Positions 1 to 60,337 of a stretch of DNA of 60,337 bases are shown in pieces. This DNA is from an uncultured Candidatus Poseidoniales archaeon (GTDB taxonomy: Archaea; Thermoplasmatota; Poseidoniia; Poseidoniales; Poseidoniaceae), in contig CAJJCP010000009.1 in NCBI GenBank assembly GCA_905182715.1, forward strand, positions 1 to 60,337. The letters are read 5' to 3'. The stretch's first letter is position 1, and every line of letters begins with the position of its first letter. The translations under genes were made by a program, and so were the position numbers. The notes beneath the pieces were generated by a model. It was not told the origin of the DNA and made no database searches. It saw nothing but the letters and a program-made list of their open reading frames with translations.

Positions 1-278
1 GTATTGGTAATAATGCAGATACTGATGATGATGGTGATGGAGTTTCAGATTCAAGCGACGATTTCCCTGAAGATCCAACAGAATGGGCTGATGTGAATGG
101 AGATGGTCTTGGAGATAACAAGGATCCTCTAAGTTCCTTCGAAAGTGCACAACAAGCACCAGCCCTCTCACTGCTTGGAATTGCTGTAGTTCTTGGAATC
201 ATGTTTATGCTCTATCGTGCTCAACCACCTCTAAGGAATGAAGATAAATCTCTTGCTGAAATTGCTGAGGAAGAGTGA
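1..278 (+). CDS. C-terminal end of a calcium-binding surface protein (5' partial)
   Basis: The frame is open from the first bases and runs to the TGA at 276-278, so the gene starts outside the window. The visible 90 or so residues contain a thrombospondin type 3-like stretch (NADTDDDGDGVSDSSDDFP), whose regularly spaced Asp residues bind calcium in this family. A short linker follows, then one hydrophobic helix (about ALSLLGIAVVLGIMFMLY) and an acidic cytoplasmic tail ending EIAEEE. This is the usual ending of a membrane-anchored, surface-exposed protein in this lineage. The function of the missing N-terminal part cannot be read. A hairpin follows directly. Confidence 0.85.
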   Translation, partial: IGNNADTDDDGDGVSDSSDDFPEDPTEWADVNGDGLGDNKDPLSSFESAQQAPALSLLGIAVVLGIMFMLYRAQPPLRNEDKSLAEIAEEE

Positions 279-280
279 TT

Positions 281-318
281 CCTCGTTAGAGATAAACTTC
301 TACTTGTTGTTAACGAGG
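281..318 (+). terminator. hairpin after the surface protein gene
   Basis: CCTCGTTA at 281-288 pairs with TAACGAGG at 311-318 (8-bp stem, about 22-nt loop), starting 3 nt after the stop codon. Position and shape fit a 3'-end or transcript-stabilising hairpin. There is no T-run, so factor-independent termination is only a guess. Confidence 0.45.
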
Positions 319-385
319 GTGATTTCATAACACCTTTGTAAACAATTCAGTAGATTGAAGCGTTCGCTATGGAACATATACGTTC

Positions 386-484
386 CTAGCGTCGGTATCG
401 ACCCACTGAATCCCCTTTGTATCGGAAAATAAAATGCAAAGGGGTTTCGGATAACCCCTTGCAACTTATCCGAATCAATTAGTT
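386..484. repeat. left arm of a 99-bp inverted repeat
   Basis: Positions 386-484 match the reverse complement of 1845-1943 at 98 of 99 positions; the only mismatch is at 394. The arm contains its own small palindrome (AAGGGGTT / AACCCCTT, about 442-460) and a CCCCTTTGTATCGG motif. It overlaps the stop codon of the GIY-YIG gene. Outside the arms the flanks (before 386 and after 1943) do not match, so the identity ends sharply, as expected for element ends. No clear target-site duplication was seen. Confidence 0.95.
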
Positions 485-937
485 CCAATACACAGCATGT
501 CCTAATTTTCTAAGTTTTTCACCCATTTCCGTTTCCTTATTTTTCGCTTCATTTTCTTGTTCGATTGCACTGCCTGGGAAGGTTGGACCATCAGTTCTAA
601 CAATGGGGTTAATTGATGAAATTCTTGCAAGATTTAAATCGAAACCATGAACATACTTGACCTTCTTTGGAAATTTTCTAGGAGTCGGCGACTCAGAAAA
701 ACAATTACAAGGATATTCGTTATTTTCAGGTCTTTCTGCGGTGTGTTGCAGATATCTGCATTCTGGTCTATGTTTAGTAATCCCAACATAAAATATTTTT
801 TTATCATTTGGAAAGTTGCCCTCGTAAGGAAAGTCTGGTTTTTCTTCGAGTACTGCTCTGTCTAACTCGATAACGTATACATGATAATTATTGCAACTCA
901 TTTTGCCATCGCAATCTCTACAGTAATCACTACCCAT
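479..937 (-). CDS. GIY-YIG nuclease-like protein
   Basis: A 152-residue protein. The segment YHVYVIEL (residues 18-25) and FYVGIT (about 49-54) match the two beta strands that give the GIY-YIG family its name. A basic stretch with Arg and His (KHRPECRYLQH) follows, and a Glu-rich helix near the C-terminus (EQENEAKNKETEMGEKL) could supply the metal-binding Glu. The last residues LGHAVYWN resemble the closing strand. The N-terminus carries CRDCDGKMSC, a possible small metal knuckle; a shorter start at Met13 (901) would remove most of it. It is divergent from the PLD-like gene at 1118 and both lie between the inverted-repeat arms. The stop codon lies inside the left arm. Family membership is inferred from motifs; the target DNA and biological role are unknown. 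Confidence 0.7.
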   Translation of the reverse strand: MGSDYCRDCDGKMSCNNYHVYVIELDRAVLEEKPDFPYEGNFPNDKKIFYVGITKHRPECRYLQHTAERPENNEYPCNCFSESPTPRKFPKKVKYVHGFDLNLARISSINPIVRTDGPTFPGSAIEQENEAKNKETEMGEKLRKLGHAVYWN

Positions 938-992
938 ACGCGGACCAGATTATTTTGTGATAAATGATTATCGGGATAATATCCCTTTGTAC

Positions 993-1064
993 ACCCTCTG
1001 TATCGACAGCCATACAGAGGGTACCCATGCAACACCCGTCAGTTGGAAGGGGTCCCCTCTGTAT
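993..1064. promoter_or_regulatory. divergent promoter region with a hairpin and three CCCTCTGTAT motifs
   Basis: The 180 bp between the two divergent nuclease genes holds an 11-bp perfect stem (ACCCTCTGTAT at 993-1003 with ATACAGAGGGT at 1012-1022, 8-nt loop). A third copy of the motif lies at 1054-1064 (CCCCTCTGTAT), next to the small palindrome AGGGGTCCCCT. A near-match, CCCCTTTGTAT, sits in each terminal arm. A motif shared by the middle and the ends could be a protein-binding site controlling both genes or recognising the ends. A-rich sequence at about 1083-1097 could serve as the TATA box for the gene at 1118. Confidence 0.5.
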
Positions 1065-1117
1065 TTTTCAACTAATAACGGGAAAAATACTTCAATACAA
1101 TACTGCTGGGCTAACTT

Positions 1118-1834
1118 ATGAGCATGCAATTCATCAGGTCTGACGAATTAAACAGAGAACTACTTCGCATTGTCGAAGAAGAGACTGATGAACTATTCCT
1201 CATCAGTCCTTACATTAATCTCTCGACAAGATTTAGCAACGCTTTGGTACAAGTTTCAAAGCGTAATACTAAAGTGACAATAATCTCAAGGTGGGAGAAG
1301 AAATTCAAACCATCTGATAAAGAATTGTTTGATGCTCTTGTCGATAGAGGATTTGATTTGTACCTTGTAGATAGATTACATGCTAAACTATATTTCACAA
1401 AAACGAAAGGAATTTTGTCATCAATAAATTTCCTGAAGGGTTCACAGGAACACAGTGAAGAAGTTGGAATTGTAACGGACGAGCCTGCTATGAAGAGTGA
1501 ATTTGACAGATATGCCAAAGATTTAATTGAGAAGAGCATAGTACATTGGGGGCATGATTCCATAGCGACTGAAGATATTCTCTTAGTCCCCAATCCATCT
1601 AAATCAAAAAAGTATACAGGTGGATATTGTATTCGTACTGGAGAAAAAGTTCCATTTAATTTAAAATCACCATTTACGAAAAAAGCATTTGCTAATTGGA
1701 ATCGACATAAGGAACCTGAATATAAAGAAAAGTTTTGTCATTTTTCTGGTGAAGAATCAAACGGTGAAACAACTTTCAGTCGGCCGATTTTGAAGAAGAA
1801 TTGGACGAAGGCGAAAAAAACACATAACTTTTGA
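1118..1834 (+). CDS. PLD-like nuclease with a degenerate C-terminal zinc-ribbon region
   Basis: A 238-residue protein. The N-terminal half looks like a phospholipase D-superfamily domain: ELFLISPYINLS (about 26-37), then RLHAKLYF, which contains the HxK core, then SSINFLKG and SEEVGIV, which match the N-x(n)-E/G part of the fold. One HxK domain of this size normally works as a dimer. The C-terminal 70 residues (GYCIRTGEKVPFN ... EYKEKFCHFSGEE) resemble the Cys-rich tail seen on some bacterial PLD-family proteins, but most expected Cys are missing: CIRT and CHFS replace CxxC pairs, so little zinc binding is likely. It faces the GIY-YIG gene across a shared promoter region and ends 11 bp before the right repeat arm. 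The comparison with the family tail is from memory. Confidence 0.75.
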   Translation: MSMQFIRSDELNRELLRIVEEETDELFLISPYINLSTRFSNALVQVSKRNTKVTIISRWEKKFKPSDKELFDALVDRGFDLYLVDRLHAKLYFTKTKGILSSINFLKGSQEHSEEVGIVTDEPAMKSEFDRYAKDLIEKSIVHWGHDSIATEDILLVPNPSKSKKYTGGYCIRTGEKVPFNLKSPFTKKAFANWNRHKEPEYKEKFCHFSGEESNGETTFSRPILKKNWTKAKKTHNF

Positions 1835-1844
1835 ACAAACCATC

Positions 1845-1943
1845 AACTAATTGATTCGGATAAGTTGCAAGGGGTTATCCGAAACCCCTTTGCATTTTAT
1901 TTTCCGATACAAAGGGGATTCAGTGGGTCGATACAGACGCTAG
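1845..1943. repeat. right arm of a 99-bp inverted repeat
   Basis: Reverse complement of 386-484 with one mismatch. It begins 11 bp after the PLD gene stop and ends exactly where a different dispersed repeat begins (1947-2029). The inner palindrome GCAAGGGGTT / AACCCCTTTGC could also act as a transcript end for the PLD gene. Confidence 0.95.
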
Positions 1944-1946
1944 TGA

Positions 1947-2029
1947 CTGTACTGTGAGTGACTGAACACCCATTTCACCCACAATGTCTTGAGAGGTTTG
2001 ACAGACCTTTGCGACTTCGTGGAAATGAT
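1947..2029 (+). repeat. dispersed hairpin repeat, copy 1
   Basis: Contains GACTGAACACCCATT (1960 on), CAATGTCTTGA (1982-1992), a hairpin (AGGT ... ACCT) and GCGACTTCGTGGAAATGAT. The same blocks in the same order occur in reverse at 7092-7186, and the first two at 5373-5430. It lies in the 5' region of the beta-helix surface protein gene. Confidence 0.75.
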
Positions 2030-2098
2030 TTGTCGGTTGTTTATGTCAGCGTATGAGTACATCTTCGCTTGTTGACTCCTTTTTTCATTTACACGATT

Positions 2099-5000
2099 AT
2101 GAATGGTTCAACAACCAAAAGAGCAAGGCTGGTGGTAAAATTTATGCGAAAAAATGTTATGGCGTTGTTTCTTGTTTCAATTCTTTGTATTTCAACAATA
2201 TCTGTTGCTCTTTCTGATAAAACCACTCTTATTGAAGAGAATTCAGAAATGTATTCAACAACACCCTCATCAGTCAATTGTTCGAATGTAACCCGTAGCA
2301 TAGGTGACCATATTCATGTCGATAACCAGTTGGGTAATAACTCGAATCCTGGTACCCTCGATTGCCCTGTGGAAACGGTTGTGAAAGCAATAGAGATCGC
2401 CATAGATAATGATACAATAACGATTCACGAGGGCGTTTATCATGAATCTGTTATCATTTCCGGTTTCCAAAATTTGACCATTCATTCAGCAATTGGCGAA
2501 CGTGTTGTATTCGATGGTACGCGTAGTATTGCGGACGATCTTCATGCGAACTGGACTCTTTCCACCGGGGGAATACACGAAGTGGATTTAGGAATCAATG
2601 CCTGGCAGGTTTTCATGGATTATGAGGAACAAGTTCCGGCCCGTTGGCCAAATGCAAACTTCAGTGATTCTACTGTTCTCAATCAATCACATCATTGGGC
2701 ACACGGAACGATTGGTGATGGCGGCACATACTCGAATGGTGAACTACAGGATGGAGGAGGTACTGCTGGAGCAAGTAATGGATTGGTTGCTAGTGGAATA
2801 GATCCAACTGGAGCAATAGCCATTTTGAATGTCGCCTCCTTCCAAACGTGGAGCCGCACTGTCAATTCATATGACAGTGCGAATGCGACTTTCACATATG
2901 ATGAGGTGCCGAAGTGGAAGACCAAGCATCACAACTATTTCCTTGAAGGAATGAGAGAACTCATCGATGTCAGTGGTGAATGGTGGTTTAGCAATAATGA
3001 TGACAAATTGCATATGATGTTCCCGAATGGCACAAATCCAGACACTCTTGATATTCGAGTAAAAACACAAGCATTTGCATTTAACGTAACTGCAAGCGAG
3101 AATATCACGCTACAAGGTCTCGAATTCTTTGCTACAACATTTAGGACTCAAGACTGCAATGCGTGTGCAGTATTGGATTCGGATCTGATGTACCCGAGTA
3201 CTTCAAAACGAGGTCTTGGGATTTCAGGAGAAGATGAGGATGACAGATGGATATCTCGAATGGACAAATGTTCGAACTGTTTGATTGACAACAGTTCTTT
3301 CGCTCATACTGATGGCACAGCAATAGAATTTCATGGAGCGGGGTTACAATCTCATAACAATACGATTAACAACACGAATTTCGAATCCATTGATTGGTCG
3401 TCATCAGATTTGCCAGGTTTGATGGTTACCGTTTTTGATTCCGGTCGAGATAACACCTTTTCCAATAACACTGTGCATACAACAGGTGCGTCAGCTACGA
3501 TTAGTATCGGTGACTCTCCACAAGTCTTCTACAATGACATTTCAGATACTGGTTACACGCAGAGTGATGGCGCAGTTGTTCAAATGATGATGAATGAACA
3601 ATTTGGTGCTGAAGTTGCTTACAATTGGATTCATGATTCGGAAAAGTACGGTATTCGAATGGATGGTCCTGCTGGAGGGACAAATACCGGTAACAATGCA
3701 ACAGTCCATCACAATGTACTTTGGGATATGAAAACTGGATTTATGGTGAAGGGAGACTATCATTCCACTCATAACAACACTGTCTTTGGAAATGGCAATG
3801 ATATTGGAAAGAACCAGATTATTGTTCTTTATGAGAATGGGGCCGGTAACGAAAATTCAACGACATCAAATAATGCAGCGGATAAGATTGCGGCCCATCG
3901 TAGTAATTCATATTCAAGTAACCCAGTGCCTGGCATATTCATCAGCAATTACAACGGTTATCAAGAATCATCGGGTACAGTAGAGTCAATGTTGGTTGAC
4001 CCTGCAAATAATGATTTTAGACCAAACTCCAATTCCATCTTAGATAATTTAAGTGCAGGTGCTTACGATGCAGCTGACCCAAACCCATGGACTGCTGGGG
4101 CAATTCGGACCTGGCAGCCAATGATTCCTCCAATTCTAGGTTGTACAAATGCCACATCGAATAATTATGATAGTAACGCTGGAGTAAACGATCACAGTTG
4201 TGATTTCGATCTTGATGATGATGGTATTCCTGACATTGATGAGATTGAAGGGTGTACCGATTCTACTGCCAACAATTATGATGTGAATGCAACCGATGAT
4301 GACGGAAGTTGTGATTATGACTTTGATGATGACGGTATTCCTGACATTGATGAGATTGAAGGGTGTACCGATTCTACTGCCAACAATTATGATGTGAATG
4401 CAACCGATGATGACGGAAGTTGTGATTTCGACCTTGATGATGACGGTATTCCTGACATTGATGAGATTGAAGGGTGTACCGATTCGACTGCCAACAATTA
4501 TGATGTGAATGCAACCGATGATGACGGAAGTTGTGATTTCGACCTTGATGATGATGGAGTTCCTGACATTGATGAGATTGAAGGGTGTACCGATTCTACT
4601 GCCAACAATTATGATGTGAATGCAACCGATGATGACGGAAGTTGTGATTTCGACCTTGATGATGATGGAGTTCCTGACATTGATGAGATTGAAGGGTGTA
4701 CCGATTCGACTGCCAACAATTATCGACGTCAATGCAACCGATGATGACGGAAGTTGTGATTACGACCTTGATGATGATGGCGTTCCTGACATTGATGAGA
4801 TTGAAGGATGTACCGATTCGACTGCCAACAATTTCGACGTCAATGCAACCGATGATGACGGAAGTTGTGATTACGATCTTGACGATGATGGTGTTCTTGA
4901 TGTTGATGAAGTGCTTGGATGTATCAATTCCACAGCCAATAACTTTGATGTCAATGCAACCGATGATGACGGAAGTTGTGATTATGACCTTGACCATGAT

Positions 5001-5321
5001 GGCGTTCTTGATGTTGATGAAGTGCTTGGATGTACCAATTCCACAGCCAATAACTTTGATGTCAATGCAACCGATGATGACGGAAGTTGTGACTCGAGTG
5101 AGCCAATCTTCGATACGGACAATGACGGATTCAGCGATGATTTAGACAATTGCCCAACACTTTCGGGAGTGGATAATGGTTGTCCAGTCACTCAAGGGAA
5201 AGACCTTGAGGATGCGGACGATATTTCCAAATTATATCTCACGTCGTCGGTGATTATAATTCTCGTAATATTCTTGCTTTTTCTTCTTCTTCGAAAGAGA
5301 AAAGAAGAACAGTCGGAATAA
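2099..5321 (+). CDS. beta-helix surface protein with nine Cys/Asp-rich repeats, frameshifted near 4724
   Basis: The first part, to about 4130, has a signal peptide (MRKNVMALFLVSILCISTIS) and a parallel beta-helix-like region (repeated N-N-T/N-x-F turns, as in DUF1565/pectate-lyase-like folds). It carries many N-x-T/S sites. Next come nine repeats of 37 residues of the type GCTDSTANNYDVNATDDDGS, a TSP3-like segment (DTDNDGFSDDLDNCP), a single membrane helix (SSVIIILVIFLLFLLL) and a basic tail. The frame beginning upstream stops at 4744; the remainder continues in the next frame to the TAA at 5319-5321. A one-base insertion in AATTATCGACGTC at about 4724, compared with AATTTCGACGTC in the next unit, explains this. 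The start could be 2099 or 2144; 2144 gives the tightest signal peptide. Likely a cell-surface binding or adhesion protein. Confidence 0.8.
4139..5093 (+). repeat. 111-bp tandem repeats (nine units)
   Basis: Unit starts such as GGGTGTACCGAT recur at 4250, 4361, 4472, 4583 and 4694, exactly 111 bp apart. The first and last two or three units have drifted, while the middle ones are almost identical. Each encodes 37 residues with two Cys and two Asp-rich loops. The middle units use TATGATGTGAAT; the later ones use TTCGACGTCAAT or TTTGATGTCAAT. The frameshift sits at the border between these two versions. Confidence 0.95.
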
Positions 5322-5372
5322 ACAGCTCTAATCTGGTTGAATGGATTAGCCATAGTTATGGATTGCTAGATA

Positions 5373-5430
5373 GGGTAGGCAGTGTACTGGGGACTGAACA
5401 CCCATTGTACTCTTCCATAATGTCTTGAGG
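5373..5430 (+). repeat. dispersed hairpin repeat, copy 2
   Basis: GGGTAGGCAGTGTAC at 5373-5387, GACTGAACACCCATTGTACTC at 5392 on, and TAATGTCTTGA. This block is nearly the reverse complement of 7131-7186. Just downstream is a different hairpin (CGACGCGT-GAG-ACGCCTGTCG, about 5434-5455). It lies between the converging ends of the surface protein and the oxidoreductase, so a 3'-end role is possible. Confidence 0.75.
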
Positions 5431-5498
5431 GTACCGACGCGTGAGACGCCTGTCGCAAGGGTAATACAGAGGGGTATCACAATTCGTTCAGACCATGC

Positions 5499-6602
5499 TT
5501 AGGATGAAATTTGCACAACGCATTTCCCTTTTGCTCGACCCGAAAAAGAGCGATTGAACGCCCCCTGCCAGCCATCTTCGGAATCTTCTGAATGGAAGTC
5601 CCAAACACCGTCGAGCACAGGCTTAATCACACCGCTTTCGAGATGATTTGCAAGCGTTGAGAGATCCTCATGACTTGGTGAAAGGAAAAGGTAGGTCCAG
5701 TTAGCGTTCATAGATTGAGCAGCTTTGTACTCCTTCCGCTTTACCTTCCGCTTCAAGAAGAGTTTGAGGATCCAAGCAGTTCCTCCGATTCTCCTAATTT
5801 CATCTAAAGTAGGCGTTCCTGCAATAGAAACAATTCGTCCCCCTTCTTTGATGATTTTGACCATCTCAAGACCTTCTGCAGTTGTATCAAAACAAACATC
5901 GAATTTCGTACTGTCATCGTTACCATATGCTGTGACAAAGCTTTCTGATTTGTAATCGAGGACTTCATCTGCACCAAGGCTCTTACACAAATCCATCTTT
6001 TCGCCTTTTGATGCAGTTGTAACTACAAGTCCTGCTTTGAATACATGCTTTGCCAATTGAATGGCCATTGTGCCAACTCCACCAGCCCCTCCGGAGATGA
6101 AGACAGAGTCTCCTTCTTTCAGCCCAGATTCTTTCAGTACCTGGAATGCAGTCATTCCTGCGAGTGGGATAGATGCGGCTTCCTCGAAACTGATATTGTC
6201 TGGCTTAGTGACAACATCAGATGTACGTGCAACACAAAATTCAGCCATTGTACCTCTAAACCACGGTGTCTTCTTGTCATCATCTACATCACTCCATACG
6301 CGAGCAAATACAGGCTGTCCTACCGAAAACACTCCTTTGCTATCGGCTTTTTCCACAACTCCTGCAACATCATAAGAAATGACATGAGGGAATTCAGCAA
6401 CAGGGAAAACAAGTTTCAAATCTCCTGACAGCAGTATTTTATCCACTGGATTAACCGAAGATGCGTGAACCTTGATGACTACATTTTTAGATGCATCAAA
6501 TCCATGTGGATAAGGCACTTCCATTTTCTTCAATTGGGCGGGTTTGCCGTATTTCGAGAAACCGATGCTGTTCATTGTTTTGCCGTTTGGATGTGCCATC
6601 AT
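5499..6602 (-). CDS. NAD(P)H quinone-oxidoreductase-like enzyme (zinc-free MDR family)
   Basis: About 367 residues, typical for medium-chain dehydrogenase/reductases. An N-terminal GroES-like part (VVIKVHASSVNPVDKIL) is followed by a Rossmann fold with the nucleotide-binding motif SGGAGGVGTMAIQLAKH (about 195-211) and LGADEVLDY. The zinc-ligand pattern of alcohol dehydrogenases is absent, so quinone or enone reduction with NADPH is the likely chemistry; the actual substrate is unknown. The start at 6602 (two consecutive Met codons) is preferred to 6635 because homologous chains begin close to NSIGFSKYG. It is transcribed away from an HxlR-type regulator, a common pairing in redox- or electrophile-responsive systems. 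Confidence 0.85.
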   Translation of the reverse strand: MMAHPNGKTMNSIGFSKYGKPAQLKKMEVPYPHGFDASKNVVIKVHASSVNPVDKILLSGDLKLVFPVAEFPHVISYDVAGVVEKADSKGVFSVGQPVFARVWSDVDDDKKTPWFRGTMAEFCVARTSDVVTKPDNISFEEAASIPLAGMTAFQVLKESGLKEGDSVFISGGAGGVGTMAIQLAKHVFKAGLVVTTASKGEKMDLCKSLGADEVLDYKSESFVTAYGNDDSTKFDVCFDTTAEGLEMVKIIKEGGRIVSIAGTPTLDEIRRIGGTAWILKLFLKRKVKRKEYKAAQSMNANWTYLFLSPSHEDLSTLANHLESGVIKPVLDGVWDFHSEDSEDGWQGAFNRSFSGRAKGKCVVQISS

Positions 6603-6655
6603 GACCCCGGCTAAGTACTCCCGTACATAAACCAAAAAGTGGCAGAAGTGTTCTT

Positions 6656-6673
6656 TTGTAACAATGTTGTAAC
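6656..6673. promoter_or_regulatory. candidate HxlR operator: TTGTAAC direct repeat
   Basis: TTGTAAC at 6656-6662 and 6667-6673 are spaced 11 bp start to start, one DNA turn. They lie in the short gap between the divergent oxidoreductase and regulator genes. A TATA-like CTTAATACC at about 6680-6688 is 22-30 bp upstream of the regulator start at 6710. Operator function is inferred from the position and spacing. Confidence 0.4.
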
Positions 6674-6709
6674 CTGTGCCTTAATACCAAAATGATACTT
6701 AGGATATCT

Positions 6710-7063
6710 ATGTCTCAAGTACAATCACTGCGCATTGAATCAATGTGCGAATCGGCCCGAAGCCATGTTGATGATTTACTGGTTTTACTCTCAAAATCTA
6801 AGATGCTCAGTATTCTCTACATTATGAATTGTGATCCTACGCCAATGCGTTTTTCTGAAATAAAAAAGAGGGTTGACTCTTCCTCAACAACTGTTGCAAG
6901 ACGATTGGGCGAACTTGAAGCCAATGGGTTGGTCACTCGTACTGCTTATGCAACCGTTCCAGCTACAGTCGAATATACGCTTACCAAGGATGCAATTTCA
7001 CTTCACCCCAGTCTTAAATCGATGTTTGAATGGGTGCTAAATCGAGCAGACAAATCACTTTGA
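6710..7063 (+). CDS. HxlR-family winged-helix transcription regulator
   Basis: About 117 residues. The winged helix is clear: SKMLSILYIMNCDPTPMRFSEIKKRV, then SSSTTVARRLGELEANGLV (recognition helix and wing) and VEYTLTKDAISLHPSLKSM, as in HxlR/MarR-like regulators that bind DNA as dimers. An earlier ATG at 6692 is possible, but 6710 places the TATA-like element at a normal archaeal distance. It probably controls the divergent MDR oxidoreductase in response to oxidants or electrophiles. No Cys is obvious in the core, so the sensing mechanism is unknown. Confidence 0.85.
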   Translation: MSQVQSLRIESMCESARSHVDDLLVLLSKSKMLSILYIMNCDPTPMRFSEIKKRVDSSSTTVARRLGELEANGLVTRTAYATVPATVEYTLTKDAISLHPSLKSMFEWVLNRADKSL

Positions 7064-7091
7064 ATCTTAACAGGATACAGAAAACCGATAT

Positions 7092-7186
7092 ATCATTTCC
7101 ACGAAATCGCAAGGGTTGTTCCAAACCCTTCAAGACATTATGGAGGAGTACAATGGGTGTTCAGTCGGCCCGTACACTGCCTACCC
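7092..7186 (-). repeat. dispersed hairpin repeat, copy 3 (reverse orientation)
   Basis: Read on the minus strand: GGGTAGGCAGTGTAC, GACTGAACACCCATTGTACTC, TAATGTCTTGA, the hairpin AGGGTT-TGGAAC-AACCCT, then TTGCGATTTCGTGGAAATGAT. Its first half pairs with copy 2 and its last third with copy 1. With copy 2 it frames the oxidoreductase/regulator pair as an imperfect inverted repeat. Confidence 0.75.
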
Positions 7187-7247
7187 ACTGCTTGGATGGG
7201 TATGCAGAGTTATTAACAATATGATGATACTAGTGTAGGTGATAGCA

Positions 7248-8147
7248 ATGGATTCTACTCGTCAAGATTTGCGATTAACAACAATCGTTGTAGCTATCGT
7301 GTTTCTCATTGTCTTTTTGATGGTTCGTGCTGTTGGAAATAATTCAGTCGTTTTGAATGGATACTCTGCTGTACTCTATTGTGCAGTGATTTCTATTGGT
7401 ATGCAATGGATAGCATGGATACCTGCATCTTTCGGGAAAACTGAACGCTTCTATGATTTAACGGGTGGCTTAACCTATCTCACAGTCGTAGGATTCAGCC
7501 TTTGGGCGGGTTCACAGTCCGAACCTCCAAGTCCAAGAGAATTAATCATTAGTTTACTTGTTGTCATCTGGTCTTTACGCCTGTCCAGTTTTCTTTATTT
7601 TCGTATTCATCGAACTGGGAAAGATGGACGCTTCGATCAACTCAAAACATCGCCGATCCGATTTCTCGTACCATGGACTCTTCAAGGCCTGTGGGTATTC
7701 CTAACAATGATCGTAGTTATTGTCATCAATAGTCAAGCAGATTCAGGAACTCCATTAGGGATATGGGACGGTATAGGATTGTCAATATGGATACTCGGAT
7801 TTGGTATTGAAGCAATAGCCGATAAACAAAAAACAGTATTCAATACAGAACCAAATAATCAGGGCAAATGGATTGACAGTGGTTTGTGGTCTTACTCACG
7901 GCATCCGAACTACTTAGGGGAAATTCTTCTATGGACTGGAATCGCCTTCTTTGGAATATCTTGCTTTACAGGTCTCGAAAGAGTTGCTTGGGTATCGCCC
8001 ATATTCATTTATCTCCTCTTAACGAAAGTGAGTGGAATTCCCATACTCGATAAACGAGCTTTAGAAAAGTGGGGAGATGATCTCGAATATCAAAAATACA
8101 GAGAGAATACTCCTGCTCTTCTTCCTCGATTTAATAAAAAATCATAA
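7248..8147 (+). CDS. DUF1295 / steroid 5-alpha-reductase-like membrane protein
   Basis: About 299 residues with six or seven membrane helices. The diagnostic C-terminal block is present: GKWIDSGLWSYSRHPNYLGE, then LLLTKVSGIPILDKRALEKW and YQKYRENTPALLPRF. In this superfamily that block binds NADPH, and members reduce double bonds of lipids or steroids or act as isoprenylcysteine-type methyltransferases; the substrate here is unknown. The start is placed at the ATG at 7248; a GTG at 7239 would add only three residues. It stands alone between a dispersed repeat and a converging gene. Confidence 0.85.
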   Translation: MDSTRQDLRLTTIVVAIVFLIVFLMVRAVGNNSVVLNGYSAVLYCAVISIGMQWIAWIPASFGKTERFYDLTGGLTYLTVVGFSLWAGSQSEPPSPRELIISLLVVIWSLRLSSFLYFRIHRTGKDGRFDQLKTSPIRFLVPWTLQGLWVFLTMIVVIVINSQADSGTPLGIWDGIGLSIWILGFGIEAIADKQKTVFNTEPNNQGKWIDSGLWSYSRHPNYLGEILLWTGIAFFGISCFTGLERVAWVSPIFIYLLLTKVSGIPILDKRALEKWGDDLEYQKYRENTPALLPRFNKKS

Positions 8148-8253
8148 TGTTCGAGAACTTGTTTGAATTGGAAATCTATTTTGGTATTTGTGACCGGTTG
8201 AACGCATGGAACCACCTTGAGCTTCGAATGTATCATTGAGTACTGAGGTGTAC

Positions 8254-9399
8254 TTAGAGTGGGTTTTCCGGTATTGTTCCACGGTTCTCACTCACCGGAA
8301 GTTCTTGTAACTCAGCAAAACTCAGTTGCTTAATCGGTAAGGCACTCAACGTGTTCAATCGCTCTTTCATAACCATTCGAACATGAAACTCAATCCTGCC
8401 CTTACTTCGTGTTAAATCGTAAGAAAGGGGATTGAGTGTTTCGATGACTTGGGAGCCAAATTCATCTCGAACATAGGACCCTCTCCAGATAGAGTATCCC
8501 CAGCGGAAAGCAATTCCAACAACCGCAGCTCCATACAAGAGTGTGAGTACGGTTAGGGCGAATAAGACTGCGTTTCCATCTCTTGCTTCATCAAGTAAAT
8601 TTCGTGCAATCAAAAACAGTAAACCAATTCCAACGAGTGGCTTGAGAATACTTTCGAGCCATTGGTCAACAGGAACCAAACGACCTTTGGATGGGTCAAC
8701 AAATACCAGGTCCGATTCAAAGGCTGCATTCAGTACACCCAATGCTCCAAGCAAGACAATGTAAAGCCCGGTGGAAAATAATATTTCGATCCCCCAAGAA
8801 TCAAGGTCAAAGGTCCAGTGGACCATGAGCCAAGCGAAAAGACCCAAAAAAGCACCTTGAGGCACATGATTGAAGTGAATAACGTGTTGTGAGAATTCAT
8901 TCATTTTTGCCTTTTCGTCCGCTAACCCTCGGTGAGGTTTTGGGATGTGAATAATCTGCCAGTGCATCAGTTGCTCGATCGCATTTAAGCCTCGAACAAG
9001 CATTCCTTTCCGGATGAATATATATTCGATGACCAAAAGAATTGGAAAACCGATTAAGATGACTGGGAGTGCCATAATGACTGCCAATGGAAAAATAATA
9101 ATCGCCGGTAACAGTAAAAAATGAGACACCGTTAACGGGTGAAAAAGATCTGCTTCGATGAGTCGCTGATGGCTTGGTCGGATGTGGAGGCTTCGAGCAA
9201 CATCGTCCAAGGTTGCACGAAACGGTGCAACTTGCCTTCCAGCATCAATAATTTGTAAGACAGTACTCCGGTATTGCGATGCTTCATGTCCGACACCAAT
9301 GAAGAATCTCCATCCCAGTCGCATTGGTAAGGCGAGTAACAATGGAATTGACAGCAAACTGGCTGCCCACATCAATGCACTCGTATCAACTGCCGCCAT
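8254..9399 (-). CDS. uncharacterised polytopic membrane protein
   Basis: About 381 residues, not recognised. It has an N-terminal helix (ALMWAASLLSIPLLLALPM) and a cytoplasmic stretch with a helix-turn-like segment (FRATLDDVARSLHIRPSHQR). A hairpin of two strong helices follows (LLPAIIIFPLAVIMALPVIL), then more helices at about 195-215, 228-245, 275-295 and 305-325. The tail is hydrophilic. The ATG at 9399 is preferred to a TTG at 9435 because the hydrophobic N-terminus follows at once. It is divergent from the SerA-like gene, about 100 bp away. Confidence 0.7.
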   Translation of the reverse strand: MAAVDTSALMWAASLLSIPLLLALPMRLGWRFFIGVGHEASQYRSTVLQIIDAGRQVAPFRATLDDVARSLHIRPSHQRLIEADLFHPLTVSHFLLLPAIIIFPLAVIMALPVILIGFPILLVIEYIFIRKGMLVRGLNAIEQLMHWQIIHIPKPHRGLADEKAKMNEFSQHVIHFNHVPQGAFLGLFAWLMVHWTFDLDSWGIEILFSTGLYIVLLGALGVLNAAFESDLVFVDPSKGRLVPVDQWLESILKPLVGIGLLFLIARNLLDEARDGNAVLFALTVLTLLYGAAVVGIAFRWGYSIWRGSYVRDEFGSQVIETLNPLSYDLTRSKGRIEFHVRMVMKERLNTLSALPIKQLSFAELQELPVSENRGTIPENPL

Positions 9400-9496
9400 G
9401 AGTCTCGTCCCTCCCACTTGGCAAGAGTGTTTCAAACATCGGGTTCATGGGAACCGTTTGGCTAAGGTTGATGGCCTTGATAAGAAACCATTGGGT

Positions 9497-10483
9497 ATGG
9501 CGAGAATCGCAGTGACAGACGGGATGGCGCAAGATGCAGTCATTTTGCTAGAACAAGCGGGGCATGAAGTTGTGCTTGGTTTCATCGAGGCAGCGGACTT
9601 ATTGTCTGGAGCACTTTCGGAATTTGACGCCATCATCGTCCGGAGTGCGACAAAACTTCCAAAGGAAATTATTGAATCTTCAGGTGACCGTTTGAAGGTA
9701 ATTGGCCGTGCAGGAGTGGGTGTTGATAATATCGATATTGTCGCAGCAGCTGCTGCTGGTATTCCCGTGGTGAATGCTCCACGTGCTTCTACTCAATCAG
9801 TCATTGAACTCACTGTTGGGCACCTTCTCGCATGTATTCGTCACATTCCACGTGCAGACCGTGGTATGCGTGAAGATAAATGGGAAAAGAAAATTATGAA
9901 AGGAACAGAACTTCTTGGTAAAAATCTCGGTTTGATTGGCTTTGGCCGTATTGCACAAGGTGTTGGTTCAATTGCTCAATTGTTTGGCATGGAAGTCCAC
10001 GCCTATGACCCGTACCTTCCGGCGAAAGTGGCCAAAGCGCAAAACACGACTTTGCACAAGAATGTCGACACTTTGTTTCAAACCTGTACACACATTTCGA
10101 TTCATTGCAACTACAACGATGAAACTCATCATTTAGTTAACGCAGAACGTCTTGCTCTGATGCCTGGAAAGTCACTCGATGGTATTCTTTGCGGCAACCA
10201 CATCGTCAATTGTGCACGAGGCGGAATCGTCGATGAAGAGGCGTTGTTGGAAGCCCTCACTTCTGGAAAAGTCGCCTCGGCTGCTTTAGATGTGTTTGAA
10301 CAGGAACCAGTCGCACCAGGGAACAAACTCGTTCAACATCCAAACTTCCATGGCACACCACATATTGGGGCAGCAACTCTTGAAGCTCAAGCACGAGTTG
10401 GTCGAGACATTGCCCATGCCATCATGACGGTACTTGGTGGCGAACAAGCAGAAACGACAGTTAATTCACATTTACTCAAGTGA
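9497..10483 (+). CDS. serA: D-3-phosphoglycerate dehydrogenase-like 2-hydroxyacid dehydrogenase
   Basis: A 328-residue D-isomer-specific 2-hydroxyacid dehydrogenase: RAGVGVDNIDI, the nucleotide-binding motif LGLIGFGRIAQGVGSIAQ, catalytic Arg in NCARGGIVDE, catalytic Glu in LDVFEQEP and catalytic His in TPHIGAAT. The match to SerA is good, but the C-terminal ACT/regulatory domains of long SerA forms are absent, so it may be an unregulated short form. It would oxidise 3-phosphoglycerate in the first step of serine synthesis; GlyA at 22.7 kb would use the serine made. The start at ATG 9497 matches the family N-terminus (MARIAVTDGM); the 105 codons upstream overlap the divergent gene. Confidence 0.85.
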   Translation: MARIAVTDGMAQDAVILLEQAGHEVVLGFIEAADLLSGALSEFDAIIVRSATKLPKEIIESSGDRLKVIGRAGVGVDNIDIVAAAAAGIPVVNAPRASTQSVIELTVGHLLACIRHIPRADRGMREDKWEKKIMKGTELLGKNLGLIGFGRIAQGVGSIAQLFGMEVHAYDPYLPAKVAKAQNTTLHKNVDTLFQTCTHISIHCNYNDETHHLVNAERLALMPGKSLDGILCGNHIVNCARGGIVDEEALLEALTSGKVASAALDVFEQEPVAPGNKLVQHPNFHGTPHIGAATLEAQARVGRDIAHAIMTVLGGEQAETTVNSHLLK

Positions 10484-10726
10484 CACTTTCACTTCTTTGC
10501 ACCGTGGGTCATATGAAAGATAGATGTCCGAACGCGTAAAATCCACGATATGCGTCTTTTACGTTCATCTCTGCAAAGCCTTCAATCTCAATTCTCACAA
10601 CCACTTGAAGATTTACCAAGGGAGTTCAAACCTCCAGAAAAATTGCTGTATCTTACCCCACACTTCGAGATTCTTTTGTGTGAAGAATACATCAACTTCA
10701 AACACCGCAGACAACATTCTCAATAC

Positions 10727-11878
10727 ATGTCGGAAGGACAGACTCCTGATTCTCATGGGTCCGAATCTTCGTTTAAAGAACGAATTTTGGTTCATTGTGA
10801 TCTTGATGCCTTTTTTGCTGCTGTTGAAATCCTCCATCACAATCTTGACCCCGAAAAACCTCTCATCATCGGCTCAGACCCACAAGGAGGTCGAGGTCGA
10901 GGTATTGTTTCAACTTGCAATTATGCAGCCCGAGCATTTGGCATACATTCTGCTATGCCTGTCAGTGAAGCTTGGCGTCGTTGCCCCGGACACCCCTTTG
11001 GTCCCGGGCATTACATTCGAGGGAGTCGTGGACTGTACAGCCGTGCTTCACGACAAGTCATGAGCATACTGAAAGAACCTGCTGAGTTTTTCGAAAAAGC
11101 GAGTATTGATGAAGCATATTTGGATATCACGGAGCATGTAGGAGGAGACTGGGATGTAGCGTATGCACTTTGCCGTACACTTCAGACCGCTATTGAACAA
11201 AAAGTCGGACTGACCGCATCGTTTGGAATTGCCCCGACGCGTATTCTTGCCAAGATGTCGAGTGAAGTGAACAAACCCAAAGGCATCTTTCGTATTCTTC
11301 CTGATGAAATCGCTGATTTTTTTGAAGGCCGTTCACTCCGTGAAGTTCCTGGAATTGGTCCCAAAAGAGCAACACAACTTGCTGAATGGGGTTTTGTGAC
11401 GGTCGATGAAGCCTATGTTCTCGGAGAACTCGCCTTAGGTCGAATGGCTGGTGAGCGATTTGCACAATGGCTCACCCGTGTTGTTGACGGAACCACGAGT
11501 TCCGAAGTGAGCCAACTTCGTAGCCGCAAGTCCATTGGTAAGGAGCGTACTTTTTCATCCGATCAAACGGACCATGAAGCGGTTCTTGACGTACTTCGTT
11601 CACTCACACACCGAGTGCTCAAACGTTCGAAGGAAATGGGTATTTCTGGCCGATTAGCCGAAGTGAAAATCCGTTATACCGGTTTTGAAACTCACACACA
11701 CGGTCGTTCGATTCCAGTGGCAATGGATGAACCAGATGTCTTTCTTCGTTTGGCGGAGCACCTTTTTGCGACCAATGTTCAACACAATAGAGGATTACGT
11801 CTCGTCGGCTTTCGACTCGGACAGTTAGATATGCCACCTACGCGACAAGCAATGCTGCTTCTTCAGGAAGAAGAGTGA
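10727..11878 (+). CDS. dinB: DNA polymerase IV (Y-family translesion polymerase)
   Basis: About 383 residues. The palm motifs are intact: HCDLDAFFAAVE (first catalytic Asp) and KASIDEAYLD (catalytic Asp-Glu pair). SFGIAPTRILAKMSSE and the helix-hairpin-helix VPGIGPKRATQLAEWG follow, and the little-finger domain begins near SIGKERTFSSD. The enzyme copies past damaged bases with low fidelity. The ATG at 10727 puts the first motif at about residue 20, as usual; a further 59 codons (to 10550) are open upstream but do not look like this family. It ends directly against the converging valS gene. No PIP box was confidently seen at the C-terminus (LLLQEEE). Confidence 0.92.
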   Translation: MSEGQTPDSHGSESSFKERILVHCDLDAFFAAVEILHHNLDPEKPLIIGSDPQGGRGRGIVSTCNYAARAFGIHSAMPVSEAWRRCPGHPFGPGHYIRGSRGLYSRASRQVMSILKEPAEFFEKASIDEAYLDITEHVGGDWDVAYALCRTLQTAIEQKVGLTASFGIAPTRILAKMSSEVNKPKGIFRILPDEIADFFEGRSLREVPGIGPKRATQLAEWGFVTVDEAYVLGELALGRMAGERFAQWLTRVVDGTTSSEVSQLRSRKSIGKERTFSSDQTDHEAVLDVLRSLTHRVLKRSKEMGISGRLAEVKIRYTGFETHTHGRSIPVAMDEPDVFLRLAEHLFATNVQHNRGLRLVGFRLGQLDMPPTRQAMLLLQEEE

Positions 11879-14371
11879 TCATTCCAAATGGTGCATGCGT
11901 GTGAGAATCGCTGTGAAACCCAACAATTCTTCCGGGATTTCAATACCAGAAACTGGCTGGTTCAACGAAATTCCTTGTTCTTTCTTTGAGCTCCATGTCT
12001 CTCCGTTAAAGGTTTGAACAGCCGCTGAAAGATTCCGCAGACGGTCGCCTTCTTCTGTATCTAAGTAGACTGAAGGTTCCGCAGGTGCAGGGAATGCATG
12101 AACATCAACTGCAGATTTTCCATAGATACTCTCAGAGATGTGGTGGGTGAAGAACGGACAGACTGGAGTAAATGCTGACATAAAGTCTCGAACAATACGG
12201 TGGAGAGTCCATGAAGCAGCAACATCATCATCGTAAAGACGTGATTTCACCATTTCGAGATAATGGCTCGGTAGGACGCCTGTTCCAAAGGTTTTGAGTG
12301 CCTGAGTTGCTGTGTAAATATCGAGGTTTTCCCAAGCAGTTTTGACCGTATCCATTGTTGCATTGAATTCAGCCAAAATCCATTTGTCTTCGATGGCCAA
12401 ATTCCCTGGAGCAGTTTCAAGGTCTTCTGGAATTTCAAATTGAGATGCGAAACGAGCAACATTGAACAATTTTGTTAAAACACCGAAGTACTTCTTCTCA
12501 ATTTCTTCCGGATTGATATGGAAATCATCACCAACTTGTGCATCGCATGCTTTCCAAAGTCTGAAACATTCACTGCCGATTTTGTTCGCTCGCAGACTGA
12601 CTGTTTTCTCAGGACCCTTCACTTTCCATGAACCTGTTCGGCCACCAGCTCCACATTCAAGAACAGAGTCGGCATCGATTCCATTGCCAAGTGATTTGCT
12701 CATTTTACGGCCCCAAGGGTCCATTCCTAATCCATCGATCCAAACGTGTTTGAATCCAGGCTTATCGAGCAAAAGGTTCGATTTGAGAAGCGTATAGTAA
12801 AGCCATGTTCGAACAATCTCCTTACCTTGAGGGCGAAGTGCTGTTGGGAATGCCTTTTCAAAAACCTCTGGTTGATTGAGGTAACCACTCACGAAGAGAT
12901 TGGAATTGGATGAATCCATCCAGGTATCGAATACCTTTTCTTCACCAATGATTTCTCCGAGTTCATCTTTCATCGATTCAAAGGAACCCAGTTCCTCACG
13001 TGTATCTCGCGACAAGACCTGACTGCCTGCAGGCGGTGCTTGACACCATGGTTGAACATATGTTCCAGTCGGCGGGACAATGATTTTAGTTCCATCACCA
13101 CTGTACCAAATCGGGATTTCAGTATGGTACCAACGACGACGGGATATTGGCCAATCGATGCTAATATTATCCATCCAATCGAGTAGGAATTGCTTGTTAC
13201 GCGGCGGGTGGAATTCGATTTCTTCAATGTGCTCTTTCATTCGGTCCTGTGCATGTGTTTGTTTGACATACCATTCTTTGAGCAAGATAATTTCAACTGG
13301 ATTTTTTCCACGTTCGGAAACTGGAATCTCTTGTTCTCGTTCAACGACATTGACGAGTGTTCCTTGTTCTTCGAGATATTCAATGGCTGCATTGCGTGCT
13401 TCAATAACCTTCATGCCAGCAAACGGTCCTGCTAAGTCGGTCAGTTTACCTTCTAAGTTGATGGCTTGGAATGGTGTTAATCCAAGTTCACGGAAGACAG
13501 CGACGTCATTTTGGTCTCCAAATGAACAAACCATCAAAACGCCTGAACCAAAATCGGATTTCACCGATGCATGGGTTCTGATCTCAACAGAGGCTGTTCG
13601 CCCTTCAACTGGAAGTGGAAGTTGAATTGTTTTACCGATGAGATGAGTGTACCGTTCGTCGTCCGGATGGACAACAACGACCCCGCAAGCACAAATCAAT
13701 TCAGGACGGGTTGTCGAGATGACAATTTCAGTACCATCGTCACAGGTCCACTTGACATCGACGAGGCGAGTTCTTCTTGACTGGCGTTCAACTTCAGCAT
13801 CGGCAATGGTTGTCCCTTCGACAGGGTCGTAGATATTTGGTCGCAAATCTTCGATGATTGCTCCCTTTTTGAAAAGTTCAATAAAAATTGATTGAGTCAC
13901 GGTTCGATACGCAGGAGAATCAGTGAGGTATTCACGGTCATAATCGCATGAAAGGCCGACTCTGCGAGCAGTTTTGCGCATAGCTTGCGTAAATGTCTCG
14001 ATGGTTTCTTCACACAGTTTCAAAAACTCTGCACGGTCATAGGTTTTCATTTTGCGCTTTGTATTCTTCTCAACTGTGAATTCAATGTTGATGCCGTTTC
14101 GATCAACACCCCACGGGAAATAGACTTCCTTGCCAAGAAGTCGTTGTGAACGAGCAAGAACATCAATCATTGAATATTGAGCGACCGCACCGATATGCCA
14201 AGTTCCAGATGGATATGGGGGTGGAGTATCAATGACGAAGATTTCTTTACCACTGTCTGGATTGAACGCATATCTTTGTGAATACGATGCGGAATCTTCC
14301 GAATGGGCTTCTTGAATGCGCTTTTCAAGGTCAATTGACCATCTTTTATCGTTTAATACGGGGTCTGGCAT
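11879..14371 (-). CDS. valS: valyl-tRNA synthetase (archaeal type)
   Basis: About 830 residues, class Ia synthetase. The signature HIGH appears as GTWHIGAV (about 58-65) and KMSKS as GRKMSKSLGNG. The editing domain contains TTRPELICACGVVVVHPDDE and GSGVLMVCSFGDQNDV, which matches archaeal ValRS rather than IleRS or LeuRS. The C-terminal part has the anticodon-binding helical domain but only a short tail. It charges tRNA-Val and edits mischarged threonine. The start at 14371 (MPDPVLNDKRW) is preferred; an upstream Met at 14413 lacks similarity to the family. It is convergent with dinB, with no gap. Confidence 0.92.
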   Translation of the reverse strand: MPDPVLNDKRWSIDLEKRIQEAHSEDSASYSQRYAFNPDSGKEIFVIDTPPPYPSGTWHIGAVAQYSMIDVLARSQRLLGKEVYFPWGVDRNGINIEFTVEKNTKRKMKTYDRAEFLKLCEETIETFTQAMRKTARRVGLSCDYDREYLTDSPAYRTVTQSIFIELFKKGAIIEDLRPNIYDPVEGTTIADAEVERQSRRTRLVDVKWTCDDGTEIVISTTRPELICACGVVVVHPDDERYTHLIGKTIQLPLPVEGRTASVEIRTHASVKSDFGSGVLMVCSFGDQNDVAVFRELGLTPFQAINLEGKLTDLAGPFAGMKVIEARNAAIEYLEEQGTLVNVVEREQEIPVSERGKNPVEIILLKEWYVKQTHAQDRMKEHIEEIEFHPPRNKQFLLDWMDNISIDWPISRRRWYHTEIPIWYSGDGTKIIVPPTGTYVQPWCQAPPAGSQVLSRDTREELGSFESMKDELGEIIGEEKVFDTWMDSSNSNLFVSGYLNQPEVFEKAFPTALRPQGKEIVRTWLYYTLLKSNLLLDKPGFKHVWIDGLGMDPWGRKMSKSLGNGIDADSVLECGAGGRTGSWKVKGPEKTVSLRANKIGSECFRLWKACDAQVGDDFHINPEEIEKKYFGVLTKLFNVARFASQFEIPEDLETAPGNLAIEDKWILAEFNATMDTVKTAWENLDIYTATQALKTFGTGVLPSHYLEMVKSRLYDDDVAASWTLHRIVRDFMSAFTPVCPFFTHHISESIYGKSAVDVHAFPAPAEPSVYLDTEEGDRLRNLSAAVQTFNGETWSSKKEQGISLNQPVSGIEIPEELLGFTAILTRMHHLE

Positions 14372-14554
14372 GTGCCTCACCTGGCCTCGCACACATGAAC
14401 GATGCGATTCCAAACAGCGCTACGACGGTTCACATTTGAACCCAACGGACAAACCATGTTGCTTATTCACCTGTTTGTAATACAGGAATTAGAACACAAT
14501 CCTGCGGTAAACATTTGAAGGTCCACGAACCACAAAGAAATAGGGGAGAGTATT

Positions 14555-17500
14555 TTGGTCAAAGACAGTCAAAAAAAATCCGCACCGAAGTCGGTCATTG
14601 TAGAATCGAACAGCACTTCAAATGATTCTGAAAAGAAGGGCGGAAGTTCACGCTTCGGAAGCATGAAGCGTTCGAGTACATCTCGTATTCAGTCGGGTGC
14701 TATCGACCTCTCTGCAAGAGTTCAAGATTTCAATTCCAAAAATGCCATCGATGCTGTTTTGGATGCACCTGTTCGGTTCCGGCGGGAATGGGAGAAAACG
14801 GGAGCTATTGGGGCAATTACTCGCTTCCCTCTTGCGACCGTGGTGCTGTTTTTACTGATGACTTTGTTCTTCGTCACTCATTCGGGGTTCTTTGACTTGT
14901 ACCTGACTCAATTTGATGATGACCGGGATGAGACTGATTTGAACGTCAACGGTGACCTGGAAGTCTACCTTCCAGAGGGCAGTGAAGTTGGTGAATTACT
15001 CAAACTGGTTGAAGAAGATTGGTCGACCAACGTCATGGTTGTTTATGTCGAACTCAATGATGGTAATTATAACATCACTGACCAACGCATTCTTCAAGAG
15101 ATTAGTTATGTTGAAAATACCCTCAACCCTTGTATCTCCTCATTTGTGTGTGCGAACCCCAACGGTTCTTCTGGCATTCTTGAAGACGATGTCATCTACC
15201 TTCTTTCCATTTCCACAGTTCTCAAAGAAGTAAATTCGAGTGCTCCTCGGATACGTGAAGCTTTCATAACTGAACTTGGTCAACTTGGTTGCGGATTTGG
15301 TCAAGAGGATTGTCCCTCTGCCCAGGCTGCTGAATCATTCAACGACGTGTTGGGGCTTACTGATGATCAATTTGGAGGAGGATATGAAATCCCTTCTCAA
15401 AATACAATTGATTTGGTTATCAATGAAATGTATGAAGATGATGGCTCTCCAACACCTGGTCTTGATAAATTAGCACGTGATATTTCGTGTGGAACTCCTG
15501 GATGTGTTTTTCAAGGTCAACAAGATGTACCTGATGGGACATTAGACCGAGCAATTATGGCTATTGCGGTTTCAGATGGAATCTCCGCAAAAGACATTAT
15601 TTCCCAAACAGAAATGGACTTGGAGAAAATTAGTCAAATGGAGCGCCCTTGTGAATTTGGAGCAGATGGTCAAGCAGTTGTTGCAGAAGGTCTGTGCATT
15701 TGGGGAGTACCCACTGGTGAACAGGAAGAACGTGGCGTGAAGAGTTTAGGTCTCTCAATGACCTTAACTGGTCCAGTACCTATTACAAATGCGGTAACTG
15801 AGCGCACCTTCGATATGTTTTGGGATATATTTCCAATCGCAGTTGTACTTGTTGCAATCGGACTGTTTGTATTCCATTGTGATATCTTACAAACTGGTTT
15901 GACTGGGATTCGTCCACTTCAAGGCCTCAAAGTCGTCATTATTTCAGGTCTTCCGACGCTGTGTGCAGTCTTTTGGACGTTAGGAATAATTGGGTGGCTG
16001 AACTATGAGGTGACGATGACCGTCATTATCGTGGGTCCAATTTTACTCGCGCTTGGGGTATCCTACGGTTTGCACATTACCAATCGCTATGCTGAAGAAA
16101 CAGGTTCGAAGGCAGAAAAAATGCGAGGAGCACTTTCTTCAACTGGAAAAGCTGTCTTTTTATCTGCCGTGACGACCGTCATCGGATTCATATCACTGGT
16201 TTTCACGCCAATGGCTCCTATTCAAACGGTAGGTATTGCTCTTTCAGGCGGTATTGTTGTCGTCTATATCCTTACCATGTTTATGGTTCCAAATTTAACT
16301 CTGTTACTCGATTTGAGAAAACCTAAACATCCACCTCTCAAACTGTTCGTGAATATTGTTGAAGTTCCAATGAAATACAACCGTGCCGTGATTGCAGTGT
16401 TTGGGATACTCATACTCATTTCAGCAACATATGGTCAAGCGAACGTGAAAGAGAACATCGATATGCTGAAAATGGCACCCGATGATGAGGACTCGGTTAC
16501 TGCCATGATCAAATACAGCGATGAGTTCAATTCAGGACAATTGGGTATGGTCTTGGTACAAGCAAACCTTACCGGAGATACTTCCATCGAAGTCTCGCAG
16601 CAAGATCCCGCCGAGAATTTACGGCAAATTGATACTTTAGAAGGACTGTTAAACGATGTCGATGACACTTCAGCAGTTTCTATCGTGTTTTTGATGAAAT
16701 CTTCGGGTATTGCTCCGACCGTCGCCTGTACTGGTTGCAGTGAATTGGTTCAAACGATGCCGCTTCTTCCTCAAGATATCAAAGATACTGCTGCTGTATT
16801 ATTGGATAGTTCTGTATCAGGCGGTGCCTCGTTTTGGGATTTATTGACCTCACCGGATGCATATGGATTGCCAGCATCACGCCAAAGTGAAGTTTTTCTC
16901 CTGAATGTCTTTTATTCATCAATTACCGATGAGACTCGTGGAATCTTTATCAGCGAAAATTTTGATCGTAGCCTGATTTTGGTTGATATGCCGTACCTTC
17001 CAGTTGCAGATACAATCTCCAGTGTCGAAGAAATCGATGACCTCACCGCAACATTTAGTGGTACTGAACCGGGTGATTATGCTACAGATTTGACTGGAGT
17101 TGCACCGACGACAATTGAGGTAAACGAATTGATTGTTGGTTCTCAATGGACTTCTCTTGGATTTGCAGTTATCCTTACTTTAATCACGTTAGCAATTGTT
17201 TTCAAGGATATTAAGTATTCAATATGGACCACTTCTCCGGTCATTGCCACTGTTGCTTTACAATGGCTTGTTATGTGGAGGATGGATGTGGACCTGTCGC
17301 TTGTTACAGTGATGATTGGTTCGATTTTAGTTGGTGTGGGTGTTGACTTTTCAATACACATATCGAACCGTATACGCGAATTGGGAGGCGGCCTTGATGC
17401 GATACGAGCAGCAGCCATCGGAACTGGTATGTCCCTCTTTGAAGCAGCAGTCGTTACAACTTTGGGTATGTTAACTGCCTATCAGATTCCGATTCCTGCG

Positions 17501-17722
17501 ATTGCCCCTTTCATTACCGTTATTTTGATTCTACTTTGGGTTGCTGCTGCAAGCGCACTCATCTTGTTACCGGCAATCTTCGTAACTCTTGAAAAAGCCG
17601 GGTTAGGGGCTGTTGATGGCCGTTCAGGAATGGTAAAGCGATTAGGCCTCGGTAAGAAAAAGCAACTTGATGTCGACGTTTTAGATGCAGCATTACTTGA
17701 CGATGTCATTGATGCTTGGTGA
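14555..17722 (+). CDS. RND/MMPL-family transporter
   Basis: 1055 residues with the RND layout repeated twice: one N-terminal helix (FPLATVVLFLLMTLFFVT), a large extracytoplasmic loop, then five or more helices. The MMPL-type motifs GPILLALGVSYGLHITNRYAEE (first half) and SILVGVGVDFSIHISNRIRE (second half) are in equivalent positions, each followed by TTVIGF or TTLGML. Such proteins export lipids or hydrophobic compounds using the proton gradient, or assist membrane organisation (HpnN/MmpL-like). The substrate is unknown. The initiator appears to be TTG, preceded by GGGGAG. A low-complexity Ser/Lys-rich cytoplasmic N-terminus of about 60 residues is unusual for the family. Confidence 0.85.
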   Translation: MVKDSQKKSAPKSVIVESNSTSNDSEKKGGSSRFGSMKRSSTSRIQSGAIDLSARVQDFNSKNAIDAVLDAPVRFRREWEKTGAIGAITRFPLATVVLFLLMTLFFVTHSGFFDLYLTQFDDDRDETDLNVNGDLEVYLPEGSEVGELLKLVEEDWSTNVMVVYVELNDGNYNITDQRILQEISYVENTLNPCISSFVCANPNGSSGILEDDVIYLLSISTVLKEVNSSAPRIREAFITELGQLGCGFGQEDCPSAQAAESFNDVLGLTDDQFGGGYEIPSQNTIDLVINEMYEDDGSPTPGLDKLARDISCGTPGCVFQGQQDVPDGTLDRAIMAIAVSDGISAKDIISQTEMDLEKISQMERPCEFGADGQAVVAEGLCIWGVPTGEQEERGVKSLGLSMTLTGPVPITNAVTERTFDMFWDIFPIAVVLVAIGLFVFHCDILQTGLTGIRPLQGLKVVIISGLPTLCAVFWTLGIIGWLNYEVTMTVIIVGPILLALGVSYGLHITNRYAEETGSKAEKMRGALSSTGKAVFLSAVTTVIGFISLVFTPMAPIQTVGIALSGGIVVVYILTMFMVPNLTLLLDLRKPKHPPLKLFVNIVEVPMKYNRAVIAVFGILILISATYGQANVKENIDMLKMAPDDEDSVTAMIKYSDEFNSGQLGMVLVQANLTGDTSIEVSQQDPAENLRQIDTLEGLLNDVDDTSAVSIVFLMKSSGIAPTVACTGCSELVQTMPLLPQDIKDTAAVLLDSSVSGGASFWDLLTSPDAYGLPASRQSEVFLLNVFYSSITDETRGIFISENFDRSLILVDMPYLPVADTISSVEEIDDLTATFSGTEPGDYATDLTGVAPTTIEVNELIVGSQWTSLGFAVILTLITLAIVFKDIKYSIWTTSPVIATVALQWLVMWRMDVDLSLVTVMIGSILVGVGVDFSIHISNRIRELGGGLDAIRAAAIGTGMSLFEAAVVTTLGMLTAYQIPIPAIAPFITVILILLWVAAASALILLPAIFVTLEKAGLGAVDGRSGMVKRLGLGKKKQLDVDVLDAALLDDVIDAW

Positions 17723-17758
17723 CAACAATACAAAGAAGCCCCTCCACTTGGGTTCATC

Positions 17759-18235
17759 ATGGTCAATTATTGGTTGATGAAATCTGAGCCAGATGTCTAT
17801 CCTTTTGAGCAACTGGTTATTGATGGAACGACCCATTGGGATGGCGTTCGAAATTATCAAGCACGCAACATGATGCGTGACGACATGAAACTGGGCGACT
17901 ACGTTTTATTTTACCACTCGAATTTCAAACCCCCTCATGTTGCCGGAGTGGCCCGTGTATCTCGGGAAGGGTATCCTGACCATACCGCTCAAGATCCGAA
18001 TTCAAACTATTTCGACCCCAAAGCATCACCTGAAAATCCACGATGGATGATGGTTAATATTGAACCGGTAAAGGCATTTTCAAATATTGTACCGTTACAG
18101 GAAGTTCGTGAGAATCCAGCCTGTGAAAACATGCTTCTTATCCGAAAGGGTCAACGGCTCTCAATACAGCCAGTTGATGAATCTGATTTTGATATTGTCT
18201 TAGCCATGGGTGGCCTTTCTCGCTCTCAACTTTAG
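17759..18235 (+). CDS. EVE-domain protein
   Basis: A 158-residue single-domain protein matching the EVE/THYN1 family: YWLMKSEPDVYPFEQL, then TTHWDGVRNYQARNMMRDDM, LGDYVLFYHSNFKPPHVAGV and YFDPKASPENPRWMMVNIEP. The pocket formed by these blocks recognises modified bases (for example methylated cytosine) in other members. A role in sensing modified DNA or RNA is thus a family-based inference; no restriction genes lie next to it. It starts 36 bp after the RND transporter and is followed at once by the aminotransferase, so the three are likely co-transcribed. Confidence 0.9.
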   Translation: MVNYWLMKSEPDVYPFEQLVIDGTTHWDGVRNYQARNMMRDDMKLGDYVLFYHSNFKPPHVAGVARVSREGYPDHTAQDPNSNYFDPKASPENPRWMMVNIEPVKAFSNIVPLQEVRENPACENMLLIRKGQRLSIQPVDESDFDIVLAMGGLSRSQL

Positions 18236-18280
18236 ATGTCAAAGTTCAAATGCATTTTTGATTACCCGTGTTTGGTTGCC

Positions 18281-19492
18281 ATGTCCGATGAACAGATTCC
18301 GGTCGCTGCTCGAGCATCGAATCTTGAGTATGCAATACGAGATGTCGTGGTTCCAGCTCTTGCCTTAGAGGCTCAGGGACACACGATTTTGAAATTGAAT
18401 ATTGGTGACCCAATAGCCTATCCTGGCTTACCTACTCCTTCACACATGATCGACGCTTATGTTGATGCTCTTCGTTCAGGAAAGAACGGATATTCCCCTT
18501 CCTATGGTCTGCCAGAACTTCGAACTGCTATTGCGCAAGATGAACAAAGAAAAGGATGGGATGCGAAGGATTCTGACATCTATGTCTGCCATGGCGTCAC
18601 GGAGGCGTTACAAATTCTCTTTGCGTCAGTCCTTTCGAAGGGCGATACAGTATTGGCGCCAGGTCCACATTATCCACCTTACATGGCCTATCCCCAAATG
18701 TATGGAGCACATACCATCGAATACAAACTCCGACCGGATGATGGATGGAAACTTGACCTCGAGGATATTGAATCGAAGATGGATGCATCAGTACGTCTTT
18801 TAGTTTTGATTAACCCTAACAATCCCTGTGGTAGTGTTGCTGGAGTGGAAGAAATTGAACAACTGCTCTCCATTGCTCGTAAATGGCCAAACTGCATGAT
18901 TATCGCTGATGAGATTTATGATGGTCTTGATTTCACGGGAACTCAAAAAAGTATTGCTAGTCTCTCTACCGATGTTCCAGTTTTCACCCTCAATGGTGTC
19001 TCAAAGGTCTATTACGCACCAGGGTGGAGAATTGGGTACATGGCGATTCATGACCCAACACAACGATTAGTGCATGTACGAGATGGTATTGAACGAATGC
19101 TACGTTCTCGATTGTGTGCCTCAACTCCTGCCCAATACGGGTATCTTGCTGGTTTGAATTCAGACCGTTCGTGGATGCTGGGTTATTCAGAAAAAGTTGT
19201 TCGTCAACGCGATGTTTGTATTGAACGTATTTCACAAATCGAAGGACTTGAAGTCCAATCATCAGGTGGAGCATTCTACATGTTTGTCCGGCTCACCGAT
19301 GAAAAGTGGGCGAATGATGACAAACAGTTCGTTCTTGACCTGCTGCATGAAGAACACATTTTGGTCGTTCATGGCAGTGGTTTTTCACCATCACTCGGTA
19401 AAGGGCACTTCAGAATCGTTTACCTTCCAGATGTCGATGTCCTCAATGATGCCTTTGATCGGATTGAAGCATTTTTGATTCGACATCGATAA
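18281..19492 (+). CDS. class I/II aminotransferase (alanine/aspartate type)
   Basis: About 403 residues. PLP-enzyme motifs: KLNIGDPIAYPG, NGYSPSYGLPELRTAI, VTEALQILF, INPNNPCGSV (cofactor-contacting Asn), IIADEIYDGLDF (Asp contacting the pyridine nitrogen), and NGVSKVYYAPGWRIGYMA with the Schiff-base Lys in VSK. The closest recognised members are AlaA-like and aspartate aminotransferases, so alanine or aspartate transamination with 2-oxoglutarate is probable. The start at 18281 (MSDEQIPVAA) fits the family; the ATG at 18236, right after the EVE stop, would add 15 atypical residues. Confidence 0.88.
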   Translation: MSDEQIPVAARASNLEYAIRDVVVPALALEAQGHTILKLNIGDPIAYPGLPTPSHMIDAYVDALRSGKNGYSPSYGLPELRTAIAQDEQRKGWDAKDSDIYVCHGVTEALQILFASVLSKGDTVLAPGPHYPPYMAYPQMYGAHTIEYKLRPDDGWKLDLEDIESKMDASVRLLVLINPNNPCGSVAGVEEIEQLLSIARKWPNCMIIADEIYDGLDFTGTQKSIASLSTDVPVFTLNGVSKVYYAPGWRIGYMAIHDPTQRLVHVRDGIERMLRSRLCASTPAQYGYLAGLNSDRSWMLGYSEKVVRQRDVCIERISQIEGLEVQSSGGAFYMFVRLTDEKWANDDKQFVLDLLHEEHILVVHGSGFSPSLGKGHFRIVYLPDVDVLNDAFDRIEAFLIRHR

Positions 19493-19547
19493 AATAACTG
19501 AGTTATCTTTGCGATGCTTTGATGATATAGAGTATTACCGAAGAGAT

Positions 19548-22500
19548 ATGGGCAAGTTGAGTTTGAGACTCCGCATCTTGCTTTTTTGCACTTTTTTTGC
19601 ATTTTTCTTCATACAACCAGTTTCTGCAAATCAAATCGCAGAATTCGATGAATTCAAGTTTGAATATTTTTTTCCGCTGATTATTGCTTTTGCAATTGCA
19701 ATTCCCGTCTGGAAATGGTTCATTCCGAATCAACTCTCAAGCCTCCAAGTTGCGTTTGAAATTGATGATGATTTGTATGAGGTCCACAAGATTACAGGAA
19801 GCCTCTCCGATGCTCGCACACTTCTCAAACAAGGTTCAGTTGGATATGGAATCGGCCTCTACATGATGGGTATGACGGGTATACTCATCCTTATTGCTGA
19901 ATTGTTGTTTGAACCGGAAGTCTATTTCCAACCGAACTTGATTGTTGCGGGTTTATTGATTGCAATACCCGTACTCATCTCACCTTGGGAAACGCTGAAC
20001 GCCCAACTTGTTGGTATGAGTTCTGAAAAGTTGAAGATGCGTAAATTCACAAGTTTTGTTCGTCGAGTGATCACGCTTGCACTCTTACTTGGTGCTACCA
20101 CTGCGACTTTGCTATACGGTATTCAAAGCAGTCCTGGCACAATTGAAGCGGTTTGGTTGGCTGCAGCAATGCTCACATTCATGGCCCCTACAATTATGGC
20201 ATATGGTCGTATTATGGGTGCTTCTTGGAACATGCTCATCATCAATAAATGGCGCACTGCGAATGGTCGCCCGAACCCTATTGATCCTGCTCAACCAAAA
20301 TTTTTCAACCGTTTATTTTCGCTCCTGTTGGTCATGTTCTTGGTTACGATGCCATTGACTGCATTGAATGGAATTGTAACCGTATTTTTTGTAATATTTG
20401 AAAACCCAGCAAACAAGGAAGAAGTTCTGAATTTTGGCGGTATTATTGGGCATTCGATTTACCAACGAATCGATTTGATTTCGGAATTACTCTTCCATTG
20501 GCAATTTATCAAATCCCTGCCTCAATTCCTTTCACTCTATTTGTCGCTCAACATTGCGATTGTTGGTCTCGCATTCATTTTTGAGTTAACTCGGAACTTG
20601 ATCTTGGGAGGCCAATCATTCGGTGGTCTCTTTGGCGTCACACTTGACTCACCACGTGAAATCCGAACTGAGGTAAAAGCACAAACACGGCAACTTACCT
20701 TTGCCTTTGCGGGATTTTCGGGGTACACCGTTCTTCTCTTGGTCTTGGTGTGTTACAAGGAATTTGGAGACCTGATGCCGTTTACTGCGTACCTTGAAAG
20801 TAAAGGGTTTGATGAAGAAAACCGGTTACTGGCAACATGGATGTTTATCGCATTTGGTCAAGGTGTGTTTTTGTTCACTTGGCTTCTTTCCATCATTCGA
20901 TTTTCTCCTTTACGCAAGTTGCGTTTTGATTTGAATCCAGATGAGCGAAGAGAAGGAGCAGTCCAATTTGCAGGTGGGGATTGGATGAGAGACCTGGTTA
21001 ATGAAGCTGCGATTCGTGAAGACCTCGACGGTCTCATACAATTCCAACGTCGTTCGGTTGAAGGAGACCCATCACTTGTCCGGCATGAAAAAGCAAGGGC
21101 TCACATGTGGGAACTTGCTCTTCGTGGTTTGTGGCCAAAAGCGATTGAAGAAGCACGTAAGGTTCTCGCTCAGGCAGGGGGAGATGACGATGTCGCTCGA
21201 ATGATTGTGGCTGTCGGTCATATGTCCTCCCGTCGTCTCGATGCTGCACGTGAATCACTTCATGGTTTACAACAGGCCGAAGGTTACGATGAACCAGAAC
21301 TCTTGGCTTTCGTTTGTGAATGGCTTGACCCTTGGCAAGGTATGGTAACTGAAGATGATTTCTGGGATTGGGAAAATAACTCTTGCATTGATCACCTTCA
21401 GACGCTCATGCGTATGCTTCGCGGCTGGCAACCATCTGGCAGTGATGATTCGATTCACAGTGACCGTTTGACACGTGTTGCACAACTTTCGATGATTTCG
21501 CTCATGCGTGCACATCGTAAGCATGATGAGGCACTTGACCTCTCTTTGAAGTTGATTCGCGAGGACCCAACGGGTGTTCGACCTCGTATCGCAGCATCTC
21601 TCTGCCTTATCGATAAAGGAGATTGGCACAGTGCACGTTCAATTCTCACTGAATTAAAAGAAAGCGACCCTCAAGACCCTCGCGTATCAGCCCTAAGTAG
21701 TATTTTGGGGCAAGCAGGTGACGAGGAAGAAATGGAAGTTGCACTGGCAATTGGAGTCGGTAAGAAATTAAAGAAATGGATTAATTCGGCTCCGGTCAAT
21801 GCAGTTGCTGGCCTTATGGTCCGTGGAGGCATGGATGAGGCTATCAATGCCAATGTGCTTGTTGCTTCGCATGAAGCATCCCGTAGGGGTATGCCGCCGA
21901 TATACCGTGCGAGTACTTTGAAAAGAATATTCCAAACTCTTGTTCTCCTGCCAACTTGGATTGTTCTTGGCATTTATATTTCACAAGAAATTGGTCAGGC
22001 GCAAGGTATCTTGATTGTACTCACTTTGTTCTTTATTCAATTCGGAGGGAAGCGTTTCTCCCGTCAGCAACGTCGAGTTATTCGCCACCGTGACCAAAAG
22101 GCAATGATTGCTTATTCAAAGCGGATGAAACGTTTCAAAGTACAGCCGGAAAGGGCAAACATCCCTGTCGGGACTCATCTTCTCCTCTCTGGAATGTTGG
22201 TTACCGTAAATGGTGTTGTACTCGATGTTGGACTCCCTGGGTGGATGACAGTTCGTTTGCCTCGGGATTCTGAGAAATCAGTGAAGGCTCGACTTAAACG
22301 CCAATCGAAAACAATGTCAAAGTCTCGACCACCACGTTTGCAACCACTTGGAGAAGGTTGGTGGTTAAAGCGTCCAAAGGAAGAAGGTGCAGAGATCCCA
22401 GCATTGGAACGGTTGATTGGCCCAGTTGCTTATCGAGGACGTCAGAACTATATTCAGAATAAATCTGGTACAACCCCTAAACAGAAAACTGGTTCAAGGC

Positions 22501-22703
22501 CGGATAAACGTTCAGTATCGGATCTTAATTTGCAACAAAGAGGAATTCCAACCAATACCCGTGTTTCTGAACGTTCTCTTCGTATGAACCCTTCAAATTC
22601 ACAGGCACGGATTGGGAGCAAGAAAACCGGCCCGAATGTACGCCCGTCTCAAATCCGAAATGATTCTCAAGATGATGATGATGACGCTGTCAACTTTAAT
22701 TGA
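19548..22703 (+). CDS. large membrane protein with TPR-like region
   Basis: About 1051 residues. There is an N-terminal signal-like helix (LRILLFCTFFAFFFIQPVSA), then about ten membrane segments to residue 470. A soluble helical region follows with TPR-like pairs (LWPKAIEEARKVLAQAG, SSRRLDAARESLHGL, HRKHDEALDLSLKLI, DKGDWHSARSILTELKE). Near 780 comes another helix (TLVLLPTWIVLGIYI), then a basic, low-complexity tail ending in an Asp run. No enzyme motif was found. A scaffold or assembly role for membrane complexes is a reasonable guess from the TPR part. The start is the ATG at 19548; the frame upstream from a TTG adds 13 residues without support. Confidence 0.7.
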   Translation: MGKLSLRLRILLFCTFFAFFFIQPVSANQIAEFDEFKFEYFFPLIIAFAIAIPVWKWFIPNQLSSLQVAFEIDDDLYEVHKITGSLSDARTLLKQGSVGYGIGLYMMGMTGILILIAELLFEPEVYFQPNLIVAGLLIAIPVLISPWETLNAQLVGMSSEKLKMRKFTSFVRRVITLALLLGATTATLLYGIQSSPGTIEAVWLAAAMLTFMAPTIMAYGRIMGASWNMLIINKWRTANGRPNPIDPAQPKFFNRLFSLLLVMFLVTMPLTALNGIVTVFFVIFENPANKEEVLNFGGIIGHSIYQRIDLISELLFHWQFIKSLPQFLSLYLSLNIAIVGLAFIFELTRNLILGGQSFGGLFGVTLDSPREIRTEVKAQTRQLTFAFAGFSGYTVLLLVLVCYKEFGDLMPFTAYLESKGFDEENRLLATWMFIAFGQGVFLFTWLLSIIRFSPLRKLRFDLNPDERREGAVQFAGGDWMRDLVNEAAIREDLDGLIQFQRRSVEGDPSLVRHEKARAHMWELALRGLWPKAIEEARKVLAQAGGDDDVARMIVAVGHMSSRRLDAARESLHGLQQAEGYDEPELLAFVCEWLDPWQGMVTEDDFWDWENNSCIDHLQTLMRMLRGWQPSGSDDSIHSDRLTRVAQLSMISLMRAHRKHDEALDLSLKLIREDPTGVRPRIAASLCLIDKGDWHSARSILTELKESDPQDPRVSALSSILGQAGDEEEMEVALAIGVGKKLKKWINSAPVNAVAGLMVRGGMDEAINANVLVASHEASRRGMPPIYRASTLKRIFQTLVLLPTWIVLGIYISQEIGQAQGILIVLTLFFIQFGGKRFSRQQRRVIRHRDQKAMIAYSKRMKRFKVQPERANIPVGTHLLLSGMLVTVNGVVLDVGLPGWMTVRLPRDSEKSVKARLKRQSKTMSKSRPPRLQPLGEGWWLKRPKEEGAEIPALERLIGPVAYRGRQNYIQNKSGTTPKQKTGSRPDKRSVSDLNLQQRGIPTNTRVSERSLRMNPSNSQARIGSKKTGPNVRPSQIRNDSQDDDDDAVNFN

Positions 22704-22747
22704 CCATAGTTTGTCTGCAATGAGTTCAAAGACCGACTTCACAAACG

Positions 22748-24067
22748 ATGTTTATGCAGCGTGAACGCGGAACTTGGTCACCAAGTCAGTCTACTCTTTC
22801 GAAAGCTCAAGCAGTACTTTCTGCCACAGAAGCAAGTGGCAATTTGTACCGTAACGGCCTTGGCATGATTGCTTCAGAAAATATTGTCTCGCCAATGGTA
22901 CAAAAGATCGTTTCCAGTGACTTGCACGGAAGGTATGCAGAAGGTCTTCCTGGTAAGCGATATTACCAAGGTTGTGATGATTTTGACACGATTGAAAGCC
23001 TTGGAATTGAATTAGCACAAAAAGTCTTCAATGCACCGTTTGCAAACATTCAATCAACTTCGGGAACGGTTTCAAATATTGGTGCATTGAAAGCACTCGC
23101 AAAACCAGGTGATAAAATCACAGCAGTCTCTACGGCTGATGGTGGTCATATCTCACATGCTCGCATGGGCGCCGTTGGACTTCGGGACCTGAATCTTTCA
23201 ACCTATCCTTGGGATGAGGAACGTATGGAGCCTGATATTGATGGAGCATGTTCACTCATTCGAGAATTAGAACCGCGTATTGCTCTTGTTGGCCAATCTG
23301 TATTTTTATTCCCAACCCCCTTGCGAGAAATTGCAGATGCAGCACATGAGGTTGGTGCTTCAGTCATGTATGACGGAGCACATGTATTGGGTCTGATTGC
23401 AGGTGGTTGTTTCCAAGACCCATTGCGTGAAGGTGCGGACATCATGACGGGTTCATCGCACAAGACCTTCCCTGGCCCACAAGGAGGTTTTCTCCTCTCG
23501 TCAAGTGAGGACACAAAGTTCCAACGTAAGTTGAACACATCTATTTTCCCTGGAGTTTGCTCTTCATACCACTTACATCACGTTGCAGGAAAAGTTGTGG
23601 CATTAGCAGAATTTGAAGAATATGGTACTGCTTATGCCCATGATATTGTCAAGAACGGTCAAGCATTTGCTTCCGCTCTGGCAGCAGAAGGCTTCGATGT
23701 CCTTGCTGAATCTCGAGGGTATACCGCTTCGCATCAAGTATTAACACGGCATGGAGACACTGACTCAGGAGCAGGTGCTAAGGCTGCACGATTACTTGAA
23801 GACGCAGGAATCATCACCAACATGAACATGTTGCCTGGTGATACCAAAGCGTTGACGCCATCTGGCCTACGCCTTGGCGTGCAGGAGTTGACTCGTGTTG
23901 GTATGGGTGCGCTTGAAATGCAAGAAGTCGCAAAATTGTATGCTCGTGTCTTACTTCATTCCGAAGACCCAGCATCGGTTAAGCGTGATGTGGCACATCT
24001 CAAATCTGACTTCCAAACCATTCGTTATTGCTTCAATGAAGATAACATCACGGGATACCCCTTCTGA
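22748..24067 (+). CDS. glyA: serine hydroxymethyltransferase
   Basis: 439 residues. Recognised from ASENIVSP, RYAEGLPGKRYYQGCD, the cofactor region STSGTVSNIGAL, VSTADGGHISH, MYDGAHVLGLI and the PLP-lysine motif TGSSHKTFPGPQGG. GYTASHQV and TPSGLRLGVQELTRVGM near the C-terminus are also typical. It converts serine to glycine and passes a one-carbon unit to a folate or pterin carrier. The archaeal-type form fits the rest of the window. The next gene starts 10 bp after the stop, so the two are probably one transcript. Confidence 0.93.
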   Translation: MFMQRERGTWSPSQSTLSKAQAVLSATEASGNLYRNGLGMIASENIVSPMVQKIVSSDLHGRYAEGLPGKRYYQGCDDFDTIESLGIELAQKVFNAPFANIQSTSGTVSNIGALKALAKPGDKITAVSTADGGHISHARMGAVGLRDLNLSTYPWDEERMEPDIDGACSLIRELEPRIALVGQSVFLFPTPLREIADAAHEVGASVMYDGAHVLGLIAGGCFQDPLREGADIMTGSSHKTFPGPQGGFLLSSSEDTKFQRKLNTSIFPGVCSSYHLHHVAGKVVALAEFEEYGTAYAHDIVKNGQAFASALAAEGFDVLAESRGYTASHQVLTRHGDTDSGAGAKAARLLEDAGIITNMNMLPGDTKALTPSGLRLGVQELTRVGMGALEMQEVAKLYARVLLHSEDPASVKRDVAHLKSDFQTIRYCFNEDNITGYPF

Positions 24068-24076
24068 GGCGAAACA

Positions 24077-25156
24077 ATGCCGAAACCCGAGGATTCAGAT
24101 CCCACTTCCATCACCCTTCTTGCCTCGATTCAAGATCGTTTTCACTGTATGGATGATGGAACAATACGTGATTCTGATGGGCAGGGTTGGATCGTTTGGA
24201 ATATTGTAGATTTTCATCGCTGGTGGCATGCATTCGAAACGAATGCTGCTGTACCACTTGGGCGTAAATTGATGCATGCTTCCGCCGACCAAGAAGAGTA
24301 CGCTCTGGACCTATCCGGTTTTTTGAAAACCAGTTGGTTGATGAGGAAAAAAAGATTGATTTCCTCTCTTGAATCACGATGGTCAGAAATGGGGTGGGGG
24401 GTGTATGATTTTGGTTCACCAAGTATCATTTCAAATCTTCTTGCACCCGTATGCAGCGGTTTTGCTTTGGCAGCAGTCGAAGGGATGACGGGCGAACGTA
24501 AGAAAATACAATGGCATCAAGTCTCAAATGTTATGATTCAACTCGACATGGAAATTGATAATCGTTCAATATCACTCGCTCCTCCACCACCGCTGTTTTT
24601 ATGGGATTCTGATTCTATACTTTCCCTATTCTCTGAAGGGGATGCAGTTCAACTTGATCTGCAATCTGTTGAGCATGGCTGGACTCATTCTGGTGAACGT
24701 ACATGTTTCCTACCTTCCGGTCTCTTTCAGAGACTCTTTCAATATGTGAAACTGCAAGGTCTTGTTCTATCACCGGAGGTACTTGCAGCATGGGACTTAC
24801 CAGAAGGCCCTAGCACTTCTGATTGGATTCCGTTTATTCTCACTTCGCTCGCAGTTCATGAAATGATTTCTCAAAGTGACCTACCAATTTACATTCAAGA
24901 CCTTGAAAGCTGGAATCAATTAAATGAGGCCTACCTCATTCCAAAGGGGTTAGGTTCATTCTCTCGCTTGTCCCAACTTGATGAACAAGGTGGGGTGGAA
25001 TTCGAACTTTATCCAACGTCCGTATTCCCCTTTACAGTCGCATATCTCGTTGCGTATTGGCAGCGAGGAATTGGTCGAAAAGCGAAAGTAAAACTCGAAC
25101 AAAAAAGTGGTAACTGGATACTCCAATTAACCTCACTTCGCTCATATTCGTTTTGA
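24077..25156 (+). CDS. uncharacterised protein downstream of glyA
   Basis: 359 residues, not recognised. It has no strong membrane segment; Trp and aromatic residues are frequent (for example GWIVWNIVDFHRWWHAFE and SWLMRKKRLISSLESRW). The C-terminal 80 residues look globular (EFELYPTSVFPFTVAYLVAYW, then a basic stretch). It begins 10 bp after the glyA stop, which suggests shared transcription and perhaps a link to one-carbon metabolism, but no motif supports that. It may be specific to the lineage. Confidence 0.65.
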   Translation: MPKPEDSDPTSITLLASIQDRFHCMDDGTIRDSDGQGWIVWNIVDFHRWWHAFETNAAVPLGRKLMHASADQEEYALDLSGFLKTSWLMRKKRLISSLESRWSEMGWGVYDFGSPSIISNLLAPVCSGFALAAVEGMTGERKKIQWHQVSNVMIQLDMEIDNRSISLAPPPPLFLWDSDSILSLFSEGDAVQLDLQSVEHGWTHSGERTCFLPSGLFQRLFQYVKLQGLVLSPEVLAAWDLPEGPSTSDWIPFILTSLAVHEMISQSDLPIYIQDLESWNQLNEAYLIPKGLGSFSRLSQLDEQGGVEFELYPTSVFPFTVAYLVAYWQRGIGRKAKVKLEQKSGNWILQLTSLRSYSF

Positions 25157-25252
25157 GAAAAACGATGAATTATCTCTTTGCATCCTACATCACAAGAACA
25201 CATGAAGAGTTAAGGACTATAACCGAAACACTAAGTCGGTGATTTTGCACAG

Positions 25253-28200
25253 ATGTGCATGGTGTTCAAAATGTCTCTTAGTCACAACCAAATGGCCTAT
25301 GCTGCAATCATCTCTACGTTGATTTTCGGCTCCCTTTTCGTCGGTTTTTCCGGCTATTTCCAAACAAGTGAGGGTATTGGTGGTTTTGAAAGTGCTGCAG
25401 AAGAGGATTTGATTGGTACTGGCACCTCTGTAAGTGCTGCTACTGACACCGATGGAGACGGATTATCTGATTTGCTTGAATCAACTCAATATGGTACAAA
25501 CCCAGAACTGGCTGATACTGATTTTGACGGTATGAGCGATGGATGGGAAGTTGACCATGGATTGAACCCTCTCGATAACGGAGAATCAGAAGATTCACTG
25601 CAAGACCCTTCACAAGCGGAAGAAACCGATGATGCCAACATCGAAAATGAAACCGATTCTTGGCCAGACCCTGAACAAGGTCCAAATGGCGATCCTGACA
25701 ACGACGGTCTGACCAATCAACAAGAGCAAGAATTGGGCACTGACCCACAGCGGTCGGACACTGATAACGATGGTCTCAACGACCTTTGGGAATCAATGTA
25801 CACCCAAACCGTTCAAACCCCTGGTGGCGATGTGACCTTGTTCAATCCCCTCAATGGTAACTGGGACTGCCTCTTGCTCGACCAAGCAATGGAGGACACA
25901 TTGTCGACTTTCTATGATGCTGCTGATGGCGCTCTACCATCTTGGGATGAGTTGGCCAATGCAATGGGCTCACACTCCTGTGACATGGTACTCGATACAG
26001 ATGAAGACGGTCTTCCGAACTTCCAAGAAGAACTCTACAGTACAAACCCGACTGCTCGAGACTCCGATATGGACCTGCTCGATGATATCGTGGAAATTGG
26101 TAGCCTTACTTCAACGCTGACGAACGGTGTCGGTGAAAACTGTAACGTTGCTCTCCTCGACCCTATCGTTCGACAATCACCATTCGCAGGCTTCGAAACC
26201 TCTTGGTTCCTCATGGATATGGACGGTGACGGTTACCTCAATGGGCCATCAGACTGGGACACAGATGGCGACGGAATGCCCGACGGTTTCGAATTTTGCT
26301 ACTCCGATGTGAATGACCATCCACAAAATGATGCTGCAATGGTTCTTAATCCTGCAAATGCATCTGATGGCTACGGCGATTGGGATGAAGATGGATTGAA
26401 TAATTTTGAAGAATACCAAGTTGCTAATATCTTTGGTCCAACGAACTTCACCTCTCCATGGCGACTCGATACTGACCTTGATGGAATGCCAGATGGTTGG
26501 GAATCAACGAATGGTCTCCATCCACGTGATGGTGCTAACGGCAATCTCGATCCTGATCATGATGGATGGGATGTTGATGGCGACGGAGGTGTCTTTTACA
26601 GCACTCTCGACTCAACGACGATTGTCGTTGGTATTGACGTACTCAAGGACAGTTGGGTCGAAGCGAACTCAACTGTTGCTCGTGGACAAGTCACACTCGC
26701 CGGTGGTCAGAAACAGACCATTGCTCTGCTTGCACCGGTTTCTGGTTACGTTTACCAAATCGATGTTAGCGTCGGACAAGCTGTCGAATCTCGACTCTTC
26801 CAATGGATGGAAATTGTCGAACCAGAAGAACAATTCACCAACCTTATGGAATACAATGCTCGTGACCGTGACGGTGATGGAATCATTGACGGTCGTTCGA
26901 CTGACCCTCTTAATCCAGATACAGATGGTGACGGTCTTCTTGATGGAATCGAAGTAATGGGCTGGGAGATCTTAGTCGTTAACAACGGTGTCATCAAAAC
27001 ATGGGTTACTTCAGACCCCGGATTATTTGATACTGATGAAGACGGTCTTTCAGACTATGATGAATTTGCAAATGTCTGTGCGAGCGGTTCGAACGCTTCC
27101 AATCCTGATACGGATGGAGACGGTGAACTCGACCAAATCGAGGCACTTACTGGATATTCATGGGAAGGAGTTGCATATTTCACAAGCCCTTGTATGTTCG
27201 ATACGGACAACGACGGTCTTGAAGACGGAGAAGAAGTCATTGCAGGAAAAGATAATTTCCTCACCCATGCGAACAATTCTGATACTGATAACGATAGTTT
27301 GGTTGATGGTAATGAAGTTCTGTTTGTTCCTCGTCCATTCCAAAACCCTACCAATCCTTTGCAAAATGATACAGATTCAGACGGCATGCTCGATGGCTGG
27401 GAAATGCAAGTTCAATCAGCGGAAGAGAATACCAATTCCCACAGTTTGTGGGTGGCAACATCTTCATGGCAACGTCCGGGTTGTGTTGCATCGCAAAACA
27501 ATGACTGCTCGATGGAAGCAGGTGGCTATGTTTGGCTGAATAATCTCGGTGGTTTCGTCAATGAAATGAAGTACAGCATTTCTGAAATGAACCTCACTGG
27601 CTTTGTCGTGCCTTTGAATAACTTCTGCGACTGTAATGGTCGTTGGGCATTAGACCCTGCACTTGATTCTTTGAAAGATGATACATTTGACGTCGATAAC
27701 GATTCTCTCCCTAACAGTGCTGAGGCTCCTGATAAATGGAACACGAATCCCGTTGACGATGATACCGATTCGGACAACCTTCCCGATGGATGGGAAGTTT
27801 ATTACTCGGGACTTGCCCTTGCGAATGGTTTAGTCGATAATGGTACAATCAATGCCTACGGTGCTCGTGGAGTAATGGACCCTTCAATGCCCGACAGTGA
27901 CTTGGACGGTATTATGGATGGTGAAGAAGACCCTGATAACGACGGGCTGAACCGTACTGGTCTCATCAAGAAGTACTGCTCTGGTTACAACGATACTACC
28001 AATTCTGATTGTAATATTGATCCAGATACACCTGACGGAAAGAAGTTCTACGATAATTTGGAGAATTACACTAACTTCGAGGAGAAGCAGAATGGAACGA
28101 ATCCAATTACCAACGATACCGACAGTGACGGTTGGAATGACGGTCCGGAAGTGTACTATCAAGATCACGATGATGATGGAATGGCTACAGGCTGGGAATT

Positions 28201-28357
28201 CCACTTCCAGTTCGACCCTGATGACCCTGCTGACAGAATGATTGACACCGACGGTGACGGTCACGTGAACTATTGTGAATTCAAATGGGACACGAACCCA
28301 AGAAACCCAACCAGTTTCCCTGGACAGGGTGAATTGTGTGATCCGTTTGCTCAGTGA
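25253..28357 (+). CDS. giant TSP3-repeat (calcium-binding) surface protein
   Basis: 1034 residues. An N-terminal helix (YAAIISTLIFGSLFVGFSGYF) acts as signal or anchor. The rest is a chain of thrombospondin type 3 units of the form DTDGDGLSD, spaced about 30-60 residues apart, often followed by GWEV or D/N-P-L-N, as in calcium-binding surface arrays. Several inserts interrupt the chain, including a beta-rich lipoyl/biotinyl-like segment (VARGQVTLAGGQKQTIALLAP ... GYVYQIDVSVGQAVESRLF, about 465-515). No C-terminal membrane helix is visible (it ends GELCDPFAQ), so it is either N-anchored or secreted. ATG choices are 25253, 25259 and 25271. Confidence 0.85.
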   Translation: MCMVFKMSLSHNQMAYAAIISTLIFGSLFVGFSGYFQTSEGIGGFESAAEEDLIGTGTSVSAATDTDGDGLSDLLESTQYGTNPELADTDFDGMSDGWEVDHGLNPLDNGESEDSLQDPSQAEETDDANIENETDSWPDPEQGPNGDPDNDGLTNQQEQELGTDPQRSDTDNDGLNDLWESMYTQTVQTPGGDVTLFNPLNGNWDCLLLDQAMEDTLSTFYDAADGALPSWDELANAMGSHSCDMVLDTDEDGLPNFQEELYSTNPTARDSDMDLLDDIVEIGSLTSTLTNGVGENCNVALLDPIVRQSPFAGFETSWFLMDMDGDGYLNGPSDWDTDGDGMPDGFEFCYSDVNDHPQNDAAMVLNPANASDGYGDWDEDGLNNFEEYQVANIFGPTNFTSPWRLDTDLDGMPDGWESTNGLHPRDGANGNLDPDHDGWDVDGDGGVFYSTLDSTTIVVGIDVLKDSWVEANSTVARGQVTLAGGQKQTIALLAPVSGYVYQIDVSVGQAVESRLFQWMEIVEPEEQFTNLMEYNARDRDGDGIIDGRSTDPLNPDTDGDGLLDGIEVMGWEILVVNNGVIKTWVTSDPGLFDTDEDGLSDYDEFANVCASGSNASNPDTDGDGELDQIEALTGYSWEGVAYFTSPCMFDTDNDGLEDGEEVIAGKDNFLTHANNSDTDNDSLVDGNEVLFVPRPFQNPTNPLQNDTDSDGMLDGWEMQVQSAEENTNSHSLWVATSSWQRPGCVASQNNDCSMEAGGYVWLNNLGGFVNEMKYSISEMNLTGFVVPLNNFCDCNGRWALDPALDSLKDDTFDVDNDSLPNSAEAPDKWNTNPVDDDTDSDNLPDGWEVYYSGLALANGLVDNGTINAYGARGVMDPSMPDSDLDGIMDGEEDPDNDGLNRTGLIKKYCSGYNDTTNSDCNIDPDTPDGKKFYDNLENYTNFEEKQNGTNPITNDTDSDGWNDGPEVYYQDHDDDGMATGWEFHFQFDPDDPADRMIDTDGDGHVNYCEFKWDTNPRNPTSFPGQGELCDPFAQ

Positions 28358-28426
28358 TTCTTACAGCAATATCCGAAACATGATGTCCGAACATTGATGT
28401 TTGGATGAGTACGGTGGTGAGCATAC

Positions 28427-30027
28427 ATGGGCAGTTCAAGGCGGTGCGTATTTTTCGTGCTCCTCTGCATGTTACTCCCCCTCTTACTCAATCTCCACTC
28501 GGTTACTGCTCGCTCGCACACGTCGGATTCTCGTCAGTTGACGATCTTCCAGGATGATGGCCTCGTTTTTGACGAGACTTTGTCCCTCAACGGGACTTCG
28601 AATTTCCCGCTGGCCAATTCCAATTGGTTTTTGATTGAACTTGTTCGATGAACCAATGAGTGATGCTGGCCTCCGGGACATTAAGCAATGTAATGGCAGT
28701 TGGTGAAGGGCAGTGGGCTTGGAGTCTTGACCTGAATGTCTCCATGTATAATTGCACGTGTGGCTTTCTTATTTCGGATGATTCTTCGAACCATCCATCT
28801 TTTTCACACCGTGGAAACGATGAACAACCCTTGATTGTGTACCTTGGTTCTTCCAATCATCAACCCTTCATTTTGCCTTTCTTCCCTGTTCAACATAACA
28901 TAGAATCAGCCCGATATCTTCTCACCAATGAAGACCTTGTGTTGAAAGTGCCACTAATTCTTCCAGCTGGAATAGCAAATGATTCTTTTGTTTATCTCGA
29001 GGTGTGTTCAGTTGGAATGATCTTTTGCCTTGATGAAATGGTTTCCTTCGAGGACTTTATTGTCGTCCAAGAAGGTCGAGAGTTGTCCCTCCTTTTTGAA
29101 CGAGAAAATTTTAATTTATCCGATGGGTTTTGGAAGTTTAGTATCACGGTCAACGATGCAATCCTACATCCTTCCAATCTCGAATACTTTGTAATTCTCA
29201 TCGACCAGAACATTCCTACCGTGTCATTATCGTGTGACCGTAATGAAATCAATTCTTCCCTTTCGAATGGCGGACTCTTGCCAGAATTGATTTCGATTGA
29301 GGAATTTTCTCCGATTTCTTTCTCTGCAATCGTAACCGATGGATATTCAGGTGGAGATAACATTCTCACTTGGACTCTTTTACTTCCAGATGGTTCACGT
29401 CGGGCTTTATTACCAATTGAATTCGTGTCTGAAAACTTGATTTCAGTGAAGCCAGATATGGCTGGGACTTGGAGTGTTGAATTATTGGTTCGGGATACTG
29501 CTGGTTGGTTAGTCCATTCTTCAATCGATTTTGAAGTGTACAATCTGGTACCGGTGATTCAACTCGAACTTGACTCCTTTGTGATCACTGAGGGTTCCAC
29601 TGTGACACTTGTTGAGGGTGAAACATGGGAACTCAACAGCAGTAAGAGTTCCGATACTGCGAATGATGATTCAGATTTACTCTATACTTGGTATGTGAAC
29701 GGTAATACATTCTTGACGGGAAGAAGTACCCTCGAATCCTCTGACTTCACCGAACCCGGGACATATGAACTTCGTTTGGTAGTCGAGGACAATGACGGTG
29801 CAAAAAGTGAAGTTTCTTTTGAGGTACTCATTTCAGAAGCAATATCCACAGAAAATTCCAATGTCAATACCATGTTTGTTTCTGTCTCGATTCTCGTACT
29901 TATTCTGTTTATCACTGGATTTTTAGTGCGTACATCAAGACGCCAGATGAACCAAACTACAGTTCCGAAGTGGACTGGAAAAGATTCAACACCTAAATTC
30001 ACTGAGAACGAAGAACACGAACTGTAA
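28427..30027 (+). pseudogene. broken membrane-anchored surface protein
   Basis: Two neighbouring frames look like halves of one gene. Residues from 28427 give a signal peptide (CVFFVLLCMLLPLLLNLHS) and about 45 mature residues before a TGA at 28649-28651. The second frame, from about 28660 (GTG) to 30027, continues with beta-rich, PKD/Ig-like segments (VIQLELDSFVITEGSTVTLV; TWYVNGNTFLTGRS; TYELRLVVEDNDGA). It ends with a membrane helix (FVSVSILVLILFITGFLV) and a basic tail, but has no signal of its own. The stop of the second frame at 28657-28659 lies after the stop of the first, so a single indel cannot join them; at least two changes are needed. It may be a decayed gene or an error-rich spot. 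Confidence 0.65.
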
Positions 30028-30073
30028 GGATTTCAATGCAATTATTGAATACTGTCGAACTGTTGGCAATGTC

Positions 30074-31444
30074 ATGAACGAAGCGGCTATGAGCCATATC
30101 GGTCCTCAACCTTTGCCCATCTCTCTTGATGAGTATAAAGCAAGGCAATACCGTTTAACATCTCAACTTCGCCCTGAAGATGTTTTGATTGTGTGTGCTG
30201 CTGAAGAATCAACACACTCGAATGATGTCCACTATCCATATCGAACCATGAGTGATATGTTGTATTTTGTTGGCTGGAGTGAGCCTGAGGCGATTTTTAT
30301 TCTACGCTGTGTCGACGGCTCTTGGGTTTCAACACTCTTTGTTCAACCGAAAGATACGCTCAAAGAAATTTGGGAAGGGCGTAGACCCGGTGTTGAAGGT
30401 GCACTCGAACACTGGCCTATTGATGAAGCACATTCTCTCAACGACATGACAGATATTTTATCATCATTTGTTGATAAATCTCATCGAATACTTCTGCGAA
30501 CAGGAGTTCGCTCTGACATTGATGATTTCATTCGAACAGCCATTGAACGCCGTGATCGGTCACGCCAGCACTTTGGTTCTGGTCCAATTTCTCTCGAAGA
30601 CCCCAGTGCTCGAATTGCTGAACTTCGACTTCGCAAATCTGCTGCTGAAATAGAACAAATGCGTTTTGCTTCTGATGTCAGCAGTTATGCACATATTGCC
30701 GCTATGCGTCATTCGAAACCAGGACGTATGGAATATCAGTTTCAATCAACCATTGAAGGTTTCTTCGTATATGCCGGAACTTCAGGTTGGGCTTATCCCT
30801 CAATCGTAGGTTGTGGTGACAATGCTACGGTGCTGCATTACAAAGAAAACAACGATGTCTGCGAGGATGGAGAAGTAATTTTGATCGATGCAGGGGCGGA
30901 ATACCGTGGCTATGCAGCAGATATCACTCGTTCTTGGCCCATTAATGGAAAGTTTACTGACGCTCAAAAGGAAATTTACCAAATTGTCCTCGATGCACAA
31001 TATGCAGCCATCGACTGCTGCCGTGTTGGTCAACCTTACACTGCTCCACACGAAGCAGCTCGCCGTGTCCTTGCAGAAGGGCTAATCAAACTGGGAATCA
31101 TTGAACAAAGTCTCGATGAGGCGCTTGATATAGAAAACGGTGACCTTCGTAAATGGTACATGCACAATACCAGTCATTGGATTGGTCTAGATGTTCACGA
31201 TGTTGGGATTTACAAACCCAATGGTTTACCACGCTTACTCGAAGAGGGAATGTGCCTCACTGTTGAACCAGGATTGTATTTCGGTGCTTGGCGCCCCGAT
31301 GTGGATTGCCCTGAGCGGTATGCAAACATCGGTATTCGTATCGAAGATGATGTCCTTGTCACTTCCGCAGAACCTGACGTTCTTACCTCGGCATGCCCGA
31401 AAACTATTGAAGATATTGAATCAATAACTGGAAACTCATTTTGA
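30074..31444 (+). CDS. pepP: Xaa-Pro aminopeptidase (M24B, aminopeptidase P-like)
   Basis: 456 residues. The N-terminal creatinase-like domain contains DVHYPYRTMSDMLYFVGWSE. The catalytic pita-bread domain keeps all five metal ligands: Asp in LIDAGAEYRGY, Asp in AADITRSWP, His in HNTSHWIGLDVHDVG, Glu in LTVEPGLY and Glu in NIGIRIEDD. It removes the N-terminal residue before proline from peptides, helping to recycle proteins taken up by the cell. ATGs at 30074 and 30089 are both possible. The MqnC-like gene begins 10 bp later, so the two may be co-transcribed. Confidence 0.92.
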   Translation: MNEAAMSHIGPQPLPISLDEYKARQYRLTSQLRPEDVLIVCAAEESTHSNDVHYPYRTMSDMLYFVGWSEPEAIFILRCVDGSWVSTLFVQPKDTLKEIWEGRRPGVEGALEHWPIDEAHSLNDMTDILSSFVDKSHRILLRTGVRSDIDDFIRTAIERRDRSRQHFGSGPISLEDPSARIAELRLRKSAAEIEQMRFASDVSSYAHIAAMRHSKPGRMEYQFQSTIEGFFVYAGTSGWAYPSIVGCGDNATVLHYKENNDVCEDGEVILIDAGAEYRGYAADITRSWPINGKFTDAQKEIYQIVLDAQYAAIDCCRVGQPYTAPHEAARRVLAEGLIKLGIIEQSLDEALDIENGDLRKWYMHNTSHWIGLDVHDVGIYKPNGLPRLLEEGMCLTVEPGLYFGAWRPDVDCPERYANIGIRIEDDVLVTSAEPDVLTSACPKTIEDIESITGNSF

Positions 31445-31453
31445 GGTGAATCT

Positions 31454-32638
31454 ATGAATTGGTCATCGATTTTGAAGCGTCAGGCTTTGTGGCAACCTGA
31501 ACATGCTAAGGAATTCCGCCTTTCCGAAGAAGAGGCAGTTGAATTGTATTCCAACGCTCCATTACATCAGTTAATGAGCGCTGCGCTTCAACGACGTAAT
31601 GCCATGCATGGTCCGGAAAAGGTGACTTATTTGATTGATAGAAATATCAATTACACCAATGTATGTACGATTAATTGTCAATTCTGCTCGTTCTATCGTC
31701 CACCGGGCCATGAAGAAACCTACACTCAAACATTTGAACAAATCTCGCAACGAATCAAAGAGTTGGAAGAAATCGAAGGTGTTAGAATTTTGATGCAAGG
31801 TGGAGTCAATCCAGATCTACCTTTCGAATGGTATGAACACCTCATTCGTGAACTTCGAATTCAACACCCCAGCATTGCCCTTGATTGCTTTAGTCCAATT
31901 GAAATCGAAGGTATTGCAGAAGTGAGTAATCTCTCGACGTTAGAGGTTCTCATTCGTTTGAAAGAAGCCGGTATGCATGGCTTGCCAGGTGGCGGTGCTG
32001 AAATGCTTGTTGAAGATGTTCGAAAAGATGTCTCTCCGAAAAAAGGCGCTCCAGCAAATTGGCTCCGTGTCATGGAAGAAGCCCAATCTCTCGGCCTTAC
32101 AACCAGTGCGACCAACGTCATCGGATTTGGAGAATCATTGGAACAACGGGTCGAACATATGAGGCATATTCGTGAATTACAAGATCGCTCACTTGAAGAG
32201 TCATCGTGTGGATTTACTTCGTTCATCGCTTGGCCAGTTCAACTCGAGGTGAACAGTTTTGGTCGACGTAATCGTGGTCAAAACAAAATTCAGTTGGGTT
32301 CAGGTTCAACAGAGTACTTACGCCACGTTGCCGTCTCTCGATTGTTTTTAGACAGCATACCAAACATACAATCTTCTTGGCCAACAATGGGGATTAAGAC
32401 CGCCCAACTCGCACTCTTTGGTGGTGCAAACGATGTCGGTTCTACTATGATGGAAGAAAACGTTGTCTCTGCATCAGGTACAACCAAGTTTCAAGCTTCA
32501 GAAAAGGAATTGCAGGATGTAATCCTTCGTGCTGGCTTCATTCCTCAACGACGCGATAGCGACTATGTCTATCTTGAAACTCCAATGCGAGGTACTCCGC
32601 CTGAAGAACTTCAAGCGCCACCACCAATGCAGGTTTGA
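31454..32638 (+). CDS. mqnC: MqnC/CofH-type radical SAM enzyme
   Basis: 394 residues. The 4Fe-4S motif is CTINCQFC (Cx3Cx2C) in NYTNVCTINCQFCSFYR. Other blocks are ILMQGGVNPDLPFEWYE, FSPIEIEGIAEVSN, GLPGGGAEMLV and SFIAWPVQLEVNSFG. These match the MqnC branch (cyclisation of dehypoxanthinyl futalosine in menaquinone synthesis); the IPGGGAE-like block argues against CofH (PGTAAE). No other Mqn gene is in the window, so the pathway is not confirmed here. Start at ATG 31454. Confidence 0.82.
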   Translation: MNWSSILKRQALWQPEHAKEFRLSEEEAVELYSNAPLHQLMSAALQRRNAMHGPEKVTYLIDRNINYTNVCTINCQFCSFYRPPGHEETYTQTFEQISQRIKELEEIEGVRILMQGGVNPDLPFEWYEHLIRELRIQHPSIALDCFSPIEIEGIAEVSNLSTLEVLIRLKEAGMHGLPGGGAEMLVEDVRKDVSPKKGAPANWLRVMEEAQSLGLTTSATNVIGFGESLEQRVEHMRHIRELQDRSLEESSCGFTSFIAWPVQLEVNSFGRRNRGQNKIQLGSGSTEYLRHVAVSRLFLDSIPNIQSSWPTMGIKTAQLALFGGANDVGSTMMEENVVSASGTTKFQASEKELQDVILRAGFIPQRRDSDYVYLETPMRGTPPEELQAPPPMQV

Positions 32639-32643
32639 TTCAC

Positions 32644-35600
32644 TTACGTTTGGATTGTTGTCGTAGCGTTATAGTACACGACCCAGATTTCAGCGTGAAT
32701 ATTTCTTTGTCCATTGCCAACACCATCAGATGGTGTATATTCTTGGCCATTGTATAATCCTCGATACGTCAGGTGATTGACTCCACCGTTCATGTCACTC
32801 CAACTTGTAATATCGTAGGTCCACTGTTTGACATCTTGACCAGCGCACCATCCAGCTCGACCATACGGCCACGAGCCGAATTGGTTTGCAACAACGCCGC
32901 TGCTCACTTCATTTTCACAGCCCTCCCATTTGAACTAGACGAGTGGGTGCCACTCATAGGTTGTGAATCCATTGAGATAGTAGTGATGCTGATGATCACA
33001 GAATTCTGCACAGTTTGCATTATCCTTACCAAAACCATGACCAGTAATGGTTGCTACAATTTCGACTTTATCGGCCCATGATGGGACGGTAAAGTTCAGG
33101 TCACGGGTATATTTGGTGAGGTCGTTGTACGTTCCATCAAATTGTCCACCAGTAAATGCAAAGTCTGCACTTTGTCCACGGAGTCCACTGTTCCAATTGC
33201 TGAGAAGGAATGTCACGGTGAGGTCACCCTTGTTGGCACCTCGATACTTGAACGTACGATTATCATTATTTTCGAGCATAAAGAGATAAGGTGAAATGTC
33301 AGTCAACCACTTTCCTTCACGTCCATAGGTCGTAATCCATCGCATGTATTCAGTTCCACATGAAGAGGCGTTGTCTCGATCACAGATGCGTAGATTCGCT
33401 TCATAATCCCATTCATGACAACCACCAGTGGAGCCATCACTCTTTTGATGGCGATTCGAGCGCTCATCGCATGCATGTTCATGATAGACTTCGAGTGTAT
33501 CGTAATCAGTAAGGTTACTCGGGAAAACTGCGTTGGTCGTTGTCGTAAACCCTCCTCCCCAACCACCGGTGTGGCGATAGAAGTCGAGTGCAGTGACTTC
33601 TTCTACACCAGAGTCATGCCTTCGGATTTCAACAGGGAATTCAGCATTCCATTGGTGCGGTTCATGGATGAGGTGTGTTGGGTCATTATTCGAACTTGTC
33701 CACGCATACAAAGATCCGGTTTCACGTGCCATTTGGAAACGATCAATACCCATATACATCGGTGAATTAAAATTCGAAATCATTTGCCCTAATCCTCCAG
33801 TGATACTGTTCGCCCGTTGGTCGATGTAGTGTATTCTTCCTTCCCATGCGGTTTCTTCATTGGGGTTAAGGGAATTTTCAACTGCTGCTTTACGATTGAC
33901 AATATCGCTGTGATAGGTTGAATCAAATGAACCAAAGAAAAGATGAACATTATCTGGCAATCCCCGAATAAAGGTTCCAGGGTTTTGACCCCATGTTGCA
34001 GAGTTTGAGTTTCCACTTGAATCGGTATACTTGAATAAAAAGTAGTAGATGTCATAGCCAGTCCATTCTTGTTGGAAATAGAAGGTTCCATCCAAAGTCG
34101 GTACAGAAAAATGTGGGACCGTTTGCATTGGTCCTGTCAATGCTGAACCTGTCTTCCAGCTCACAGGTGATTGAACGATCGCACAACCTTGTGAATCAAT
34201 GGTCCATCGTTCTGGGGAATCTGGGCAAATGTCGACGTTTGCAAATACGCCATCATCATCTAAATCTGCACAACCAACAGTGTTGACTACGATTCCTGCT
34301 GGAGTCCCTGGGCACTGGTCAACGAAGTCATTGACTCCGTCAGAATCTGTATCCCTTTCGACTGCTGCACAACCAACTTCATTCACTTGCGTCGAATTAA
34401 GTGGTGTCCTTGGGCATTCATCGAGCATGACTCCGGTGATGTTCACATCGAAGACCCCATCATTATCATCATCGATATCTTCCATCTCATCGTGACATCC
34501 ATCATCATCATAATCGGAAGTATCATTTCGAGTCCAATTTCTTACACCCTTTGGGCAGGCATCCTCAAGGTCAGAAAGTCCATCATTATCGTCATCAGAA
34601 TCCTCGTCTAAGTCTGAGCATCCATCTGAGTCCCAGTCACTGAATGAACTCGAAATCCAATTCAACAACCCTTTCGGACAAGCATCTTGTAGGTCCATAA
34701 CGCCATCATTGTCGTCATCATCATCAGAATCGCTATCATGGCAACCATCTGCGTCATAGTCTGCATCAGGAGTGCTTTTCCAGCCAAACGACTTCGGACA
34801 AAGGTCAGAAACATCGAGAATACCATCATTATCATCATCGAGGTCTTCCTCAAAATCGTGACACCCATCATTGTCTTGGTCACTTGCATTTGACGGATTC
34901 CATCCATCTGCTGCACCATAGCCGTTCGGGCAGAGGTCATTGAGATCAGGAATCCCATCACCATCGGCATCATCACCGGACGAATCAATGACAACTTGTG
35001 TCGTAACTGTATCGCTCATCCTTGTGTATTCACCACATTCGACAACCGTTTCTATTTCTAAAGAGTCTATAACTTCTGAAAGGTCAATGAGTACTTTCCA
35101 TGTTCCATCATCTTTGACATTACCAGCTTTACTCAAGCCAGCACCGTAGTTCATCTGCAATGTGCAGGAAGAAAGCGCACTGTGATTGACACTTCCTTCA
35201 AACCAAATGACTGTGGCCTCATCCAATGAAAGTGTGACTGGAGCTGAAAGTATAGGGGCATCCTCCTCAGGGAATACGACTGTGATTGTATGAACGAGGT
35301 CTTCAGGCAGTGGGGCGGAGAATTCGGCTCCATTGAGTGTCATAAACTGTATTTGAATTGAGTATTCACCGATCGTAGCAGGGGTAAAAGTCAACTGAAA
35401 ACCGAGCACAGTTTCTTCCCAATCATAGGTCGTAAGTTCTGAGGTCTGTGGAGTTATAATTGTCGGCTCTGCCCCCCAACTCTCACCAGTACTTTCTACC
35501 GATATTGTGAGTTGAACAGGAGTTCCATCGAGTGGAATTGAATCCGGTAGCATACCCCATTCGGCTTCCAAATAGACTGTATTCGAGACGGAATCTTTGA

Positions 35601-35697
35601 TAGCACTTCCATCTTCACTTGAGTCAACAGCTCCGAAACAACCTGACAATACCATCAGTCCGGTGAAAAAAAGAGCAGCCAAAGAACCTCTTTGCAT
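32644..35697 (-). CDS. TSP3 lipoprotein with a PNGase F-like domain, interrupted by an in-frame TAG
   Basis: The ATG at 35697 gives a lipoprotein signal peptide with lipobox LSGC. Beta-rich segments follow, then about ten TSP3 units (DDDNDGVMD-type, with CPKG spacers). The last 330 residues look like peptide-N-glycosidase F: VATITGHGFGKDNANCAEFC and, after the break, GRAGWCAGQDVKQW. A TAG at 32935-32937 (HPLV-stop-FKWEGC) lies in that domain, and 96 well-conserved codons continue in the same frame to 32644. Possible reads are a nonsense mutation, a sequencing error or read-through. Family members remove N-linked glycans, so action on surface glycoproteins is a family-based inference; catalysis would probably be lost if the stop is real. 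Upstream ATG at 35790 is less likely. Confidence 0.8.
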
Positions 35698-35740
35698 GAA
35701 TCGAAGAGGACGAATGCAAGACTTGAATGTGTTGCTCAAA

Positions 35741-36760
35741 TCATACAGAGTCGGATTCTGTTCTACCATCATTGGTCGGGGGGGATTCAATGAGCGAGTT
35801 CTCTTTTCGGTGACGAACTGACAATGGAAGTACCCATAACAATGGACCGCCTTTTTGGCGTTGAATACTTACGATGAGTTCCCAGTGAATTCGAATGATT
35901 GGAGATGAAACCGTTCCTGGCCAATTCAGTTTAGGCGGATCAAGAGTAATTTCGCCATCCTTCAAATCACTTTTACCACCGAATTCCATGATGCGCATGG
36001 GGCGAAGGAAAAGGCCTCCTTTCACTTCATGACGTTCCATTGGCGCTTCTTCACCGCCTCCGGTCCCATCATCGAGACCAATTTCCCAATGATGAGGTAA
36101 TTCAGTGGTGAGGCCAGGAGGCGGTTGCTTTGATTCATCATGTCCCAGCAAACTGAATATTTCTTCACGAGCAGGAGAAAGAGCACCAACTCTCCATGTA
36201 ACCTGTACCTTCTTCCAATCATCCCGAATCTCAGGTAGTTCGATTTTTAATTTCAGTGTATTGCCCGCAAGTGGCTGATCAATGATTTCGATATTGGGAG
36301 TTTCTGGTGGTGATTTGATGAAGTTTTGTTGTTGTACTAAATCTGCCAGATTAGCCCCAACACGTAAAGCGAGAGGAGAAAAAAGTAGTGGGACAATTAC
36401 AACCGCCAGAATGGGATAATCCAGTAACCCAATTCTCACGGTTCCAGTCCCAATTCCAGGTATACCAAACGAGCTCAAAACTGGTTCAATAAACAAGTAT
36501 CCGAGGGCAAGAAGTAAGATCACAACTGTTTTTGAAATGAAGCGGCGCACTGCTGAATGAATTGGATTTGGAGTGAGGTACCAACCTCTGCGTTGCTTAT
36601 TGATAACCAAGGGTTTTTTGGAATGTTCAAGGTGATGTGATTTGCGTTTGATTTTTGAATCATCAACTGGTTTACCGTCAAGAAGATACCGTTGTTCAAT
36701 CAGCCAATTCTCTTCACTACCGAGGCGAAAACTTGGCGTACGATCGGTTAATGATTGCAT
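35741..36760 (-). CDS. uncharacterised membrane protein
   Basis: 339 residues, not recognised. Two or three helices lie at about 80-100 (KTVVILLLALGYLFIEPVL) and 115-135 (YPILAVVIVPLLFSPLAL); the rest is a beta-rich soluble domain (LKLKIELPEIRDDWKKVQVTW). The frame stays open upstream for about 45 more codons, to the stop of the geranylgeranyl reductase gene (36898), and this stretch reads like protein (LEQRIRFPPFESYRFV, DGTQEELMQ) but has no ATG, GTG or TTG. The true start may therefore be a rare codon or be hidden by a frameshift. Its 3' end overlaps the upstream part of the PNGase F-like lipoprotein gene; the lipoprotein start at 35697 removes the overlap. Confidence 0.6.
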   Translation of the reverse strand: MQSLTDRTPSFRLGSEENWLIEQRYLLDGKPVDDSKIKRKSHHLEHSKKPLVINKQRRGWYLTPNPIHSAVRRFISKTVVILLLALGYLFIEPVLSSFGIPGIGTGTVRIGLLDYPILAVVIVPLLFSPLALRVGANLADLVQQQNFIKSPPETPNIEIIDQPLAGNTLKLKIELPEIRDDWKKVQVTWRVGALSPAREEIFSLLGHDESKQPPPGLTTELPHHWEIGLDDGTGGGEEAPMERHEVKGGLFLRPMRIMEFGGKSDLKDGEITLDPPKLNWPGTVSSPIIRIHWELIVSIQRQKGGPLLWVLPLSVRHRKENSLIESPPTNDGRTESDSV

Positions 36761-36897
36761 TAGTTCTTCCTGAGTTCCATCTTCGAGAATTATTTTATGT
36801 GAGGCAATTGGTAACTCCGAAGGAACAAACCTGTACGATTCAAAGGGTGGGAAACGAATTCTTTGTTCAAGTTGTAATTTTGAAATAAAACCACCAC

Positions 36898-38112
36898 CTA
36901 TCTGAACAAGAGCCGAGTCCCTGCCTTTAGGGCTAACTTTCGGAATGCTGGAACTTTTTTCAACAGTGCCAAGCCAAGTGGAACGGGCTTTTCGATATCG
37001 CCGATTTCATTGATGAGTTCAAGTACATCAGGTCGAGCAAAATTTTCGAAATGCTTGTCTAATTCTTTATCCTCGACATCACTTACGAGTAAATTCCTCA
37101 GCATACGAGCCTTGTCTTGGTCTTTCTTCATCGATTGGAAATGCTTTGATGTAATTCTCTTCAGGTTTTTTTCTGAAAGTTCATCAGCGGTAATGGCATT
37201 ACTTAATGGTTGAAGGATGCCTTTGATTTGTTTGAAACCAGGCCCGATTCCACCACCAGTCGTTGGTTTTGCCATTCCTGCAGCATCGCCAAGAAGCATG
37301 ATGCGGTTACCAACAGTTTTCTTAACCATACCACTCGGAATTGGTCCGCAAAACCGTGCAATTTCCTTGATATCTTTGAATCGATCTTTCCATAATGGGT
37401 GCTGTAATAAATCATCATAGCATTGTTCAACACTCTGACCGTTGAGCCGTTCAGGAGTTGACCAAATGCCAATTCGATGACTTCCAAATCCAGATGGAAT
37501 TACCCAAGCAAAAAAGCCAGGAGCGATTTCAGAACCACTGTACATATCCAACCAGCGGTCTGTACCTTTGTAGCCTAAGACTTCTGCTTGAAAACCAATC
37601 ATCATCTCTTTTGGTCGTCCCATTTTGAAATAGCGCCGAGTCCAACTGTGTGCTCCATCACAACCAATGAGTAATTTACACTTGAGTTGTATTTCTTCCC
37701 CATTTGATTCAATTTCGAGTGTGACACCTTCTGGTGTAGTTTCTGCAGAACGTGGTTGAGAGTTGAGCCAAAGTGATGCCCCGGCTTCCATGGCTTGCTG
37801 AACCACGCCTTGGTCAAACTTTTTCCTACAAACGACATAGGTTCGTAGTTTCCCATCTGTTCCAACAGGCACTAAATTACCACCTGGGCCGTGAATACGT
37901 GCTCCATCAATCTCTTCAAGAACGGAGTCGTAAAGACCGACTTCATGCAATGCCTTTGGTGTAACTAATCCGGCACATTGGAATGGACGTCCAATTTCAC
38001 TGTGCTCTTCGAGCATCAGAACGCTATGACCGAGAGAAGCCAAATGAGTCGCAGCACGCCCCCCTGTTGGACCAGCTCCAACAATGATGACATCCCAATC
38101 GGACTGCTTCAT
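36898..38112 (-). CDS. geranylgeranyl reductase family protein
   Basis: 404 residues, FAD-dependent. The N-terminal FAD motif is DVIIVGAGPTGGRAATHLA, followed by EEHSEIGRPFQCAGLVTPKAL. The C-terminal FAD block is NRIMLLGDAAGMAKPTTGGGI, typical for geranylgeranyl reductases. These enzymes saturate the isoprenoid chains of archaeal ether lipids (digeranylgeranylglycerophospholipid reductase). Its presence supports an archaeal host. The Arg-rich end (AFRKLALKAGTRLLFR) may aid membrane contact. Start at ATG 38112, 64 bp from the topoisomerase stop. Confidence 0.88.
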   Translation of the reverse strand: MKQSDWDVIIVGAGPTGGRAATHLASLGHSVLMLEEHSEIGRPFQCAGLVTPKALHEVGLYDSVLEEIDGARIHGPGGNLVPVGTDGKLRTYVVCRKKFDQGVVQQAMEAGASLWLNSQPRSAETTPEGVTLEIESNGEEIQLKCKLLIGCDGAHSWTRRYFKMGRPKEMMIGFQAEVLGYKGTDRWLDMYSGSEIAPGFFAWVIPSGFGSHRIGIWSTPERLNGQSVEQCYDDLLQHPLWKDRFKDIKEIARFCGPIPSGMVKKTVGNRIMLLGDAAGMAKPTTGGGIGPGFKQIKGILQPLSNAITADELSEKNLKRITSKHFQSMKKDQDKARMLRNLLVSDVEDKELDKHFENFARPDVLELINEIGDIEKPVPLGLALLKKVPAFRKLALKAGTRLLFR

Positions 38113-38175
38113 GGTTCAAGTCAAGAGTCGGTTGAACATCAACCTTCGGTATGACCGGCTTGAAAGTATGAGTTC

Positions 38176-40923
38176 TCAGCGCTTTGCAAACTTGTAGCCA
38201 ATTGACTCGTTCTTCTTGAGGTACAATTTTGATGAGAATTCACGATCTGTCTTTTTGGATATGAAATCACCAAATGGTCCAATCTCTCTCTTTTCAATGA
38301 GAGTTTTTGCCTCCTCTCGAGTAATTTCTCTTTTTGAAACTTCTCTCAATATTTGTATACTGCAACCACTGGAACCTTCTGCTGGTTGGTAATGAGTTTC
38401 AGTTTCAATGATATCCGCCTTGTGTGTTGGACAAACTCCTACAACGCCTTCGACAACAGTGAATCGAGTGGCATCGGCTGCCGCTTCTCGAGGTGGGAAC
38501 TCAAATTTGATGCGATTATTGTCACGAACAAGATACGCTTTGAAAGGACGTCCACGCTTCGAAATGAAATCTTCTAACAATTCAGATTTACCATGAGCGA
38601 GAATATGCTTCGCTTCTTCAGGGGAAATTGGTCGCTTACACATTTCTTTGGAAACTCCACGGAACTTGCAATCATCATGATCGCATGCATACATTGTCTG
38701 TCCGATTCGAATGGTTCCATGGTCACAAGCTGGACACGGGCACACTTCTTCATCAGATGCATCGGATGATGATTCACCACCGCCAATGAATTCGACTTTC
38801 CCATCATCAGTGAGCTTAACCGATGCAATGTAGGGTTCTCCTGAACGATTAAAGAAGCCATGCAAATCATCTATTTGTCGGCTTTCTAAAAGGCGCATAG
38901 CAGTTGGTTGGTCGAACCATCTACCAGAGGTATCCTTCCAGAGTACAAATGAACATCCTTTGTCTCGACCCTCATTCTTCTCACATTGGTATGTTAATGT
39001 GGTTTCAATAATTGTATTTTTGCAAATCAAACAATCTCCAATTGAAGGTTCATTGATGTACAATTCAGTACGGTCGTGATTCTTAATTCGCTCAACCATC
39101 TCTGTCGTTTGTTGAATGACTGTATTCATGTAATTCTCTCGAGGTTCTTCTCCTCTTTGGACACGAAGGAGAGAAGATTCCATCTCACCAGTCATCTCAG
39201 GTGAAGTAATCCATTCGACAGGGATCTTTCGTAGCACATCGATGATTCGAATTCCATGGGCGGTTGCACTAATGCTTCCACCACGTGAACGTTGAATGTA
39301 TCCTCGGTCGACTAATTTTTCAATTGTGTCAGCACGAGTTGCTGGTGTTCCAAGACCCTTATCTTTGATTGCTTCGGCTAAAGTTTCATCATCAATTTGC
39401 TTACCAGCATGCTCCATCAATCGTAACAATCCAGCTTCCTTAAGCCGGCCTTTTGGTTTTGATTTTTCTTCGGAAAACTCGAATGACTCAACTGAACCAT
39501 CACATGGATTGCTCGGAAGAACATTCCATCCTTCTGGCAATGATTGCTTCTTTGGACGAACTGCTCGCCATCCTTCAACCTTAATTGTACGGGATTCCTT
39601 GGTAAAGTTCTCACCATCCAGTGTCGCTGTTCGCTTTTGAACATCCCATGTTGCTTCCGGATGCCAAGATGCCAAGAAGGTTCGAACGATCAGGTCGTAA
39701 AGACGTGTGTGGTCGGAGTTCAAGTTTCCTTCTGGAATTTTCCCAGTTGGAATGATGGCAAAGTGATCGCTCACTTTTGAGTTATCAAAGTTTCTTCCAG
39801 CGTTTTGCATACCATCGTCGACAATACGTGATGAATGGACATTATAATCATCTTGAGCCCCTAGTTGACGAATCGTCTTAGCGATTTGTTCATGCATGTC
39901 TTCTGGCAAATGCCGGGAATCAGTACGAGGGTAGGTCGTAAGTTTGAATGAGTCATACAAATCTTGTGCGACTCCGAGTGTCTTTTTCGCAGACCAACTA
40001 AAGATGTTATTTGCTTCTCTCTGAAGACTTGTAAGGTCGAAGTTCAATGGTGGCTTCTCAACAGAATCTCGCTGGTTCTGTTTTACGGTCGCCTTTGCAT
40101 CTGACTTTAGAATAGCGTGCAAATGATCATGTTCTGATTTCTCGATGATTCGGTGAGATTTGTAATCAGGTTGGTCAGGGTCATCGACGTGATTGTTGCG
40201 CTCCCATCGCCCCTTCCATTCTGCATCACCGGATTTGAATACTGCTTCGAGTTGCCAATAAGGTAAGGGAGAGTGTCCCAAAACCTTCAGTTCATGTTCT
40301 ACAATCATGGCTAATGTAGCCGTTTGAACACGACCAAGAGAAATAGCAACACGCTCATTCTTCTTACGTGGCAAAAAGGAATTTGCGACACGGGAACCGT
40401 TCATTCCAATAATCCAATCAGCTTCAGAACGTGAGTAAGCAGCATCTCGTAGTGCTGAGTATTCCTCACCATCCAATCGATCGTTCCATGCTTGTTGAAT
40501 CGAATCCTTGGTCATCGATTGAAGCCACATACGGGAACTCTTGACTTTGGACTTTGTGTGTTGAACAATGGTTCGAAAAATCAGTTCACCTTCTCTTGCA
40601 GCGTCACATGCATTGACAATTTCAGTAACATCTTTCGCCTTGATGAGTTTTGTAATTGCAGAAAGTTGTTTTTTACCCCTTCCGCCAATTGGTTTGTATT
40701 CAAATGATTCAGGGATGTAGGGCAAGCGATCAATCGTTTTTCTCCAATCTTTAAACGCTTCATCGTAATCATCCATGTACTTGAGTTGCAGTAAATGCCC
40801 AATAGCCCATGTGACAATAATTCCATTCCCTTCCCAGTGGGTATCGGTTTTTGAAGAGGCCCCAAGAACTTGTGCGATGTCATTGGCTACACTTGGTTTC
40901 TCGGCAACTATGATGACACTCAT
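38176..40923 (-). CDS. topA: type IA DNA topoisomerase (TopB/TopA-like)
   Basis: About 915 residues. The TOPRIM domain begins MSVIIVAEKPSVANDIAQ with Asp/Glu in NACDAAREGELIFR; the catalytic Tyr is in LTTYPRTDSRHLP; HFAIIPTGK is also present. Three C-terminal repeats of the topoisomerase kind (EEAKHIL ... DFISKRGRPFKAYL ... FEFP) and Cys-rich knuckles (CLICKNTI ... C; CPCPACDHGTI) follow. The start is the ATG at 40923; 80 extra codons upstream (to 41163) do not resemble the family. It relaxes negative supercoils by cutting one strand. The repeats and zinc parts could help bind single-stranded DNA. Confidence 0.92.
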   Translation of the reverse strand: MSVIIVAEKPSVANDIAQVLGASSKTDTHWEGNGIIVTWAIGHLLQLKYMDDYDEAFKDWRKTIDRLPYIPESFEYKPIGGRGKKQLSAITKLIKAKDVTEIVNACDAAREGELIFRTIVQHTKSKVKSSRMWLQSMTKDSIQQAWNDRLDGEEYSALRDAAYSRSEADWIIGMNGSRVANSFLPRKKNERVAISLGRVQTATLAMIVEHELKVLGHSPLPYWQLEAVFKSGDAEWKGRWERNNHVDDPDQPDYKSHRIIEKSEHDHLHAILKSDAKATVKQNQRDSVEKPPLNFDLTSLQREANNIFSWSAKKTLGVAQDLYDSFKLTTYPRTDSRHLPEDMHEQIAKTIRQLGAQDDYNVHSSRIVDDGMQNAGRNFDNSKVSDHFAIIPTGKIPEGNLNSDHTRLYDLIVRTFLASWHPEATWDVQKRTATLDGENFTKESRTIKVEGWRAVRPKKQSLPEGWNVLPSNPCDGSVESFEFSEEKSKPKGRLKEAGLLRLMEHAGKQIDDETLAEAIKDKGLGTPATRADTIEKLVDRGYIQRSRGGSISATAHGIRIIDVLRKIPVEWITSPEMTGEMESSLLRVQRGEEPRENYMNTVIQQTTEMVERIKNHDRTELYINEPSIGDCLICKNTIIETTLTYQCEKNEGRDKGCSFVLWKDTSGRWFDQPTAMRLLESRQIDDLHGFFNRSGEPYIASVKLTDDGKVEFIGGGESSSDASDEEVCPCPACDHGTIRIGQTMYACDHDDCKFRGVSKEMCKRPISPEEAKHILAHGKSELLEDFISKRGRPFKAYLVRDNNRIKFEFPPREAAADATRFTVVEGVVGVCPTHKADIIETETHYQPAEGSSGCSIQILREVSKREITREEAKTLIEKREIGPFGDFISKKTDREFSSKLYLKKNESIGYKFAKR

Positions 40924-41029
40924 GATTTTACATGCGACCGACGAGGCTACTTGAACTCTCTTATTTGCGAGGTCAGTGAACAGATACTCTTGTATCTGTA
41001 GAAGGAAAACCGCAGAAATTAAAGTTATT

Positions 41030-41458
41030 TTATTCCAGCCCAGAGCGTGATTTATGTTCTTCCCAAGGTAATTCCGAATTTGGGCCGCCACAACCAATGC
41101 ACCCTGGATATCCTGCTTCATGCAGTTCGCGACAAGCCAAAACCACTTCCTTCCAACCATCATGAACGGGCATTTTTATCCAACGTACATCCGGTTCAGG
41201 TTCCTCGCTCCCGATATAGGCAATGAGGTGAAGATTACCATTTTTTTCATCTCGTTCATACATGCATACATCGTTTCGCATACTTGTGCTAAAAGTAGGG
41301 AATTGTGTCTTAGCAGGCTGATAGTCACTGATTTCTAAGAGAATCGCTTCAATGTCCTTTTGAAATTCAGGTGGAAGTTCAAGATGAATCTGTGTACTTC
41401 TCAACAGTTGTCGAGAAGTTTCTCGGACGACTGGCCAAAGCGGGTCATCTATGCGCAC
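41030..41458 (-). CDS. small uncharacterised protein, divergent from pyrD
   Basis: About 142 residues from a GTG at 41458; the frame is open further up but then overlaps pyrD. It is mostly soluble and helical, with a C-terminal GYPGCIGCGGPNSELPWEE containing a CxxC pair that might bind metal. Not recognised. Its start lies 54 bp from the chosen pyrD start on the other strand. An upstream ATG (41626) would put it inside pyrD and is rejected. Confidence 0.55.
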   Translation of the reverse strand: MRIDDPLWPVVRETSRQLLRSTQIHLELPPEFQKDIEAILLEISDYQPAKTQFPTFSTSMRNDVCMYERDEKNGNLHLIAYIGSEEPEPDVRWIKMPVHDGWKEVVLACRELHEAGYPGCIGCGGPNSELPWEEHKSRSGLE

Positions 41459-41511
41459 AAACAGTCGTAGAGGGCGAAAGTCTTGAAGGATACCCCCACG
41501 AGCGAAAGAAT

Positions 41512-42642
41512 ATGGGCATAGGTTATCGGATCTTTGTTCGGCCGACTTTGCGCGCCCAAGATTCCGAAAAAGCACACAGTCGGGCGTTGCTGATGCTCCG
41601 TGTTTTCTCTTCAAATCCTGTGACACGTGGTTTGCTTTCGTTCATGTTTCGCCCCCGTAAGAGGCTTCCAATCGAATGTTTTGGCAAGACTTACCAACAT
41701 CCATTCGGCAATGCAGCAGGTCTCGACAAGCGTGCTGAAGCACTTCGAGGTTGGGAAGCGATTGGTTTGTCTTTCATAGAAATCGGCGGAGTGACCGAGC
41801 ATGAGCAAGGCGGCAACCCCAAACCTCGGATGTTTCGAGCAACTTCAGCACGTTCACTTGTCAATCGCATGGGGTTCAACAATCCAGGTTCTGAGAAAGT
41901 CGCACTCCAATTGAAACAACACTTTTCTAAATTCGGTTCACCTTCAGTACCATTGTGGGCGAACTTAGGCAAATCCAAAACGACAGTACTCGAGGATGCA
42001 CCAAATGATTATGCTCAAACTATGGACCGGCTTTGGGACTTTTGTGATGTGTTTGTCATCAATGTATCTTCACCAAACACTCCGAATCTTCGTGAACTCC
42101 AACACGATAGTGCGCTTGAGTCAATCATTCATGCGTGTAAAAACATCAATCTCAAGAATGCCGAACGTACCAACTCCAAATCCAAACCACTGTTGGTCAA
42201 AATAGCACCTGATTTGTCTGATGATCAATTAGTAGCAATTGTGCAAACAGCACGGAGTGCGGGTTGCGATGGAATTGTGGCGACCAATACCACAATCGAA
42301 CGCCCCGATACTCCTTCTAAAACAGAACAAAAAGTATTCGAACAAACGGGTGGGCTAAGTGGCGCTCCATTGAATCAACGTTCTACGGATATGATTCACC
42401 AAATTTATTCGATGACGAATGGGGAATGGCCTATTGTTGGTGTAGGGGGAATACTCTCTGCAGATGACGCTTGGGCTAAAATTGGAGCAGGTGCTTGCCT
42501 CTTACAAGCGTACAGTGGATTTGTTTTCGAAGGTGCAGGGCTCACCAAGTCTGTGGTTCATGGCCTCGATAAGAAATTGAAAGAGAACGGATACTCAACA
42601 CTTCAAGAAGCGATCGGATTCTCCCATCGTAATGCAGCATAA
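41512..42642 (+). CDS. pyrD: dihydroorotate dehydrogenase, quinone type
   Basis: About 376 residues. Class 2 features: an N-terminal helical part (EKAHSRALLMLRVF) that contacts membrane quinone, then FGNAAGLDKRAEALRGW, IEIGGVTEHEQGGNPKPRMFR, NRMGFNNPG, FVINVSSPNTPNLRELQ (catalytic Ser region), VKIAPDLSDDQL, IVATNTTIERP, GGLSGAPLNQRS and GVGGILSADDAWAKIGAGA. It oxidises dihydroorotate to orotate in pyrimidine synthesis. The ATG at 41512 fits the family; the frame opens further upstream to 41371. The CcmE-like gene starts 7 bp after the stop. Confidence 0.92.
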   Translation: MGIGYRIFVRPTLRAQDSEKAHSRALLMLRVFSSNPVTRGLLSFMFRPRKRLPIECFGKTYQHPFGNAAGLDKRAEALRGWEAIGLSFIEIGGVTEHEQGGNPKPRMFRATSARSLVNRMGFNNPGSEKVALQLKQHFSKFGSPSVPLWANLGKSKTTVLEDAPNDYAQTMDRLWDFCDVFVINVSSPNTPNLRELQHDSALESIIHACKNINLKNAERTNSKSKPLLVKIAPDLSDDQLVAIVQTARSAGCDGIVATNTTIERPDTPSKTEQKVFEQTGGLSGAPLNQRSTDMIHQIYSMTNGEWPIVGVGGILSADDAWAKIGAGACLLQAYSGFVFEGAGLTKSVVHGLDKKLKENGYSTLQEAIGFSHRNAA

Positions 42643-42648
42643 CCGGTG

Positions 42649-43038
42649 ATGTACATGTTTTCTCGACGAATTCGAATCCTTCTTCTTGGTGCTGTTGTCA
42701 CACTTGGGCTTCTTGGGGTCATCTTAATCGAAGCACCTGAACCAACACGCACCGTCGATGAGGTGATGGAAAACCCTTCATCATACATCGACCGTGAGAT
42801 TGCAGTTCGTGGTGAAATTGTCGATGGAAGTATCAATGCGAATGAAAGTGTATTCATGCTTCATGGTTCCACATTTACATTACAAATTGATTACCTCGAT
42901 GCATCGGTATCCAATGGTTTAGGTGATAATCGTACTGTCTATGCACAAGGCGTTATGCGTTACATCGATGGTGAATATGTATTTGAAGCACAAATTATCA
43001 AAACATCATGCCCTTCAAAGTATGAAGAAGAATCTTGA
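42649..43038 (+). CDS. ccmE: CcmE-like haem chaperone with CXXXY motif
   Basis: About 130 residues: one N-terminal membrane helix (RIRILLLGAVVTLGLLGVILI) and a small beta-barrel (OB) domain (TVDEVMENPSSYIDREIAVR, VYAQGVMRYIDGEYVFEAQ). It ends IKTSCPSKYEE. In CcmE the haem-binding site is normally HXXXY; archaeal and some bacterial CcmE use CXXXY, matching CPSKY here. It likely passes haem to cytochrome c during maturation. No other Ccm gene is in the window. GTG at 42646 and ATG at 42649 are both possible; the ATG was chosen. Confidence 0.8.
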   Translation: MYMFSRRIRILLLGAVVTLGLLGVILIEAPEPTRTVDEVMENPSSYIDREIAVRGEIVDGSINANESVFMLHGSTFTLQIDYLDASVSNGLGDNRTVYAQGVMRYIDGEYVFEAQIIKTSCPSKYEEES

Positions 43039-43094
43039 GTCCTTGACCTTGAAACTTCACGAGCGTTGCGTTCAAATACAGTCAGTTGCAGGAC

Positions 43095-43395
43095 ATGATG
43101 GGATAGGTGGGGAGCTAGGCGTACCCTGTACCACAAATCGTCTTCACGGTGGGCTGAAAGCCTTTGGGCGGCGAAAGCGGCTTCTTGGTTTCTACACGCG
43201 GACGTTGATGTCTCGCCCCCACATGACTCGGGTGCTGTGAACTGTTTCCGGAGGGAAACAGGAATCGGATAACCGGGGGAATAGGTCAGGCCGGGAACGG
43301 AGCAGCCCTACTCGGAGCCATGTGTGCTGTGGGGTAACGGGATGGAGGAAGTGTGTGGGTTTAGCTGAGAAGGGCGCACGTCCACCATTGGAATT
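43095..43395 (+). ncRNA. ffs: signal recognition particle RNA (7S)
   Basis: The domain IV core is at 43284-43307: GGTCAGGCCGGGAACGGAGC followed by AGCC. It has the CCG-GGAA-CGG stem-loop and the flanking asymmetric loops of SRP54-binding RNA. The 5' region GGTGGGGAGCTAGGCGTACC followed by CTGTA resembles the archaeal Alu domain, and GCCCTACTCGGAGCC matches the far side of helix 8. The 300 nt lack a convincing gene and carry paired segments, as in helix 5. Ends are estimated: the 5' part (about 43095) and GTCCACC near 43380-43386 look paired (GGTGG/CCACC). With SRP54 it targets proteins to the membrane. The gene sits between ccmE and a small membrane protein. Confidence 0.88.
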
Positions 43396-43415
43396 CCCAC
43401 TCCTGAGGTCTGATA

Positions 43416-43694
43416 ATGGTTCTTTTGAACATGTATTCAATTTCGCATTTCTTCATATGGTCAACTGCTGGTCGATTTGTTCGAACCAATTGGCCGATCT
43501 TTTTTCTACTCAGTATTGGGTGGGAAGTTCTCGAACTTTTTCTCCCCTTTGAATTTGCAATTGAAGACTGGGGTAACAAAGGTATGGACTTGATTGTCAA
43601 TACCATTGGGTATTACATTGGTTCTCGGATGGGATACGATGCGAATATTGGTCAAATATCAAACACGACATCACAGAACCAGCCAGGTCCTTGA
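43416..43694 (+). CDS. small membrane protein (VanZ/DUF2585-like)
   Basis: About 92 residues; an alternative ATG at 43431 gives 87. Two helices (IFFLLSIGWEVLELFLPF; DLIVNTIGYYIGSRM). The pattern WEVLEL ... N-K-G-M-D-L-I-V-N-T-I-G resembles the conserved core of VanZ-like and DUF2585 proteins, which have unknown or cell-envelope roles. The last 43 bases overlap the converging archease gene. Weak assignment. Confidence 0.55.
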   Translation: MVLLNMYSISHFFIWSTAGRFVRTNWPIFFLLSIGWEVLELFLPFEFAIEDWGNKGMDLIVNTIGYYIGSRMGYDANIGQISNTTSQNQPGP

Positions 43695-44152
43695 AAGTCT
43701 GGTACTTGCTCCCATTGCGACAGAGCATGTTCATCATTCAAGAGTTCAGTAAATTGAAGTTCATGACTGGTAACTGCCTTGATTTCGACTTCCCGTTCGA
43801 TATCTTCGGAAGGAATCCATGAGACCTGTGCTGAGAGAATGACTTCTTCTGACCCCCAAACAACAGATATGAGACAATCGACCAGCCATTGTTGCTTCAC
43901 TTCAGCCCTGTACAGCACCTCTTCTAACCATTGAACAAGGAGCAAGTCCCATTGCTTGATATGACCGTCATACGGTGCTGTGATTTGCCATTGGGATGCG
44001 TGACGAATATGTGAGTTGATAGTCTTTCGTGCAGACTCTGAGAGGAGTATATCTTGCATTCCAATGGTTGTTTCAGTGAACAAACGACTTGGTTTGGATG
44101 CAAATGCGCGCAGACCTATGTCTGCAGTTGTTGGCCTTGGCCAAGCACTCAT
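43652..44152 (-). CDS. archease (tRNA ligase RtcB cofactor)
   Basis: 166 residues. The archease pattern is clear: TTADIGLRAFASKPSRLFTE (metal-binding Asp near the start), DLLLVQWLEEVLYR, EIKAVTSHELQF and the closing FCDVVFDI with the C-terminal acidic residues. Archease activates the RtcB ligase that joins tRNA halves after intron removal. The splicing endonuclease EndA is 2.2 kb away on the other strand, which fits a tRNA-splicing neighbourhood. The PfkB-like gene is 10 bp upstream, so the pair is likely one transcript. Confidence 0.88.
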   Translation of the reverse strand: MSAWPRPTTADIGLRAFASKPSRLFTETTIGMQDILLSESARKTINSHIRHASQWQITAPYDGHIKQWDLLLVQWLEEVLYRAEVKQQWLVDCLISVVWGSEEVILSAQVSWIPSEDIEREVEIKAVTSHELQFTELLNDEHALSQWEQVPDFQGPGWFCDVVFDI

Positions 44153-44161
44153 AGGAACACC

Positions 44162-45238
44162 TCAGCGCTTAGAAACTTGAAGGTTCCAAGACATTTCGCC
44201 AATACGATCGATTAAGTCATCACGACTCAATACAAACGATTCAGTTCGGTTCGCACCCAAGATACATTCACAAGCAGCATTTGCTAAGAGTGCCGTATTT
44301 CGAACAGATAATTTCTTTGAAATTGCTACGGCTATAGCAACAGCCGCAGCATCGATTAATCCAATCATTTGACGCAAGTCGTCAAGTGTGCATGGCGCAT
44401 GAACCACTTCTTCATCACGTGAATAAATAGTGACACCTGCTTCACCAGATAGAACGACCAAATGGTCCCAGTTATGGGTTTCAATCAGGCTTGTCGCAGC
44501 CTCGCTACCAGTGGAGACTCCGAGTCTTCTCCTCATTAATTCAAGGCCCTGTGATTGGAAAAGAATCCAATTTACGCCGTGTGTTCGATGCAAACCTGTG
44601 AGTTTTGGGTCAGCGATAATAGGAACATCGTTTTGTCGTGCTGCCGCAATGATTCGTTCAGCACCGGCATCGTTCACGACGCCCTGTCCGTAATCGGAAA
44701 GAATCAACACATCTGCTGATTGAACTTCATGAATCGCTTGGTCGTAAAGTGATAAAGATGCATCAGAAGGAACTGGATTATCGTCCTCTACATCCCACCG
44801 CAAGAGGAGTTGCTCATCGCTCACCAAACTTTCACGGGTCGCCAAAAGACGTGTTTTAACCGTAGTTGTTCTATTTTCAATAATAGCGATTCCATCAGTT
44901 GTAACGCCTTCTTCGTCGAGTAATTCCAATATGTTGAGTCCTGCCCGGTCATCACCCACGACGCCAAACAAGTGACTTTTCAATCCCATTGAATTGAGTC
45001 CTCGGCCAACGTGTGCTGCCGCACCAACGTCTTCTTCGCGCATGGTTTCTCGTAGAACTGGCACAGGTGCTCTTGAATTGAGGTTATTTGCGTATCCATG
45101 GATATAGCAATCCATCATGATGTCACCAATGAGGACGACCTTGCTTTCTTCAGCAGCTTTCAGTTGACTTTTGAGATTATTGAGGTCTTCGTATACAGCC
45201 TCTTCTTCATCGGACATACCCATATCGAACCCTCTCAT
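44162..45238 (-). CDS. PfkB-family sugar kinase-like protein (HldA/RfaE1-like)
   Basis: 358 residues, ribokinase-like fold. Blocks are VVLIGDIMMDCYIHGYANNL, SRAPVPVL, EDVGAAAHVGRGLNSMGL, FGVVGDDRAGLNIL, RWDVEDDNP and DVLILSDYGQGVVN, close to heptose-7-phosphate kinase (HldA). The catalytic GAGDT motif is replaced by IGLIDAAAVAIAVAI: the Asp is there but the glycine-rich anion hole is not. Activity is doubtful; it may bind a sugar or nucleotide without phosphorylating it. Start at 45238, with internal ATGs at 45223 and 45217. It lies 10 bp from archease. Confidence 0.72.
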   Translation of the reverse strand: MRGFDMGMSDEEEAVYEDLNNLKSQLKAAEESKVVLIGDIMMDCYIHGYANNLNSRAPVPVLRETMREEDVGAAAHVGRGLNSMGLKSHLFGVVGDDRAGLNILELLDEEGVTTDGIAIIENRTTTVKTRLLATRESLVSDEQLLLRWDVEDDNPVPSDASLSLYDQAIHEVQSADVLILSDYGQGVVNDAGAERIIAAARQNDVPIIADPKLTGLHRTHGVNWILFQSQGLELMRRRLGVSTGSEAATSLIETHNWDHLVVLSGEAGVTIYSRDEEVVHAPCTLDDLRQMIGLIDAAAVAIAVAISKKLSVRNTALLANAACECILGANRTESFVLSRDDLIDRIGEMSWNLQVSKR

Positions 45239-45256
45239 GTGCCCCTAAGAGACCAT

Positions 45257-46216
45257 TCACTTGATATTATCGCGTAGTTCTGCTAAGAGAGTGGCATGTT
45301 GTGCTTCAGAAATACCGAGCGTCTCCCTTAATGTCGCCAACATTGCGCCTTCGTCACGAGTGATGACTCCATCGTCCAATGCCGTGATAAGTGTGGATTT
45401 GTAGGTGGTGTACTTCTGAGAAACAATTGGAGATTGCTTCGCATCATTCAATAATTTATCATGTGTTAATCGATCAAAACCATAGGCGATCCGAACTGTT
45501 TCCAGCAAGGCGATTTCATCATCAATTAATTCTCCATCCATCATTGCCTGACGTAACATGTCGCGATAAATCTCTTCTGGTGGTGGTGCCTTTTGTTCGC
45601 GTCGAGCCTCATCTGATAAACGGCGAACTCGCTCTGGATGCATGCCGAGAAAATCGACCACTTCGGAGAGTAAATATTGTTCATCACGGGTAATCTTCCC
45701 ATCTTCCCAAGCCCGTGCAAATAATCGACGAATCAAATGTTCTCCTGCCTGCGCATCAAGCGATGCTACTCCCTCCGGGTTTGAGACTGGTGAAACGACC
45801 GGGTTATCGTGGAAATTCATTCCCTCATCCACAAACGAAAGTAAATCGAGAGATGCTTGGCCTCCCTTGCGCAATTCAGAAAGAGTCACGCTTTGACCAT
45901 TATAGTTCACCAATTGGGCAAGTATCTTTTCACGTAGAGCGCTTGCTTTCACTCGACCTATTGGCGTCAAACCGTAGACTTGTCGACGCTGTTTTGCACC
46001 TGGAACGTGACGTTTGGAATTGGTGAGGTCGCCACGGAGTTCTAATCGTTTAAGCGTCCGAGGTACGTGTTTACGCTGTACGTGTACTGCAGCAGAGATT
46101 CCAGCTTGGGTAAGTGCGGCTGGGGCCTCCCATTCACCTTCCGGTAAATTATTATCGCACAAATGCAACAACATTCGTTCTTCGGTTGTCAATGAACCAA
46201 GATAGCCGTCAACCAT
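45257..46216 (-). CDS. winged-helix protein with TerB-like repeats
   Basis: About 319 residues. The N-terminus has a winged-helix-like part (ALTQAGISAAVHVQRKHVPRTLKRLELRGDL followed by KQRRQVYGLTPIGRVKA). The C-terminal two-thirds has three copies of a short helical repeat with a DGxIxxxE core: WEDGKITRDEQYLLSEVVDFLGM, MDGELIDDEIALLETV and DDGVITRDEGAMLATL, as in TerB-like domains. The Asp/Glu residues could bind a metal. It is probably a DNA-binding regulator responding to a metal or stress signal. An upstream Met (46249) is possible; ATG 46216 is taken. Confidence 0.65.
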   Translation of the reverse strand: MVDGYLGSLTTEERMLLHLCDNNLPEGEWEAPAALTQAGISAAVHVQRKHVPRTLKRLELRGDLTNSKRHVPGAKQRRQVYGLTPIGRVKASALREKILAQLVNYNGQSVTLSELRKGGQASLDLLSFVDEGMNFHDNPVVSPVSNPEGVASLDAQAGEHLIRRLFARAWEDGKITRDEQYLLSEVVDFLGMHPERVRRLSDEARREQKAPPPEEIYRDMLRQAMMDGELIDDEIALLETVRIAYGFDRLTHDKLLNDAKQSPIVSQKYTTYKSTLITALDDGVITRDEGAMLATLRETLGISEAQHATLLAELRDNIK

Positions 46217-46302
46217 TTCGCTCCCAATGTGTCGTAGAAGTGAAGGCACATAGGGGCATCGGTTACCCTAGAAGTCAAATGAGGCGATGGTGACGGCGTA
46301 GC

Positions 46303-47415
46303 ATGGCGAGGCAGAACCGTAAGTTTACGCCACGTCAAAGAACAACGCGACCTTTGGGAGTTTCATTAACCACCAATCTCGCTCCTTCCCAAGCACTTCC
46401 TCCACCGACCATGCGTGACGGCAGCTGGTTTGTCGAACCACCACTTTCTTCTCGATTGTATCAAAAAAGCGGTCTCGGTAAAATGCAGAGCGACCAAAGT
46501 ATCCGCCTTACTTCAGAAGAAATATTATTCTGTCATTGGCATCGTCATGTCCCTCTCCCAAGTGAGCATTGGTTTCAAGAATCCGTGAAGCAAAACCCAG
46601 ATATTGTCGCTCGAGGTGTGGTTTTTGATACTGCACGCAGTGGTGGTGAGATTTTGATTCCTGTTGAAAACATTCCATCGAAATGGGAAGTTGCAATTCC
46701 CAAAGCCACTTGGGCATTACGTTGGAACCGTGAGCAGACTTTTTCCAAGGAACCTCCAGTTGCACATGTACGTTGGGCGTGGACAACCGATGAAATCGAC
46801 TGGGTCGAAATGCTTGAATGGACAAATACTGTACATTCGTACGGTATGGTGGCAGAATTCTTCGTGATCGATGAAGAAATGGATGTGACCATGTATTTGC
46901 TTGGAATGGCGCACCCAACCGGCAATCAACGCCTATGGAGTTCTTTTTCGAATGATGAAAAGAAACATTTGTCAACATTATGGGATCAACGTATTGCTCG
47001 GGGTACTGGATGGTACATTCCAAAGTTGTCGGGATGGCCGTGTGATTCGATTGGGGTCGAGCATCTCTCTGGCCGCCACCTTCGTCAAGAAGAAGGTGAA
47101 TGGATGGATGCAATGCTCAATGATTTAGAATTGCCATCCGAATTAGAACTTTTCAACGACCTTATGCTACGTGGAGTACTCTTACGACCCGGGTTCAAAT
47201 TCGGCAGTCGATGGCGCGTTTACGATACTCCTGTAGGTGAATCTCACGCACCTTGGCTTGTACAGCCTGTCGAGTTGGCTCCAGTGAATTGGGAATCTGC
47301 ATGCTTGGCAGTACGTCTTTCTGAAGGTGTTCATAAGTTGTGGTTATGCGCATTGCCATTAAGTGGCAAATGGTTCTACTTGCAAATGCAGAGATGGCAA
47401 CCTGGTCGTACTTAG
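46303..47415 (+). CDS. endA: tRNA-splicing endonuclease EndA
   Basis: 370 residues. The last 120 residues match the catalytic domain: NDLMLRGVLLRPGFKFGSRW, then RVYDTPVGESHAPWLVQPV and VRLSEGVHKLWLCALP. The catalytic Tyr (RVY), His (SHAPWLV) and Lys (GVHKLW) are all present. The length fits the two-domain archaeal form in which the N-terminal half is a degenerate copy. It cuts the bulge-helix-bulge motif of pre-tRNA introns; archease acts downstream with RtcB. The ATG at 46303 gives a basic N-terminus (MARQNRKFTPRQRTTRP). Its 3' end overlaps the metalloprotease gene by 4 bp. Confidence 0.85.
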   Translation: MARQNRKFTPRQRTTRPLGVSLTTNLAPSQALPPPTMRDGSWFVEPPLSSRLYQKSGLGKMQSDQSIRLTSEEILFCHWHRHVPLPSEHWFQESVKQNPDIVARGVVFDTARSGGEILIPVENIPSKWEVAIPKATWALRWNREQTFSKEPPVAHVRWAWTTDEIDWVEMLEWTNTVHSYGMVAEFFVIDEEMDVTMYLLGMAHPTGNQRLWSSFSNDEKKHLSTLWDQRIARGTGWYIPKLSGWPCDSIGVEHLSGRHLRQEEGEWMDAMLNDLELPSELELFNDLMLRGVLLRPGFKFGSRWRVYDTPVGESHAPWLVQPVELAPVNWESACLAVRLSEGVHKLWLCALPLSGKWFYLQMQRWQPGRT

Positions 47416-49526
47416 AATCGTTCTGCCTCATCAAGTGAGCGTCCCCAAGCATCGGTATTGTTCACAACCTCTTTGACGACCTGTGCTTTTTCAATCGACT
47501 GATTCGTATGTGTTCGTTTTGACTTTTTGCTACCCTCATACATCCCTACCAATATCCAAAGTACGCAAATGATTCCAGCACTTCCGAGTAATTTGCCAGG
47601 TTCTCTCCATTCATCCAGAAGACTTGCTTCATCATCAAGTGCGGTATATTCGAGTTCAATTGTCCAGCGGTGTCCACTTTGGGAGATGAGAATCAATTCA
47701 CCTTTAACCGACATTCGATCTTCGAGCAATCCATTTGGTTCAATATCTAAGAAGGCTTTATCATTTCCATCAAGAATTATTTGATTCGATACAGTCCCGA
47801 TACGGGACAAAGGTCCATCGAGTTGCACCGTAAATGATTGTGATGAATTCCCGAGTGAGGTGACTGGTATCTCGAGCGTGGAAGGTCCGAATGCAGGGAG
47901 GGTTCCAGAAAGTGTATCTTCAAGTGGTATTCTCCCAAGCGTTAGAATTTGTGTTTTCAAGTAAAGAGAATCATCGCCACAATAAATGAATCCCTCAAGT
48001 GTCGATAGGGCATTAACTGTTGATATTGAGGAATACTGCAATTCAATTTCATTGCTTCCCCCATCAACAAGGAAACTCTCATTGATGAACATTCTACCAT
48101 CAGAGAGGCTGAGGTCATAGGTCAGTTGGCAAGGTTCAGTGCTTGTAGCAACCATTGGAAATCCATCAGTTGGTAAGTAGACGCCTCCAAAGTCGGGCAC
48201 ATCAAGGTGGAATTGAGGGGTACAGTCAGGAGCAGTAAAGTGAATCATTACTGTTATGTTAATTTCAACTGTAGCTACCCAAGGTACAAGAAAACCATCA
48301 TGTGTGAAAATCTGTATCCCTTGTGCACCGAATTTTGTTCCATTGAGGAATAGGTCTGACGCTTCTCCTGAATTAGCTCCATTTCGTAAATCTATTCTTC
48401 CGTCAGCTTCAATGACAGTAAGCCATGGTTGGTCGGAATCTCGGTTGAGTTCATTCTTATCTTCATCCCCAACACTTCGATCTTGGTATGTTACAAGAAT
48501 CCCGGAACCTGGCAAATGTTTGTCAAACCCAGAGTTTGAACGGTATTCAATCCAGATGTTCTCTTTATCAGTTAATGGAATATGTAGAGAAGTGCCATTT
48601 TCACTCATTCCCTTCATCTGAACACTCGGTCCGATACAAGGTGATTGGGCGCTTTCTGGCCAATTAAGGTCCATTGTTTGACTGCGGTTTGCCCCTAAAA
48701 GGTCGAGTGATGCCGAAGATGGAAGTGCTGGCCAAACCCCTCCTCCATTCCAATTCCCACTTGCCATAATGTCCCAATCACCAATACCTTGCCAACTGTT
48801 TAATTGTCCTGTTTCATGTACGGGATAGAGGTCCATGGCACCCATTTGATGAAGCATCTCATGGAGTATTGTTCCCATCCCACTTGACCCTGTACGAATA
48901 CTTGCCATTGTGTAGTGGCCGACTTTTACATCTTCGTCGACTTCTATTGGTTCATCGAACTGAGTGAAATGGCTCCAAATATTGGAAGTTTGACTCGGAT
49001 TTTCTTCTTGACCTTTGGTCGTGTGTAAAATCAAGAGTCGGTCTACAAGGCCATCACCATCAAGGTCGTACTCATCCCAATCGACATATGTTTCATGGTC
49101 AAGTACAGTTTCCTTTGCTAATCGCATGGGCAGGAATGTTCCATCCAATCCCATGTCCCGGTTGCCATTTGAATCCGTACCGTAATCGGTAACGGGGCCA
49201 CTTGCCCGAGAGATTTTGCTGTTCACATCAATTTGCATGACCGTCGTGGAACCAGACAATTGATGAATGTACTTTTGGGCAATATCATCTAAAAGAGTTT
49301 GAGCCTGATTGGCACCCCATGCATCAGTCGATGGTTGTTCATCAAAATCAACAAGTAACACTAACCAACGTTCATTTTCTTGTAATGGTAAGAGGCTTAA
49401 CTCTTCATCTTCTGAGACGTATGTATTCTCGGCCATCCATTGTTCCAGCGTCTCGTTATTTGAGAAACTCCATGAACTCGCGAGTAACAGTATGATGATG
49501 ACTGGCACACCATACCTCGGACTCAT
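47412..49526 (-). CDS. M6-type secreted metalloprotease, membrane anchored
   Basis: 704 residues. A signal peptide (YGVPVIIILLLASSWSFS), then an M6 (immune inhibitor A-like) peptidase domain with the zinc motif HEMLHQMGAMD (HExxHxxGxxD) and WDIMASGNWNGGG. A calcium-like DLDGDGLVD sits upstream. The region from about 350 on is beta-rich (LHIPLTDKENIWIEYRS). It ends in one membrane helix (LGSAGIICVLWILVGMY) and a basic tail, so the enzyme faces outward. It would digest peptides or proteins outside the cell, feeding peptidases such as PepP. Start at ATG 49526. Confidence 0.88.
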   Translation of the reverse strand: MSPRYGVPVIIILLLASSWSFSNNETLEQWMAENTYVSEDEELSLLPLQENERWLVLLVDFDEQPSTDAWGANQAQTLLDDIAQKYIHQLSGSTTVMQIDVNSKISRASGPVTDYGTDSNGNRDMGLDGTFLPMRLAKETVLDHETYVDWDEYDLDGDGLVDRLLILHTTKGQEENPSQTSNIWSHFTQFDEPIEVDEDVKVGHYTMASIRTGSSGMGTILHEMLHQMGAMDLYPVHETGQLNSWQGIGDWDIMASGNWNGGGVWPALPSSASLDLLGANRSQTMDLNWPESAQSPCIGPSVQMKGMSENGTSLHIPLTDKENIWIEYRSNSGFDKHLPGSGILVTYQDRSVGDEDKNELNRDSDQPWLTVIEADGRIDLRNGANSGEASDLFLNGTKFGAQGIQIFTHDGFLVPWVATVEINITVMIHFTAPDCTPQFHLDVPDFGGVYLPTDGFPMVATSTEPCQLTYDLSLSDGRMFINESFLVDGGSNEIELQYSSISTVNALSTLEGFIYCGDDSLYLKTQILTLGRIPLEDTLSGTLPAFGPSTLEIPVTSLGNSSQSFTVQLDGPLSRIGTVSNQIILDGNDKAFLDIEPNGLLEDRMSVKGELILISQSGHRWTIELEYTALDDEASLLDEWREPGKLLGSAGIICVLWILVGMYEGSKKSKRTHTNQSIEKAQVVKEVVNNTDAWGRSLDEAERF

Positions 49527-49577
49527 GCTTAAACGGACTTTGGTGAAGTGTTTGAATGCTTGGCTTTACTGGTTTGA

Positions 49578-50894
49578 TTAAATCACTGTTGTAGAAATTT
49601 TGAGAGAATGTATTTTGTCGATAACAGAGGGGAGATGTTTCGGTTCGAGTTGTAGCAAAACCTGTTCAGGCCGAAGTTGCATCCCCCAAGATTCAGAAGT
49701 AGGTCGTGTATCGAGAATCAGTTCGTCGACTTTTGAATGTTCAAGGAGAGAGAAAATTCGTTGGGGGATGGTCGATTCAGGCCATGGATCTTCAAGTGTG
49801 GCGATTTTCAATTCAATTTCAGTTAAGAGAAATGGAGAAGGTAGTGTGCGGTGGGATTGAGTTTGGAGTAAATCGAGTCCTCGCAACGAACATCCTATAG
49901 AATGGCAATTTGATTTGAATGATTTTGGAAGTGGATTTGAAGAACAACCACTGATAATAACATCAGTTAAGCGATGTTGAAGAATTTTCTCCAGCAAGTG
50001 TTCTCTTTCTTTGTTTGATGTGCACAGTGAATGTGCGGAATGTATCGGGAAAGGTGCATTAAGTTGCTTTGGAAGAGGTAAAGCAGCCCCGCTGCACGAA
50101 CAGTCTACCATGACTATATTGCGAACAGAGCCTTCACTGTCCATGATTTTTCTCTGACCAAACATTGTAGGAGGCGGTGAACGTAACCATTTACGTGAAC
50201 AAAATTCAATTGTACTGATGGCAAGCATCACCAAAACAACAGCGAGCCCACCAAATTCAGGGAGTGACGCAAGGAGCAGCAGGAGAACCAATCCATAGAT
50301 TCGGATTCTCCACCAATCTGCAGTCTCTTCATTGAGCATTCCCGACATACCTGCCAGCATCATAGCAAATACTGCGCATGCAACAATAATCTCGGACCAA
50401 ATAACAGCAATGACAATCGAAAGCATGTGGACCGCATCGTAGCGCGCATCGAGTTGCATCGATTGATGAGTTTGATGTCCAGTATCAAACAAGAACGGAA
50501 ATAACAATCCAATCGTACTCAACACCGCTAAAATTACGCTGCATATCCCTGCAAAAAACCAATTTCTGAGCCATTTCCTTTCAGCGGGAAGCAAACCTGG
50601 GCGCGCAAATGACCATGCCTGATGCAAAACAAATGGCATGACCGATAGAAGCCCTAATACGGCTGCTGTCATCCATCTGACAGCACTCCATTTCGCAGGG
50701 TCGAAGAGGTTCAGGCAACCAGTCTCACATGGATTGAGATGTCGAAGAACCGCATCAAGTATTGCATCGACTTGCGTGAGCCATGCGATTGTTGAAAGCG
50801 TCGACAAAAACAGCAGCAATGTGACTCTTGCTGTTAATTCGTTCAAATGTTCCTGAACAGGACTTCGTTGGTCGTGTTCAAGTTGAAGTGACAT
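49578..50894 (-). CDS. tatC: TatC with a Cys-containing C-terminal extension
   Basis: 438 residues. The first 230 are TatC: HLNELTARV (conserved Glu in the HLxELRxR-like motif), SFARPGLLPAERKWLRNW and six helices. TatC forms the receptor of the twin-arginine export system for folded proteins. From about residue 235 a soluble domain follows that normal TatC lacks. It contains VDCSCSGAALPLP, HSLCTSNKEREHLLEKILQH and DVIISGCSSNPLPKSF. The order Cys-x-Cys, C-S/T-x-N and ISGCS resembles the N-terminal domain of heterodisulfide reductase HdrA, but this is a weak, memory-based comparison. No TatA gene is seen. Confidence 0.85.
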   Translation of the reverse strand: MSLQLEHDQRSPVQEHLNELTARVTLLLFLSTLSTIAWLTQVDAILDAVLRHLNPCETGCLNLFDPAKWSAVRWMTAAVLGLLSVMPFVLHQAWSFARPGLLPAERKWLRNWFFAGICSVILAVLSTIGLLFPFLFDTGHQTHQSMQLDARYDAVHMLSIVIAVIWSEIIVACAVFAMMLAGMSGMLNEETADWWRIRIYGLVLLLLLASLPEFGGLAVVLVMLAISTIEFCSRKWLRSPPPTMFGQRKIMDSEGSVRNIVMVDCSCSGAALPLPKQLNAPFPIHSAHSLCTSNKEREHLLEKILQHRLTDVIISGCSSNPLPKSFKSNCHSIGCSLRGLDLLQTQSHRTLPSPFLLTEIELKIATLEDPWPESTIPQRIFSLLEHSKVDELILDTRPTSESWGMQLRPEQVLLQLEPKHLPSVIDKIHSLKISTTVI

Positions 50895-50932
50895 AGCCTA
50901 CCCTCAAGTATCCGTGGAGGAAGAAGATAAAC

Positions 50933-51889
50933 TCAGACAAGGTCTTTTGCTTGAGGTGAAGCACGAGCCTGTACAATTGTTCTGTAAACGCCATATAGGG
51001 CCCAAAGAGAAAGCATACCCAAACTGAGCATGATCTCCCATGACAGTCCACCATCAACCGCCCATGCGAACAGGACCAGTAGGATGGCTGCCATTGCACT
51101 GCGGCGAACACCTTGCGGGATTGCGAGACTCTTGTCGAGATATTCTGGACCACCGCCAAACTTTCGTTCATAGAATTCACCTTGGATCACAGCTGCTACA
51201 ATGATAATGGAAAGTGTAGCAAAATAGAACAGGTTTCCTTCATCAAAGAACTTTTCAGCAAGGTTTTCTTGACGTTCTGCCTCAACAGCAGCAGGATCTT
51301 CGACTGCCACGAAGAGAGCATCGTAATCGCCTACACTGATTGTTCGTAGTGCTAAGCTGTCATCATCATCATTCGTTGTGGAATCGGGCGGACTAATGGA
51401 GAATGAAATAATGTTCCATGCATCTCCTGCGTCAAAGTTACCGTTTCCATTAACTGCATTTCCTACTAATTGGAATGGAATAATTCCGACATCCGAACTT
51501 GGTGCAGTCCATGTGATGACCCAGTCATTTCCGACGGCCGATTGCGAGAGTGCACCAGGTTCATCTGCCACAGTTCTCGAACCTTCACCTGGTGTGAGTG
51601 TTCCTTTATTGTAGTCCCAAATCATGTATCCGCCATCTGGATTGGAGGCATGTTGGAGTGAAATTGTAAAGTCATACGATTGGTCCACGGTATAGGAGCG
51701 AGGAATTCCAGAAATGGAAACAACAACAGAACTTGATGGAGCACCGTCACCGTGGCAACTGCATCCGGTTTCGACAACTAAGGTTTCGCCATTCTTCCAA
51801 GGCGGTCCGCCAGGCATTGCCAAAGCGGGTGCAATCAAGAGGAGTGCCATCAATCCAAGGACCAAGAATCGAGTGTTGCGTGTAAGCAT
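50933..51889 (-). CDS. choice-of-anchor (Reeler-like) membrane protein
   Basis: About 318 residues: signal peptide (RFLVLGLMALLLIAPALA), then GCSCHGDGAPSSSVVVSISG, a beta domain (YTVDQSYDFTISLQ) and two or three C-terminal helices (FYFATLSIIIVAAVIQ; AAILLVLFAWAVDGG; MLSLGMLSLWALYGVY). The N-terminal part resembles choice-of-anchor type V domains, which normally carry a CxxCH haem-like motif; here it is C-S-C-H with one residue between the Cys, so classical haem c attachment is doubtful. Probably a membrane-anchored extracytoplasmic protein. ATG 51889 is chosen over 51910 because of the signal peptide. Confidence 0.72.
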   Translation of the reverse strand: MLTRNTRFLVLGLMALLLIAPALAMPGGPPWKNGETLVVETGCSCHGDGAPSSSVVVSISGIPRSYTVDQSYDFTISLQHASNPDGGYMIWDYNKGTLTPGEGSRTVADEPGALSQSAVGNDWVITWTAPSSDVGIIPFQLVGNAVNGNGNFDAGDAWNIISFSISPPDSTTNDDDDSLALRTISVGDYDALFVAVEDPAAVEAERQENLAEKFFDEGNLFYFATLSIIIVAAVIQGEFYERKFGGGPEYLDKSLAIPQGVRRSAMAAILLVLFAWAVDGGLSWEIMLSLGMLSLWALYGVYRTIVQARASPQAKDLV

Positions 51890-51987
51890 AGTCGCACCTA
51901 TTCTTTCCACCTGCCCCTGCCCTTTGAACGTTCCTTTTCTTCAAGCTCCGCTAGAGGCGCCGAGAACGAAGTGCTCTCTTCCAGTGC

Positions 51988-53411
51988 TCAAATTTCCTTT
52001 ATTGCAGTGTTTAATTGAGACATCATGGCTTTTCCGTCACCGAAAAGCATCATTGTTTTATCTTCATAAAACAAATCATTGTCAACACCAGCATAGCCTA
52101 CTGAGAGTGAACGCTTGATGATGACCACAGTTCGTGCCATGTCTGCATCGATGATCGGCATACCAGCCAGAGGGCCTTCTCCACTTCGAGCAGCAGGATT
52201 GGTTGTATCGTTTGCACCGATGACCACAGCAACATCACAATCTGGGAATTCACTGTTAATTTCGTCCATTTCGATTAATTGTTCATAGGGAACACTTGCT
52301 TCTGCAAGTAAGACGTTCATGTGTCCTGGCATTCGACCTGCAACAGGATGAATTGCATACTTGACTTCAGTTCCGAATTTCTCAGTAATGAGGTCAGCAA
52401 ATTCCTTGACTTGGTGTTGACATTGTGATACAGCCATTCCATAGCCTGGGACGATAATGACTTTTTGCGCACCATCGATCATCATAGCGACTTCATCAGC
52501 ATCTGAACCAATCTTGGTACGTGTGAGAGAGACTTTCTCTCCACTACCACCGAATGATTTGAACAAGACATCTAACAGGGTTCTGTTCATTGCCTTACAC
52601 ATAATGAAGGTAAGAATAAGTCCTGATGCTCCAACTAAAGAACCAGCAATAATCAGTACTGAATTGCCAATGATGAATCCAGTGAATGCTGCAGCGATTC
52701 CTGATAGCGAGTTGAGCAGTGAAACAACAACAGGCATGTCGGCGCCACCAATTGGCAGAACCAGAATGATTCCGAGGCACATGAGATTCCAATAATAGCC
52801 CACATGTAATCGGTATTTGTTGGGTCTCCAATACTGAGGTAAATCAATGCAACAACGGCTAACATGAGGAGTACTTTGACAGGATTGAGCCAAGCTGGAC
52901 CCCATGTTGGCGTCTTTATCCACTTTCCAAAGACGCTAATACCGCCTTTGAGTTTGTACATGGCGAGCATTGAACCAGTGAGTGTCATCCATCCGACAAG
53001 TGCCGAAAGTCCTGCGGCGACCATTGTCACGGTCTAATTCTAAACCTTCAGGGATATTGCTGCATCTTCGAGATATCTCCAGATTTCTGAAAGCGCAACT
53101 AGAGCAGATGCTGCACCGCCAAATCCATTGAACATAGCGACCAGTTCAGGCATTCCTGTCATTTCGACTCGAACTGCCAGCCAATATCCAATTGCAGAAC
53201 CAAGCACAAGTCCTCCAATGATTAATGTCCAGTCCACAACGCCATTACCTGTCAGTTGCATTTGCAATACGGTTGTAATTACTGCAACGAGCATACCCAT
53301 TGCACCAAGTTGGTTACCAAATGGTGCCGTACGAGGATGGCCTAACTTTTTCAATCCAAAAATGAACAATGCGGCAGACAGTAAATATCCAACTGAAACC
53401 CAATCTTCCAT
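51988..53411 (-). pseudogene. pntB: NAD(P) transhydrogenase subunit beta, frame-broken
   Basis: All PntB blocks are present but spread over frames. The start MEDWVSVGYLLSAALFIFGL at 53411 is followed by NGFGGAASALVALSEIW. The frame then hits two TAG codons near 53031-53038, though PEGLELDR in another frame fits the family, so two compensating lesions are likely. VTMVAAGLSALVGWMTLTGS follows, then a further shift near 52785 to LGIILVLPIGGADMPVVVSL. The NADP-binding end is intact (IIVPGYGMAVSQ, HPVAGRMPGHMN, VIGANDTTNPAA, MLFGDGKAMMSQL). If functional, it would couple NADPH formation to proton flow. It starts at once after the pntAb stop. Confidence 0.8.
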
Positions 53412-53412
53412 C

Positions 53413-53724
53413 TTAAGCACCTCTGCGTTTCTTTCCAGCAATCATATTCAGCATACGATTCGTTACTGCAAATCCACCAACGACGTTGATCATTGCAAGA
53501 ACAACTAGCTACAAAGGCGAGAATTCCTGATACAAGAGTATGTTGAGCATCATATGCAACATTTGAGCCATATAAAGCACCGATAATACTAATTCCAGAA
53601 ATTGCATTTGCTCCACTCATAAGAGGGGTGTGCAATGTGCAGGGACTTTCGTAATCAATTCAAATCCAAGGAAAATTGCAAGTATGAACAAAGTTATGTT
53701 TCCGATTAAAAGTTCTGGAGTCAT
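53413..53724 (-). pseudogene. pntAb: transhydrogenase membrane subunit (PntAb), frame-broken
   Basis: A short membrane subunit of about 100 residues. It starts at 53724 (MTPELLIGNITLFILAIFLG), overlapping the pntAa stop by 4 bp (ATGA). After KVPA the frame shifts near 53640 (one base missing) to LHTPLMSGANAISGISIIGA, and again near 53511 (one extra base) to VVLAMINVVGGFAVTN and RMLNMIAGKKRRGA. Corrected, it gives the usual four-helix subunit. Neighbour order PntAa-PntAb-PntB matches the three-subunit form. Confidence 0.78.
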
Positions 53725-54885
53725 TCGAGTACACCTCCGAGGCGTGTTTGTTTTGGATGTAAAGCGCCATCTTGGCAAAGTAGAACTCCACCCATGCCGT
53801 TAACATAGAAATCAGAGTCTTCTGGTGCGCCTACCAATATGTCATCATCTTCACTGATGACCAGTTCACCCTCTTTCACAAGAGAGGTGATGAACGTTGT
53901 CAAGTTGTTTGAATACAACATACTGGAAGTTGTAGCGAGTGTCCCCGGTAGGTTTGATGTCCCTACGATGATGACACCGTTTTCAGTTGTGATGACTTCA
54001 CCGGCCACCGTATCTTCGCAGTTTCCACCAACATCTGCGTTCATGTCAACAACGACAGCGCCCGGTTTGAAATTTAGAATTGCGCTGGAAGGAACTAGTA
54101 ATCGGTGCAGGGCGTCCGAAAATCCGTGCAGTTGTGACAATGATATCAGCATCGGCTGCAACTCCACAAACGGTATCGTTGACTTTTTGAATGAATTCAC
54201 CGGTTAATGGCTTTGCATATCCGGATTCATCTTCGAAATCATCCATTCCATCGACTTCAATGAAACGTCCACCGACGGATTCAATTTGTTCAGCAGCCGA
54301 TTTACGAACATCTGATGCGTAGACTACAGCACCGAGTCGCTTAGCAGTTGCAATCGCTTGAAGCCCAGCAACACCGCTTCCCATTATGACGACTTTTGCT
54401 GGACGAATGGTACCCGCTGAAGTGGTCATCATTGGAATGCCTCTCGGGACGTGAGCAGCTCCAAGTAGGACTGCCTTGTACCCTGCAAGGTTATCTTGGC
54501 TGGAATTAACGTCCATTGATTGAGCACGTGAGAGTCTTCGTGGAATCATGTCCATCGAGAGGAGAGTGATTCCTGCATCAATACAGGATTGAACATATTC
54601 TGGATTACGGAACGGATCAGCAACACAGGCGATGCGGGTACCTTTTGCAACACCCTCAATCCCAGGGAATCGAATCGAAATGATTGTCTCACATGACAAC
54701 ACTTCATTTCGTGTTGCGATTGTTGCTCCAGCAGATTCGTAATCGGAATCAAGATAATTTGAGGCTTTTCCTGCACCTTTTTCGATGAATACTTCAAAAC
54801 CTGCTTTCAGCAATTTCTTCATACTTGAAGGGGCAATTGCCACTCGTGTTTCGCCAGCAGGTTCCATAGGTACTCCAAGTTTCAT
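53721..54885 (-). pseudogene. pntA: NAD(P) transhydrogenase alpha subunit (PntAa), frame-broken
   Basis: N-terminal NAD-binding domain from ATG 54885: MKLGVPMEPAGETRVAIAPS, SRAQSMDVNSSQDNLAGY, VVIMGSGVAGLQAIATAKRL, then IIVTTARIFGRPAP. One frame change near 54098 leads to LVPSSAILNFKPGAVVVDM, MNADVGGNCED and a normal end GALHPKQTRLGGVLE at 53721. One extra base (or two missing) in CCGATTACTAG would explain it. Domains and operon order otherwise are as in a working enzyme. Either a decaying gene or an error-prone read region. Confidence 0.8.
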
Positions 54886-55090
54886 ACAATGTCCTCGATT
54901 CCCCTTGGTCGCAAATACGACTGGGGATGTTCTTGGGACTGAGAGGAGGTTCTTAGATGACTCGCTTCGAAGTTGTCAATTTCTCACCCCAAATATCAAT
55001 ATTTCTAACTTTTCGCAGATGATACTGAAAGGATTCGACCATGTTGCTTATTGATGGTCGGGTATTGGGACAATTACCGAGGAATTTACA

Positions 55091-56029
55091 ATGAGCAGTC
55101 ATCGAAGAAAAATCGCCGTTATAGGAGCTGGAAATGTTGGTGCAACATGTGCATTTGTTCTTGCACAAATGAAAATAGCAGACATCGTATTGTTGGATAT
55201 CTATGAAGGATTCGCAAAAGGTAAAGCGCTTGACATGTCACAAAACGGACAAGTACTCAATTACAACGGAACCATAACTGGAACTTCAGATTACAACGAT
55301 ATTGCTGGTGCAAGCGTCGTCGTCGTCACCTCCGGATTCCCTCGTCAACCAGGTATGACACGAGAAGACCTGATTGCTAAGAATGCCGGAATCGTTAAGC
55401 AAGTCGGTGAAGGAATTCGAGATCATGCACCGGATTCGACCATCGTAATGGTCACCAATCCCCTTGACTTGATGACCTACCACATGCAAAAAGTCACAGG
55501 ATTCCCTGCAAACCGCGTTTGTGGCCAAGCAGGTGTATTAGACAGTGCGCGAATGACACATTTTGTTGCACAAGCTGTTGGATGTTCAGAAGAAGATGTT
55601 CAAGCAATGGTCTTGGGCGGTCACGGCGATACGATGGTTCCACTTCCTCGATTTACAACCGTTGGTGGCATCTCGATTACTCACCTTCTTGACGAGGAGA
55701 CCATCGATGCTATCTGTAAGCGCACGGCCTCTGGTGGCGGCGAAATTGTCAAACTTCTCGAACGTGGTTCTGCATTCTATGCGCCAGGTTCTGCAGCAGC
55801 GGTTATGGCTGAGGCGATCTTGAATGACCGAAAGCGATTGATTCCAGCCTCGGCTCACCTCACGGGTCAATACGGACTTGATGATGTATACATTGGAGTC
55901 CCAGTGATTCTTGGTGCGAATGGCATTGAACGAATTCTTGAATTAGAATTATCTGAAAGTGAACTTGAATCACTTCAAGGTTCAGGTAACTTCTACAAGT
56001 CTCAGTTGAAAGAATTACTCGGTTACTGA
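55091..56029 (+). CDS. mdh: malate dehydrogenase (LDH-like)
   Basis: 312 residues, uninterrupted. NAD motif KIAVIGAGNVGATCAF; Asp in IVLLDIYEG; substrate loop TSGFPRQPGMTREDL, where Arg fits malate rather than lactate; VTNPLDLMTYH; and catalytic His in MVLGGHGDTMVPL. It interconverts malate and oxaloacetate, feeding the TCA cycle. Divergent from the broken pntA, with a 205-bp gap that may hold both promoters. The 3' end overlaps the converging ygfZ gene by 7 bp. Confidence 0.94.
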   Translation: MSSHRRKIAVIGAGNVGATCAFVLAQMKIADIVLLDIYEGFAKGKALDMSQNGQVLNYNGTITGTSDYNDIAGASVVVVTSGFPRQPGMTREDLIAKNAGIVKQVGEGIRDHAPDSTIVMVTNPLDLMTYHMQKVTGFPANRVCGQAGVLDSARMTHFVAQAVGCSEEDVQAMVLGGHGDTMVPLPRFTTVGGISITHLLDEETIDAICKRTASGGGEIVKLLERGSAFYAPGSAAAVMAEAILNDRKRLIPASAHLTGQYGLDDVYIGVPVILGANGIERILELELSESELESLQGSGNFYKSQLKELLGY

Positions 56030-56734
56030 TTCGATTCTCGTATGATGGCAAGCGAATGGTTTTGCCCTTGCGTTGTAATATATTTGTCATCGATCGTTCC
56101 GTTTTCTACCCGTGTGAACTTTTTGCCCTGGCGTCCTCTTGAGATCATTCGAGCGAGAACTTCTTGTCCGATATAGCATCCTTTGGAAGGGTGAACGAGT
56201 TGGTTTAATCCGGCTGAAAGAGGATGGTTTTTGTTTGTAACCTCATACCCATTCCAAGGAATTTGATTCTCGATTCTCCATTCATGGAATGCTGTCGGGT
56301 CATCATTTGACTCTGCGTCTACTATCAACTGAGGCGATGAGGAGTGAATACTTTTCATCGATGTAACCATGTGTGGTGTCATTCAATGATTCAAATTGTC
56401 CAACATTCAAATTAGTAATGCCGTATTCAATGCAAAAGTGATTACGGGAGGTGACATCTACAATCGTTACATCTTGGTTGAGGATACGTGGCGTTACATG
56501 TTCGAGCAACGTTTCAATTTGTGAAGTGTGAGATTGGACTGCAAGAAAGTCTCCCATATGGAATACTGTAACCAGGTCGACGATTTTGGCTTGTGTTGTT
56601 GTGAATACAGTTTGTCGTACTTCACCTTGACGCATATCGATTATTTTATTTGATGACAAACCATCAATGAATTGTAAGGCATCGACACCTTGCCAAACTG
56701 TCAAAGATGCATCTTCGTAAGCCACTCGAGGCAT
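56023..56734 (-). pseudogene. ygfZ: YgfZ-like Fe-S assembly protein, frameshifted
   Basis: The first part (MPRVAYEDASLTVWQGVDAL, FIDGLSSNKIIDMRQGEVRQ) is in one frame and runs to about 56350. The second (SSPQLIVDAESNDDPTAFHE, then HPSKGCYIGQEVLARM) is in another. The signature KGCYIGQE of YgfZ/GcvT-like proteins is intact, and the join DEKYS.../SSPQLIVDAE near 56350 needs a small indel. YgfZ helps some Fe-S enzymes and uses a folate-like fold. It is 9 bp downstream of the IscA-like gene, which supports a shared Fe-S role. A sequencing error is possible. Confidence 0.78.
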
Positions 56735-56743
56735 ACGAGAGCC

Positions 56744-57142
56744 TCAAGAAAATGATTCGCCGCATCCACACGATGAATCAGCATTTGGATTGTTAATTTT
56801 GAATCCTCCACCCATCAATCGGTCGACGTAATCGATTTCGATTCCATCAAGGAGATGGCTTGAAGCATTTGGGACTAAGACTCTAAACCCGTCAATAGTT
56901 ACTTCTTGACAACTTTGGTCCGTCTCTTCGACGATTTGTAAATCATACATATAACCTGAGCAACCACCGGATAAGACACCGACTAAAAGAGCCATAGAGC
57001 GGTCATCGCCAAACGCATCGACCAGCATTTCTTGTGCCTTCGATGAGATGGTTAAGTTGACATTGACCACTTCCGGGGTCATGAGTTGCACAGGGCCAGA
57101 TGTATCGCATGTACCGCAGTCCATGTCATTACGAAACATCAC
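56744..57142 (-). CDS. IscA/ErpA-like iron-sulfur carrier
   Basis: 132 residues. Family pattern: ISSKAQEMLVDAF, VLSGGCSGYMYDLQ (first Cys), FRVLVPNASSHLLDGIEIDY, GGGFKINNPNADSSCGCGES (last two Cys as C-G-C). All three Fe-S ligands are present. An N-terminal tail with CGTC is unusual and might bind metal too. It carries Fe-S clusters to target enzymes. YgfZ follows directly, suggesting a small Fe-S operon. Starts 57142 or 57139. Confidence 0.88.
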   Translation of the reverse strand: MMFRNDMDCGTCDTSGPVQLMTPEVVNVNLTISSKAQEMLVDAFGDDRSMALLVGVLSGGCSGYMYDLQIVEETDQSCQEVTIDGFRVLVPNASSHLLDGIEIDYVDRLMGGGFKINNPNADSSCGCGESFS

Positions 57143-57185
57143 TTCTCTATGAACCTGTTCTTCGATTCAGGGAATTACATTGCTT

Positions 57186-59717
57186 TCAACGGCGTTTGTT
57201 TTTGCGTTCAACTTCCTTAAGAAGGATTCCACATCGTCGAATTTGCTCTTTAGCACGCTTAATTTCTTCTGGCTCAAGTCCTCGAGGAATCGATTGTTCG
57301 AAACACTTCATGGCGTCAGGATATCGTTCCATTTCCGCATATGCACTGCCCATATTGTACAGGGTCTTTCCACGAACTTCTGCCGGCCGAATAATCATGG
57401 CTTGATGATATGCTTCGACACACTTTGGATACTCTTCAAGATAATAATAGGCGTTCCCTCGGCCGTTTAGAATTCGAATTATCATATCGTCATTGCCTGC
57501 AAATGAAGGGAGAGCTCGGTCAAACGAGGAAAGTGCTTCTCTAAATTTGCCACCTTCAATCAATGCCACACCTTGATTGTACCACGCTACCTCTTGGTTT
57601 GCAATGGAACTTGAGTTGACTTCGGTATCGACGGTTGCGGATGCCAATTGTTGCGCATTGATTGCTGCTTGAGTGAGGTCAAATGCTGGTTGTGTGGTGG
57701 TTTCTACAGCCGCAGGTTGAATCTCCTGGGGTCGTTCATTCAATGCTTGAGCCGAATTAACCAAGAGTGATTGAGAAGCTTGAGTCGGTTGAACCACTTC
57801 GACATTTCGGGGCTCAGGTGGGGTTTGAAGGCCAAGTGCATTCATGTAATAATCAGCCTGAGTCTCTTGATGATCGACTGGTGCAGCTCTTGGTTCTGAA
57901 GCAACTGGTTCTACCATAACCGGTTCAATTGGAGCGGATGGAGGTGGTGCGACGGCTTGGACTGGAGCAATTCCTGAGAGTTCGTCAGCCTTTCGATGGC
58001 ACTTTTGGGCGGTTTCTAAATCTCCTGCGGATTCGAGTGATCGAGCAAGTCCTCTCCAAATTAATGGGTTTTGACCATCATTTTTAATCATGGATTTCCA
58101 TATGGTTACTGCCTGGACATCATTCTTTGCGGCAGTATGGGCTCGAGCATGGTATTCAGTTTCACCATCGCCGAGGTATCCAAGTGCTTCTTGTGCCAAA
58201 TGTGGCCCTTCTGGAAGTGTAGGTGGGATTCCGTGAACTGACTCCAACACGGTCGCTTCTCCTTCTGCCAATTCAATAAGAATTCGAATAAATTCAGTTC
58301 TTGCAACATTCATTGGTTCAATTTGAAGAACTGTTCGAGTCGAATGAAGGTAGTTTTCAATATCGCCAGTTTGATTACACAATTGGCTGCACTTGAGTGC
58401 AGCCTTCAGATAATCTGCTTGAACATTCATTGCTTTCATATAGCACTCAATAGCACGTGAAGATTCATCTTTTCTTTGATAGATTGAACCTAAATTGAAC
58501 CAACCTGACCCTTGGCTAGGGTCAAGCGATTGTGCGTGTTCGAGAGCAGAGATGGCGTGGTCATCGAGTTCCAGTCGAGCCATTGCTCCTCCTGCAATTC
58601 TCCACGCACCAGCATGTTCTGCTGCGATTGTTTTCAGATGTGGGCTGAGTAATCCTAATGCAGCCTGTGCATCTCCTGAACGAATGAGTGCCGTTGCTTC
58701 AGTTACCAAATCATCCATGTTAATTGGCTCTTGAATTGGTTCTTCAATAATTTGAGGAGCTTGTTGAACCACTGGCTCGACAACCACTGGCTCGACTACC
58801 ACTGCAGTCGCAACTTGAATCTCTTGAGTAGCAGCAACGACTTCAGCTGCTGACTTGAGTTCTTGATATTCGAGATGTTGGTTTTCATCTTCATCATGAT
58901 GTACTGCCTCAGCCAGTATCGCCGCTTTGTCAGTAACACCCACTTCTTTCATGACTTCAGTAACTTGCTTGTCATCATAGGTTTGAGAAGGGGCTTGCAT
59001 TGGCATGGATTCAAGAGGAAGGTTTTCTCCACTTTCCGCACATCGGTTTTTGACATCAAGTAATAACGGGTGTCCTGGGAAGAAGTTCAACGCACGAACA
59101 GCCATTTCATAGGCTGCAGTATCATCTCCAATTCGTTCGAGCAATGTTGCAATATTTGCCGTAGCTGGTGCATTATCAGGATTGATGTCAAGGCAAATCT
59201 GGAAAGCCTGTCTTGCACCACGTGCATCTTGTTCAGCTTCGAGTAAAACTCCACGATTAAACCATGCCATGTCGCATGATGGGTCTAATGCAATCGCTTT
59301 ATTGAAGGCAGTAAGTGCGCTTTTGGAATCATTTTTCCTTGAGTATTCTTCTCCAAGTTGCAGCAAGTATTCAACAGAGTTTTCATCGTTTGAATCCTCT
59401 TCAACAATCTGAGCTTGTTTTTGATTGGCGATCCATTTTACCGCAGCATGTTGGAGTTCTTCTTCCTTTAGGTAATTGTTTTGATCTGTATCCATTGAAT
59501 GAGCAAAAGTCAGAAAACCTTCGCGGTCCGAAATTGAATGTTGATTAATTACGCGCTCAAGAACATTCTCAGAATACCCTACCGGTTTCACTTCCACATG
59601 TTCAACCATGTTTCCAAGTCCAGCCGAACGAAGTGCTGCGGCCATGGATTCAGTAACAGCATCAGATACGGCATTCGTATCTGTAGGATTTGGGGATTCT
59701 GCACCGGTTCCGTTCAT
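57186..59717 (-). CDS. TPR-repeat protein with EF-hand-like motifs
   Basis: About 843 residues from ATG 59717 (MNGTGAESPN). Near residue 75 lies an EF-hand-like loop DTDQNNYLKEEEL, and a second one (DEDENQHLEYQEL) at about 280. Many TPR units follow (for example KSALTAFNKAIALDPSCDMA, ARQAFQICLDINPDNAPATA and, near the end, GKFREALSSFDRALPSF, CVEAYHQAMIIRPAEV, YPDAMKCFEQSIPRGL). Low-complexity Val/Pro/Glu linkers separate three TPR blocks. No signal peptide or membrane helix: probably a cytoplasmic scaffold, perhaps calcium-responsive. The target is unknown. Confidence 0.82.
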   Translation of the reverse strand: MNGTGAESPNPTDTNAVSDAVTESMAAALRSAGLGNMVEHVEVKPVGYSENVLERVINQHSISDREGFLTFAHSMDTDQNNYLKEEELQHAAVKWIANQKQAQIVEEDSNDENSVEYLLQLGEEYSRKNDSKSALTAFNKAIALDPSCDMAWFNRGVLLEAEQDARGARQAFQICLDINPDNAPATANIATLLERIGDDTAAYEMAVRALNFFPGHPLLLDVKNRCAESGENLPLESMPMQAPSQTYDDKQVTEVMKEVGVTDKAAILAEAVHHDEDENQHLEYQELKSAAEVVAATQEIQVATAVVVEPVVVEPVVQQAPQIIEEPIQEPINMDDLVTEATALIRSGDAQAALGLLSPHLKTIAAEHAGAWRIAGGAMARLELDDHAISALEHAQSLDPSQGSGWFNLGSIYQRKDESSRAIECYMKAMNVQADYLKAALKCSQLCNQTGDIENYLHSTRTVLQIEPMNVARTEFIRILIELAEGEATVLESVHGIPPTLPEGPHLAQEALGYLGDGETEYHARAHTAAKNDVQAVTIWKSMIKNDGQNPLIWRGLARSLESAGDLETAQKCHRKADELSGIAPVQAVAPPPSAPIEPVMVEPVASEPRAAPVDHQETQADYYMNALGLQTPPEPRNVEVVQPTQASQSLLVNSAQALNERPQEIQPAAVETTTQPAFDLTQAAINAQQLASATVDTEVNSSSIANQEVAWYNQGVALIEGGKFREALSSFDRALPSFAGNDDMIIRILNGRGNAYYYLEEYPKCVEAYHQAMIIRPAEVRGKTLYNMGSAYAEMERYPDAMKCFEQSIPRGLEPEEIKRAKEQIRRCGILLKEVERKNKRR

Positions 59718-59822
59718 AGTGTCACCAAGCCTTACCAATTAAGCGACCGGCATAAGCATTGCTTCTCGGCGTGCCATGGAAATGAACACTATATTCAAAT
59801 GCCGCCGGCAAAATCGTGAGGT

Positions 59823-60337
59823 ATGACTCAGACCTCGCTTCGTATTCTCGGACTCTCTGGAGAGTATCGCCCAACTTCGAAGAGTGGAATGTTGGTAAAC
59901 TTGGCTCTCGCTTATGCTGAGTCAAAAGGTGCAGAAGTCCTGTTTTGGGATTGTGCTGAGAAACCACTCCCCTTCGTTGGAGAAGATGGGTGTTGGGAGA
60001 ATGCTCATGTCAAAGAATTTCAAGAACTTGCATCTTCATGTGATGCTTTCTTAATTTGTTCACCTGAATACCACGGCACTATGTCGGGTGTGATGAAAAA
60101 TACCTTTGATTGGCTTTATGATAAACACGTTGGAGGCAAGGTATTCGGACTCATGTGTACTCTTGGTGGGATGCAAAATTCGAATACCCTCAACCATATG
60201 CGTATCATGCTTCGCTGGCTACATGCTTGGCCTGTGCCCGAGCAGTTAGCAGTCGGGCATGTCAAAGAGGCATTTGATGGCGAAGGGAGTTTGACTGACG
60301 AAGATATGCAAAATCGACTTCACGCATTGGTTGATTC
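59823..60337 (+). CDS. NADPH-dependent FMN reductase (3' partial)
   Basis: Starts at ATG 59823 and runs off the window end after about 171 codons. Flavodoxin-like fold: RILGLSGEYRPTSKSGMLVN (FMN phosphate loop), GAEVLFWDC, DAFLICSPEYHGTMSGVMKN (typical SPEYHGT), FDWLYDKHVGGKVFGLMCTL. It would reduce FMN or a quinone/azo compound with NAD(P)H. It is divergent from the TPR/EF-hand gene. Confidence 0.88.
   Translation, partial: MTQTSLRILGLSGEYRPTSKSGMLVNLALAYAESKGAEVLFWDCAEKPLPFVGEDGCWENAHVKEFQELASSCDAFLICSPEYHGTMSGVMKNTFDWLYDKHVGGKVFGLMCTLGGMQNSNTLNHMRIMLRWLHAWPVPEQLAVGHVKEAFDGEGSLTDEDMQNRLHALVD

Follow-up and report, generated by a model that had tools for sequence, protein, structure and literature searches.

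What do two nuclease-like genes share that would set them between inverted arms that are almost perfect copies of one another? The window, by which we mean the whole 60,337-nucleotide stretch analysed, is contig C9 of a 1.78-Mb draft genome that is 73% complete, and the arms lie at 386-484 and 1845-1943. One arm agrees with the reverse complement of the other at 98 of 99 positions (the mismatch is at arm position 9), and the likeness breaks off sharply at either side. Exact inverted matches in window positions 1-6000 reach 60 bp or more, compared with a maximum of 18 bp in 50 dinucleotide-preserving shuffles. The near-perfect 99-bp inverted arms with abrupt ends that were reported in the initial annotation are therefore real. 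So is their closeness to the 3′ ends of the genes, with the stop codon of the GIY-YIG-like gene inside the left arm and the end of the PLD-like gene 10 bp before the right arm. As had been noted, the window has no tRNA, and no recombinase gene was seen among its ORFs of at least 110 aa, read by eye.

The window holds two one-gene cassettes placed back to back, not one element, and the arms are the LE, one of two kinds of cassette end, of each. Because cassettes A and B are joined tail to tail, their two LEs look like 99-bp inverted repeats. The parts are as follows, with scores from covariance model R1 for the LEs and from a profile for the other kind of end, RE.

387-1023, plus strand: cassette A, from TA to TA, 637 bp.
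387-493, plus strand: LE of cassette A (the left arm), with its TA at 387-388 and its cargo side to the right; 109.9 bits at 388-493 with model R1, which includes this copy.
479-937, minus strand: GIY-YIG-like nuclease gene, the cargo of cassette A, 152 aa, with its 3′ end within the LE.
970-1023, plus strand: RE of cassette A, a diverged copy ending in GGG-TA at 1022-1023; 22.8 bits with its own copy included in the profile.
1022-1942, minus strand: cassette B, from TA to TA, 921 bp.
1022-1073, minus strand: RE of cassette B, sharing the TA at 1022-1023 in the tail-to-tail junction GGGTACCC; 35.0 bits with its own copy included.
1118-1834, plus strand: PLD-like nuclease gene, the cargo of cassette B, 238 aa, with a Pfam PLDc_2 match (6.9e-10) and weak DpdK/DrmC similarity.
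1836-1942, minus strand: LE of cassette B (the right arm), with its TA at 1941-1942; 118.8 bits with model R1, which includes this copy.

When the window's own copies are left out of the profiles, the LE of cassette A still scores 92.5 bits and that of cassette B 100.1 bits. Under the same condition the RE of cassette B is found at 1070-1022 on the minus strand (33.5 bits, E 1.3e-9), and the RE of cassette A gives a weak match at 974-1023 on the plus strand (19.0 bits, E 5.9e-5). Since the RE and LE matches hold without these copies, we place cassette A at 387-1023 and cassette B at 1022-1942, tail to tail, meeting at GGG-TA-CCC. What had been taken for a shared promoter region is this junction, in which two RE ends meet at TA 1022-1023. 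The idea of a functional two-nuclease defence unit is unsupported because each gene sits in a unit of its own. The suggestion of a mobile cassette survives in part: this is mobile-cassette DNA, and the arms occur elsewhere with other cargo, but it is not a single element with terminal inverted repeats.

The names given to the two genes are reasonable. That of the PLD-like gene agrees with its PLDc_2 match. The GIY-YIG-like protein itself has no Pfam or NCBIfam match, and its single-sequence structure prediction was unusable (pLDDT 44.5); a 38%-identical relative from another family of the phylum (L327) matches Pfam GIY-YIG at 6.5e-9. Each gene was found only in its own genome among 59 (1/59), made up of that genome and 58 relatives. 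Its own genome aside, weak relatives of the GIY-YIG-like gene (37-47% identity over ~50-75 residues) are confined, across 292 genomes, to 15 members of a single distant family; none of its relatives turned up in phage and plasmid records, nor any of the PLD gene in viral contigs. Searches with the arm and both proteins, as the initial annotation had proposed, recovered all or part of the arm in 29 of the 58 relatives and neither gene. Conservation of the two-gene arrangement, or retention of both genes without arms, was likewise not seen in these 58.

Units of this kind are bounded by TA on both sides, with an LE of ~106 bp and an RE of ~45 bp. The 1048-bp unit encoding an RDD membrane protein, for instance, starts with TAGCG (LE) and ends with GGTA (RE). 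The RE has a GGGG/CCCC repeat and a second repeat before GGGTA, and the LE holds two hairpin-forming repeats. For the LE hairpin H1, the 38 double-changed cells and the covariation score lie above all 500 shuffles, with slid partners far lower, although the counted structure also contains the second hairpin. Pairs with double change (290 of 500 shuffles) and further pair types (158 of 500), two of the five measures, show no excess, and with such mixed outcomes the covariation of the LE is suggestive only. An alternative LE helix, S2, had no clear excess over shuffles, and H1 was kept. Rfam gave four matches to E 1 in window positions 1-6000, all far below the gathering score and none in the arms, and the likeness of LE and RE spacers within the same cassette was not significant (159 of 2000 shuffles as high).

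Model R1 has 106 positions and was made from 23 sequences, including both window arms. From 41 extracted LE-to-RE candidates, six with a spurious or doubtful RE were dropped (L039, L059, L068, L125, L143 and L160), which left 35 for counts; the RE profile was built from 34 distinct ends, the window's two REs among them. Both the LE and the RE profile searches were repeated without the window's copies, and the matches held. The 35 kept units measure 0.38-2.1 kb and mostly contain one or two ORFs, as judged by eye, the longest being two units.

We surveyed the junctions in 175 non-duplicate loci, which had been chosen for an LE, a recombinase or flanks and in which 125 LE and 54 RE outer junctions were readable. 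TA is present at 116 of the 125 LE junctions and at 50 of the 54 RE junctions. The outer neighbour of the LE is an RE in 20 cases and another LE in 18, while the remaining 87 have no end that we could recognise. For the RE, the outer neighbour is another RE in 17 cases and an LE in 13, with none recognisable in 24. A recognised partner is thus present at 38 of 125 LEs and 30 of 54 REs, compared with 6 of 600 TAs picked at random from these loci. Junctions were called from each end, so one joint may count twice. Profiles made by leaving out one locus at a time gave identical junction counts. The units join head to tail, head to head and tail to tail around TA.

The LE is dispersed among related archaea of Candidatus Poseidoniales. 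Matches to all or part of the left arm at E 0.01 occur in 30 of the 59 genomes, at many sites and often at contig ends, as is expected for a multi-copy repeat, and identity reaches 94% over 98 bp even in the other family. Model R1 has 17 matches to E 1 in the window's own genome, eight of them below 0.001 including both arms. Among 196 genomes of the phylum, 33 have matches at 1e-6, of which 32 belong to the same order (own genome included) and one to another family of the class; the last has a clear LE of 70 bits at 6729-6836 of locus L153, outside the order. Viral contigs gave no match to the LE pattern. An exact-pattern scan of named genomes returned 29 stretches, 16 of them titled Poseidoniales, Poseidoniaceae or Poseidonia and 13 titled "Euryarchaeota archaeon". 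These include the 2.06-Mb chromosome record CM001443.1 and the isolates AG-333-I22 and AH-273, which we take to be single-cell genomes; if so, a binning artefact is unlikely.

Several shared units are more alike than the glyA genes of the genomes that carry them. The 1048-bp RDD unit is 97.6% identical between two genomes of two species (97.6-98.2% compared with 77.3% for glyA, the one gene used as background throughout), and its flanks are unrelated: beyond an internal repeat, nothing else matches across two 12-kb stretches at the thresholds used. A membrane-protein cassette is 97.2% identical over 638 bp across genera, where glyA is 69.8% identical, and a 428-bp cassette of the window's own genome shares 98.0% over 255 bp with another genus, against 69.5% for glyA. 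Past the LE of both cross-genus cassettes lies unrelated DNA, and the opposite side reaches a contig end or comes close to one. Another shared cassette has a weaker excess (91.8% compared with 82.2% for glyA), and other pairs lie near background (for example 73.4% compared with 71.2%), so sharing is not always recent. Three attempts to find an empty site, at the cysteine synthase side of the G071 pair, at the gene at 7239-8147 and by joining the flanks of two own-genome cassettes, yielded no clean one; the DNA of relatives past the conserved gene differed in all three.

A candidate enzyme comes from the cargo itself. The first loci contained four intact serine recombinases and one truncated one beside an LE, and a sixth with an internal stop. 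Such genes lie inside LE-RE units, in a minority of them, and neither cassette A nor B has one. When 99 genomes were searched at the protein level, 15 of them contained a total of 23 matches, and for 19 of these matches plus the query's own locus (n=20; four broken pieces in two genomes were left out) we compared linkage to the LE. All eight recombinases at least 62% identical to the query, the query included, have an LE upstream on the same strand, whereas none of the 12 homologs at or below 56% identity has recognised ends. For five of the eight LE-linked recombinases, including the query, it was the LE that had first led to the locus; the other three (G255, G253 and G043:C17) were reached without it. 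The window's own genome has only a 34%-identical recombinase with no LE or RE nearby; a closer one may lie in the missing quarter of the genome.

The recombinase is 262 aa long and has a Resolvase domain (3.1e-31) and part of a Recombinase domain (2e-4) by Pfam. Residues Y16, R18, S20, D93, R94, R97, E153 and R154, to which we presumptively assign catalytic roles, are among those invariant in 10 recombinase sequences. Its NCBIfam similarities are to CcrB, XisF, Mpi and IS607 enzymes, with scores that fall far short of each family's cutoff, and relatives with solved structures are a DNA invertase, gamma-delta resolvase and TP901-1 integrase. Viral contigs gave one relative, a serine recombinase with 33% identity (L325, 5001-5675).

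Probably the window carries an array of non-autonomous cassettes whose LE and RE combine half-sites with accessory sites for the 262-aa serine recombinases found in a minority of cassettes. Each unit would consist of an LE, usually one gene, then an RE. The recombinase is expected to cut at the central TA with a 2-bp overlap, after which the cassette could excise as a circle with RE joined to LE and insert at another TA junction, and it would act in trans on cassettes without an enzyme of their own. TA is its own reverse complement, so the junction has no polarity and head-to-tail, head-to-head and tail-to-tail joins can all form. The ends repeat a 10-bp box, CCC[AT][CT]NN[AT]A[CT], which keeps fixed positions and takes both orientations. 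There are 71 copies in LE sequence totalling 3780 bp and 48 in RE sequence totalling 2030 bp, compared with 12 in 26.5 kb of cargo and 13 in 52 kb of the window's other DNA (~19-24 vs 0.25 per kb); this enrichment is descriptive because these very ends were where the box was picked out by eye. To judge by the sequence, the arrangement suggests a site of crossover plus accessory sites, used by a dimeric recombinase on duplex DNA, and a repeated box accounts for the inverted repeats more simply than RNA or single-stranded DNA sites do. For Marine Group II as a whole, in both sampled families, we lean towards a serine-recombinase counterpart of the integron, in which single genes, often for nucleases or membrane proteins, lie between an LE and an RE, and a small Ccr/LSR-like recombinase working in trans may exchange them at TA regardless of orientation.

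Small units with TA at both ends and no enzyme of their own could also be non-autonomous elements of the Tc1/mariner/IS630 type, MITE-like and carrying cargo, with a TA target duplication and a DDE transposase elsewhere in the genome. Yet LE and RE differ in sequence and length and have no matching terminal repeats, Pfam shows no DDE transposase domain in 27 cassette proteins, and the enzyme linked to the ends is a serine recombinase, which makes this origin unlikely. An integron-type system, with folded single-stranded ends that a tyrosine integrase recombines as it does attC sites, would explain the cassette logic of arrayed, usually single-gene units, and it could draw on hairpin H1, whose 38 double-changed cells are equalled in 0 of 500 shuffles (two of five measures being without excess). 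Integron arrays run one way and their junction is a GTT core. Here orientation is free, with head-to-head and tail-to-tail junctions common, the junction is TA, and the linked enzyme is of the serine type; inverted boxes are equally expected for a dimer binding duplex DNA, and we regard single-stranded recombination by a tyrosine integrase as quite unlikely.

The ends are structured and dispersed, as are repeats of other function such as RNA genes, terminators or repetitive intergenic palindromes, and homologous recombination between such repeats can exchange the DNA between them. On that account, however, one would not look for junctions exact at a dinucleotide, which are found even beside diverged LEs and REs, or for near-identical units with unrelated flanks. 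The arms have no Rfam match (window positions 1-6000), and a clade of recombinases is linked to the LE; cargo movement by homologous recombination between repeats of other function is accordingly improbable. Least credible, and very improbable in our estimate, is the earlier proposal of a single autonomous element or defence unit made up of the two nuclease genes and their arms. Both products are indeed nuclease-like, but an RE-RE junction separates the genes, the arm is found with many other cargos, and the pair occurs in 0 of 58 relatives.

The cassette array proposed here shares features with several known systems. SCC elements use a serine recombinase (CcrA, CcrB or CcrC) to move cassettes that can sit in tandem, and CcrB is the best NCBIfam similarity of the recombinase (8.2e-23). 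The score is 80.8 of the 900 bits of the CcrB cutoff, however, the protein has 262 aa against a 542-position CcrB model, and here the units are small (~0.4-2 kb) and lie at many sites. IS607-family and other serine transposases and the res sites of Tn3-type elements likewise involve serine recombinases, with a 2-bp crossover and accessory binding sites. The IS607 match is weak (2e-5, 24.2 of 110 bits cutoff), and unlike those elements most units here are enzyme-less and carry unrelated genes. As in serine-recombinase elements, a catalytic domain is present, in a minority of units, and a central TA is common to the junctions, where cleavage would take place. Integron cassettes with IntI and attC, including the archaeal ones (PMC9668308), are also small arrayed units, mostly enzyme-less, with structured sites and diverse horizontal cargo. 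The present units differ in having a serine and not a tyrosine recombinase linked to the ends, two distinct ends per cassette, a TA junction, free orientation and dispersal over contigs. In place of one orientation and one attC we count LE-RE 20, RE-LE 13, LE-LE 18 and RE-RE 17. The system has the cassette logic of integrons and the enzyme class of SCC and serine transposons, and is a member of neither.

No description of such cassettes was found in the open-access literature searched. The archaeal integrons of PMC9668308 have IntI tyrosine recombinases, and the words "Poseidon" and "Thermoplasmat" are absent from the main text of that paper. Charybdis elements are also mobile DNA of Poseidoniales; they are circular, ~4.6 kb, with about 10 genes, and some are integrated beside tRNA genes (PMC12324425). 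The same source calls Marine Group II extremely common and uncultured. Because these archaea are abundant in the surface ocean and uncultured, their gene gain and loss are largely open. A recognisable pair of ends makes their mobile gene pool extractable by profile search. If the reading given here is true, it shows that the cassette strategy of integrons can come about through an unrelated enzyme, and why orientation is no longer fixed once the crossover is a palindrome.

The Pfam scan of cargo covered 27 cassette proteins, among them both proteins of cassettes A and B, a single recombinase and three that belong to candidates dropped earlier. It identified a LEM-3-like GIY-YIG protein, a GIY-YIG protein just above the cutoff, PLD and HNH proteins and a NYN-type RNase with an HTH neighbour, together with a Mrr-like nuclease just below the cutoff, RDD and DUF3592 proteins, weak zinc ribbons and many proteins without a family. 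Judged from these families, the cargo (GIY-YIG, PLD, HNH, NYN RNase, Mrr-like and small membrane proteins) suggests candidates for anti-virus functions, and because nuclease cargo is recurrent, a defence role for single cassettes is possible. In a cassette on contig C32 of the window's own genome (L093, 3080-4507), the gene for the NYN/Zc3h12a-type RNase and the small HTH gene form a toxin-antitoxin-like pair.

Rightward of cassette B the array probably continues to 7183. The window has TAs at 387-388, 1022-1023, 1941-1942, 5376-5377, 5432-5433 and 7182-7183, and the further parts are these.

1941-2043, plus strand: LE3, head to head with the LE of cassette B, opening putative cassette C.
2069-5321: surface-protein gene, the cargo of putative cassette C, with LE3 at its start and an RE that is not clear-cut.
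5376-5433, plus strand: fragment of a truncated LE, with a TA on either side; portions of two LEs on contig C25 of the same genome (L199) match it at 96.7% and 94.6% identity.
5432-7183, minus strand: putative cassette D, with an RE-like start on the left at TA 5432-5433, read by eye, and no RE profile match.
5499-6635, minus strand: alcohol dehydrogenase-like gene of putative cassette D, named by eye.
6692-7063, plus strand: HxlR-like gene of putative cassette D, named by eye.
7078-7182, minus strand: LE4, 32 bits with the covariance model and 31.0 bits with the window's copies left out.

LE3 is weak (model R1 at 1942-2043, 16.7 bits, E 0.029; profile 14.0 bits, E 0.0011) and resembles the outer flanks in two other loci (L038 and L048). 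Positions 5432-6402 recur on contig C25 of the same genome with 96.6% identity over 972 bp, in a match that begins at this TA and runs to the contig end. To the right of LE4, homology begins at 7182-7185 in 6 of 29 related loci, with other DNA leftward, and further in for the rest.

The surface-protein gene contains eight repeats of ~111 bp, and one spacing is 112 bp (4502 to 4614). Its reading frame changes there, from an ORF at 2069-4744 to one at 4620-5321, so this is a frameshift, a sequencing error or a contingency repeat. A hairpin, CTGCTTAG..TAAGCAG (7183-7239), precedes the gene at 7239. Several relatives retain it, and the DNA leftward of it differs in nearly all of those shown; the region is a possible hotspot or resident attachment site. 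One related locus (L249, 2028-3606) has no LE, although its alcohol dehydrogenase and HxlR genes adjoin the gene that neighbours them in the window; it may represent the state before an LE arrived, with chromosomal genes becoming cassettes, or the state after an LE was lost.
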